Origin: an uncultured Mycoplasmatales bacterium
GTDB lineage: Bacteria; Bacillota_I; Bacilli_A; Mycoplasmatales; Mycoplasmoidaceae
Assembly (NCBI GenBank): GCA_949422915.1
Contig: CASPLF010000003.1
Coordinates: 1 to 42,933 of the forward strand
Direction of reading: 5' to 3'
Length of the DNA stretch: 42,933 nt
Below, piece by piece: positions 1 through 42,933 of the stretch. Position 1 is the stretch's first letter. The number at the start of each line of letters is the position of its first letter. The position numbers and the translations under genes were made by a program. The notes under the pieces are model-generated. The model searched no databases. It saw only the letters and a program-made list of their open reading frames with translations, and was not told the DNA's origin.

Positions 1-347
1 TTCAATATTTTCTTTAAAAAAGTAGTTTTCTCAAAAAACTCATTAATAGCAACATTCAGTTCATCGTTTCTACTTTTTATTGCATCAATACAATCAACAA
101 AATCTCTTAACAAAACAACAAAATGCATCCAATTTAAATATGTAATTTCACTTGTTGTCTTTTCAATTAACTCTTTTTCTTGTAATGAAAGAATCTTTAG
201 TGATGGCTTAGAATATTGAAACAAATATGCTTTTGATAAATTAATACATACAATAGCATTTATTAAACCATTAATTAGTAAAAATGTCCATTGAATTAAA
301 TCTTCATACTTTATTTTATTTGTTTTGTATCTGTTATTCTTTCTCAC
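1..347 (-). CDS. Partial hypothetical protein, runs off left edge
   Basis: An open frame on the minus strand begins at a GTG (bases 347-345) and continues off the window, giving about 115 residues. It is absent from the ORF track because it lacks an early ATG. After a basic start (MRKNNRYKTNK) there is a hydrophobic stretch (FLLINGLINAIVCINL), then a mostly helical, charged region. Both Trp codons are TGG and none is TGA, unlike most genes here, but the sample is tiny. An in-frame stop lies just upstream and no Shine-Dalgarno sequence is visible, so an ATT start six bases earlier is also possible. I do not recognise the family. Confidence 0.5.
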   Translation of the reverse strand, partial: MRKNNRYKTNKIKYEDLIQWTFLLINGLINAIVCINLSKAYLFQYSKPSLKILSLQEKELIEKTTSEITYLNWMHFVVLLRDFVDCIDAIKSRNDELNVAINEFFEKTTFLKKIL

Positions 348-373
348 AATTATTCTTAATTTATTTTTTGTTT

Positions 374-413
374 AAAAGAGCAATAATTACTTATTAATTT
401 AGTTATTGCTTTT
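374..413. other. Imperfect hairpin in divergent intergenic region
   Basis: AAAAGAGCAATAA at 374-386 pairs with TTATTGCTTTT at 403-413, leaving bulged bases and a 16-base loop. It lies upstream of the left-edge gene and would be in its 5' leader if transcription starts from the minus-strand TATAAT at 442-437. It could be a leader structure, an operator, or chance pairing in AT-rich DNA. The rest of 348-497 is AT-rich with nothing I can identify. Confidence 0.3.
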
Positions 414-497
414 AAATCACTATAAACTATGATAATATTATATATTTATAAAAATATAAATTTTGCTAGTTAAGATTTTAATCAACAAATAAATATT

Positions 498-527
498 TTT
501 ACATTTTTATCAGATTTATGGTATTAT
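498..527 (+). promoter_or_regulatory. Putative promoter of the ribosomal superoperon
   Basis: TTTACA (498-503) is followed after 18 bases by TATTAT (522-527), a plausible sigma-70 type pair. It lies just upstream of the foldable leader and about 115 bases before rpsJ. The surrounding region is very AT-rich, so the exact boxes are uncertain. Confidence 0.5.
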
Positions 528-533
528 ATATAT

Positions 534-610
534 ACGCTTTCTATTGAGATTGCTGATACACCAAAGTGTGTTGTCAAGTATTAGGGAACTCAATAAGTGT
601 AAAAAAGCGT
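534..610 (+). ncRNA. Foldable 5' leader of the S10 operon
   Basis: Three nested helices can be drawn. ACGCTTT (534-540) pairs with AAAGCGT (604-610). TATTGAG (542-548) pairs perfectly with CTCAATA (589-595). Inside these, ACAC (558-561) pairs with GTGT (566-569) around a CAAA loop, extendable with A-U and G-U pairs. The GC content is higher than the flanks and the structure ends about 33 bases before the rpsJ start. Ribosomal protein operons are often controlled by an encoded protein binding such a leader (L4 does this for S10 operons in enterobacteria). Which protein would bind here, if any, is unknown. Confidence 0.5.
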
Positions 611-643
611 TGAAAATAAATATCAGAAAGGCAACAAAAAAGT

Positions 644-949
644 ATGAATCAAGAATTAAGAATTAAATTATTTTCTTATGATCACGAACTATTAGACAAA
701 TCAGTTAAGAAAATAATTGAAATCGCGGTTAATACAAGCTGTGAAGTTAAAGGTCCAATTCCTCTTCCAACAAAGAAGGAAATTTTTACGGTTTGTAGAT
801 CACCACACGTATACAAACCAGCAATGGAACAATTTGAACGTAGAACCCACAAACGTTTAATTGTTCTTAAGAAAGCATCTATTCAAACAATTGATGCTCT
901 TAAGAGATTAGTTATCCCATCAGGAGTTGAAATTCAAATTACTTTATAG
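644..949 (+). CDS. rpsJ: 30S ribosomal protein S10
   Basis: First gene of the superoperon, 101 residues, the usual S10 length. S10 sits in the 30S head and, as NusE with NusB, also works in transcription antitermination. Family landmarks include the central [11 protein letters not shown] loop that reaches into the head and the [14 protein letters not shown] segment. GAAAGG at 626-631 is the likely ribosome binding site, with 12-base spacing. It follows the structured leader and is 23 bases ahead of rplC. Confidence 0.97.
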
Positions 950-972
950 TAATTTAGAAGATAGGAGAAGTT

Positions 973-1833
973 ATGAAAAACATAATCGGAACTAAAGTGG
1001 GAATGATGCAAGTATTTGATGTTAATGGTAAACAATTAGCAGCAACAGTTGTAAGTTGTGAACCAAACCAAGTACTTGAAGTTAAAAAGAATGGCAACAT
1101 CAAAGTGGGATATTTAGATGTTGAAAAAGCTCAAAGAAAATCAAAAGCTTATATTGGTATTTTTAAGAAAAATGGATACACTCCAAAAGAATTCATTAAA
1201 GAATTTAAAAATACTGAAAATTATAAAGTTGGAGATTTTATTACAGTTGATGCTTTTGAAAAAGGTCAATATGTTGATGTTCAAGGAACTACAAAAGGAC
1301 ATGGATTTACAGGTGCAATTAAACGTTGAAACTTTAAAGTTGGTCCTTTAGCACATGGTGCTGGATATCCTCATAGATATCAAGGTTCTGTTGCATTTGG
1401 TCGTGGTGGTAGTCAAGCTCAAAGAGTACCTAAAGGTAAAAAGATGTCAGGACACTACGGACACGAAACAGTTACTATTCAAAACTTAATTGTTTTAGAA
1501 GTAATGAAAGCACGTAATTTAATTTTATTATTAGGTGCTATTCCAGGACCAGCAGGAAGTGTAGTAACAATTAAAACTTCAGTTAAATTCCCAACAAAGA
1601 AAACTGAATACAAAATTATTACTAAGGAAATCAAGGAAGAAATTTTAAAAGAAAATGAAAACCTTGAAGACAAAGAAGCATTACACAAAGCAAACGAACA
1701 AGCAGAAGCTGCAGCTGCAGAAGCTGCTAAAAAAGAAGCTGCTGCTAAACAAGCAGAAGCAGCTGCTCGTGCTAAAGAAAAAGAAGCTGCTGAAAAAGCT
1801 GCTGCTAGCGAAGCTAAAACAGCTAACAAATAG
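973..1833 (+). CDS. rplC: 50S ribosomal protein L3 with long Ala/Glu/Lys tail
   Basis: L3 binds 23S rRNA early in assembly and reaches toward the peptidyl transferase centre. The gene reads through one TGA (Trp) at 1327, so the two ORF-track pieces are one 286-residue protein. Conserved L3 sequence fills residues 1-211, including the [18 protein letters not shown] and MSGHYGHE regions. Residues ~212-286 form an Ala/Glu/Lys-rich tail ([16 protein letters not shown] type) predicted to be a long helix. Usual bacterial L3 is ~210 residues. Such tails are known in mycoplasma ribosomal proteins; their role here is not shown by the sequence. Confidence 0.97.
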
Positions 1834-1841
1834 GAGGAAAT

Positions 1842-2474
1842 ATGGAAAAGATCAAGTTATATGATATTACTGGTAAATCAGTTAAAGAAATTGAATTTAG
1901 TCTTCCTAACACAACTAAAGTTTACGAACAAGCAATGTTCGATCAAGTTTTAGCTGAAAACGCAGGCAAAAGACAAGGTACTCACTCAACTTTAACTAAA
2001 GGTGAAGTTAGAGGTGGTGGTAAAAAGCCTTTACAACAAAAACATTCAGGTAATGCAAGACAAGGTTCTATTCGTAACCCTCACTGAGTAGGTGGCGGTG
2101 TTGTTTTTGGACCAAAACCAAACAGAAACTACAAACTTGCTGTTAATAAACAAGTTTCAAGAAAAGCATTTGATTCTGCTTTATTGTTAAAAATTCAATC
2201 TAACAACATATTTATCATTGATGATTTAAAAGAAGCAAAACCTTCTACAAAGAAAGCTGTTGCTTTATTTAAAGCATTAAAAATTAATGATCAAAAGAAT
2301 TTATTTGTTGCTGCTGATTCTAAAAACGCAATTAATGCAATTAAAACATTTAGCAACATTAAAAAAACTGTAGCTAAGAAAGTTAACCAAATCTCTACTA
2401 GAGATATTTTAAATGCTAAGAATTTAGTGATTGAACTTTCAGCTGCTAATAAATTAGGAAAGGTTGGTGCATAA
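1842..2474 (+). CDS. rplD: 50S ribosomal protein L4
   Basis: A 210-residue L4, close to family length, with one internal TGA read as Trp at 2086 (NPHWVGGG). The conserved loop with [24 protein letters not shown] is the extension that lines the nascent-peptide tunnel. AGGAGGAAAT precedes the ATG, 8 bases after rplC ends. In other bacteria L4 can repress its own S10 operon by binding the leader. The leader at 534-610 is a candidate site, but that link is inference. Confidence 0.97.
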
Positions 2475-2475
2475 T

Positions 2476-2868
2476 ATGGAATTCTCAAGAATTATTATTA
2501 AACCAGTTCATACTGAAAAATCATACGCTCAACAATCTGCTGAACCAAAGAAACATGCTTTTATGGTTGATTTAAATGCTACTAAGAACGATATTAAATT
2601 AGCTTTTGAATCAATTTATGGATTTGCTCCTGCAAAAGTAGCAACTCAAATTAGAAAGCCTGTTAAGTTCCGTACTGGAACTGCTAATCCAGGTTACACA
2701 AAGAAATTTAAAATTGCTTATGTAACTTTACCAGTTGGTAAATCAATCTCTGCTGAAGAACAACAAGTTGAAAATAAAGAAGCTAAAAATGTAACAGTTT
2801 CTGAAAAACCAATAGTTGATTCTTCATTAAAAGAAGTTGAACCAACTTCTAAGGAAGAAAAGAAGTAA
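2476..2868 (+). CDS. rplW: 50S ribosomal protein L23 with acidic tail
   Basis: L23 lies at the tunnel exit and is the docking point for trigger factor and SRP. I start at ATG 2476 (MEFSRIIIKPVHTEKS), the family start, rather than the track's TTG at 2464; GGAAAGG lies upstream. The globular part ends near residue 92. Residues ~93-130 are a Glu/Lys-rich tail absent from typical ~95-residue L23 proteins. The start is one base after the rplD stop, suggesting translational coupling. Confidence 0.96.
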   Translation: MEFSRIIIKPVHTEKSYAQQSAEPKKHAFMVDLNATKNDIKLAFESIYGFAPAKVATQIRKPVKFRTGTANPGYTKKFKIAYVTLPVGKSISAEEQQVENKEAKNVTVSEKPIVDSSLKEVEPTSKEEKK

Positions 2869-2878
2869 GGAGTAATTT

Positions 2879-3727
2879 ATGGCAATAAAATCAATTAAAA
2901 CTCGTTCAAAAGGTAAACGTACATCAATTCTTATTGATTACAAGAAGGTATTATCTTCTAATACTAATAAACCTCATAAAGCATTAACTAAATCAATTCA
3001 AAACCAATCTGGTAGAAACAACCGTGGTATTATTACAACTAGACACCAAGGTGGTGGACACAAGAGAAAATTCCGTGAAATTGATTTCAAAAGAAATAAA
3101 GACGGTATTAAAGCAACTGTTCAAACAATTGAATATGATCCAAACAGAACAGCGTTTATTTCTTTAGTTTGCTATGAAGATGGAACTAAGAAATATATCT
3201 TAGCTCCAAGAGATATCAAAGTAGGAGATAAAATTGTTTCTGGAAACAAATGCGATATCAAAACAGGTAACTGTATGTTATTAGCTAACATTCCTGATGG
3301 TGCTTTTGTTCACAACGTTGAATTAGTTCCAGGACATGGTGGTCAAATTGCAAGAAGTGCTGGTAGTTTTGCTCAAGTCTCAGGTAAAGATGAAACTGGT
3401 GAATACAAAATCTTAAGATTATCTTCTGGTGAATTTAGAAAGATTCCAAATGAATGCCGTGCAACAATTGGTATTGTATCTAATGAAGATCACAACTTAG
3501 TTAACTTAGGAAAAGCAGGACGTAGTCGTCATATGGGTATCAGACCTACAGTTCGTGGTACAGTTATGAACCCTAATGATCACCCACACGGTGGTGGTGA
3601 AGGTAGACAATCTATCGGATACGATGCACCACGTACACCATGAGGTAAACGTCACATGGGTGTTAAGACTAGAAGACAAAAGAAAGCTTCTAGTGCATTA
3701 ATAATTAGACGTAGAAATGATAAATAG
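2879..3727 (+). CDS. rplB: 50S ribosomal protein L2
   Basis: A 282-residue L2, normal length, next to the peptidyl transferase centre and part of intersubunit bridges. The ORF track stops at a TGA that is Trp ([14 protein letters not shown]), and the real stop is TAG at 3725-3727. Diagnostic features include the [18 protein letters not shown]-terminal segment, the [11 protein letters not shown] region and the [14 protein letters not shown] loop, whose His is the conserved residue near the catalytic centre. Ten bases after rplW. Confidence 0.97.
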
Positions 3728-3738
3728 GAGAAACAAAC

Positions 3739-4044
3739 ATGAGTAGAAGTAATAAAAAAGGTGCATTTGTTGACACTAGCTTACTTAAAAAAGTACAAGC
3801 TGCTAAAGCAGATCCAAAACACAAAGCAATTAAAACTTGATCAAGAAGAAGTACAATCTTCCCTGAATTTGTAGGTCTAAACTTCCAAGTTCATAATGGT
3901 AAAAGTTTTATCAATGTCTTTGTTACAGAAGATATGGTTGGACACAAATTAGGTGAATTTGTTCCTACAAGAACATTCAAACAACACTCTTCTAACAATA
4001 AGGCAGAAGACGCTAAAGCGGCAGCAGCCACAGGAGCTAAATAG
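3739..4044 (+). CDS. rpsS: 30S ribosomal protein S19
   Basis: Missed by the ORF track because an in-frame TGA (Trp, IKTWSRRS) at 3838 splits it. The protein is 101 residues: [19 protein letters not shown], then [23 protein letters not shown] and [13 protein letters not shown], all S19 signatures. S19 forms a head complex with S13 and contacts the A site region. The C-terminus has ~10 extra Ala/Lys residues. AGGAG precedes the start, and the next gene begins 11 bases after the stop. Confidence 0.96.
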
Positions 4045-4055
4045 GAGAATAAAAT

Positions 4056-4469
4056 ATGAAAGCAACTGCAATTCAAAGAAATATACGTATTTCATCATCT
4101 AAAGCAAAATTAGTGTGTGACTTAATTAGAAATAAAAAAGTTACTGAAGCTTTAGTAATTCTTGATAACACTGAAAAGAAAATCGCTCCAATTATCAAGA
4201 AATTATTAAACTCAGCAATCGCTAATGCTACAAATACTAAAGGTTTTTCTTCTTTAGAAAACTTGTATGTTTATCAAATCTATGCTAACCAAGGACCTAC
4301 AATGAAACGTGCTTTACCACGTGCTAAAGGTTCTTCTAATATGATTAGAAAACGTTCTTCTCATATTGAAATTGTTTTGAGTGATGACCCAAAACAAAAA
4401 TCTAAAGATTTATTAGCTATCAAAGCTAAACAAGCTAAGAAAGTTAATAAAAAAGGAGGTAAGAAATAA
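4056..4469 (+). CDS. rplV: 50S ribosomal protein L22
   Basis: 137 residues against ~110 usual, with the surplus a Lys-rich C-terminus (KAKQAKKVNKKGGKK). The L22 core includes RISSSKAKLVCDLIR at the start and the MKRALPRAKGSSNMIRKRSSHIEIVLSD beta-hairpin that lines the nascent-chain tunnel. The stop overlaps the rpsC start by one base (TAATG), and AAAGGAGG for rpsC lies inside this gene's end, implying coupled translation. Confidence 0.96.
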   Translation: MKATAIQRNIRISSSKAKLVCDLIRNKKVTEALVILDNTEKKIAPIIKKLLNSAIANATNTKGFSSLENLYVYQIYANQGPTMKRALPRAKGSSNMIRKRSSHIEIVLSDDPKQKSKDLLAIKAKQAKKVNKKGGKK

Positions 4470-5254
4470 TGGCTCAAAAAATTAATCCAAATGGTCTTCG
4501 TTATGGTATCAACAAGAATTGAAATTCTCGTTGAATCACTTCTGACCCAGAACTAACTGCTAAATGAATTGTTGAAGACGAAAAGATTCGTAAATTCTTT
4601 GCTAAGAACTATAAACAAGCTCAATTAGTAAATATTGAAATTGAACGTACATTAAAAAATGTTGATGTATTTGTTAACTGTGGTCAACCAGGTATCATCA
4701 TTGGTAAAGAAGGTGCTAACATTCCATTAGTTACAAAAGAAATCAACAAGATTGTTGGTCGTAAAATTAAAGTTAACGTAAACGTTATTGCTCACCAAAA
4801 TCCAGCGACATGTGCAAGAGTTATTGCTCGTGAAATCGCAGATGCTATTGAAAACCGTGTACCATTTAGAATGGCTCAAAAGAACGGAATTAAAAAAGCA
4901 TTAGGAGCAGGTGCTATTGGAATTAAAACAACAGTATCTGGTAGATTGGGTGGAGCTGAAATGGCTAGAGAAGAAGGTTACTCTAAAGGTGTTATTCCAT
5001 TAACAACATTAAGAGCTGATATTGATTACGCTATCGAACAAGCTTTAACAACTTATGGAATCATTGGTGTTAAAGTATGAATCAACCGTGGTGAAATTTT
5101 TGCTAAAGGTTTAAACAACCAAGTTGTTATTAAACAAAAAGAACGTTCAAATGATTTTGGTAAAAAGAAACCTTTCAAAAGAAATAATAACTTCAAACCA
5201 AAAACTCAACAAGCTAAACCACAACAAAACACTCAAGTAAAGGAGGCTAAATAA
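4469..5254 (+). CDS. rpsC: 30S ribosomal protein S3
   Basis: A 261-residue protein; several TGA codons read as Trp (e.g. NKNWNSRWITS, ELTAKW, GVKVWINRGE) split it in the ORF track. S3 lies at the mRNA entry channel. It has the N-terminal S3 segment ([13 protein letters not shown]), a type II KH domain with the IIIGKEG loop, and the C-terminal domain ([14 protein letters not shown]). The last ~45 residues are a Lys/Asn/Gln-rich tail. It overlaps the rplV stop by one base. Confidence 0.97.
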
Positions 5255-5256
5255 TT

Positions 5257-5679
5257 ATGATGCAACCTAAGAGAACAAAATATCGTAAACCACATCGTAC
5301 AAGATACGATGGAAAAGCTAAAGGAAACAAATATGTTGCTTTTGGTGAATATGGTTTAATGGCAACAACTGGTAATTGAATTACAGACAAGCAAATCGAA
5401 GCTGCCCGTGTTGTTTTATCTAAATCTTTAGGTAAAACTGGAAAAATGTGAATTCGTATTTTCCCTCAATTATCTCTTACTAAGAAACCATTAGAAGTAC
5501 GTATGGGTTCAGGAAAAGGTAACCCTGAACAATGAGTAGCAGTTGTTAAAAAAGGAACAGTAATGTTTGAACTAGCTGGTATTCCTGAAGACTTAATGAA
5601 AGATACATTAAGAAAAGCTGGAAACAAACTAAATGTTTTAACAAAAGTTGTTAAGAAAGGAGAATTAAAGAATGATTAA
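5257..5679 (+). CDS. rplP: 50S ribosomal protein L16
   Basis: 140 residues, absent from the track because of three TGA Trp codons. It begins [19 protein letters not shown]; two adjacent ATGs exist and the first gives the usual family length. L16 organises the A-site side of the peptidyl transferase region. Conserved blocks include [17 protein letters not shown] and [26 protein letters not shown] lies upstream within the rpsC end. The stop overlaps rpmC by eight bases. Confidence 0.96.
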
Positions 5680-6160
5680 AGAACTAAATCAAAAAACAAA
5701 TGAAGAATTATGTAATTTAATCGTTAGATTAAAATTACAACTTCTTGAATCAAGATTCAAGATGGCTTCTGGTGAATTAGAAAAAACTCACAAAATTAGA
5801 GAAATAAGACGTACAATCGCTCAAGCTTTTACAGTTCTTAATTCTCGTGGTATTGATTTAACAGTAGGTACTCATGGTATTACTATGTACGATCGTAAAA
5901 ATAATACAGTTAAATCAATTAATGATGTAGTTTCAGATTCTCTTGATGCTAAAGATGAAACAGCAAAATCTAAAAAATCAACAAAAACAGTTGGTCAAGG
6001 TGTTGCTGAATCAACCGTGGCTGCAAGCAAGTTAGATAAAGCTAACGATTCTGCTCAAGCCACAAACTTTGCAAAAGCAAATGCTAATGTATCAAACCAA
6101 AAGTTAGTTCAAAAAAAGAAAACTAACGTTGAAACAAAGAGAAAGGTAATTGGAGCTTAA
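5672..6160 (+). CDS. rpmC: 50S ribosomal protein L29 with ~100-residue tail
   Basis: The first ~64 residues are a normal L29: two helices ([59 protein letters not shown]). Residues ~65-162 are an extra region rich in Lys, Ala, Asn and Ser with no recognised fold, so the protein is about 2.5 times the usual ~65 residues. L29 sits at the tunnel exit beside L23, which also has a tail here. It starts inside the rplP stop region (8-base overlap), with AAAGGAG upstream. Confidence 0.94.
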   Translation: MIKELNQKTNEELCNLIVRLKLQLLESRFKMASGELEKTHKIREIRRTIAQAFTVLNSRGIDLTVGTHGITMYDRKNNTVKSINDVVSDSLDAKDETAKSKKSTKTVGQGVAESTVAASKLDKANDSAQATNFAKANANVSNQKLVQKKKTNVETKRKVIGA

Positions 6161-6161
6161 T

Positions 6162-6416
6162 ATGGAAAGAAACGCACGTAAAGTATTTAGTGGGATTGTA
6201 GTTTCTACAAAAATGAACAAGACAATTGTTGTTAATGTAGAAAGAAAATACTTACACCCTTTATACAAGAAACAAGTTATTTCTCACAAGAAATACCATG
6301 TTCACGATGAAAAACAAGAAGCTAAAGTAGGCGATTTTGTAAGAATTATTGAAACTCGTCCAATTAGTAAAACAAAGTTTTACCGTTTACAAAAAATTGT
6401 AACTAAGGCAAAATAA
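6162..6416 (+). CDS. rpsQ: 30S ribosomal protein S17
   Basis: 84 residues, starting at ATG 6162 ([24 protein letters not shown]) rather than the track's TTG at 6150, which would overlap rpmC. The OB-fold protein S17 binds 16S rRNA early in 30S assembly. Family motifs include [18 protein letters not shown] and the basic loop followed by [21 protein letters not shown]. It begins one base after the rpmC stop; GGAG overlaps that gene's end. Confidence 0.96.
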
Positions 6417-6426
6417 GGAGGCAAAT

Positions 6427-6795
6427 ATGATTCAAGTAATGACAAGAATGAATGTTGCAGACAACTCAGGTGCAAGAAAAGTAGGAGTTATTAAAATCTT
6501 AGGTAACTCAAGACAAAGATATGCATCTGTTGGTGATATAGTAAAAGTATCAGTTAAAGACTGCATCCCAGAATCTGGTGTTAAAAAAGGTCAAATGTTT
6601 AAAGCTGTTATCGTTCGTACTAAAAAAGGTGTGAAACGTGAAAACGGCAACAAAGTAGCATTTGATGACAATGCATGTGTCATCATTAAAGATGATAATA
6701 CTCCAAGAGGTACACGTATCTTTGGACCAGTTGCAAAGGAATTAAGAGATAAAGGGTTTAACAAGATCATCTCTTTAGCTCCAGAGGTGTTATAG
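6427..6795 (+). CDS. rplN: 50S ribosomal protein L14
   Basis: 122 residues, exactly the family length. It shows the N-terminal [19 protein letters not shown] signature and the [11 protein letters not shown] and [28 protein letters not shown] blocks. L14 forms intersubunit bridges and is the binding site of the silencing factor RsfS in other bacteria. AAGGAGG precedes the ATG. It contains no Trp. Confidence 0.97.
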
Positions 6796-6803
6796 GAGGC
6801 AAT

Positions 6804-7127
6804 ATGAACAGAATTAAAAAAGGTGATAAAGTTAGAGTAATATCTGGAAAGAATTCAACAAAAGAAGGAATCGTACTTCAAGTTTTTCCTAAGAAAAACT
6901 TAGCGATCGTTGAAGGTATTAATGTAGCTAAAAGACATACTAAACCTTCTGCTAACCAAGACAAAGGTGGAATCTTAGATAAAGAACTTCCGATTCATTT
7001 ATCTAAGTTAGCATTAGTTGCACCTAAGTCTCCACGTGGTGTTTCAAAAATTTCTTATTCAAAAGACAAAGAAGGCAAGAAAGTAAGAATTGCTAAAAAA
7101 ACAAATAGTGTAATTGGAGGTAAATAA
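6804..7127 (+). CDS. rplX: 50S ribosomal protein L24
   Basis: 107 residues, normal for L24. It opens with the KOW motif ([40 protein letters not shown]). [18 protein letters not shown] and the following [12 protein letters not shown] segment are characteristic. L24 is an assembly initiator on domain I of 23S rRNA near the tunnel exit. AGGAGG lies before the start, and rplE begins two bases after the stop. Confidence 0.97.
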
Positions 7128-7129
7128 TT

Positions 7130-7687
7130 ATGGAAAAAACATTAAGTAAAAAATACCAAGAACAAGTTAAAAACACTTTAATGACTGATGGTGCATATAA
7201 ATCAATTATGCAATTACCTCGTCTTGAAAAGATTGTCATCAATTCAGGTGTAGGAGACGCTACTACTGATGCTAAATTATTGGAATCTGTTGTTCAAGAA
7301 TTAACAGCTATTACAGGTCAAAAACCAGTAATTACACGTTCAAAGAAAGCGATCGCTACTTTCAAATTACGTGAAAACCAAGGAATTGGTGCTAAGGTAA
7401 CTCTTCGTGGTGAAAAAATGTGAAACTTCATTGAAAACTTAATTAACGTTGCTTTACCACGTGTTAGAGACTTTAAAGGAATTCCAAACAGCTCATTTGA
7501 TGGGCACGGTAATTACACACTTGGTATCAAGGAACAAATTATCTTTACAGAAATTAACTATGACCAAGTTAAGAAAATCCGTGGGTTTGATGTTACCTTT
7601 GTAACTTCATCAAAAGATGATGAACAAGCAAGAAAACTATTAGAAGCAATTGGTTTACCATTTGCTAAATCAAAAAGAAATAAATAA
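7130..7687 (+). CDS. rplE: 50S ribosomal protein L5
   Basis: 185 residues; one TGA at 7421 is Trp ([13 protein letters not shown]), so the track shows only the first half. L5 binds 5S rRNA in the central protuberance and contacts the P-site tRNA. Recognisable blocks are [16 protein letters not shown], the [23 protein letters not shown] core, and [34 protein letters not shown]. The ribosome binding site GGAGG lies within the last codons of rplX. Confidence 0.97.
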
Positions 7688-7696
7688 GGGGAAAAC

Positions 7697-7882
7697 ATGG
7701 CAAAAAAATCATTAATAGCAAAACAAAAAAGAGCACCAAAATACTCAACAAGAAAATATACTCGTTGTGTAAGATGTGGTCGTGTACATGGTGTGTACAA
7801 AAAATTTGGCTTATGCCGTATTTGTATTAGAGAACTAGCTCACAAGGGTGAATTACCTGGAGTAAAGAAGGCATCTTGATAG
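7697..7882 (+). CDS. rpsN: 30S ribosomal protein S14, zinc-binding type
   Basis: 61 residues ending KKASW: the last codon is TGA read as Trp, followed at once by TAG. Short S14 proteins commonly end in ASW, so the read-through is expected. The two pairs CVRC and CRIC form the zinc site that defines the short type-Z form. S14 lies in the 30S head near S3 and S10. GGGGAAAAC is the weak ribosome binding site. Confidence 0.96.
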
Positions 7883-7892
7883 GAGAATAAAT

Positions 7893-8291
7893 ATGTATAT
7901 AGATCCAATTTCAGATTTAATAACTAAAATTAATAATGCTAGAAAAGCAAAGTTACAAACTGTAACTATTCAAACTTCAAATTTAACTACATCAATTCTT
8001 GATGTATTAAAAGCAGAAGGTTACATTGCAGATTTTTCTATAGCTAAAGCTAACAAAAGTTCTAATAAAGTAACTAACATTACTTTAAAATACAAAAATC
8101 ACACATCAAGTATTACAGGTATGAAACAAATCTCTAAACCAGGATTAAGAGTTTACCAAGAATCTAAAAAGATTCCTAAGGTATTAAATGGTTTAGGAAT
8201 TGCTATCATTTCAACAAGCCAAGGAGTTGTTACGGACAAAGTTGCCCGTAAAAACAACTTAGGTGGTGAAATTATTGCTTATGTTTGATAG
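7893..8291 (+). CDS. rpsH: 30S ribosomal protein S8
   Basis: 132 residues: MYIDPISDLITKINNARKAK at the start, and the C-terminal [33 protein letters not shown], typical of S8. The terminal Trp is TGA, followed by TAG at 8289-8291, so the gene is one codon longer than the track shows. S8 organises the central domain of 16S rRNA and in E. coli represses the spc operon. TAGGAGAA precedes the start. Confidence 0.96.
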
Positions 8292-8299
8292 GAGAGATT

Positions 8300-8854
8300 A
8301 TGAGTAGAAAAGGAAATAAATTAATTGCTATCCCTCAAGGTGTTAATGTAAACGTTGCACCAAACAATGTTACAGTTTCTGGTCAAACTGGAACACTAGT
8401 TGTTGATTATCCAGCAAATTTAATTACAGTTGAAATTGTTGAAAACAACAAAATTAAAGTATCACGTAAGAATGATGAAAAACAAGCCAGAATCTTTCAT
8501 GGTACTATAAATTCAAATATTGCTAATGCTGTATTTGGTATTGCAAATGGATACACAAAGAAATTAAAAATTGTTGGTGTTGGTTACAAAGCATCAGTTA
8601 GTGGAAACAAACTAACACTTGCTATTGGATTTAGCCACCCTGTAGTTTTTGATATTCCAGAAGGTCTTAAAGTAGTTTGTCCAACTCCAACTGAAATTCA
8701 CATTTCAGGAATTAATAAATTCCTAGTTGGTGAGTTAGCAGCAAATGTTCGTGCAACTCGTAAACCAGAACCATACAATGGTAAAGGTATTATGTACTTT
8801 GATGAACACATTATTCGTAAGGTTGGTAAAACAGCTGAAGGAGCTAAGAAATAG
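8300..8854 (+). CDS. rplF: 50S ribosomal protein L6
   Basis: 184 residues when started at ATG 8300 (MSRKGNKLIAIPQGVNVNV), preceded by TAGGAGAGATT. The track start at 8285 lies inside rpsH and is less likely. It contains two repeated L6 domains and the C-terminal signature region (ANVRATRKPEPYNGKGIMYFDEHIIRKVGKTA). L6 is near the sarcin-ricin loop and the factor-binding site. Confidence 0.97.
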   Translation: MSRKGNKLIAIPQGVNVNVAPNNVTVSGQTGTLVVDYPANLITVEIVENNKIKVSRKNDEKQARIFHGTINSNIANAVFGIANGYTKKLKIVGVGYKASVSGNKLTLAIGFSHPVVFDIPEGLKVVCPTPTEIHISGINKFLVGELAANVRATRKPEPYNGKGIMYFDEHIIRKVGKTAEGAKK

Positions 8855-8863
8855 GAGTAGAAT

Positions 8864-9223
8864 ATGAAACAACAAAATTTTAATCGTAAAGCTCAAAGAG
8901 CACTTCGTCACAAAAGAACTACTAATTATCTAAAGGCTAATAGTAATAAAAAGCCTAGATTAGTAGTTACTAAGACTAACACAAACATCATTGCTCAAAT
9001 TATTGATGATCAAACAGGTAAAACATTATTTAGTTCATCAATTAGCCAATTAAAATTAAAAGGCTGTAATATTAAAAACGCTACTTTAGTAGGTGAAGAT
9101 ATTGCAAAAAAAGCAGTAGCTAACAACACTACAATAGTAGTGTTTGACCGTGGTGGAAACAAATACCACGGTAAAGTAAAAGCAGTAGCAGAAGCTGCAC
9201 GTGCAAACGGACTTAAATTCTAA
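8864..9223 (+). CDS. rplR: 50S ribosomal protein L18
   Basis: 119 residues, typical. It has the basic N-terminus ([23 protein letters not shown]) that binds 5S r[23 protein letters not shown], and the C-terminal [28 protein letters not shown] signature. Together with L5 it forms the 5S rRNP. AGGAGTAGAAT precedes the ATG, ten bases after rplF. Confidence 0.97.
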
Positions 9224-9237
9224 TTATGGAGGTAAAC

Positions 9238-9894
9238 ATGGAAAAAGAAGTAATACAACAAGAAGTTAAACAAGAAACAAAAGCTGAACAAAAACCAGCA
9301 GTAGTTGCATCTGAACAAAAACCTACACCAAAAACATCTGAGCACAAAGGTGAAAAAAACGGAAAGAAGAAAGAATCTTCTAAACATTTCTCTAAAAAAT
9401 CATTTGGAAAATTCAACAATAGTGGTTTTGAAAGTCAAACTGTAGAAATTAAAAGAATTTCTAAAACAACAAAAGGTGGACGTAGAATGCGTTTCTCTGC
9501 ATTAGTTGTTATTGGTGATAAAAATGGTAAAGTAGGTTACGGAATTGGTAAAGCTACTGAAGTTCCAAATGCAATTAAAAAAGCAACTAAAAATGCTAGA
9601 AACTCAGTGCGTAAAGTAATTATTAACAAGAAAGGTACATTGTACCACGAAGTTATTGGTTATGCAGCTGCTAGTAAAGTATTAATTAAACCTGCTAAAC
9701 CAGGTACAGGTATTGTTGCAGGTGGTGCTATTCGTTCAGTTATTGAATATGCTGGATTTAAAGATGTTTACACAAAGAATTTAGGATCAAATACTAAGAC
9801 TAACATGGTTCAAGCTACTCTTAATGCTTTATTAAACCAAAAACATCCATCAACAATTGCAAACTTACGTGATAAAAACGTGAAGGAATTGTAA
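9238..9894 (+). CDS. rpsE: 30S ribosomal protein S5 with long N-terminal extension
   Basis: 218 residues against ~165 usual. I start at ATG 9238 because GGAGG at 9228-9232 sits correctly before it; the track's ATG at 9226 overlaps that site. Residues 1-~63 are a low-complexity Glu/Lys/Gln-rich extension. The S5 double-stranded-RNA-binding-like domain starts near [31 protein letters not shown], followed by the C-terminal domain ([21 protein letters not shown]). S5 helps decoding fidelity at the mRNA entrance. No L30 gene follows, as in other mollicutes. Confidence 0.96.
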
Positions 9895-9909
9895 TCATAG
9901 GAGGAAAAC

Positions 9910-10362
9910 ATGGAATTAAATAACTTAAAATATACAAAAGGTTCAAGAAATCACAAAACTAAGACTTATGGTCGTGGTTTTGGTAGTGGTATCGGTAAAA
10001 CTTCAGGTAAAGGTACTAAAGGTCAAAAATCTCGTAAATCTGGTAAAGTAAGATTAGGTTTCGAAGGTGGACAAACTCCTTTATATCGTAAGATTCCAAA
10101 AGTTGGTTTCAATAACTACAACTTCCAAGAAAATTACGAAATAGTTACTTTAACACAAGTGGCTAAATTAGGTGAAGAAGTTAATAAAGAAACTTTAGTA
10201 AAAGCTGGATTGATTTCTTCTGCAAAAGCAAAAGTCAAATTAATTGGTGGTAAAAAACAAATTACTTTATCTAAACCATTAAACATTACAGTAGACAAAG
10301 TTTCTGCTAATGTAGAAAAAGCTATCTCAGCAGCTGGAGGAAAAGTAAACTACTCTAAATAA
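9910..10362 (+). CDS. rplO: 50S ribosomal protein L15
   Basis: 150 residues with the Gly/Lys-rich N-terminus (SRNHKTKTYGRGFGSGIGKTSGKGTKGQKSRKSGKVRLGFEGGQTPLYRKIPKVGF) that threads into 23S rRNA. It begins 15 bases after rpsE, with AGGAGG upstream. In many bacteria rpmD (L30) lies between these genes; here there is no room for it. The stop shares one base with the secY start (TAATG). Confidence 0.97.
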   Translation: MELNNLKYTKGSRNHKTKTYGRGFGSGIGKTSGKGTKGQKSRKSGKVRLGFEGGQTPLYRKIPKVGFNNYNFQENYEIVTLTQVAKLGEEVNKETLVKAGLISSAKAKVKLIGGKKQITLSKPLNITVDKVSANVEKAISAAGGKVNYSK

Positions 10363-11780
10363 TGGAAAATAAAAAGAATAAAAGTTACTGAGTAACTTTT
10401 AAAGAAATCTTTACTAATATTAATGTAATCTCAGCGCTTGCGATTACTGCTTTATTATTAGTTTTCTTTCATTTTATTAGTACATTAACATTACCTTTTA
10501 TTAAATTACCAAGTAATTACCGTTCAAGCGGTTCATTCGCAGACATGATGAACTTGCTAGCGGGTGGTGGTTTAGCAAAGATGTCATGATTTGCAGTAGG
10601 AGTAGGTCCTTATATTACTGCACAAATTCTTGTGCAATTGTTATCAAGTGATCTAATTCCTCCAATGGCAAGAATGGCTAAACAAGGTGAACGTGGAAGA
10701 AGAAAACTAGAAATTATTACTAGAATCACCACTCTTCCTTTTTGTTTATTACAAGCATACGCTGTAGTTGCGATGATTTTGCAATCTGGTTCTTCATCAG
10801 GAACAACTGAAGGAATTACTATTTTTGGTCATTCTTCAATTAGTGAATTTTCAGCTGGAGAAATTGCTTCACTATTATTAATTTTTACTGGTGGAACATA
10901 TGTTTGTGTTTTTATTGGAGACATTATTACAAAACGTGGTGTAGGTAACGGAGTTACCTTATTAATCTTGAGTGGTATCGTTGGTTCAATTATTCCTGAC
11001 TTTACATATGCATTCCATTTTATTCAATCAAAGATTAATATGTCTGCGGCTACTTATCAATTAACAGTTGCATTATCTTACATCTTATATCTAGCATTCT
11101 TTGTTATAGTTTTAATGTTTGCTATTTTTATTAATGGTGTTACAAGAAAAATTCCAGTTCAACAAGTTGGACAAGGTTTAAGTTTTAAAACTAAAGATTT
11201 AGCTTATTTACCAATTAAACTTAACCCTGCAGGTGTTATCCCAGTTATTTTTGCTTCATCAATTATTACGATTCCTGGTACTATTGCCCAATTCTTACCA
11301 GAAGACAATGCAAAGTGAATATTACAAGATTACTTTACATTAAATTCATGAGTAGGAATGGCTTTATACTTTGTATTTATTATTCTTTTCTCTTTCTTTT
11401 ATTCATATGTTCAAATTAATCCAGCTCAGTTAGCTGAGAATTTTGAAAAATCAGGCAAGTTTATTCCTGGTGTTAAAAACGGAGAGGACACTGAAAAACA
11501 AATCACTAAAGTATTAGCAAGAATTAACTGAATAGGTGCACCATTCTTAGCAATTATTGCTATTTCTCCATATTTACTATCAAAAGTAACTGGTATTCCT
11601 TCTGGTTTATCATTAGGAGGAACAGGTATCATTATTATTGTTTCTGGTACATTAGAATTATGAAACTCAATTAAATCTGCTTCTACCACAAGTGGATATA
11701 ACGTTACAAGAACAAAAATCATTAGTACTTTTGAACAAGAACCAAATTCAACAAAAGGAGGTACAACAAGATTATGATAA
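10362..11780 (+). CDS. secY: Preprotein translocase subunit SecY
   Basis: A 472-residue multi-pass membrane protein, the channel of the Sec translocon; its partner secG is at 40015. At least five TGA codons are Trp, so the track shows only one internal piece. About ten hydrophobic segments are visible. Family regions include [30 protein letters not shown] in the middle and [27 protein letters not shown]. The C-terminus ends TTRL-TGA-TAA: with TGA as Trp the protein ends in W. It overlaps the adk start by seven bases. Confidence 0.96.
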
Positions 11781-12391
11781 TTGTATTATTAGGAGCACCC
11801 GGAAGTGGCAAAGGAACATTATCTTCTAGATTAAAAAATGAACTAGGCTATGTTCATTTATCAACTGGTGACATGTTTAGAAAAATTCTAAAATCAGGTA
11901 CTGAATTAGGCAATAAAATTAATGCTATTATTCAATCAGGAAAATTAGTATCTGATGACTTAACTAATGAATTAGTTAAACAAGAATTATCAAATGTTCA
12001 TGCTGATAAAATTGTTTTAGATGGTTATCCTAGAACTGTAGAACAAGCTCAATTTTTAGACTCAATTGCAAAAGTAGACAAGGTTGTTCTAATTGATATT
12101 GAAAATGATGTTGTAATTAAACGTATTTCAGGACGTAGAATGTGTCCTAAGTGTAATTCAATTTATAACATTTATTTCAACCAACCAAAAGTAGAGAATA
12201 AATGTGATCTAGATGGTGAAACATTAATCACTAGAAAAGATGATAATGAAGAATCAGTAATCAAAAGATTAGCGGTTTATGATTCTCAAACTAAACCATT
12301 AATTGATTACTATGATCGCCGTCATATCTTGGTCAAATATGACGGTAACAAATCAATCGACCCAATTTTTGAGGCAATAAAAAAATTCTAA
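11774..12391 (+). CDS. adk: Adenylate kinase
   Basis: 205 residues, catalysing AMP + ATP to 2 ADP in the cytoplasm. The P-loop GAPGSGKGT is at residues 7-15, STGDMFRK and the DGYPRTVEQA block line the AMP site, and the LID carries CPKC followed by CDLDG, a zinc site of the three-Cys plus Asp type found in many low-GC Gram-positive relatives. GGAGG lies within the secY end, and its position between secY and map is the conserved order. Confidence 0.97.
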   Translation: MIIVLLGAPGSGKGTLSSRLKNELGYVHLSTGDMFRKILKSGTELGNKINAIIQSGKLVSDDLTNELVKQELSNVHADKIVLDGYPRTVEQAQFLDSIAKVDKVVLIDIENDVVIKRISGRRMCPKCNSIYNIYFNQPKVENKCDLDGETLITRKDDNEESVIKRLAVYDSQTKPLIDYYDRRHILVKYDGNKSIDPIFEAIKKF

Positions 12392-13140
12392 TGATTTATT
12401 TAAAATCACAAGAAGATATTGCCAAGATTAAGCAAGCTGCTGAGATTTGAAAAAAAACTAGAGCAGTGTTAATTGAAGCCACTAAACCCGGAGTCAGCTT
12501 AATCACCCTTGATAGATTAGCAGACGAAACTATTTGTTCATATAATGCGACTTGTAGTTTCTACCAATATGAAAAATTTCCCAAACACATTTGTATTTCG
12601 GTAAATGAACAGCTAATCCATGGTATTCCTGGTAAATATGTTATTAAACCAAATGATTTAATAACATTTGATATCGGGGTAACCTATCAAGGCCATGTTT
12701 GTGATGCAGCATTTAGTTTGGTAGTTGCTCCTTCAAATAATGAAGAAGCTAATAGAATTAACAAAGTTACTTTGTTAGCTCTAGATGAATCTTTAAAACT
12801 AATAAAACCAGGTAACACTATTGGTGATATTGGTGCCAAAATTAGCGAAATCGCCACAACCTATGGTTATGAAGTAATAAAGGATTTTACTGGTCACGGA
12901 TGTGGAAACCACGTCCACGAAGACCCTCTTATCCCTTGTTATGGAAAACCTCATTCTGGTCTTACAATCAGAAAAAACATGGTGTTGTGCATAGAACCAA
13001 TGTTATTGACAGACACCGATCAATATATTATTGATCCAAAAAATGGTTGAACAGTAATTTCAAAAAATAAGAAACTTACTTGTCATTGAGAACATATGGT
13101 TCTAGTAACTGAAGAAGGATGTGAAATCCTTACAAAATAA
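12391..13140 (+). CDS. map: Methionine aminopeptidase type I
   Basis: 249 residues when read from the ATG that shares its A with the adk stop ([22 protein letters not shown]). The track starts 75 bases late because of a TGA Trp codon, and ends early at another. The five metal ligands are in place: the two Asp of [16 protein letters not shown], the His of [12 protein letters not shown], and Glu in CIEPML and in HWEHMVLV. It removes N-terminal Met after deformylation; the deformylase gene is in this window too (def). Confidence 0.96.
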
Positions 13141-13163
13141 AAGAAAGGAAAATAATTAAATTA

Positions 13164-13376
13164 ATGGCAAATGATGCAATAAAAATGGATGGAACTGTTA
13201 AGGAAGTGGTGAATGCTAATTCCTATAAAGTTCTATTACAAAATGGAATTGAAGTAATGGCTAGCGTGTCGGGTAAAATGAGGATGCACAAAATTCAGAT
13301 TTTACCAGGCGATATTGTCCAAGTTGAGTTAAGTCCATATGATTTAACACGCGGAAGAATTACTTACCGCCGTTAA
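13164..13376 (+). CDS. infA: Translation initiation factor IF-1
   Basis: 70 residues forming a single S1-like OB fold: [64 protein letters not shown], which is the full IF-1 pattern. IF-1 occupies the 30S A site during initiation. The best Shine-Dalgarno (AAAGGA, ~13144-13149) is unusually far, about 14 bases, from the ATG. Its place between map and rpmJ is the standard order. Confidence 0.97.
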
Positions 13377-13383
13377 TTTTATA

Positions 13384-13389
13384 TATAAT
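13384..13389 (+). promoter_or_regulatory. Possible internal -10 box before rpmJ
   Basis: TATAAT lies nine bases before the rpmJ ATG, in the 22-base infA-rpmJ gap, where no Shine-Dalgarno is present. If active it would make an almost leaderless rpmJ transcript serving the alpha part of the operon. The surrounding (TA)-rich run could also be chance. Confidence 0.35.
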
Positions 13390-13398
13390 ATATAAACT

Positions 13399-13512
13399 AT
13401 GAAAGTTAGAGCATCTGTAAAACCAATCTGCAAAGATTGTAAAGTTATAAAAAGAAAAGGTCGTGTGATGGTAATTTGCAAAAATCCAAAGCACAAACAA
13501 AGACAAGGATAA
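13399..13512 (+). CDS. rpmJ: 50S ribosomal protein L36
   Basis: Too short for the ORF track: 37 residues, [37 protein letters not shown]. The zinc ligands are the CKDC pair, the Cys of VICKNPKH and its His, the classic C-C-C-H pattern. L36 stabilises 23S rRNA junctions in the large subunit. No ribosome binding site precedes it, and translation could be leaderless or coupled to infA. Confidence 0.95.
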
Positions 13513-13531
13513 AAAGGAGAATTAATAATAA

Positions 13532-13906
13532 ATGGCACGTATATTAGGTGTAGATATTCCTAACAATAAAAAAGTTCCTTATGCCCTTGCTAGTATCTAT
13601 GGTATTGGCATCTCATTAGGAAAGAAAATTTGTGCTGAGGCACAAATCGATCCAGAAAAAAGAGTTAGCGAATTATCTGAAAAAGAAATAGCTGCTATCC
13701 GTGAAGTTGCTTTAAAATTAACAATTGAAGGTGACTTAAGAAGAGAAGTAGCAATGAACATCAAGAGATTGATGGAAATTAATTGTTATCGTGGTATTAG
13801 ACACCGTAGAGGTTTACCAACTCGTGGTCAACGTACAAAGACTAATGCTCGTACTCGTAAGGGTCCACGTAAGACAATTGCTAACAAGAAAGTGGAAACT
13901 AAATAG
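13532..13906 (+). CDS. rpsM: 30S ribosomal protein S13
   Basis: 124 residues with the helix-two-turn-helix core ([25 protein letters not shown]) and the basic C-terminus [29 protein letters not shown] that touches P-site tRNA. S13 forms intersubunit bridges with L5 and pairs with S19. AAAAAGGAGAA precedes the ATG. The + frame ORF at 13791 overlapping its end is a shadow of rpsM and rpsK. Confidence 0.97.
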
Positions 13907-13918
13907 TAAAGGAGAGTT

Positions 13919-14332
13919 ATGGCAACAGTTAAACAAACAAACAAAAAAACTGCTACTAAAGCAAAAGCTAAGAAAAAAAGAAAACTTCCTAGCGTTAATG
14001 GAATTGCTCATATTCATTCAACAGTTAACAATACAATTGTTACTATTACAGATGAACAAGGAAATGCGATTTCATGATCATCAAGTGGAGTAATTGGTTA
14101 TAAAGGTTCTAAAAAATCTACTCCATATGCAGCAGGTATTGCTGCTACAGCTGCTGCAAAAGCAGCAATGGCTATGGGTTTAAAATCTATTAAAGTTGTA
14201 GTCAACGGAACAGGTCAAGGTAAGGATACTGCAATTAGAAGCCTTGCAGCAACAGGACTAGTAATTACAGAATTATCTGATGCAACACCATTACCACATA
14301 ATGGTTGCAGACCACCTAAAAAACCACGTTAA
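13919..14332 (+). CDS. rpsK: 30S ribosomal protein S11
   Basis: 137 residues, absent from the track because of a TGA Trp ([23 protein letters not shown]). S11 forms part of the mRNA exit cleft on the 30S platform. The family pattern [28 protein letters not shown] and the C-terminal [17 protein letters not shown] are unmistakable. AAAGGAGAGTT gives the start. About 18 Lys-rich residues ([18 protein letters not shown]) come before the conserved core. Confidence 0.96.
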
Positions 14333-14349
14333 TTAAAAGGAGAATCACA

Positions 14350-15333
14350 ATGGAAAAATTTTTAAAATACACAATTAAACCAATTATCAATAATAAAGAC
14401 TCTAAAGAAACTTCATTTGTTTTACAACCATTAGAAAAAGGTTTTGGAACAACAATTGGAAACGCTTTAAGAAGAACATTATTATCAAACATCCCAGGAG
14501 CATCAATCTTTGCAATTAAAATCCCTGGAATTACTCATGAATTCCAAGCGATTAAAGGCATTAAAGAAGATGTTACTCAAATCGTTCTAAATTTAAAGAA
14601 TTTAGTTCTTAAAATTTCTGAATCTGCATTCAGTGATGAAGAATTAGCTTCAACTAAACTTGAACAATGACCAACTCTTCACATTTCTAAGAAAAAAGCT
14701 GGTGTAGTAACAGCAGCTGACATTGAAGTTCCAGTAGGAATGGAAGTTGTAAACAAAAACTTATACATCTGTACTATTACAGATGACAAAGCTTCACTTG
14801 ATATGGAAATTTATGCAACAAGAGGAAGAGGTTTTAGAACATTTGCTGAAAACCGTGAAATTGTTAACTCACTTTCAGTAATTGCAACTGATTCAAACTT
14901 CTCTCCAATTATCCAAGTTGGATACCATGTTGAAGATTACAAGATTTCAAAAACTGTAACTGGTGATTCATTAACTATGAATGTAGTAACTAACGGTTCT
15001 ATTGAAGCTACAAATGCAGTAGCACTTGCTGCTAAAATCTTATCTGAACACTTCATTCCATTAATTGACTTAGACGCTAAAGTTAAAGAAGTTGAAATTA
15101 TTAACCAACAAATTGAAGAACAAAAAGCAAACACTTTATCTATTGCTATTGAAGAACTTGATTTATCAGTTAGAAGTTACAATTGTTTAAAAAACTACGG
15201 TATTCACACAATCCAAGAATTAACTAACATGACTAAATCTCAAGTTGCTAAAATTAACAATTTAGGTAATAAGTCACTTCGTGAAATCCAAAAGAAATTA
15301 ACAGATTACGGATTAACATTCAAAACTGAATAG
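14350..15333 (+). CDS. rpoA: RNA polymerase alpha subunit
   Basis: 327 residues, joined across a TGA Trp codon at 14668 ([12 protein letters not shown]). The N-terminal dimerisation domain shows [28 protein letters not shown] and the block [21 protein letters not shown]. The C-terminal domain with the helix-hairpin-helix ([20 protein letters not shown] and [14 protein letters not shown]) binds promoter UP elements and activators. AAAGGAGAATC precedes the start; rplQ follows after 19 bases. Confidence 0.97.
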
Positions 15334-15352
15334 GCACAAATAAGGAGTAAAT

Positions 15353-15712
15353 ATGTCTTTTATAAATAAAAAAGGAAAAACTTCTGCTTGAAGACAAATG
15401 GTAATTAGACAACAAGTAAGTGATGTATTCGCTTATGGTCAAATTACTACTACAATCACTAAAGCAAAAGAAACTCAAAAACATGTTGACCATTGTGTCA
15501 CATTAGGCAAGAAAAACACATTAGCATCAAAACGTGAGTTAAGAAGTATCTTACTTCCTAACAAAGAAAAGTCTGTTGATCAATTAGTTAAAATTATCGA
15601 AGACTACGCTAAGAAACAAGCTAATCGTAATGGTGGATACACTCGTGTTCTTAAATTAGGTAAAAGAGCAGGAGACAACACTGAAGAAGCAATTCTTGCT
15701 TTGGTAAAATAG
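15353..15712 (+). CDS. rplQ: 50S ribosomal protein L17
   Basis: Last gene of the superoperon, 119 residues. Read from ATG 15353 with AAGGAGTAA upstream: MSFINKKGKTSAWRQMVIRQQVSDVFAYGQITTTITKAKETQKHVDHCVTLGKK, the L17 family pattern, here with a TGA-encoded Trp that hid the start from the track. GGYTRVLKLGKRAGDNTEEAILALV is the typical C-terminus. A terminator follows 19 bases after the stop. Confidence 0.97.
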
Positions 15713-15731
15713 TTTCACAAACTAAAAAAAG

Positions 15732-15760
15732 AAAGTTCATAGGGATCTATGAACTTTTTT
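15732..15760. terminator. Bidirectional Rho-independent terminator
   Basis: AAAGTTCATAG, loop GGAT, CTATGAACTTT is a perfect 11-base-pair stem followed by T residues on the plus strand and preceded by an A-run that serves as the T-run on the minus strand. It ends the ribosomal superoperon and, from the other side, the surface-protein gene whose stop codon starts at its edge. Confidence 0.9.
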
Positions 15761-18044
15761 AATAAGAACTACGTTTTATACTATCTTTACGGTAGTAATA
15801 TAAACCTAAAAATAAAATTAAGACACCTATGGCTACAATTGTTAATAATCAATATTTATTTAATGATTCAGATGAATTGAATTTGTATTCAAAGTTAAGT
15901 GCAACATCTTGTTTTGAGAAATAATCAGTATAGTAAATTTGAGCCTTTAATATATTTTTTGAATCATTAGGAGTTAGTTTTATATCTAATTTATTAAGAC
16001 TAGTAAAGTCTATAGAAGTATTTATAAAATTATTAATGAATATATCTTCGGTAATACTACTTGGTTTATTTCTACTTAATGATTTAGATAGTTTATTATT
16101 TTGTTTAATATAGTATGGTTCTAAATTTTTTATTTCAAAATTAATATCTTTTAATGAATCATAAAAATCAGGATTATCACTTTTGCACAATTTAATATTA
16201 GCAATTCCTTTTTCTTCATTTTCGTAATCAATTGAGAAATTTGAGCAATTCACAATGTTAGGATCGAAGTTATTAGCATCAAGAATATGCTTTATTTTGC
16301 TTTCATCTAGTTGAGGAGTATAAATCATTGACTCAAACAAATTCGCGTCAAATTGAGCGTGTTTAATGTCGGGTTTTTTCATACCACCATAAATAATTTC
16401 TTTATTGTTATCATTAATATTTAAATCAATCATGATCCTTCCGTTTATCTCATCACGCGTAATCTTATACATCGATGAATCTAAAACACTTCCCTTTAAT
16501 TTATCATTGTAATTGTCAGTGACACTTACAAATTTGTCCAAGACTTCATTGTCAGTTAGATCATATGGATAGTCTTTTGCTAACTCTTCTGGATAATAAG
16601 AAATAAATCAAGCATCTTTAATGAATGGTTTTGACAATATATAAGAGTTATTTTTATTTTCAATAAAAATACTACAAACGCTAATAGTGTCTTTTTGGTC
16701 TGGACCTACATAATTGTTAACATCTGAATATTCATTTTCAATTAGTTTATCTAATTTGAATTCATAATTTCCATCAATATTTTTTGTTAAATTAATTTTC
16801 TTTCCTTCTTTTAATTCTTTGTTTGAAATATTTGTTATTTCTTTTTTATATTTTTGTGGATTTTCTTTGGTAGGAATTTCATATTCTAATTTAATAGAAG
16901 TAAAGTCTTGCAGATACTTGCAAGTTTCATATGGGTTGCAACCAACATCAAGCTGATATTTTTCTAATAAATCATATTCATTAGAAACATGTTTATTAAT
17001 ATATGTTTGCATTTGTTCAATGTTATCACAGTTAATTACTTTAGTGAATATATCTTTAAAATTGTCATAACCAATTTTGTATTGATTGATTCCATCAATC
17101 ATAATTTGTTTAACATTGCCAGAATATTCAGTTCAATCAATTTGATTGAATCATTCATTTCTAATTTTTATTTTCTTAGATATATCAATAAACTCATTAT
17201 TTAATTTAATGGTAATTGTTCCATTACTATAGTTTGGTTCACAAATGCAAATTAGATCAGAGACATCATATCTATTTATCTTAGGGGCATCATTCTGAGT
17301 GTTTAACAAAGATAAATTATCTTTAGTTTTTTGTCCAGTTAATGATCATAAAAACCTTGTGACATAGTTATGAAAAACATAAATATATTGACATTCTTTT
17401 AATTTACTATATGGAATCCCAAAGAAATCAAAATTTTTATTATTAAAATTTTTATTAAATCCAACGTTAAGATTAACATCTTTTGCACTTTGAAATTCAT
17501 ATGCTTTATTGCTTCCGTATTGGAAAACAACTTTACCGTTAATAGAATGATATCCTACATTGTGAGGTCAAACTTCTGTATTTTTTAAATACAGATTTGT
17601 GTCATCAACACCTCATTTAATGTTGTTGACAGATTTAACTTCTAAATAATCTTTGTATGGAAGTGATCAATCTTGAACTCTTTTATCTTTATCATAATTT
17701 AAATTACCAAATTTAAATGAACCAGTATTTTCTGATAAATCTGGTTTAGTTGTTTGAGTTATCGACTTTATAACATAATCTCCATTTAATTCATCTAAGT
17801 AGTCAGATGCAAACATTCTTTTAAATGTTTGTTCAAATTCAATATTATGATCAATCACTCCATATACTCCTACATCTCAACCTATTCCATGTCATGCATT
17901 AATTTGTGTAGCAGAACTATGACATATTTGATCAGTAGGGTTTTGTTCATCTTGATTCAAGACTAAACTAGTATTGTTATTTAAAACCGGTTGTGGTATT
18001 GAACCTATAAGTGGTAAAACAGAAAAAAGTGCTTTTATTTTCAT
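15759..18044 (-). CDS. Large surface protein, signal peptide plus C-terminal membrane anchor
   Basis: The ORF-track fragments at 17667, 16608 and 15849 are in one frame separated only by TGA Trp codons, giving a single 761-residue protein. Residues 1-~22 (MKIKALFSVLPLIGSIPQP) look like a signal peptide without a lipobox Cys. The C-terminus has one transmembrane helix (WLLTIVAIGVLILFLGLYYY) and a short basic tail, so the body should be outside the cell, held by the C-terminal anchor. The body is Asn/Asp/Lys-rich, with few Cys and no domain I recognise. GAAAGGA is a good ribosome binding site. Adhesin or protease-like roles are possible but not supported. Confidence 0.85.
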
Positions 18045-18099
18045 TATTTGTCCTTTCATATATATACCTATGCTTTAAAGAGGCTATTTTTGTAAAAAA

Positions 18100-18121
18100 G
18101 TTTTTTGACTTGTTCAAAAAC
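18100..18121. promoter_or_regulatory. Inverted repeat at the putative -35 of the surface-protein gene
   Basis: GTTTTTTGA and TCAAAAAC form an 8-pair inverted repeat (one bulge) around CTTGT. Read on the minus strand it contains TTGAAC, followed after 17 bases by TACAAA, a weak promoter pair about 50 bases before the gene's ATG. The position would fit an operator, but the match is AT-rich and could be chance. Confidence 0.3.
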
Positions 18122-18229
18122 CCTTGTATTTTCAAGCGAATATGAATAAAAAAATTTTTTCAAATTTTCTAATTTAGAATTAAAATTATTAAATTTTAAG
18201 GTGTTAAGTTTTGAATATGGTTTCTACAC

Positions 18230-18235
18230 TATAAT
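18230..18235 (+). promoter_or_regulatory. -10 box of tRNA-Arg
   Basis: TATAAT lies ten bases before the first base of the tRNA. TTGAAT is upstream but only 13 bases away, so the -35 is poor, which is common in mycoplasmas. Confidence 0.6.
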
Positions 18236-18245
18236 TAATTTACTT

Positions 18246-18322
18246 GCACCTATAGCTCAGCTGGATAGAGCACAAGTTTCCTAAACCTGGGGTCGAAGGT
18301 TCGAATCCCTCTAGGTGCGCCA
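18246..18322 (+). tRNA. tRNA-Arg (anticodon CCU)
   Basis: Acceptor stem GCACCTA/TAGGTGC, D-arm GCTC/GAGC, anticodon loop TTCCTAA (anticodon CCT), T-loop TTCGAAT, encoded CCA. It reads the AGG Arg codon. The anticodon stem CAAGT/ACCTG and the T stem GAAGG/CCCTC each have an A-C mismatch at their central pair; all other pairs are sound. It has its own -10 box and its own terminator, so it is a single-gene unit. Confidence 0.93.
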
Positions 18323-18337
18323 AATAAAATTAATTAG

Positions 18338-18367
18338 AAGTCTTTATCAAATGATAAAGGCTTTTTT
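18338..18367 (+). terminator. Rho-independent terminator after tRNA-Arg
   Basis: AAGTCTTTATC and GATAAAGGCTT pair around AAAT, with one T-G wobble, followed by a run of T residues. Confidence 0.8.
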
Positions 18368-18372
18368 ATTAC

Positions 18373-18378
18373 TATAAT
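18373..18378 (+). promoter_or_regulatory. -10 box giving a leaderless ndt transcript
   Basis: TATAAT ends eight bases before the ATG at 18387, right after the tRNA terminator. No Shine-Dalgarno is present, so transcription should begin at or next to the start codon. Confidence 0.55.
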
Positions 18379-18386
18379 TTTTATAT

Positions 18387-18935
18387 ATGAGCAAGAAGTT
18401 TGTGGAAAACAAAAAACATGGTTATATAGCAGGTGCAATGTTTAGTGAAGCTGAAATTGCGCAACGTAAAAAAGAAGGTAAACAGTTAAATGCAAAAACT
18501 GATATCAATTGGTATAACCCAATTGAAGCACCATTTAATGATAAATCTACTTTACCTTCTGCATCAGATATTTTCTGAGGAGACACTAAAGAAGTATTAA
18601 AAAGTGAGTATATTATTGCTGATTTAAGCAATATGGATCCAGGGTTATGTTATGAATTAGGGATTGCTTGAGCTGTTAACTACATTAGAGATATTCTTAA
18701 AAGAAATAATAAACAAGCTGCAGATTTATTGGAAAAATATAGAATTAGAAGTAAAAAAATAATTGGTGTTTCAAGTGATATCAGACAAAAAACAGCTAAT
18801 AAATATGAAGACTATTTAGTCCCTTATGGACTAAACCAATATGTTGTTGGTGGAATATTAGATCAAGGAAAAATTGTTCATTCATTTAAAGAAGCATTAG
18901 AAATGCTAATGAATGAAAAACCAGCTAAAAAATAA
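18387..18935 (+). CDS. Nucleoside 2-deoxyribosyltransferase
   Basis: 182 residues when the TGA codons (IFWGDTK, GIAWAVN) are read as Trp; the track splits it in two. The enzyme exchanges the base of deoxyribonucleosides and serves nucleotide salvage in the cytoplasm. Evidence is the N-terminal GYIAGAMFSEAE (family YLAGPLF position) and the block SEYIIADLSNMDPGLCYELGIAWA, whose Glu corresponds to the catalytic nucleophile of the family. It starts leaderlessly and its end overlaps prmC, on the opposite strand, by 11 bases. Confidence 0.85.
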
Positions 18936-19785
18936 TTTCTTTATTTGAATTTCAAATAAATAAGCATCTTCATTTACCAGAATAATCTTTTAAGAACTGG
19001 TAATGGAGATTTTTATTTTTTAAATAAGACTCTAATATATCTTTTTGAGTAGAAGAAATTTCAAAAGCCATTAAGAAATTATTTTTATTATTTATTAATT
19101 TCTCATAGTTATCTATTACTTTGTAATAGAATTCGTTAGGATCATCAGAATTGATGAAACTAATTCTATTTTCATATTTAGTCATAGTCTCATCTAATTC
19201 GTTTAATGCGACATAAGGCGGATTCATGATGATGACATCAAACTTTAATTTGTTATTAATAATTGAATCATAGTAGTCTCCATTAATAACATTAATGGAT
19301 AAATTATGTTTTTGAGAGTTATGTAATGTATTTACACATGCTATTTCATTAATATCAATTGCAAAAACATTTGCATTATTAAATTTTGATTTTAAATAAA
19401 CTGGAATATTACCTGTTCCGCAACATAGATCGACCAAATTAAAGTTATCTTGTTTAGAAAATATTTGATTGATTATTTTTTCTGCATTGATACATAACAG
19501 TTCTGTTTCATTTCTAGGAACTAATATTCCGTCATATATGTCTAGATCTAAATTAATAAATTTAGTTTTTTTAATAATATGACCTAATGGTTTTTTGTCT
19601 ATAAAATATTGATTTGCAAACAAAATTAATGTTGCAAAATCAAAATCAATTTCGTCATTTCTTTTATTTATAAAATCTTCTTTAGATTTTACAGATTTTG
19701 ATAAATAAAAAACAAGTTCATAAATAACTAAATCATTATTTGAATATTTACTTTTAATTTCATTAAAAGCTTGAAAGAATGTCAT
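18925..19785 (-). CDS. prmC: Release factor N5-glutamine methyltransferase
   Basis: 286 residues; the track stops 45 bases early at a TGA Trp (DYSGKWRCLFIW). PrmC methylates the Gln of the GGQ loop of release factors with S-adenosylmethionine. The SAM site DLCCGTGNIPV and the substrate-binding NPPYVAL motif are present, and an N-terminal helical domain precedes them with the PLGHI segment usual for the family. It starts one base after prfA, whose product is its substrate. It overlaps the end of the deoxyribosyltransferase gene by 11 bases. Confidence 0.95.
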
Positions 19786-19786
19786 C

Positions 19787-20866
19787 TTAGATTTTTAATT
19801 CTGTCATTAGACGAGTTTGTTCGTCAGCAATTAATTGATCAATAATTTCATCTAAGTTACCTTGCATGATTTGATCTAACTTATTTAAAGTTAATCCAAT
19901 TCTATGATCAGTAATTCTGTTTTGTGGATAATTGTATGTTCTAATTTTTTCAGAACGATCTCCAGTTCCTACTTGAGATTTTCTCATAGAAGAAATTTTT
20001 TCGTTTCTTTCATCTTCTTGTTTTTGTCATAATTTGGCATACAACATTTTCATACAAGCATCTCTATTTTCAAATTGAGATTTACCTTCTTGACAACTTA
20101 CTACAACACCTGTTGGAATGTGTGTAATTCTAACAGCAGATTCAGTTCTGTTAACGTGTTGACCACCAGCTCCTGAAGCACGATAAGTGTCAATTCTTAA
20201 ATCCGCAGGATTTATTTTAACATCCACTGCATCAAATTCTGGTAACACAGCAACAGTTATTGTAGAAGTGTGAACTCTACCTTTTGATTCTGTAGCTGGT
20301 ACACGTTGCACACGGTGCACACCAGATTCAAATTTCATTTTTGAATAAACTTCTTCACCTGAAATGTTAAAGAAAATATAGTCATAACCACAAGAGTTTT
20401 GAGAGATATCCATGATCTTAACTTTTCATCCTTGTTTATCAGCATACCTTTTATACATATCAAAAACATCCGCTACAAAGATACCAGCTTCATCTCCACC
20501 AGCTCCTGGTCTCATTTCAACAATAACATTCTTTTCATTGTTAGGATCAACTGGAAGTAATAAAATTTTTATTTCTTCTTCCAATGTTGGTATTTTAGAC
20601 TTGATTTCATCAAGTTCTAATTTAGCTAATTCTACTAAATCTTTATCTGTTTCAGATGAAACAATTTTTTCATCTTGAATACCATTGTCAATTAATTTTT
20701 TGTATTCATTAAACTTTTCATAAATAGGAGTAGTATGTTTAATTTGACGGTTAATGTCAGTTAATTGACTAACAGGAAGATTTGCAGATTCTAACTTTTG
20801 GTTTAGTTCTACAAATTTCTTAGCTATTGATTCTAGTGATTCAAATAATCGTTTGTTATATTCCAT
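19787..20866 (-). CDS. prfA: Peptide chain release factor 1
   Basis: 359 residues, normal RF1 length, assembled across two TGA Trp codons. It carries the GGQ motif ([22 protein letters not shown]) that triggers peptide release and the PAT tripeptide ([15 protein letters not shown]) used to read UAA and UAG. Because UGA means Trp here, RF2 is not needed and RF1 should be the only release factor (known for mollicutes, not tested by this window). It lies between rpmE and prmC in one minus-strand operon. Confidence 0.97.
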
Positions 20867-20896
20867 AATAAAATAAAAAATCCTCTAACACTATAC

Positions 20897-20916
20897 AAAT
20901 AGATAAACATCTATTT
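20897..20916 (-). other. Small hairpin between rpmE and prfA
   Basis: AAATAGA and TCTATTT pair around a six-base loop in the 80-base gap. There is no following T-run on the minus strand, so it is not a clear terminator; it may be a processing site. A GAGGA ribosome binding site for prfA follows. Confidence 0.3.
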
Positions 20917-20946
20917 AATAATAGAGATAGAAGATTGCTAAAGGTG

Positions 20947-21258
20947 TTATTTTTCTACTGAGTTTAATTGATCAAGCGAAATTGCATTTTTCTTGTTAGA
21001 TGTTTTTCTAACTTTTGCTGCTTTAGTTTTCTTTGTTGTACTTGTAACTTTTCCAGCTTCAAATTTCTTAGAAAGTTTTTCAGCACGACCTTTAACCTTT
21101 TGATCAGACAATCCACCTTTGTAAAAAGGGTGGCAATTAGAACAAACATCAAGAGTTACTAAGTCAGCTTTGTTAGTTGACAAAATAACAAATTCAGCTC
21201 CGCATGAAGCACATTTGAACTTAGTTGGCTTTAAATTTGGTTGAATCTTTTTGTTCAT
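20947..21258 (-). CDS. rpmE: 50S ribosomal protein L31, zinc type, extended
   Basis: 103 residues against ~70 usual. The zinc site is KFKCASCGAEF and VCSNCHPFYKGG, a C-x2-C plus C-x2-C set, followed by the conserved HPFYKG signature. The C-terminal ~35 residues are a Lys/Thr-rich tail, like the tails on L3, L23 and L29 here. L31 bridges the subunits at the central protuberance. It starts without a Shine-Dalgarno, ten bases after a TATAAT box. Confidence 0.94.
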   Translation of the reverse strand: MNKKIQPNLKPTKFKCASCGAEFVILSTNKADLVTLDVCSNCHPFYKGGLSDQKVKGRAEKLSKKFEAGKVTSTTKKTKAAKVRKTSNKKNAISLDQLNSVEK

Positions 21259-21268
21259 ATAGAAATAT

Positions 21269-21274
21269 ATTATA
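21269..21274 (-). promoter_or_regulatory. -10 box of rpmE
   Basis: Minus-strand TATAAT lies ten bases before the rpmE ATG, predicting a very short leader for the rpmE-prfA-prmC operon. Confidence 0.5.
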
Positions 21275-21292
21275 TTAAATATTGGAAATGTG

Positions 21293-21298
21293 TATAAT
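21293..21298 (+). promoter_or_regulatory. -10 box of def-rnjA
   Basis: Plus-strand TATAAT lies 41 bases before the def ATG, divergent from the rpmE promoter 18 bases away. No clear -35. Confidence 0.45.
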
Positions 21299-21339
21299 AT
21301 TTATGCAATTATCTTAATATTTAATTTTAATATTAATAC

Positions 21340-21888
21340 ATGGAACCTAAACAATCTTGAATATTACCAGATTCAAATAAAGTTTTAAGAAGTATTTGTT
21401 CAAATTTAGAGTTACCTCTAAAAGAACCTGATCTTTCTTATGTTAACAAGATGAAAGATTACATTGATGCTTGCTACAATAACGATGAAGAAAAGTATTG
21501 TATTCGTCCAGGTATTGCAATAGCTGGACCACAAGTTGGATTAACAAAAAGAGTAATTTATGTTAATTTTGATTTTGGTAATGAACATTATCAATATTTA
21601 TTGGCTAATCCTCAAATTGTTTCACGTTCATTAGGAATTGTATATCTTTCAAATGGTGAAGGATGTTTAAGTGTAGAACAAGAACATGAAGGAATTGTTC
21701 CGAGAAATAAAAAGATAGTTGTTGAAGCATATGATTTATTAAATAATAAACCAATCACTATTAATGCAGATGGAGTGTTGTCAATTTGTTTGCAACATGA
21801 AATTGACCATCTTGATGGTGTGTTATATTATGATCATATAAATAAAAACGATAAATATCACGTTGAACCAAACTGAATTAAAATATAG
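21340..21888 (+). CDS. def: Peptide deformylase
   Basis: 182 residues when read from ATG 21340 (MEPKQSWILPDSNKVLRSICSN); the track starts late after a TGA Trp. It removes the formyl group from nascent proteins, before Map acts. The three metal-site motifs are present: GIAIAGPQVG, EGCLS (Cys ligand) and QHEIDHLDG (two His ligands and catalytic Glu). rnjA follows after eight bases with TAGGAGAAC between, so the two are an operon. Confidence 0.95.
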
Positions 21889-21896
21889 GAGAACAT

Positions 21897-23579
21897 ATGG
21901 AAAATAAAAAATCACCTACATATATATTTGCATTAGGTGGAGTAGAAGAAATTGGTAAAAACATGTACGTAGTTGAACATGAAGATGAAATCTTCATTAT
22001 CGATTGCGGTATCAAGTTTGCTGATAGTAATAGCTTGTTAGGGGTAGATTCAATTATTTGCCCTTTTGACTATTTAGTAAAAAATAAAAACAAAGTAAAA
22101 GGTTTAATTGTAACTCACGCCCACGAAGACCACATTGGTGGCATTCCTTATTTATTGAAGTCAATTAGCATTCCTAAAATTTATGCTGCTAAGTTAACTG
22201 CTGGAATTATCAAGAAGAAATTAAAAGAACATAAAGATCTTCAAAATTTTGCTTTTGAAAATATTGATGACTTTAAAGTATTAAAAACTAAACATTTTTT
22301 AATCGAGTTCTTTAGAGTGTGTCACTCTATCCCTGATGCTTTTGGTATTTATTTTGAAACACCAAATGGCAAAATAGTTTCTACTGGTGACTTTAGATTT
22401 GATTTTTCTACACAAGGAGATGAATCAGACATTACTAAAATGGCTGACTTAGGTAGAAGAGGAATTGATGTTTTGTTATGTGAATCTACTAATGCAGAAA
22501 CACAAGGCTTTTCTACAAGCGAACGTTACATTATTAATGAAATTAAAAAAATCATTGATAATGCAAAAGGAAGAGTATTTGTTTCTACATTTGCTTCTAA
22601 CTTAGGAAGAATTGAAGAAATTATTGAAATTGCTATTAAAAACAATAGAAAAATTTGTTTAATTGGAAGAAGTATGGTGACTAATATATCAACTTCTATT
22701 GAAGTTGGATTTTTAAATGTTAGTGATGATTGGTTTATCGAAACTCGTGAAATTAATGAATATCCAGACAATGAAGTTTTGGTTTTATGTACAGGTAGCC
22801 AAGGAGAAGAAATGGCTGCATTAAACCAAATGGCTATGGGTAAACATGCTTGAATTACATTCAAACCAACCGATCTATTAATCATGTCATCTAATCCAAT
22901 TCCTGGTAACTATGAAAGTGTAGAAAGATTGTTAAACAAACTTTCTAGGAAGAACATTACTATTGTTACAAATAGAGCTGAAACAAAGTTACACGCTTCA
23001 GGACATGCTACGGAAACAGAACAACAATTAATGTTTAAATTAATTAATCCGTTGTATTTAATTCCAATTCATGGTGAATACAAGATGTTAAAAGCGTTAA
23101 GAAAAAACGCAGCTGCTGCTGGTATTAAACCAGACAATGTAATTCAAGTAATAAATGGTCAAAAAATTGAATTACTTGATCATGTAGCAACAGCTACTGA
23201 AGAATTCATAGACATTTATGATGTCTATGTTGATGGTAATAATGTTAACAGTGATTCTGATGGATTATTAAAATGTAGAAAAACATTATCGCAATATGGT
23301 GTTTTTAATATCACATTATTAATTGATAAGAAAAACAAGAAGATTATTGAAAATCCAGTTGTTTCTACACGAGGATGCATATATGCAAAAGCACATTACG
23401 GTTTAATGACTAAAATTTCTTATTCGATTAAATCAAGTATTGAAGAAGCAATGCAGAAATCAAATAATCCAATTGAAAGTGCAGAGATTAGAAAAATTTG
23501 TGAAGTTGTAGCTTCAAGTTTTATTTGAAAACACAAACGTAAAAAACCGTTAATTAGAACTACTATTTTTGAAAGATAA
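21897..23579 (+). CDS. rnjA: Ribonuclease J
   Basis: 560 residues, one frame across TGA Trp codons at 22851 and 23526. The metallo-beta-lactamase motif is VTHAHEDHIGGIPYLL, with further ligands in CHSIPDA and STGDFRFDF; the beta-CASP part contains SSNPIPGNYESV and HASGHAT, and IPIHGEYKML follows. RNase J is a 5'-3' exonuclease and endonuclease central to mRNA decay in low-GC Gram-positive bacteria. I use rnjA although only one copy is visible and J1/J2 assignment cannot be settled. Confidence 0.95.
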
Positions 23580-23590
23580 TTTTTATTTTA

Positions 23591-23626
23591 TTGCAAAAAA
23601 AAAAAAAAAAAACGAAAGGATATAAT
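23591..23626 (+). promoter_or_regulatory. Promoter with A18 tract, likely phase-variable
   Basis: TTGCAA (23591-23596) and TATAAT (23621-23626) are separated by 24 bases, most of it a run of 18 A residues (23595-23612) followed by CGAAAGGA. Slippage in the A-run would change the spacer; at about 11 A residues it would be the usual 17. Poly-A tracts in this position switch vlp lipoprotein genes of Mycoplasma hyorhinis. The start codon of the lipoprotein gene is 31 bases after the -10 box. Confidence 0.7.
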
Positions 23627-23656
23627 AAGAATACAATTTTTAATATAAAAATAAGT

Positions 23657-25302
23657 ATGAGCAAAAAAATAATTAAAATAATTACATCAATTTCTCTTGG
23701 GGGGGGTTATTAACAACTCTTCCGCTCACAACTACAAGTTGTAGTTTTTCTAACAACAATCCAACAAAATTAGAGTGTAATGATGGTACTATTCCTGGCA
23801 ACATAATAGGAAATGTAAATACTTCAATAACTCCAACTCTACCTCTTTCAGGGCACATTAAAACTGACGTTGGAGAACCTGTAAGTAATGTAACTTTCAC
23901 ATGTGAAGGATTAAAAGAAAAAACAGGATTAGATATTAATGAAACAACCGGTGTTATTAATGGTACTCTAACCAATAAACCTACTAATCCAGAATTTAAA
24001 ATTAAATTCACTGCTAATGTTCGTGGTAAACAATTAGAGGGTTGTACTAACCCATTTGCAATTACTGTTAATCCAACAAAATTAGTAATTGATAAGGCAT
24101 TAGATCCAATTAATGCTAATTTAGATAATGAAATTACTTCAACAATTGATATATCAGGATTAATTAAAACAGATACAGGAGAATCTGTAAGCGGTGTAAC
24201 TTTCACTTGTGAAGGTTTGCCTAATGGATTATCAATTAATCAATCTACGGGAGTAATTTCTGGAACTCCAACACACATTCAAGAATCAACTTCTTATATT
24301 ATTAAATTTAGTTGTACATTTAAAGAAATACAATTAGAAGGTTCAACAGAAATTAACATTCAAACAAATGGTCCACAATCTATTGTGTGTTCGCAAATCG
24401 AAGATCGATCAATAGTTGTTAATGAATCTTTTTCTTTAAGTGTTGCTAATGTTAAAATGGTGTTTGATGGCGGAGTTCAAAAATCTTTATCTTCTAGTGA
24501 TATCGCATCATATGAATTGGTAGATGATAAAGGACAATCAGCCGGAAGCACATTACCACAAGGGTTAAATTTTAACACAAATAATGGTAGTATTTCTGGT
24601 ACTGTAACTAGTTTAAACTATTATGCGCCTACAACTTATAAAATCAAAATTACAGGGTCACAACGTATTGGAAGTGTAATTGGTTATTCAAATACTTTCA
24701 CATTGTCAATGAAAGACAACCCATTGCCAGAAACTGTTTATGACATTGATGAAAACAATGTTTTAAAAGGGTTCAAAGAAGGTGTTGATTTGTCTCAATA
24801 CGATGGTATATGTGATACTATGCAAATTCCTACCAATGTAACAAGCGTTGCTAATATGGCTTTTTTCAATGAATCACCGGCATCAACAACCATTCCATCA
24901 TTTATTAAAAACTTAACTTTTGGTAAACAATCAAAATGTACTACCATTGGTTTTTATTCATTTCGACTTTCTACACTAATAGTAGTTGATCTTTCAAATG
25001 CAACTAATTTAGAAAAACTTATTGAAGGTGCATTTACTCAATGTTCAGTATTGACTTCTGTAACATTTCCAAGCAGTTTAACTTTAATTGGTAATTATGC
25101 TTTTTATATAAATTACTCATTAAATAGCATCATATGAAATTCTTGAAATAGTACTGCCACTGTAGAAGCAACTGCATTTTATTCAGGTCTTCCTGCTCAA
25201 GGAACAGTTCTTGTAACTAATCCTATTGGTAGCAATAATAGTGCAGCGTTACTTGCATATTTAAAAACTAAAGGTTTGCCAAACGGTTGAACTGTTGCTT
25301 AG
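23657..25302 (+). CDS. Phase-variable lipoprotein, out of frame at G8
   Basis: From ATG 23657 (MSKKIIKIITSISLGGG) the frame meets a stop four codons after the start of a G8 run (23699-23706). With one more G the frame joins the downstream one and gives a 548-residue protein. It would begin with a signal peptide and a plausible lipobox (LTTTSC, Cys ~29), so it would be a surface lipoprotein. Three Ig-like (putative-Ig type) units follow, with GLSINQSTGVISGTPT most typical, then leucine-rich BspA-like repeats (SVTFPSSLTLIGNYAFYINYS). Trp TGA codons occur near the end. The ORF-track entry at 24217 is only the second part. A frameshift from sequencing error in the G-run is the alternative. Confidence 0.82.
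23699..23706 (+). repeat. G8 homopolymer in signal-peptide codons
   Basis: Eight G residues in an AT-rich genome, inside the hydrophobic part of the signal peptide. G9 (or G6) opens the reading frame; G8 closes it and G7 also leads to an early TAG. This is the standard layout of a translational contingency locus. Confidence 0.8.
23857..23910 (+). repeat. Repeat unit 1 of the Ig-like lipoprotein
   Basis: A 54-base segment matched at 43 of 54 positions by 24163-24216, exactly 306 bases downstream, encoding IKTDVGEPVSNVTFTCEG against IKTDTGESVSGVTFTCEG. It marks a ~102-residue domain duplication. Confidence 0.75.
24163..24216 (+). repeat. Repeat unit 2 of the Ig-like lipoprotein
   Basis: Second copy of the unit at 23857-23910 (11 differences by eye). 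Confidence 0.75.
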
Positions 25303-25414
25303 TTAATTTTAACAACTAAATTAAATATACATTTTGTAGCTGAGTGATTATTGATTTATATGCATAACCACTTATTAGAACTCTAAAATTTAATAGTTAT
25401 TTGAATATTTAATC

Positions 25415-25420
25415 TATAAT
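25415..25420 (+). promoter_or_regulatory. -10 box of leuS
   Basis: TATAAT lies 11 bases before the leuS ATG, with no Shine-Dalgarno between. The rest of the 129-base gap 25303-25431 holds only a weak imperfect hairpin (AGTGATTAT with ATAACCACT). I see no T-box element. Confidence 0.5.
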
Positions 25421-25431
25421 TTTTAATTAAT

Positions 25432-27834
25432 ATGTATAACCATAATCTTATAGAGAAAAAATGACAGAAATATTGGTTGGAACATAAGACTTTTCAATTT
25501 AAAGATGATTCTAATAAAAAGTTTTATGCTCTTGACATGTTTCCTTATCCATCTGGTCAAGGTTTACATGTTGGACATCCAAAAGGTTATACAGCAACTG
25601 ATGTAGTTTCTAGATTTAAAGTTCACCAAGGATTTGATGTTCTTCATCCTATTGGATGAGATGCTTTTGGATTGCCTGCTGAACAATATGCATTGCAAAC
25701 TGGTAATCATCCAAGAGAATTTACTACTAAGAACATTAATCATTTTAGAGAACAATTAATGTCTTTAGGTTTTTGTTTTGACTATGACAAAGAAGTCAAT
25801 ACCACTGATCCTAAATACTTTAAATGAACTCAATGAATATTTTCAAAATTGTTTGAAAATAATTTAGCTGAAATCCAAGACATTGATGTTAACTGATGTG
25901 AAGGTTTAGGAACAGTTTTATCGAACGAAGAAGTTTTAATTGTTGATGGAAAGATGGTTTCTGAACGTGGAAGTTTTCCAGTAGTTAAACGTCCAATGAG
26001 ACAATGAGTTTTAAAGATTACAAAGTATGCTGATAAATTACTTGATGGTCTTAATGAAGTAGATTGACCAGAATCTTTAAAATCAATTCAAAAAAAATGA
26101 ATTGGTAAATCTGTTGGGGCATTAATTAAATTTAAAGCTAATGATTTATCATTAGATGTTTTTACGACTAGACCTGATACTATTTATGGAGTTAGTTATT
26201 TAGCGATTGCGCCTGAATCTTCATTATTAGATAAATTAACTTCATCTCAACAAAAATCAGAAGTAGAAAAATATGTTGCAATAGCTAAATCTAAAACAGA
26301 TGTTTTAAGAAAACAAGAAAAAGATAAGACTGGTGTGTTTATTGGAACATATGCAATCAATCCAATTACTAATAAACAAATACCTATTTATGTATCTGAT
26401 TATGTTTTAAAAGATCATGGTACAGGAATTGTGATGGGTGTTCCAGCACATGATGAAAGAGATTACCAATTTGCTAAAAAATATAATTTACCAATTACAT
26501 TTGTAATTGAATGTGAAAATCATAATGAAGCATTTACAAAAGATGGTATTCATATTAATTCAGAATTAATTAATGGACTAAATAATAAAGATGCATCAAA
26601 AACAATTATTGATTATTTAACTAAAAATAACTTAGGTAAACAACATACAACATATAAATTAAAGGATTGAATTTTTAGTCGTCAAAGATATTGGGGTGAA
26701 CCATTTCCAATTGTTTTTGATGAAAACAATAAGCCAACATTGGTAAAAGAATTACCAATTGAACTACCTTATATTAAAAATTTAAAGTTATCAAAAACTG
26801 GAGAATCACCATTAGTTAATGATCAAGAATGAATGAACGTTAATATTGATGGTAAACATTATGTTAGAGAATCTAACACAATGCCTCAATGAGCTGGTTC
26901 TTGTTGATACTATTTAGGCTATATTCTAAAACAAGCTAATGGTTCATACATAGATTTAAATTCGAAAGAAGCTTTTGAATTATTTAAAAAATGATTACCA
27001 GTAGATTTGTATATTGGAGGACAAGAACATGCAGTTCTTCACCTTTTATATGCAAGATTCTGACATCGTTTCTTATATGATATCAAAGTAGTTCCTACAA
27101 AAGAACCGTTTCAAAAAATTATTAATCAAGGAATGATTTTAGGAGAAAATGGTGAAAAAATGTCTAAATCTAGGGGTAATGTAATTAATCCTGATGACAT
27201 TGTCAAAACTCACGGAGCAGATGCATTAAGATTATATGAAATGTTTATGGGTCCATTAACTGCATCTTTACCATGAACTGAATCAGGGTTGAATGGTATT
27301 AGAAAATGATTAGATAGAGTTTATGCAATTTTTAACAATGAAAACATTAAAATTTGTAAAGATGCAAAACCTAATAAAGATTTAGAATTTGCATACAACA
27401 ATTTTGTTAAAAAAGTAACTAATTGTATTGATAAATACAATTTTAATGTTGGAATATCAGAAATGATGATCTTTATTAATGAGTGTTATAAAAATACAAC
27501 TCTTCCGTTAGACTACATGATAAACTTCTTAGTTGTGTTATCGTGTTATGCTCCTCACCTAGCTGAAGAACTATATTCTTCATTTAATAATGAATCAATT
27601 TTTAATGTTAAATGACCAACATTCTCTGATGCAGCATTAGTTAAGTCAACTGTTAGTTTACCAATTTCTCAAAATGGTAAATTAAGAGATGTAATGGAGA
27701 TTGATGTTAATACACCAAAAGATCAAGTTATTGAAATGGCAAAATCTCGTGATAAAGTTAGAAACTTTATTGATGGTAAACAAATCAAAAAGATTATTTA
27801 TGTTCCTGGAAAAATTTTAAACTTTATTTTGTAA
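25432..27834 (+). CDS. leuS: Leucyl-tRNA synthetase
   Basis: 800 residues; many TGA Trp codons break it up in the track (pieces at 25477 and 26335). It charges tRNA-Leu. The class I motifs are HVGH ([16 protein letters not shown]) and KMSKS ([17 protein letters not shown]). The CP1 editing domain is present, with [19 protein letters not shown] and [17 protein letters not shown] including the Asp used in hydrolysing mischarged tRNA. Some mycoplasmas (M. mobile) have lost this domain. It starts the leuS-helicase-MATE run. Confidence 0.96.
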
Positions 27835-27835
27835 T

Positions 27836-29179
27836 ATGCATTTCACTGAATTAAATTTTAAAAATTGAATAATTGATGAATTAAATGAATTAAAAATTAC
27901 AAGACTAACTGAAATTCAAGAAAAAACAATTCCATTAGTCTTAAGAAATAATTCATTAATTATTTCTAGTCAAACAGGAAGTGGTAAAACATATTGCTAT
28001 TTATTACCAATTTTAAATAAACTAGACTTTTCATTAAACAAAACTCAAGCAATAATCGTTTTGCCTACTAAAGAATTAGCGAGACAAGTTAATTCAAAAA
28101 TTAATGATTTTAAAAAAGTTAACAACCAAATTAAAAATATTAATCTTATTGAAAATAAACCAATTAATATTAATAATTTACCGCATATCGTTGTTGGAAC
28201 GCCTGTTAAGACAAAAGAATTTGTAGACAAATACAAAATTAAAGATTTAACATATTTTGTTTTAGATGAAGCAGACATGTTGTTTGACTTAGGTTTTACC
28301 AATGTCATAGACGAAATCTTTAAAAGAATTGATACTCAATCTTTAATTAAGATTGCTTGCTCTGCAACTCTTCATGAATCTCTATCTAATAAATTAAGAA
28401 AGTATTTAAAAAATACAAAAGTAGTTCTTAATTCAAAATCAATATGAGTTAATCCTAACATTACTCACAACATTGTCTATTCATCAAATTTCGATGATCA
28501 CCAAGGAACACTATTGAAACTAGTAAACATTATTAATCCTTTTTTTGGAATTATCTTTTGTAATACAAAAAATGAAGTTAATGATTTATATAAATTATTA
28601 AAAGCACAAAACATTGATGTAGCAAAACTTCATAAAGATTTGTCAATCAATGAACGTAAGAAAATTTTTAAAGATGTTAGCAATCTTAAATATAAATATT
28701 TAATTGCTACAGATTTAGCTAGTCGTGGGTTAGATATTAAAGCTGCTGATGTTGTTATTTCTTATTCAATGCCAGTTGATGACACATGATATATCCATAG
28801 AACCGGAAGATCTGGAAGAAATAACACAAAGGGTACAAGCTATGTTATCTACAATCCGAAGAATGATAACCAAATTAACAGATTAATTAAAAAATCAGTT
28901 AAATGAAATTTTTTATTCATTGACAAACAAAATAAATTAGTAAATAAAAATTTAAAGTTAAGAATAAAATCTAAACCAAAATTTGATTCAGTAACGAACG
29001 CTGAAATTCAAAAGATAATTAGAGTAAACTCTAAAAAGGTAAAACCTGGTTACAAAAAAAAGATCAAACAACAAATCAACAAGATTAAACAAAAAAAGAA
29101 ACATGAATATATTGAAAAGCAAGTAAAACAAAGACTGTTAAATAATAGTATTAGAAGAACTAAATATAATAAAAAGTAA
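27836..29179 (+). CDS. DEAD-box RNA helicase
   Basis: 447 residues; the track has only two internal pieces. Helicase motifs in order: SSQTGSGKT (Walker A), PTKELARQ, VLDEADMLFDLGF, SAT, ATDLASRGLDI and HRTGRSGR. The C-terminal ~85 residues are very Lys-rich (KKVKPGYKKKIKQQINKI) and probably bind RNA. It is likely a ribosome-assembly or mRNA-decay helicase of the CshA type, but the exact orthology is unclear. It starts one base after leuS and shares TAATG with the next gene. Confidence 0.92.
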
Positions 29180-30861
29180 TGAACAATAAATTTGTCGAAA
29201 ATAAAAGAGCTTATGAGTTGTATGTAAAAACTCCTCTATTAAAAGCTCTATTAAAGATTATCATCCCCGGATTATTAATTTCATTAATGATGGGAGTTTA
29301 TTGATTTATTGACCAAATCATGTTAGCTAGATTGGTTCCTCATGATAATGTTCATACTTGTGAACATTTGTTTGGTTTTGATGAAAACACAATTAGAACA
29401 TGAATTAGTGAAAATGGTAATAATCTAGTATTCTATGGACCTGGTGAAGTAATTAAATCAGCAATTACCATTTCTTCACCAATTTCTTTATTGATTTTGT
29501 GTCTTCCGTTCTTTATTTCTACAGGAACAGCAATTATTTTTACACAAGCTATTGGTAAAAATAATCGTGAAAAAGCACAAGAAGCTTACAAAATCGGTTT
29601 TTATGCAACTGCAACATTAGGATTAACATTAACATTTGTTTTTGGTTGTTTCTGTGAGCAAATCTTAACATCAATGGCTGGTAATAAGGTTGTTGTTACT
29701 GGTGGTGCACATGCGGCTGAACTTCAAAAATATTATGATACAGTTCACCAATTACAAATTAAATATGCATACGATTTTATTTTTATATTGTCACTTGGAC
29801 CTGTAATTCCATGTTTAATTAACTTGTTCTCAGTTTTAATTAGATCAGAAGGTAGATTGATAGTTCCGACAGTTGTTGCAATAGCAGCAAACATTATTAA
29901 TGTTTTATTGGACTTTATATTAATTTGATATGCAAAATTAGGTATGATGTCTGGTGGTATCGCAACCTTCTCAGGATGAATAATTAATTTATTTTCTTTA
30001 TTAGTTTATGTGTGATATTTAAATCATAAAAATAAATTTACATGAATTAACTTTAGGGCCTTATTTGTTAAAGTTAAAATGAACTTTAAATTATTATTAC
30101 CAATTGTACTATTAGGTTTATCAGGAGTTTTGGTTGATTTTACATATTCAATTGCAATGATGGTATACTTACCAATTTTATCTAAGACATCAACTATTAT
30201 TGGAGTATCAGGTGGTGGAGAATACTTTATGACAATATCAGCCGGTGTATTACCAGTTTTAAACTTATTATTTTCAACTATGTGAGGTATAGTTGATGGT
30301 AGTCGTCCAATCAATTCATACAACTATTCAATTTGTAATTTTAAGAGAATCAGAAAAACTTATTTATACACTGTTCTAATTTCGTTAGAATTTGCTTTAA
30401 TATGTTTTAACATATTAGTTTGATCAAGTGAATATGTTTTAAAATTCTTTGAAATTCAAGATGCGATGTTAGCAGATGGTAAAAAATACATCATAATTGA
30501 TGCATTGATGTTAATCTTTTTCTCATTCCAAGTACCAACGATTTTAACTTTCCAAGGAACAAATAATATATTAAGAGCTAATATTGCATCTCTTACTCAA
30601 GACGCTCTTGTATTTTACCCAGTGTTATTCACAACACAACAAATTGCAATAAAAACAAACGTTATTTGAGTATTGATTTCTACTTTCTCAATAAGCGCTT
30701 TAATTTCTTCTATATTATTAACAATATACTGTGCTTGATATTTGACAAGAAGATTAGGATTTATTAAAATTAAAACTCCAATAAACGGTAAACTTAAGAC
30801 GTTTATTGTTCCTACAAATTTACAAAAAATGTCTTTAGCTGAAAAAGCTTTAGATTACTAA
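29179..30861 (+). CDS. MATE-family multidrug/sodium antiporter
   Basis: 560 residues with about 12 hydrophobic segments, assembled across several TGA Trp codons. Features of the MATE (MOP) superfamily: IPGLLISLMMGVYWFIDQIMLARL at TM1, PISLLILCLPFFISTGTAIIFTQAIGKNN, and the half-repeat LPIVLLGLSGVLVDFTYSIAMM. Members export cationic drugs using an ion gradient. Two hydrophilic inserts (after TM1 with NVHTCEHLFGFDENT, and GGAHAAELQKYYDTVHQ) make it longer than the usual ~450. The substrate is unknown. Its end overlaps miaB (minus) by 12 bases. Confidence 0.88.
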
Positions 30862-32289
30862 TTCTCCATTAAGTGAGAATCTTGATGCAGAAGTAATTTT
30901 TACATTAACAATGTCACCGACTTTACATTTACCTGAAAAGTTAACAACTTTTCAATTTGGTGAATAACCAGTAAAGATTTTATTGTTTGTTTTTGAAGTT
31001 CCCTCTACTAAAACTTTTAATGTTTTACCAACATATTTTTCGTTATTTTCTTTAGAATATTTTTTAACTAATTCATTCAGTTTTGTTAATCTGTTTCGTT
31101 TAGTTTCTAAAGAGATTTCATCTTCCATTCTAGCAGCTGGTGTGCCACTACGTGGAGAAAAGATAAAAGTATATGCATTATCAAATTTTACTTTTTTATA
31201 AAGTTTTAGAGTGTTGTTAAATGCTTTATCTGATTCATTTGGGAATCCGACAATAATGTCTGTAGAAATTGCAACATCTGGAATGTTCTTTTTAATGTAA
31301 TTAATTTTTTTAAGATATTCATTAATAGGAACTTTACGATTCATTCTTTTAAGAATTTCTTCATCACCTGATTGAACAGGTAAATGAATATATGGCATAA
31401 TGTTAGGATATTTTTTCATAACATCAACAATTTTAAGATCAAAGTTTCAAGGATTAGATGTAACAAATCTAACTCTTGGAATATTTGTTTTAGCAACATC
31501 TTCTAATAAATTTCAAAATTTATAAGATTCATCATACAAATCAATTCCGTAAGAATTAACGTTTTGTCCTAACAATGTGACTTCCTTGTAACCTTGTTTA
31601 ATTAAATCTTTTACTTCTTTTAAGATATCTTCTTTAGTTCTTGAGTGCATTTGTCCTCTGACATATGGTACAATGCAATAAGTGCAAAAATTATCACAAC
31701 CTTGCATAATGTTAACAAATGATTTGATTTTAGAGTTAATAACTGCAGGGATACTTTCGATTATTGATTTTGGTTGAGATAAAACTTTAATTACTCTTTT
31801 CTTGTTTTTAATTACATCATAGATGACTTCAGGTAGTTCATCAATGTTATGAACACCAATAACAAAATTAATATTGTTATTAGTATTCATTATTTTTTTA
31901 ATTACATGTTCTTCTTGACTCATGCATCCACAAATACCAAAAAGTAAATTTGGATTTGTTTTTTTAAGTTTACTTAAGAAACCGATTTCACCAAAAACCT
32001 TCTTTTCAGCATTTTCTCTAATCGCACAAGTATTAAGAATAATTAAATTTGCTTTTAAGATCTCTGGTTCATACTTATACCCTAACTTTGTTAGAATGCC
32101 AGCAATGTGTTCAGAATCTTTAAAATTTGATTGACATCCATAAGTTCTAACACAAAAAGTTAAACCTTTACCAAGGTTTTGGTACTTTTTGTTTAATTTA
32201 AAATTTTTGATAGTTAAAGATTTTTTTAATCTTTTAGCAGATTCTCTATAACTAGGGATATCTTTAACATCGAATTTATTAGAGGCCAT
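30850..32289 (-). CDS. miaB: tRNA-2-methylthio-N6-dimethylallyladenosine synthase
   Basis: 479 residues in one frame across TGA Trp codons. It has three parts: an N-terminal methylthiotransferase domain with three Cys (RTYGCQSNFKDSE, LNTCAIRENAEKKVFGEIG, GICGCMSQEE), the radical SAM site CDNFCTYCIVPYVRG, and a C-terminal TRAM domain. It adds the methylthio group to A37 of tRNAs reading UNN codons. Residues ILILTCAIRENA-type motifs favour MiaB over MtaB. It diverges from a lipoprotein gene across 51 bases. Confidence 0.93.
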
Positions 32290-32298
32290 TAATGCTTA

Positions 32299-32338
32299 TA
32301 TAATATTTTGTATAAGATATTATTAATATTATTATAAT
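32299..32338. promoter_or_regulatory. Divergent miaB / lipoprotein promoter region
   Basis: The 51-base gap is a run of TATAAT-like sequence. Plus-strand TATAAT occurs at 32299-32304 and 32333-32338; the minus strand offers TATTAT at about ten bases before the miaB ATG. The second plus box is only two bases before the first ATG but 11 before the second ATG (32350), suggesting a leaderless start at the latter. Confidence 0.4.
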
Positions 32339-32340
32339 TA

Positions 32341-33183
32341 ATGAAAACTATGAAAACCAAAATCAAAGTTATATCATTAGTATTAGCAACAGTTGCTTTG
32401 TCTCCAGTTGCTATTAGTTTATCTTCATGTGCTCCACAAACATCTAATAATTTCAAATACATTGATTATTCAATGATTGAAGATGCGTCTGGTAATGTTA
32501 GTTGAGGAGAATTAAAAACTCCAAGTATTTCATTAGACAACTTATTATTTGGAACAAATAAATTCAATGAAGGTAACTATGTTGTAATGTTTAGTACAAC
32601 ATCTTATTTACAATCAGATGGTGTTGGAAGCTATGTTTATGATCTTATTTTTGGTGGTGGATCATCAACATACAATATTGATGATTGAGCAGTTGACAAA
32701 AACTCATCATTAGCTGAAATCTACAGACAATCACTTAAAAATGATAAGGATATAAAGTGAGGAACAGAAACTTCTGGATTGGCTTTTGTTTCTGTAAATG
32801 ATATAGCAGGAAAAAATGACACAGTTTACAGCCCTTTCTCTAAGTGAGTAGAAGCAGATAAAGACATCAAAGATCCTGATGGTAAAAGTTTAATTACTAA
32901 AGATCAAGTTGGTAAGTATATTAGAAATGATGCAGCTGCTAAGAATTTTAGAGCTGTTATTGATAAAATTAAAGTTTTATTCTCTAATGCTGATAGTGTT
33001 TATTCAATTCCTACACAATCAGATTCTGAAAAACCAGAAGCTAGATGCAGAGATGCTGCACCTTATTTTGTTTGTTGAAAAAAAGGTAAACCAGTAGGTT
33101 TTATTACAGCTACTAATGCTGATAAAAGTCTTATGGATAAATTTACTGAAATCTACCAGGATAAAGATTCATCAAGTGATTAA
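32341..33183 (+). CDS. Lipoprotein of unknown function
   Basis: 280 residues from the first ATG; ATG 32350 is an alternative start three codons later, and the leader remains intact either way. Basic start, hydrophobic stretch (VISLVLATVALSPVAISLSSC) and a lipobox (SLSSC) predict lipid attachment at Cys 30. Several TGA Trp codons hid it from the track, whose 32909 ORF is a shadow. The body is soluble-looking, with Trp and Tyr scattered and a C-terminal CRDAAPYFVCWKKGKPVGF segment containing two Cys. I do not recognise a family. tRNA-Thr begins five bases after the stop. Confidence 0.85.
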
Positions 33184-33188
33184 TCATT

Positions 33189-33262
33189 GCTGAATTAGTT
33201 TAGTGGTAAAATAAGTGAATGGTAATCACTCGCCCCGAGTTCGATTCTCGGATTCAGCACCA
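33189..33262 (+). tRNA. tRNA-Thr (anticodon GGU)
   Basis: Acceptor stem GCTGAAT/ATTCAGC, D-arm GTTT/AAAT, anticodon stem AGTGA/TCACT with loop ATGGTAA (anticodon GGT), T-arm CCGAG/CTCGG with TTCGATT, A discriminator and encoded CCA. It reads ACC and ACU. It has no space for its own promoter after the lipoprotein stop, so it probably rides on that transcript and is cut out. Confidence 0.93.
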
Positions 33263-33277
33263 TTAACTTATAACATT

Positions 33278-33303
33278 AAAAATAAGGTTTATACCTTATT
33301 TTT
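33278..33303 (+). terminator. Rho-independent terminator after tRNA-Thr
   Basis: AAAAATAAGGT and ACCTTATTTTT form an 11-base-pair stem with a TTAT loop and T-run. The fhs -10 box follows 17 bases later. Confidence 0.8.
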
Positions 33304-33319
33304 ATTTTGTATATTTTGC

Positions 33320-33325
33320 TATAAT
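33320..33325 (+). promoter_or_regulatory. -10 box giving a leaderless fhs transcript
   Basis: TATAAT ends six bases before the fhs ATG; the expected start of transcription is at the start codon. No Shine-Dalgarno exists. Confidence 0.6.
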
Positions 33326-33331
33326 TTAACT

Positions 33332-34906
33332 ATGAAAAATCTTGTTAATATATTAAAAGAATATAAAGTTGATGTAGATTCTGCTATCACGTATGGAAAA
33401 TACATTGCTAAAATTAAACCAATCTTTAAAAAACCAGCTGCTAATAAAAAACTAATTTTAGTAACTGCTACTTCACCAACACCTGCTGGTGAAGGTAAAA
33501 CCACCGTATCGATTGGATTAAATGACGGATTAAATAAAATTGGTAAATCATCAATAGTCGCTATTCGTGAACCATCTATGGGTCCTGTTTTTGGTGCAAA
33601 AGGTGGAGCGAATGGTGGCGGTAAATCACAAGTTGTTCCAAAAGAGGATATTGACTTTCATTTTACTGGAGACATGCATGCAATCACTGCTGCTAACAAT
33701 TTAATTGCAGCATGTGTTGATAATGAAATCTATTGAAATTCTTCGCTTAATATCGACCCAAATAAAATTATTTGAAAAAGAGTTGTTGATATGAACGATC
33801 GTGGTTTAAGACAAATCACAGTTACAATAGATCCTAAGAAGAATATTACATATAAAACAGGATTTGATATCACAGCAGCATCTGAATTAATGGCTATTTT
33901 TTGTTTATCAAAAAATATTGATGAATTAACAAACAAGATTAACAATATTGTTGTGGCATATACAAAAGATAATAAACCAGTATGTGTAAAACAATTAGGT
34001 ATTACTAATGCAATTTTAAAAATTTTACATACTGCATTTTATCCAAACGCTGTTCAATCATTGGAAGGTAATTTAGCACTAATTCATGGTGGCCCATTTG
34101 CAAATATTGCCCATGGTTGCAACACAATTATTGCAACTAATACAGCAATGAACATTGCTGATTACACAGTAACTGAAGCAGGGTTTGCTAGTGAATTAGG
34201 TGCTGAAAAATTTATTGACATTGTTACAAATGAATTAGATAAATTTCCTAACGCTATTGTCTTGGTGACATCATTAAGATCATTGAAACTTCATGGTGGT
34301 CAAACAGGTGATTTATCCAGTGAAAATATTGAAGCTCTTAAAAATGGTTTTGATAACTTACAAAGACACATTAATAATATTAAGAATTTTAATATACCAT
34401 TTGTTGTTGCTATTAATCAATTTCATACAGACACTAAAAATGAAATTAACACTATTCAAAAATTCTTAACTCAGCAAAAAATTCCATTCTCATTATGTAC
34501 TAACTTTGCTAACGGTTCTAAAGGAACAATTGATTTAGCAAAGAAAGTTGTTGCATTATGCAACAAATGTTCTAATGCTACAAGAATTTATGAATTAACA
34601 AATTCATTAAAAACTAAAGTTGAAAAGATTTGTAAAAAATGTTATGGTGCTAGAAAAGTTGTTTATTCAGATTTAGCTCAAACTAGACTTAAAGACTTTT
34701 CTAAATTAAAAGGCTATTACGTATGTATGGCTAAAGTTCCTGGAAGTTTAACAGATGACCCAACAATTTCTGTTATTGATAAACCATTTGATATTCATGT
34801 CAAAGATATAGTTTTAGCAAATGGTGCTAAATTTATTATCTTATTAACAGGAAGTATTTTTAGAATGCCAGGTTTATCAAAAGAACCTCAAGCTAAAAAA
34901 ATGTAA
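33332..34906 (+). CDS. fhs: Formate-tetrahydrofolate ligase
   Basis: 524 residues from ATG 33332 ([28 protein letters not shown]). The track start at 33215 lies inside the tRNA and is not real. The enzyme makes 10-formyl-THF from formate, THF and ATP, feeding formyl-Met-tRNA and purines. The ATP site [14 protein letters not shown], the block [34 protein letters not shown] and [14 protein letters not shown] match the family. Slightly shorter than the usual ~556 residues. Confidence 0.95.
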
Positions 34907-34908
34907 TT

Positions 34909-35790
34909 ATGAAAGAGTATCTAGCAGCAGTGTCAGGTGGGCCAGACTCAATGGCTTTGCTTGACATCTATAAAGATAAAATTTATGCTGTTTGCCATGT
35001 TAATTACAACAAAAGAGAAACAGCGGTTCGTGACAAAAATATCGTAAAACAATATTGTAAGAAATACAATATTAAATTTTATTGTTTAGATGTTTCACAA
35101 GAAATGTACGAATCTTATAAACAACATAATTTTCAAACAGTTGCTAGAATTATTCGTTATGAATTCTTTTTAAAGGTTGCTCATAAAGCTAAAAAAAAGA
35201 AAATTCTGATTGCTCATAACTTGGATGATTTTGCAGAAACTGCATATATGCAACAGGTTCGTTCTTCTAATTCATTATTCTATGGAATTGCTAAAAATAA
35301 TTATTACAATGATCTATTAATTGAAAGACCATTAATTAATAAAAGAAAACAAGCATTAGAAGACTATTGTATCAAACATAAAATTCCTTATGGTATTGAT
35401 GAAACTAATTCAATGGATATTTATGAAAGAAATAAAATCAGAAAATTAATTTCATCTTGATCTTTATTAATGTTTGAAAAATATATTAAACAGATTAATG
35501 CATTCAATAAAAAGAACGCTAGTAAATTAAAAACTACAAATAAATGATTCAACAAATGATCAGAATCAAAATATCAAAACAAAGTTTTTATAAAAATTCC
35601 TAATGTTATTAGAAATCACGTGATCTACATTTTCTTATCGAAAAATGAGATTCACGGATGTTCTTCTAAGAAACTAGAAGCTATTGCAAAATTCATTTGT
35701 TCTGATAACTTAAATGTAGATTACAGATTAGCTGAAAAAACACTTTTGCATAAAAATAAAAACAACATATCAATTATTAAATTAAAATAA
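34909..35790 (+). CDS. tilS: tRNA(Ile)-lysidine synthase
   Basis: 293 residues; the track ends early at a TGA Trp. TilS converts C34 of the CAU-anticodon tRNA-Ile to lysidine so that it reads AUA, which is essential. The PP-loop ATP-binding motif AVSGGPDSMALLDIY opens the protein, and LIAHNLDDFAETAYMQQVRSS is the conserved HNxDD region. It has only a short C-terminal part, typical of mycoplasma forms. It starts two bases after fhs, probably as an operon through lgt or further. Confidence 0.92.
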
Positions 35791-35794
35791 TAGT

Positions 35795-36730
35795 ATGAAG
35801 AATAATAAAAAAAGTATTACAGTTCAAAGTTTAATTGATCAATTTGATTTTGAAGTTTTATATAAAGGTAATGTTAGAAATAAGATTTCTATTCCAAGTT
35901 TGAATAGAACTGGTATTGAATTAGCTTCACAGCTTATTTTTAATAAATTATTAACAACAGTTCTATGAAGTACTAATGAAAGTAGATTTTTAGATTCATT
36001 AAATTTATCTGAAGTTAAAAAAAGATTTAAATTTGTTTTATCATTAAATCCGCCTGTAATTATTGTTACAAAACACTTTTCTTACACTCAAGAGTTATTG
36101 TCAATAGCTAAAAATTTCTCTACAGTAATTATTAGAAGTTCAATGAGCTCTTCTGAACTATATCTAACTGTTGCTTCATGAATTAATGAAAAACTAGCAA
36201 AATACACAATGGTTCATGGAACACTAATTAGTGTCTTTGGATTAGGTGTGCTAATTCAAGGAGAATCTGGTGTAGGTAAATCCGAAGTTGCTATGGAATT
36301 AATTAAGAAAGGTCACTTATTCGTAGCAGATGATGCTGTTGATGTTGCAAACATTGGTGGTAAACTACACGGTAAAACAAATGCTGTAAGTAGTTCTTTT
36401 ATTGAGGTACGTGGTATTGGTATTCTTAATGTTGCTAAAATGTTTGGTGTAGAAAAAGTAGAAAAATCAGCAAGCATTGATTTAGTAGTTGAAATGAAAA
36501 AAGTTGATAGCAATGTAACACTTCAAAGACAAGACTTTGAAAGAGTTGGTAAACAAACTAAATATAAAACTATTAACGGAGTTAAGGTTCCTTTATATGT
36601 GTTGCCAATTACACCAGGTCGTAAAATGTCTGATTTAGTTGAAACAGCAGTTACTGACTATAAATTAAAACAAGAAGGATATAGTTCAGCAAATGAATAC
36701 ATTCAAAATTACAGAAAGGTAATGAAATAA
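35795..36730 (+). CDS. hprK: HPr kinase/phosphorylase
   Basis: 311 residues, starting at 35795 (MKNNKKSITVQSLIDQFDFEVL); the track has only the C-terminal half. It phosphorylates HPr on Ser46 and reverses that, controlling the sugar phosphotransferase system. The Walker A GESGVGKSEVAMELIKKGH and the family signature EVRGIGILNVAKMFG are present, with the catalytic region HGKTNAVSSSFIEV before it. The stop shares TAATG with lgt, the standard hprK-lgt order of low-GC Gram-positives. Confidence 0.95.
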
Positions 36731-37833
36731 TGCTATTTGATGTGCCAATACCCCAGTTTGATCCGAATGATATTAAATTAGCATTTAAAATTGGGTCTAT
36801 AGAAATCCAATGGTATGGTGTTTTTGTTTTCTTGGGTTTTTGCACAGCTATTTTATTAGCGTGTTTAAAACTTTGAAAACAATATAAAATTTCTGTTGAA
36901 CCATTTTATTGATTTTGTTTAATGGGTATTCCAGCGGCAATATTAGGAGCAAGATTCTGATCTTGTTGCTTGGGTGATGCTAAATGACCTGATTTTTGAT
37001 ATTTTTCTAAAGGTGGATTAGCAATAGAAGGTGGAGTTGTTTTAACTGTTATTGTTGCTTGTATATGATTTCCATATATATTGAAAAAACCAAAATATCA
37101 AATTAGAGACTTACAAGTTAAACCAGAAGTGGTGAGACAAGTGTCAATGTGATGTTATGTTGATGCAATTATTCCTTGTATTTTAGTTGGTCAGTTTTTA
37201 GGAAGATGAGGAAATTATTTTAATCAAGAATTGTATGGCCCAGTCGTTACAAATGAATCTTTTCAATGGTTCTTATATCGTTGCTTACCTTATATGTATA
37301 TAAACGGCTCATGACGTGTGCCGCTTTTCTTATATGAAGGCCTATCTAACTTGATTTTCTTTTTTATACTTTATTTTGGAATAGAAAGAATATCTAAAAG
37401 AAAGTGTGGAGATTTAGGCTTAATTTATTTTTTATGATATGGAATTCTTAGAACCATTATGGAACCATTTAGATATCATAAGTTTACATTTAAAAATACA
37501 TACATAATGTCAGGCATTTGAATTGCAGCAGCTTTTTGTTTGCTATTATTAAATTGATTTGTATTTCCTAAATTAAGAAAATATAGATTTTCTTATATTC
37601 TATGTGAAAGAATAAGACACTTTAGTGTAAAAACATACTTAAAAACAAATTTGTCATTTAAAAAGTTTTCATTTTCTCATTATCCATCAAAAAAACCAGA
37701 AATTAACGCTCAAAGAAATGCAAAAATTAATTATTTACAAGACAAACTTAATTTTGAGCAAAAAAAGCATGATATCAATACTAAAAATTTTGTGAGAAAA
37801 CCAGAAGAAATGCTTTATTATTTAAATAAATAA
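36730..37833 (+). CDS. lgt: Prolipoprotein diacylglyceryl transferase
   Basis: 367 residues; at least a dozen TGA Trp codons leave only the tail (37651) in the track. It attaches diacylglycerol from phosphatidylglycerol to lipobox Cys residues, so it serves the two lipoproteins here. Seven or so membrane segments are visible. The signature GQFLGRWGNYFNQELYG and the LYEGLSN segment are present. The C-terminal ~75 residues (after the last membrane helix) form a basic, Lys/Asn-rich tail beyond the common ~280 residues. Confidence 0.95.
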
Positions 37834-37841
37834 TTAAATTT

Positions 37842-38792
37842 ATGCCAGTTTACAAAGATACTTCTAATGATTCAAATACTTATGATGCTCTAATAATTGG
37901 AGCAGGACCTGCTGGTTTAACAGCAGCTATTTATTTATGTCGTGCTCAATACAAAGTAGGATTTATTGAAAAAGATGTACCAGGTGGAAAAATAGTTAAT
38001 ACTCCACGTGTCGAAAATTACCCAGGTGCTGGTAAAACAGATGGTGCTGACTTAGCGTTAAAAATGTATCAGCAAGCCATTGATCTTGGTGCGCAATACA
38101 TTTATGGTAATGTTTCTAATTTTGATTCTAATGGACGTTATTTTAGAGTTTATACAGAAGATGGTGTTACAAGATATTGTAAAACATTATTAATAGCCTC
38201 TGGAACCACTGAAAACAAATTAGATTTACCTAATGAAAAAGAATTAGAAGGTAAAGGTGTTTCTCATTGTGCAATTTGTGATGGATCATTTACTCAAGAT
38301 AAAAATGTGGCAATTGTAGGAAGTGGAGCAGGAGCGTTAGGGAATGCTTTATATTTATCATCAATTGCAAAGCATGTATACATGCTTAACAGATCTGAAC
38401 AATATAAAGACAAACAAGATTTCTTAAAGCAAATTGCTACAAAAGAAAATGTTTCAATTTCTTACAATACAAAAGTTACTAAATTAATAGGTCAAGATAA
38501 ACTTGAAGCAATTGAAGTTACTGATTCTAAAACTAATGAAACTAAGAAATTAGATGTTTCATATTTATTTGTTTATGTAGGAAGCAATGCTTCAACAGAT
38601 TTTATTACTGATAAATCAATCATTAGAGAAAATGGAACAATTGCAGTCAACGAAAACATGCAAACATCAATTCCTGGTTTATATGCAATAGGTGATGTTA
38701 ATAAAATTAAAGTAAGACAAATAACAGTTGCATGCGCTGATGGAACAATAGCTGCATTAAACGCTGTTAATTATTTAGAAAAATGGAAGTAA
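37842..38792 (+). CDS. trxB: Thioredoxin reductase
   Basis: 316 residues, complete in the track. It carries electrons from NADPH to thioredoxin. FAD-binding GAGPAGLTAAIYLCRAQY, redox-active Cys pair in CAICDGSF, NADPH-binding GSGAGALGNALYLSSIAKHVYML, and C-terminal PGLYAIGDVN complete the order of domains. In a catalase-poor mollicute this is the main thiol-redox enzyme. The end overlaps whiA by ten bases. Confidence 0.96.
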   Translation: MPVYKDTSNDSNTYDALIIGAGPAGLTAAIYLCRAQYKVGFIEKDVPGGKIVNTPRVENYPGAGKTDGADLALKMYQQAIDLGAQYIYGNVSNFDSNGRYFRVYTEDGVTRYCKTLLIASGTTENKLDLPNEKELEGKGVSHCAICDGSFTQDKNVAIVGSGAGALGNALYLSSIAKHVYMLNRSEQYKDKQDFLKQIATKENVSISYNTKVTKLIGQDKLEAIEVTDSKTNETKKLDVSYLFVYVGSNASTDFITDKSIIRENGTIAVNENMQTSIPGLYAIGDVNKIKVRQITVACADGTIAALNAVNYLEKWK

Positions 38793-39691
38793 AACAAACT
38801 TTCAGTGAAAAACTAAAAAGTGAGTTGTGTAGTAATGTCTATAGTAATCAAGCACAAAAAGCTATTCTTTATTCATTCTTAAGTAATTCATTGTCAATTA
38901 GTTTAACAAACAAAGGAGAAATTTGAGAACTTAAATCTCAGTTTTTCTTCATTATTAAATTCATGTCTGATTTGTTTACAGAATTATATGATGTAAAAAA
39001 ATCAGTAATGTTTACAGGCATTAACAAAATTAATAATCATCGAGTTTATATGTTAAGAGTTACAGGTAACTTTCAACAAATAACAACTGATTCAGGATTG
39101 TTAAAAAAACCTGTTGATGTAATTAAAACAACAGCACAAATGAAAGGTTTTTTAGTTGGTGCTTTTTTATCTGGTGGTAGTATTAGTTCATCAACTGATC
39201 GGAGATATCATTTAGAAATTCGTTCAAATAATGTAGCGTATTTATTGTTTATCCAAACAATATTAAATAAGTTTAATATTTCAATTGCTTTAAGTCAAAG
39301 AAGAAATGGTTATTTTTTATACATTAAAAAAAGTTATGATATCTCAGATTTTTTAAAACTTATAGGTGCTAATAATTGCATGTTGGAATTTGAAGACACA
39401 AAAATTTCAAGAGACTTATTTACCCAAATGAATAGATTGAATAATCTCGATATTTCTAACATTAAGAAGTCATCTTCTGCTGGTAATAAACAAATTCAAA
39501 AGATTAAACAAATTATGAATACTGAAATCTATGAAAAACAAAGTAAGAAATTTAAAATATTTTGTCAATTAAGGTTAGAAAACGAGAACGCTTCATTAAG
39601 TGAATTATCAAAATTATTTTTAGAAAAACATAACATTAAGATTAATAGAACTTCTATTAATCACTATGTGATTAAATTAAAAAGACTTTAA
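38783..39691 (+). CDS. whiA: WhiA-family DNA-binding protein
   Basis: 302 residues starting at ATG 38783 inside the trxB end (MEVKQTFSEKLKSELCSN); the track starts after a TGA Trp. WhiA combines a LAGLIDADG-like fold (KGFLVGAFLSGGSISSSTDRRYHLEIRSNNVAYLLFIQTIL) with a C-terminal helix-turn-helix (ENASLSELSKLFLEKHNIKINRTSINHYVIKLKRL). In M. gallisepticum and M. pneumoniae-type genomes it is linked to control of ribosomal protein genes. The gene end overlaps the next gene (minus) by four bases. Confidence 0.92.
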
Positions 39692-39990
39692 TTTAACAAA
39701 TAAACTTCGTACCCATGATATTCTAAAAATCTGTAATATTGTGCCATATGATGATATTCGCCTAAGATTATGATTTTTTTAGTTTTATCTAGAACGCTTT
39801 TATACACTTTTTTAAATTCTCCAGGAACGATAAGAACAGAAAAAAGAATATGATTATTTGTTCATTCTTCTCTAGGCATTACATGAACTATTTGATAATC
39901 AATATTTCTTGATAAATTTTTCAAGTATTTGCTTTCAATATATTTTGGTCTGATATCTTTGTTGAAAATATTTTTTAAGATATTGCTCAT
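39688..39990 (-). CDS. Hypothetical 100-residue protein
   Basis: Not in the track because of a TGA Trp (REEWTNNHILF). Read from ATG 39990: a basic N-terminus, then alternating strand and helix-like segments (DYQIVHVMP, HILFSVLIVPGEFKKVYKSVL, KKIIILGEYHHMAQYYRFLEYHGYEVYLLN). The pattern suggests a small alpha/beta fold, with the final IIILGEYHHMAQYYRFL resembling a Rossmann-like strand-turn-helix. There is no signal peptide or membrane helix. It lies between whiA (convergent, 4-base overlap) and secG (divergent, 24-base gap). Function unknown. Confidence 0.75.
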
Positions 39991-39996
39991 AACAAT

Positions 39997-40004
39997 ATTA
40001 TAAT
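39997..40004. promoter_or_regulatory. Palindromic -10 element shared by secG and the small gene
   Basis: ATTATAAT is its own reverse complement, so TATAAT can be read both ways. On the plus strand it ends ten bases before the secG ATG; on the minus strand six bases before the hypothetical gene's ATG. The whole gap is 24 bases and neither gene has a Shine-Dalgarno. Confidence 0.55.
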
Positions 40005-40014
40005 TTTAGTTAAT

Positions 40015-40248
40015 ATGTCAGCATCATCAATTATCATATTAGTTATTTCAATTATTTGTTTGATCATTGGTTTACTACTATCAGGAAACGGATCAACAAA
40101 TGGTTTAACTAATATTATTGGACAAGATCTAGAATTATTTAAGAAAACCAAAGACCGTGGTTTTGTTAAAATTTTACAAATGTTAATGTTCTTCTTGATG
40201 ATCATCATGCTTGTTTTACTTATTGTTTCAATTAAATGTAACTGATAA
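40015..40248 (+). CDS. secG: Preprotein translocase subunit SecG
   Basis: 77 residues: MSASSIIILVISIICLIIGLLLSGNGSTNGLTNIIGQDLELFKKTKDRGFVKILQMLMFFLMIIMLVLLIVSIKCNW. Two transmembrane helices flank a Gly/Ser loop and the ELFKKTKDRG segment, the SecG pattern. It supports SecYE-driven export with SecY (10362). The last codon is TGA (Trp) followed at once by TAA. rnr starts eight bases later. Confidence 0.9.
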
Positions 40249-40256
40249 CTTTTGTT

Positions 40257-42410
40257 ATGGCAGCTAATTTAAGTGAACTAATTGAAAAGACAGTTAAAGA
40301 AGATGGGAGACCAATCCCTAAAGGCGTTTTAATACATAAAGTATTAAAACAAAACAAAGATTTTAAATACAATGAAGTAGATAAACAGATTCAAGAACTT
40401 ATTAAATCTGGCACTCTTAAAGTTTTAAGTAAATCTCAAAAGATAGTTACAGGATATGAAACAGCGGAAGTAGATAATTCTAAAACATATGTTGGTACTA
40501 TTTCTATCAACGCTAAAGGATCAGGTTTTATTACTCTTGAAGGTAAACAAAAATCTGAATATTTTGTTTATAGAACAAATCTTAATGGTGCATTAAGTGG
40601 TGATAAAGTTGAATTTGCTTTATTAAAAAAAGAACCTCAAAAAGATTTAAGAGATGCTGTTGTTTTAAAAGTTATTGAACATGGTAAAGATTTTTATACA
40701 GGGTTAATTACTATTAATTCTGATGGTAGTTACACAGTTAAATTAGATGATGAAAAAATGTACTTGCCAGTAAAACTTGATGATATTCATGGTTTGGTAA
40801 CTGGTCAAAAAGTTCTAATTAAAATTCATAAATATGAACAAGATGCAGCTTATGGTACAGTGTCTAGAATTATTGGACACGCATCTGATGTTGGTGTTGA
40901 TATTCTTTCGATTGTATATGACAATGGAGTGGAACCTGATTTCACACAAGATGTTTTAGAATATGCTAGAAAGATTACTTTAAACATTGATGAAACTCAA
41001 AGAAAAATCAGAAGAGATTTAACTAATCTTCCAATAGTTACAATTGATCCAGCAACTTCAAAAGACTTTGACGATGCTATTTATGTTAAGAAAAATTCAG
41101 ATGATGAATATTTCTTATCTGTTTCAATTGCTGATGTTAGTCACTATGTAAGATATCAATCTGTGCTTGATGAAGCAGCATTAAAAAGAGGATGTTCTAT
41201 CTACTTAGTAGATAGAGTTATTCCAATGTTACCTCACAATTTGTCTGATGACATTTGTTCATTAAATCCTGATGTAGAAAGACTTACAATAACATGTGAT
41301 ATGTTAATTGATAAAACAGGAAAAATTAAAGACATTAAAGTTTTTCCAGCAATCATTAAAAGTCATAGACGTTTCAGTTATGATGAAGTAAATGATTATT
41401 TTGATGGTAAATCAAAATTAGAAAAGGATACAGATGAAGTTAAAGCAATGTTAAATGATGCTTTAGAGCTTCATAAAATTCTTGATGCTGAAAAGCACAG
41501 AAGAGGATATATTTCTTTTGAAATTCCTGAACCTATCATCAAACTTGATGATAAAGGTTTTCCTGTTGAAATTTTAACTAGAAAATTAGGTCGTGCTCAA
41601 AACATGATTGAAAATTTCATGGTTGCTGCTAATGAAGCTGTAACTATTTATGCTAATAGAAAGAAGTGGCCTTTTGTTTATCGTATTCACGATAAACCAA
41701 ATGAGGATAGACTTGCTGTTTTTGCATTAGAATCTAAGAAACTAGGATTTAGAATTACTACCGAATTAGAAGACATAACTTCTAAAGATATTTCTCAATG
41801 ATTGGAAGACAATAAAGATAACAAAAACTTAGATCTTATCAACTTAATGTTATTAAGAAGTATGGCAAAAGCAAAATATTCAATAGAAAATTTAGGTCAC
41901 TTTGGCTTAGCTCTTGAAAACTATACTCACTTTACTTCTCCAATTAGACGTTATCCAGATTTATTAGTTCACAGAATATTCTGAATGTATGAATTCCAGA
42001 AGAATGAATATTCTTCTAATAGAGATTCATTTGCAGAACAACTTTCAAAATTTTGTGACATGTCAAGTAAAAATGAATTAATTGCTATTAAATGTGAGAA
42101 TGATGTTAATGCAATGAAATTTGCTGAATATATGACTAAGCACATTGGTGAAGAATTTGAAGGATTTGTATCAGCTGTTTCAAATTTTGGTGTGTTTGTA
42201 GAATTACCAAACACTATTGAAGGCATGATTAAATTATCAGATTTAGGTAATGATTACTTTACTTACAATGAAAAAACTAAACAATTAATTGGTAAGAAAT
42301 CAGGAATCATTTATTCTTTAGGAAGTAAAGTAATTGTTAAGGTATTAGCAGCAAATAAAGAAACTAGAAAGATCGAGTTCTCTTTGGTTAAATTCTTAGG
42401 TAACAGATAA
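40257..42410 (+). CDS. rnr: Ribonuclease R
   Basis: 717 residues, joined across two TGA Trp codons. It is a 3'-5' exoribonuclease; in mycoplasmas it is the main one and it helps trim structured RNA and tmRNA-linked decay. N-terminal winged-helix region, cold-shock domain ([20 protein letters not shown]), RNB catalytic domain ([16 protein letters not shown] with the metal-binding Asp residues; [18 protein letters not shown]) and a C-terminal S1 domain ([33 protein letters not shown]) are in order. smpB follows after one base. Confidence 0.96.
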
Positions 42411-42411
42411 T

Positions 42412-42933
42412 ATGAAACTTTTATTCCCTAATAAAAAAGTTAAATTTAATTACTTTATTCTTGACACTTATGAATGTGGAATTGAATTAAAAGGCACTGA
42501 AGTTAAATCAATTATGAAAGCAAATGCGAACATTGATGAAGCTTTTGCTATTATTCGCCACAATGAAGCTTTTGTAATTAATATGTATGTTGCTCCTTTT
42601 AAAGAAGGCAACATTAATAATGTTGATTCAAGCCGTAACCGTAAGTTATTGCTTCATAAAGATGAAATCATCAAGATTGATTACAAACTTAAAAAAGATC
42701 GTCTTACATTAGTACCAACTAAAGTTTATTTAAATAATGGCAAGATCAAAATGGAGATTGCTATTTGTAAATCTAAAAAAGCTCCTGATAAGAGAGAAGA
42801 TATTAAAAAAAGAGACGCCCCCCCACCGAATATAGCGGAGGTTCGCCTCTTGGCAGGAGCTTACCGCCGTCGTGCCTCCTGACAGGCTAACCGGCAACGA
42901 TGTGCTCCACTGATTTCAGTATATACAATTTGC
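42412..42933 (+). CDS. smpB: SmpB, 3' end replaced by GC-rich sequence
   Basis: The first ~135 residues are a normal SmpB (MKLLFPNKKVKFNYFILDTYECGIELKGTEVKSI, NVDSSRNRKLLLHKDEI, KKAPDKREDIKKRDA), the tmRNA-binding protein of ribosome rescue, in the usual place after rnr. After RDA the family continues with a short basic helix, but here the frame enters PPPNIAEVRLLAG. With TGA as Trp the frame stays open to the window edge; as a stop it ends at 42882. The switch falls at 42817-42818, with a C7 run. Confidence 0.85.
42818..42933. other. GC-rich segment, probably foreign or chimeric
   Basis: I count 50 G/C in the 80 bases at 42821-42900, against roughly 30% or less elsewhere. It contains GAGG-TTCG-CCTC, CAGGAG/CTCCTG and ACTGA-TT-TCAGT inverted repeats. 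I recognise no tRNA, tmRNA or mobile element in it. Confidence 0.6.

Follow-up and report, generated by a model that had tools for sequence, protein, structure and literature searches.

In Mycoplasma hyorhinis, a poly-A tract is present in the promoter of every gene of the vlp lipoprotein family, and insertions and deletions in this tract accompany ON/OFF switching (PMC10502178, accessible text, citing Citti and Wise, 1995). In the M. bovis P68 and M. agalactiae P48-like genes, the length of a poly-G tract in the 5' coding region sets the frame of the full lipoprotein, which includes a signal peptide and a lipobox (PMC2824730, accessible text). The Helicobacter pylori surface-protein gene sabA varies both at a homopolymer in its promoter and at a repeat in its coding region, and the study did not settle what effect the promoter tract has on transcription (PMC2715451). 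In the Neisseria fetA and porA promoters, a homopolymer located between the -35 and -10 boxes alters transcription (PMC5320596). The locus described here resembles vlp in that a promoter poly-A tract precedes lipoprotein genes, and resembles P68 and P48-like in its poly-G step. It differs in that the accessible vlp text, which concerns a different species, reports no signal-peptide G tract, and the accessible P68/P48-like text reports no promoter tract alongside the poly-G.

The DNA analyzed here (the window) is the whole 42,933-nucleotide stretch, which is contig C3 in a mollicute genome of 724 kb and 56 contigs that is 91% complete and has ~29% GC; TGA was read as Trp (translation table 4). 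The nearest named record, L046 (CATDIL010000003.1, an uncultured Mycoplasmatota metagenome bin), has ~96% DNA identity across the flanking genes, and the remaining named close relatives are metagenome bins mostly labelled Mycoplasmataceae. At the contig end (42818–42933), ~110 GC-rich bases beside a C7 run are unlike the rest of the genome, and this is possibly a chimeric end. The gene of interest lies between rnjA and leuS and encodes a protein with He_PIG and LRR_5 domains. The features of the locus are as follows.

21897–23579, plus strand: rnjA (ribonuclease J), the upstream neighbor (Pfam RNase_J_b_CASP and RNase_J_C)
23591–23596, plus strand: TTGCAA, a -35-like hexamer, called from the sequence and from the TTGC conserved before the A run in the promoter module
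23595–23612, plus strand: A18 homopolymer in the promoter spacer, called from the sequence, run counts and module comparison
23621–23626, plus strand: TATAAT, the probable -10 box, 26 bases (18 A + 8) from the C of TTGC
23632–23637, plus strand: TACAAT, a putative alternative -10 that aligns by eye with the TATAAT of the L046 ortholog
23657–23713, plus strand: reading frame of the assembled allele, with ATG at 23657, a signal-peptide start and a premature stop after 18 codons
23699–23706, plus strand: G8 homopolymer in the signal-peptide coding sequence, which puts the lipoprotein out of frame
23707–25302, plus strand: open lipoprotein frame of 531 codons, with the LLTTLPLTTTSC lipobox (Cys codon 23740–23742) followed by the mature protein
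24100–24297, plus strand: He_PIG (PF05345), the strongest of three putative matches to Ig domains (whole-protein E 2e-17)
24817–25182, plus strand: LRR_5 (PF13306), BspA-type leucine-rich repeats (E 1e-10; PDB relatives 4gt6 and 4fs7)
25432–27834, plus strand: leuS, the downstream neighbor (Pfam tRNA-synt_1_2 and others)

A previous sequence-only reading placed the A18 run between TTGCAA and TATAAT with a 24-base spacer. This was borne out, the inter-hexamer stretch being 23597–23620, with the correction that TTGCAA already includes the run's first two A's. As in the vlp genes, the run lies in the promoter region, eight bases before TATAAT; it is the only A run longer than eight in the window, starts 15 bases after the rnjA stop codon and is separated by 86 bases from the G8 tract. 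As in P68, the G tract is located between the start codon and the lipobox, and its length sets the frame. Translation of the assembled allele from the ATG at 23657 ends at the stop at 23711–23713; because G8 leaves the lipoprotein out of frame, this allele reads OFF.

When the whole genome was scanned by pattern and read in stretches, 13 runs of A15–A20 were found, along with none of 12–14 and three of 10–11. Markov models of orders 1–5 fitted to the window predict 0.09–1.0 runs of A15 or longer in 724 kb; the A18 run is not a chance occurrence. Nearly all 13 sites carry a common promoter module, in which TTTGTTGC or a close variant is followed by A(n), a linker of (C)GAG or similar and a -10 box of TATAAAT or a variant (consensus, TTTGTTGC-A(n)-(C)GAGTATAAAT). 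A start codon is located 21–50 bases downstream at 12 of the 13 sites, one of these being soon cut by a contig end; the thirteenth also stands at a contig end. Most sites stand right before surface-protein genes, the majority lipoprotein-like, and several of the encoded proteins have the same LRR or Ig domains as the window protein; the site on contig C17 precedes a membrane protein with no lipobox. An A tract is thus common to several lipoprotein genes, as in the vlp family. As several A-run promoters are located at contig ends, the family of the window protein is probably larger than assembled. Further relatives, with Ig and LRR matches, are encoded at L030:139–1701 (G000 C19) and G000 C14:15080–17245.

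The run plus linker amounts to 18–20 bases at ten sites of this genome, where shorter runs are paired with longer linkers. This compensation is what a spacing constraint predicts, and the test is weak (permutation p ~0.05 for the ten sites and 0.03 with the A20 site, lost once the window is added). In genome G049 the sum is longer and more spread (19–24). At the window it is 26, the largest of the set, versus 18–23 at the other own-genome sites with an assignable -10, and for this reason A18 has no canonical -35/-10 spacing. A sigma-70 scan, in which promoter-like sites were fewer than in shuffles, missed the window promoter because the spacers it permits are 16–18 bases only.

Comparisons of related sites indicate different tract lengths within well-conserved flanks, each length being a single assembly consensus value with one consensus per species. 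At two other A-run sites, sister orthologs in G030 give A17/A16 and A15/A14 pairs, with 59/60 and 56/60 identical bases upstream and 144/150 and 145/150 downstream. Paralogs in G049 have A18 and A20, with 148 of the 150 downstream bases identical. Separately, in the G011 locus L083, which encodes a homolog of the C19 lipoprotein, the tract at this promoter position is A8, against A16 in the own-genome copy, which suggests tract growth or shrinkage between species. For the window locus itself, neither a second long-A allele nor two alleles with differing G length were found among the genomes examined. The RNase J loci L035–L037 (84% identity) were considered as alleles and rejected, as no lipoprotein gene is located directly 3' of rnjA.

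The two tracts of the window differ in distribution among its homologs. A G tract occupies the same position in four of them, being G8 in the window, G8 in the L046 ortholog, G11 in the C2 paralog and G10 in the G034 homolog. The long A run is absent from the C2 and G034 copies, and L046 has TTTGTT-A8-TATAAT in its place. As these homologs keep the G tract without the long A run, the G tract goes together with the coding sequence, and it is the promoter module that carries the A tract; the two may have been joined recently at the window.

The tandem arrangement had been called unusual, and among sites with the A module this stands: the genomes examined contain 43 distinct A-run sites, and a further tract within 200 bases occurs only at the window. 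It holds less well for the genus as a whole. A search of 36 genomes for two tracts 58–88 bases apart revealed 15 lipoprotein loci in G002 with the layout C(n)-GGTG-TATATAAT-ATG-signal peptide-G(n), two G-tract/G-tract loci in G044, and one C/G and one G/G locus in G037, so that both tracts on one gene, the sabA configuration, occur at all of these loci as well as at the window. This recurrence means that the serial layout is no oddity of one locus. The reversed-pattern control in G002 returned none.

In G002, the tracts are C8–C12 before TATAAT and G7–G10 in the signal peptide, and both differ among paralogs; in a sixteenth copy the C run is interrupted. The long lipoprotein is read through in 9 of the 16 copies and stopped early in the other seven. 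C length was not associated with frame state among the 15 loci, a small set, and this is consistent with independence; the compensation test was also weak (p 0.19). The start codon is located about six bases past the -10, so the mRNA would probably be leaderless, in which case the C tract could act only on the promoter.

Tracts of G8 or longer number 40–70 each in low-GC G002, G037, G039, G040 and G045, versus three in the genome of the window. G037 and G039 additionally contain at least 10 leader elements (L217:1015–1142, L220:1056–1181, L223, L224, L227 and others), each with, in order, a C tract, TATAAT, a leader ATG, G8–10, a conserved hairpin and an intrinsic terminator, then mostly a surface-protein gene. 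Ten of the 21 predicted pairs across both hairpins show compensatory changes, and in 10 of 10 elements one of the three frames after the G tract stops before the first hairpin, another at this hairpin or close to it, and the third within the terminator or beyond. From this arrangement, G length may set whether the leader-peptide ribosome disrupts the terminator, making a phase-variable attenuator. Rfam searches of the window and of the element loci tested returned tRNAs only.

The reading that best accommodates these results, at a probability of roughly 0.6, is that A18 is a slippage-prone promoter spacer which, together with the G tract, forms a serial switch on the lipoprotein. A18 would belong to a promoter module present in 13 copies, most of which drive surface-protein genes. 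Gain or loss of A's by slippage in living populations would alter the distance from TTGC to the -10 and thereby set the level of transcription; G-run length would, independently, determine whether the lipobox is read in frame. Production of the BspA/Ig lipoprotein would thus require both a spacing that permits transcription and a G length divisible by three, as in an AND gate. The frame step can be read straight from the sequence, and the transcription step is suggested by the module, the spacing and the precedents of M. hyorhinis vlp and Neisseria fetA. The series of a transcriptional and a translational switch proposed earlier is borne out in part, with a multi-copy A module before surface genes, lengths that differ at other sites and a G tract that follows; its A half is weakened at the window itself by the outlying distance to the -10 and by possible read-through from rnjA.

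These same weaknesses would be expected if only the G tract switches here, the A run being a relict or a recently acquired module and transcription being driven by rnjA read-through or an A-independent -10. No convincing terminator lies between rnjA and A18, the 200 bases upstream holding one weak hairpin, inside rnjA, whereas a simple scan finds a terminator-like hairpin with T's, several of them weak, within 200 bases upstream at 8 of the 12 other A-run sites. Retention of the G tract by homologs without the long A run and the alignment of TACAAT with the L046 TATAAT point the same way. However, an unmaintained 18-base run would be expected to decay, a perfect TATAAT follows the run, and this TTGC-A(n) block has been kept at other sites. 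We regard this explanation as unlikely, though it deserves the most weight among the alternatives.

The locus could instead be a decaying pseudogene in which neither tract is a reversible switch. The window allele and the C2, L046 and G034 homologs are all out of frame, L046 has a second frameshift and the C2 copy contains an internal TAA. Yet the window copy keeps an intact 531-codon frame, pairwise dN/dS for the gene is 0.43–0.50, and four OFF alleles out of four have a chance of 0.2 if two thirds of lengths are OFF, which makes decay improbable. It is more improbable still that errors of assembly or PCR in a metagenome bin account for the tract lengths, given that, even if short reads err in homopolymers and each species is represented by a single consensus, noise would not place tracts at the same module position at 13 sites and in several genomes assembled independently of one another.

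The serial switch on the window lipoprotein, as preferred here, is composed of known parts, found in vlp, P68 and sabA. Meningococcal porA is also under dual control. Compared with the window and G002, sabA is a single gene in a Gram-negative bacterium and its coding repeat is a CT dinucleotide, whereas the G002 layout is present in 15 loci. The literature searched, mostly open-access papers, yielded no description of an entire lipoprotein family carrying both tracts; to our knowledge, a whole lipoprotein family that is doubly switched is new.

Alone, the window locus is a modest example, and its weight comes from the recurrence in the genus. With two slippage switches in series, the ON state would be the product of two probabilities, and two mutation routes would lead back. 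Tentatively, and with somewhat less than an even chance, serial promoter and signal-peptide tracts might be a family-wide design in this uncultured Mycoplasmataceae genus, placing two independent locks on each lipoprotein gene so that the repertoire is mostly silent and few combinations are expressed per cell; the window would be a poly-A version of the poly-C/poly-G promoter design of its relatives. The 15 G002 loci, with their near-identical, doubly switched promoters and signal peptides, are a natural replicate set, suited to asking whether the transcriptional and translational locks are redundant or have different tasks.

Follow-up and report, generated by a model that had tools for sequence, protein, structure and literature searches.

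The window analysed here is a 42,933-nucleotide stretch of DNA corresponding to contig C3 of a 56-contig, 724-kb assembly (hereafter referred to as G000), in the genes of which TGA must be read as Trp (code 4). The named relatives nearest to the window are Mycoplasmataceae or Mycoplasmatota metagenome genomes. A 24-nt intergenic gap separates two divergent genes, secG and a small rhodanese-like gene, and contains an 8-bp palindrome. The features of the locus are as follows:

38783–39691, plus strand: whiA, convergent with the rhodanese-like gene (open reading frame list and profile match)
39688–39990, minus strand: rhodanese-like gene, 100 amino acids, predicted to be leaderless (Pfam Rhodanese, E = 1.9e-6)
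39975–39980, plus strand: TTAAGA, a weak -35-like hexamer (4/6) within the rhodanese-like coding sequence, 18 nt 5' of the plus-strand TATAAT
39991–40014, unstranded: divergent intergenic gap of 24 nt, AACAATATTATAATTTTAGTTAAT (direct sequence read)
39997–40004, unstranded: 8-bp palindrome ATTATAAT, the overlapping -10 hexamers of both strands (sequence; kept in genomes G026, G011, G032, G029 and G035; control-palindrome test)
39997–40002, minus strand: TATAAT, predicted -10 of the rhodanese-like gene, ending 6 nt before the ATG at 39990 (sequence)
39999–40004, plus strand: TATAAT, predicted -10 of secG, ending 10 nt before the ATG at 40015 (sequence)
40015–40248, plus strand: secG, 77 amino acids, with a predicted leader of 0–4 nt (TIGR00810, E = 3.7e-9)
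40257–42410, plus strand: rnr (ribonuclease R family), 8 nt 3' of secG (open reading frame list and profile match)

Direct reading of the sequence confirmed the gap and the palindrome described in an earlier sequence-only reading of this DNA, together with their coordinates and the distances of 10 and 6 nt to the two ATGs. The two TATAAT boxes overlap by 4 bp inside ATTATAAT, as in a bidirectional promoter of the shared type. SecG was identified by the TIGR00810 equivalog profile (36.5 bits, cut-off 30.85), and its closest record among the matches listed, CATDIL010000003.1, belongs to an uncultured Mycoplasmatota bacterium. On the basis of spacing, secG and rnr are probably co-transcribed. The rhodanese-like gene was found in only part of the genus. 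Its product scored above the gathering score of the Pfam Rhodanese profile (28.6 versus 22.2 bits) and thus carries this domain, but alignment with 12 relatives revealed no conserved active-site cysteine, and the protein is therefore probably a non-catalytic rhodanese-like fold. Both ORFs beside the gap are open under code 4, neither has an in-frame ATG, GTG or TTG between the upstream stop codon and its ATG, and neither is preceded by a Shine-Dalgarno (SD)-like motif. The rhodanese-like gene thus has the features of a TA-led leaderless gene (-10 at 6 nt, no SD and no alternative upstream start). For secG, which also lacks an SD, the -10 lies at 10 nt, within the 6–11 nt peak of the genome, and a leader of 3–4 nt is as likely as none.

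This peak was found for TATAAT 5' of ORF ATGs throughout the genome, with gene starts predicted as the longest ORF with an ATG. TATAAT was present 5–11 nt before the ATG in 73 of the 499 scored ORFs (15%) of the G000 sample. An SD-like motif preceded one of these 73 genes, versus 133 of the 426 others (p = 8e-10), and this near-exclusive split indicates two classes of starts, one SD-led and the other TATAAT-led with little or no leader. No -35 signal was detected in the TATAAT-led class (at least a 5/6 match to TTGACA in 1 of the 73 genes, versus 2.3 in shuffles), and there was no signal for the TGN of an extended -10 (one case in the 73 genes). The seventh base after the box, where transcription would start, was an A in 46 of the 73 genes. 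These features agree with those published for Mollicute promoters, which have a TAWAAT box, a highly degenerated -35 and starts that mostly fall on an A, 6–7 nt past the box (PMC7745072). Judged by these sequence characters, the 73 TATAAT-led genes are a predicted leaderless, -10-only class. The earlier suggestion that the -10 elements may be the whole promoter therefore fits this genome, in which 73 comparable genes show no -35 or TGN signal as a group. A -35 or an extended -10 was rejected as part of the mechanism, since only the weak TTAAGA at 39975, which is probably not used, was found at the locus and the class as a whole has no such signal.

Sequences resembling a -10 are common in A/T-rich DNA. 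Two copies of ATTATAAT were present in the window, versus 5.4 expected from dinucleotide shuffles, and the genome contained 19, versus 107 copies of the reversed palindrome TAATATTA. This approximately fivefold difference indicates that ATTATAAT is avoided in G000. Such rarity is as expected if selection acts against stray two-way -10 sites. We then scored the palindromes flanked on both sides, at 4–14 nt, by the ATG of an ORF with 60 codons or more, in 540 of the 724 kb (all 19 ATTATAAT copies included). Both-side starts were found for 3 of the 19 copies of ATTATAAT and for 3 of the 1,933 copies of 15 other A/T-only 8-bp palindromes (Fisher p = 1.5e-5). These control palindromes, together with the gap shuffles reported below, rule out chance due to A/T richness.

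A search of the genus for the pattern ATTATAATN{4,14}ATG was uninformative: in many genomes, the counts among the matches listed were close to those of the reversed control. Recurrence was therefore counted in sampled DNA from 12 genus genomes, in which gaps were identified with a simple ORF caller. Hexamers resembling a -10 occupied the same register in 11 of the 18 divergent gaps of 18–30 nt, versus a mean of 1.9 and a maximum of 7 in base shuffles of the same 18 gaps, and a perfect ATTATAAT was present in seven of them (shuffle mean 0.29, maximum 3). The register was found in 1 of the 48 divergent gaps of 31–60 nt. In G000 itself, it was present in six of the seven gaps of 18–30 nt, a recurrence that may have been inflated at most about 1.3-fold by the sampling, which covered 540 of the 724 kb in stretches, with a first batch picked to cover all 19 ATTATAAT sites; the other genomes were not so chosen. 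The 11 recurrences include two that are orthologous to each other (the rhodanese-like/secG pairs of G000 and G026), and one hypothetical pair occurs in both G000 and G023, leaving about nine independent pairs. The other pairs at such sites include trigger factor/glycosyltransferase and Abi_2/alpha/beta hydrolase, the boxes of the latter pair being separate in G011, where its gap is wider. The shortest type of gap is exemplified by 20 nt in G023 (L136 4662–4681). No divergent gaps of 18–30 nt were found in the 100 kb sampled from each of four other genera of the order. The arrangement thus recurs across the genus, beyond the single site of the earlier reading.

The hypothetical pair lies at L107 17541–17564 in G000 and at L136 4661–4682 in G023, which are distant members of the genus, and has an imperfect palindromic -10, ATTATACT. 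This sequence is kept at protein identities of 35% and 26%.

All 36 genus genomes have secG, and among the 29 members displayed, 27 have TATAAT close 5' of the secG ATG, with or without a divergent neighbour. A narrow divergent rhodanese-like/secG pair was found in G000, G026, G011, G032 and G029. ATTATAAT and its 6-nt minus-strand spacing are kept in all five genomes, and the rhodanese-like protein of G011, G032 and G029 is only about 42–46% identical. In these three genomes, secG may depend on a different box, since the plus-strand TATAAT is 17 nt away from the secG ATG, with a TACAAT closer to it, at 6 nt. The same pair is separated by 48–64 nt in G019, G033, G024 and G027, with two separate -10 boxes. 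The orthologous pair therefore exists both with fused and with separate -10s. A 12-mer common to the two types of gap is only moderately unlikely on the basis of composition (96 of 20,000 shuffles). In G035, a close relative, the rhodanese-like gene has been lost, leaving about 110 nt of it between whiA and secG (L100, about 2820–2930), and ATTATAAT is still intact; the gene may thus have disappeared recently from beside a promoter that was kept.

We consider ATTATAAT to be a probable minimal core of a bidirectional promoter between leaderless or near-leaderless genes. These 8 bp would present TATAAT to RNA polymerase with the housekeeping sigma factor whichever way it faces, and the same TATA core would be melted for both directions. 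For leftward transcription, the start would lie about 7 nt past the box and coincide with the A of the rhodanese-like ATG, so that the mRNA would be exactly leaderless. For rightward transcription, the start would lie at about 40011–40012, which leaves 3–4 nt ahead of the secG ATG, or, if initiation slides, at the ATG itself (40015); the resulting secG-rnr mRNA would be leaderless or nearly so. With each start 7 nt from its box, the two would be separated by about 21 bp. The sequence-only reading had proposed a -10 shared by both strands and two transcripts lacking a leader. Conservation and recurrence give good support to the shared element, the activity of which in both directions is predicted. 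Leader-free translation would likewise apply to the minus-strand gene, whereas it is only approximate for secG, because the predicted start leaves a leader of 3–4 nt if initiation does not slide.

With leaderless genes and -10-only promoters, about 20–26 nt would suffice for a complete divergent control region, the minimum gap being 6+8+6 = 20 nt, and two full TATAAT boxes would fit best into this space in the ATTATAAT register. By our reckoning, two perfect boxes can be accommodated in ATTATAAT (about 21 bp between starts) or in ATTATATAAT (23 bp). They do not fit an 18-bp register, which would thus be unusable for a -10-only site needing a near-whole TATAAT. The architecture may therefore be viewed as a packing consequence of -10-only promoters plus leaderless genes. 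As the overlap of the -10s is largely forced by geometry at 20–26 nt, recurrence alone does not show a selected regulatory role.

The strongest competing explanation, which we nonetheless consider unlikely, is a one-way promoter, in which the TATAAT of a single strand is used and its palindromic partner is due to chance in A/T-rich DNA. The 17-nt plus-strand spacing and the TACAAT at 6 nt in G011, G032 and G029 are consistent with such a promoter, as is the persistence of ATTATAAT in G035 after the loss of the rhodanese-like gene, although this loss may be recent. Under this explanation, secG would use the box and the small gene would be silent or otherwise driven, or the roles would be reversed in the G011 group. 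Against it, the two spacings in the window fall within the genome-wide 6–11 nt peak, ATTATAAT is depleted throughout the genome yet enriched between divergent starts, and the same register recurs in most of the narrow gaps (11/18). Furthermore, no other start is available upstream for the small gene, and only the interior of secG offers space for another promoter.

It is considerably less probable that most secG transcription is read-through that arrives from the trxB-whiA side after crossing the small gene in antisense orientation, the palindrome playing a minor role. The 3' ends of whiA and the rhodanese-like gene overlap by 4 nt (39688–39691), and no terminator-like site was found at this junction or between whiA and secG, which lies downstream on the same strand, so that antisense read-through from whiA could occur. 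The path would, however, be antisense across the entire small gene, and TATAAT is kept near secG in almost all the genus members displayed (27 of 29), whatever the upstream neighbour. Finally, the perfect inverted repeat within a divergent gap might be thought to be an operator binding a dimeric regulator rather than a promoter core, but this very improbable reading was rejected, because ATTATAAT is just 8 bp long and identical to a consensus -10 on both strands, lies at the ATG distance of the -10 peak of unrelated genes and is carried by unrelated gene pairs, and one-mismatch forms, such as ATTATACT, still obey the rules for a -10.

The preferred reading, a bidirectional promoter core, has precedents. 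Symmetric -10 bidirectional promoters have been described in E. coli and Salmonella by Warman, Grainger and co-workers, and two of their papers define bidirectional promoters by divergent transcription start sites 7–25 bp apart (PMC12825309, PMC10268837). The site described here resembles these promoters in having one short symmetric -10, here predicted to be used on both strands, divergent genes and a poorly conserved -35, and the predicted separation of about 21 bp falls within their range. The commonest register in E. coli is 18 bp (reciprocal -7/-11), with 10 and 23 bp also common (PMC12825309, PMC10268837), whereas this site has two full TATAAT boxes overlapping by 4 bp, with a predicted register of about 21 bp. 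Unlike the products of those promoters, both products here are protein-coding and predicted to be leaderless, which is why the promoter would fill the whole gap. Polymerases may compete for the shared site, as the earlier reading suggested; for five E. coli bidirectional promoters, polymerase competition was not seen at basal activity, but only after activation (PMC12825309). Back-to-back overlapping promoters of divergent genes have also been mapped by 5'-RACE in a Mollicute, Mesoplasma florum (PMC7745072), in which the TAWAAT box, the highly degenerated -35 and the starts 6–7 nt past the box resemble what is seen or predicted here, but for which one representative case of overlapping promoters and few leaderless starts were reported. 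The TA-led leaderless genes of Zheng et al. (2011; PMC3160421) have a similar TATAAT about 12 bp 5' of the start codon and account for an average of 18.3% of genes in five Mycoplasma genomes, versus 15% here (73/499). Divergent pairs with one common box are not discussed in that study.

We put forward, as a tentative proposal with somewhat less than even chances, that the genus systematically packs divergent leaderless pairs onto 20–26 bp regions whose sole element is a single fused -10 (either ATTATAAT or a sequence one mismatch away from it), with mutual exclusion of polymerases coupling the expression of unrelated genes. If this is true, such regions would approach the lower size limit of a complete divergent control region, with a register of about 21 bp between starts, unlike the E. 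coli optimum. The arrangement yields a packing rule with a minimum of 20 bp (6+8+6). It brings together symmetric -10 promoters and leaderless genes, both already known, in a divergent control region that may be nearly as compact as possible and that recurs and is conserved in a lineage with reduced genomes. The orthologous pairs with fused and separate -10s provide natural comparisons for determining whether a shared melting site couples or limits expression, and the arrangement bears on what a minimal promoter must contain for genome design.
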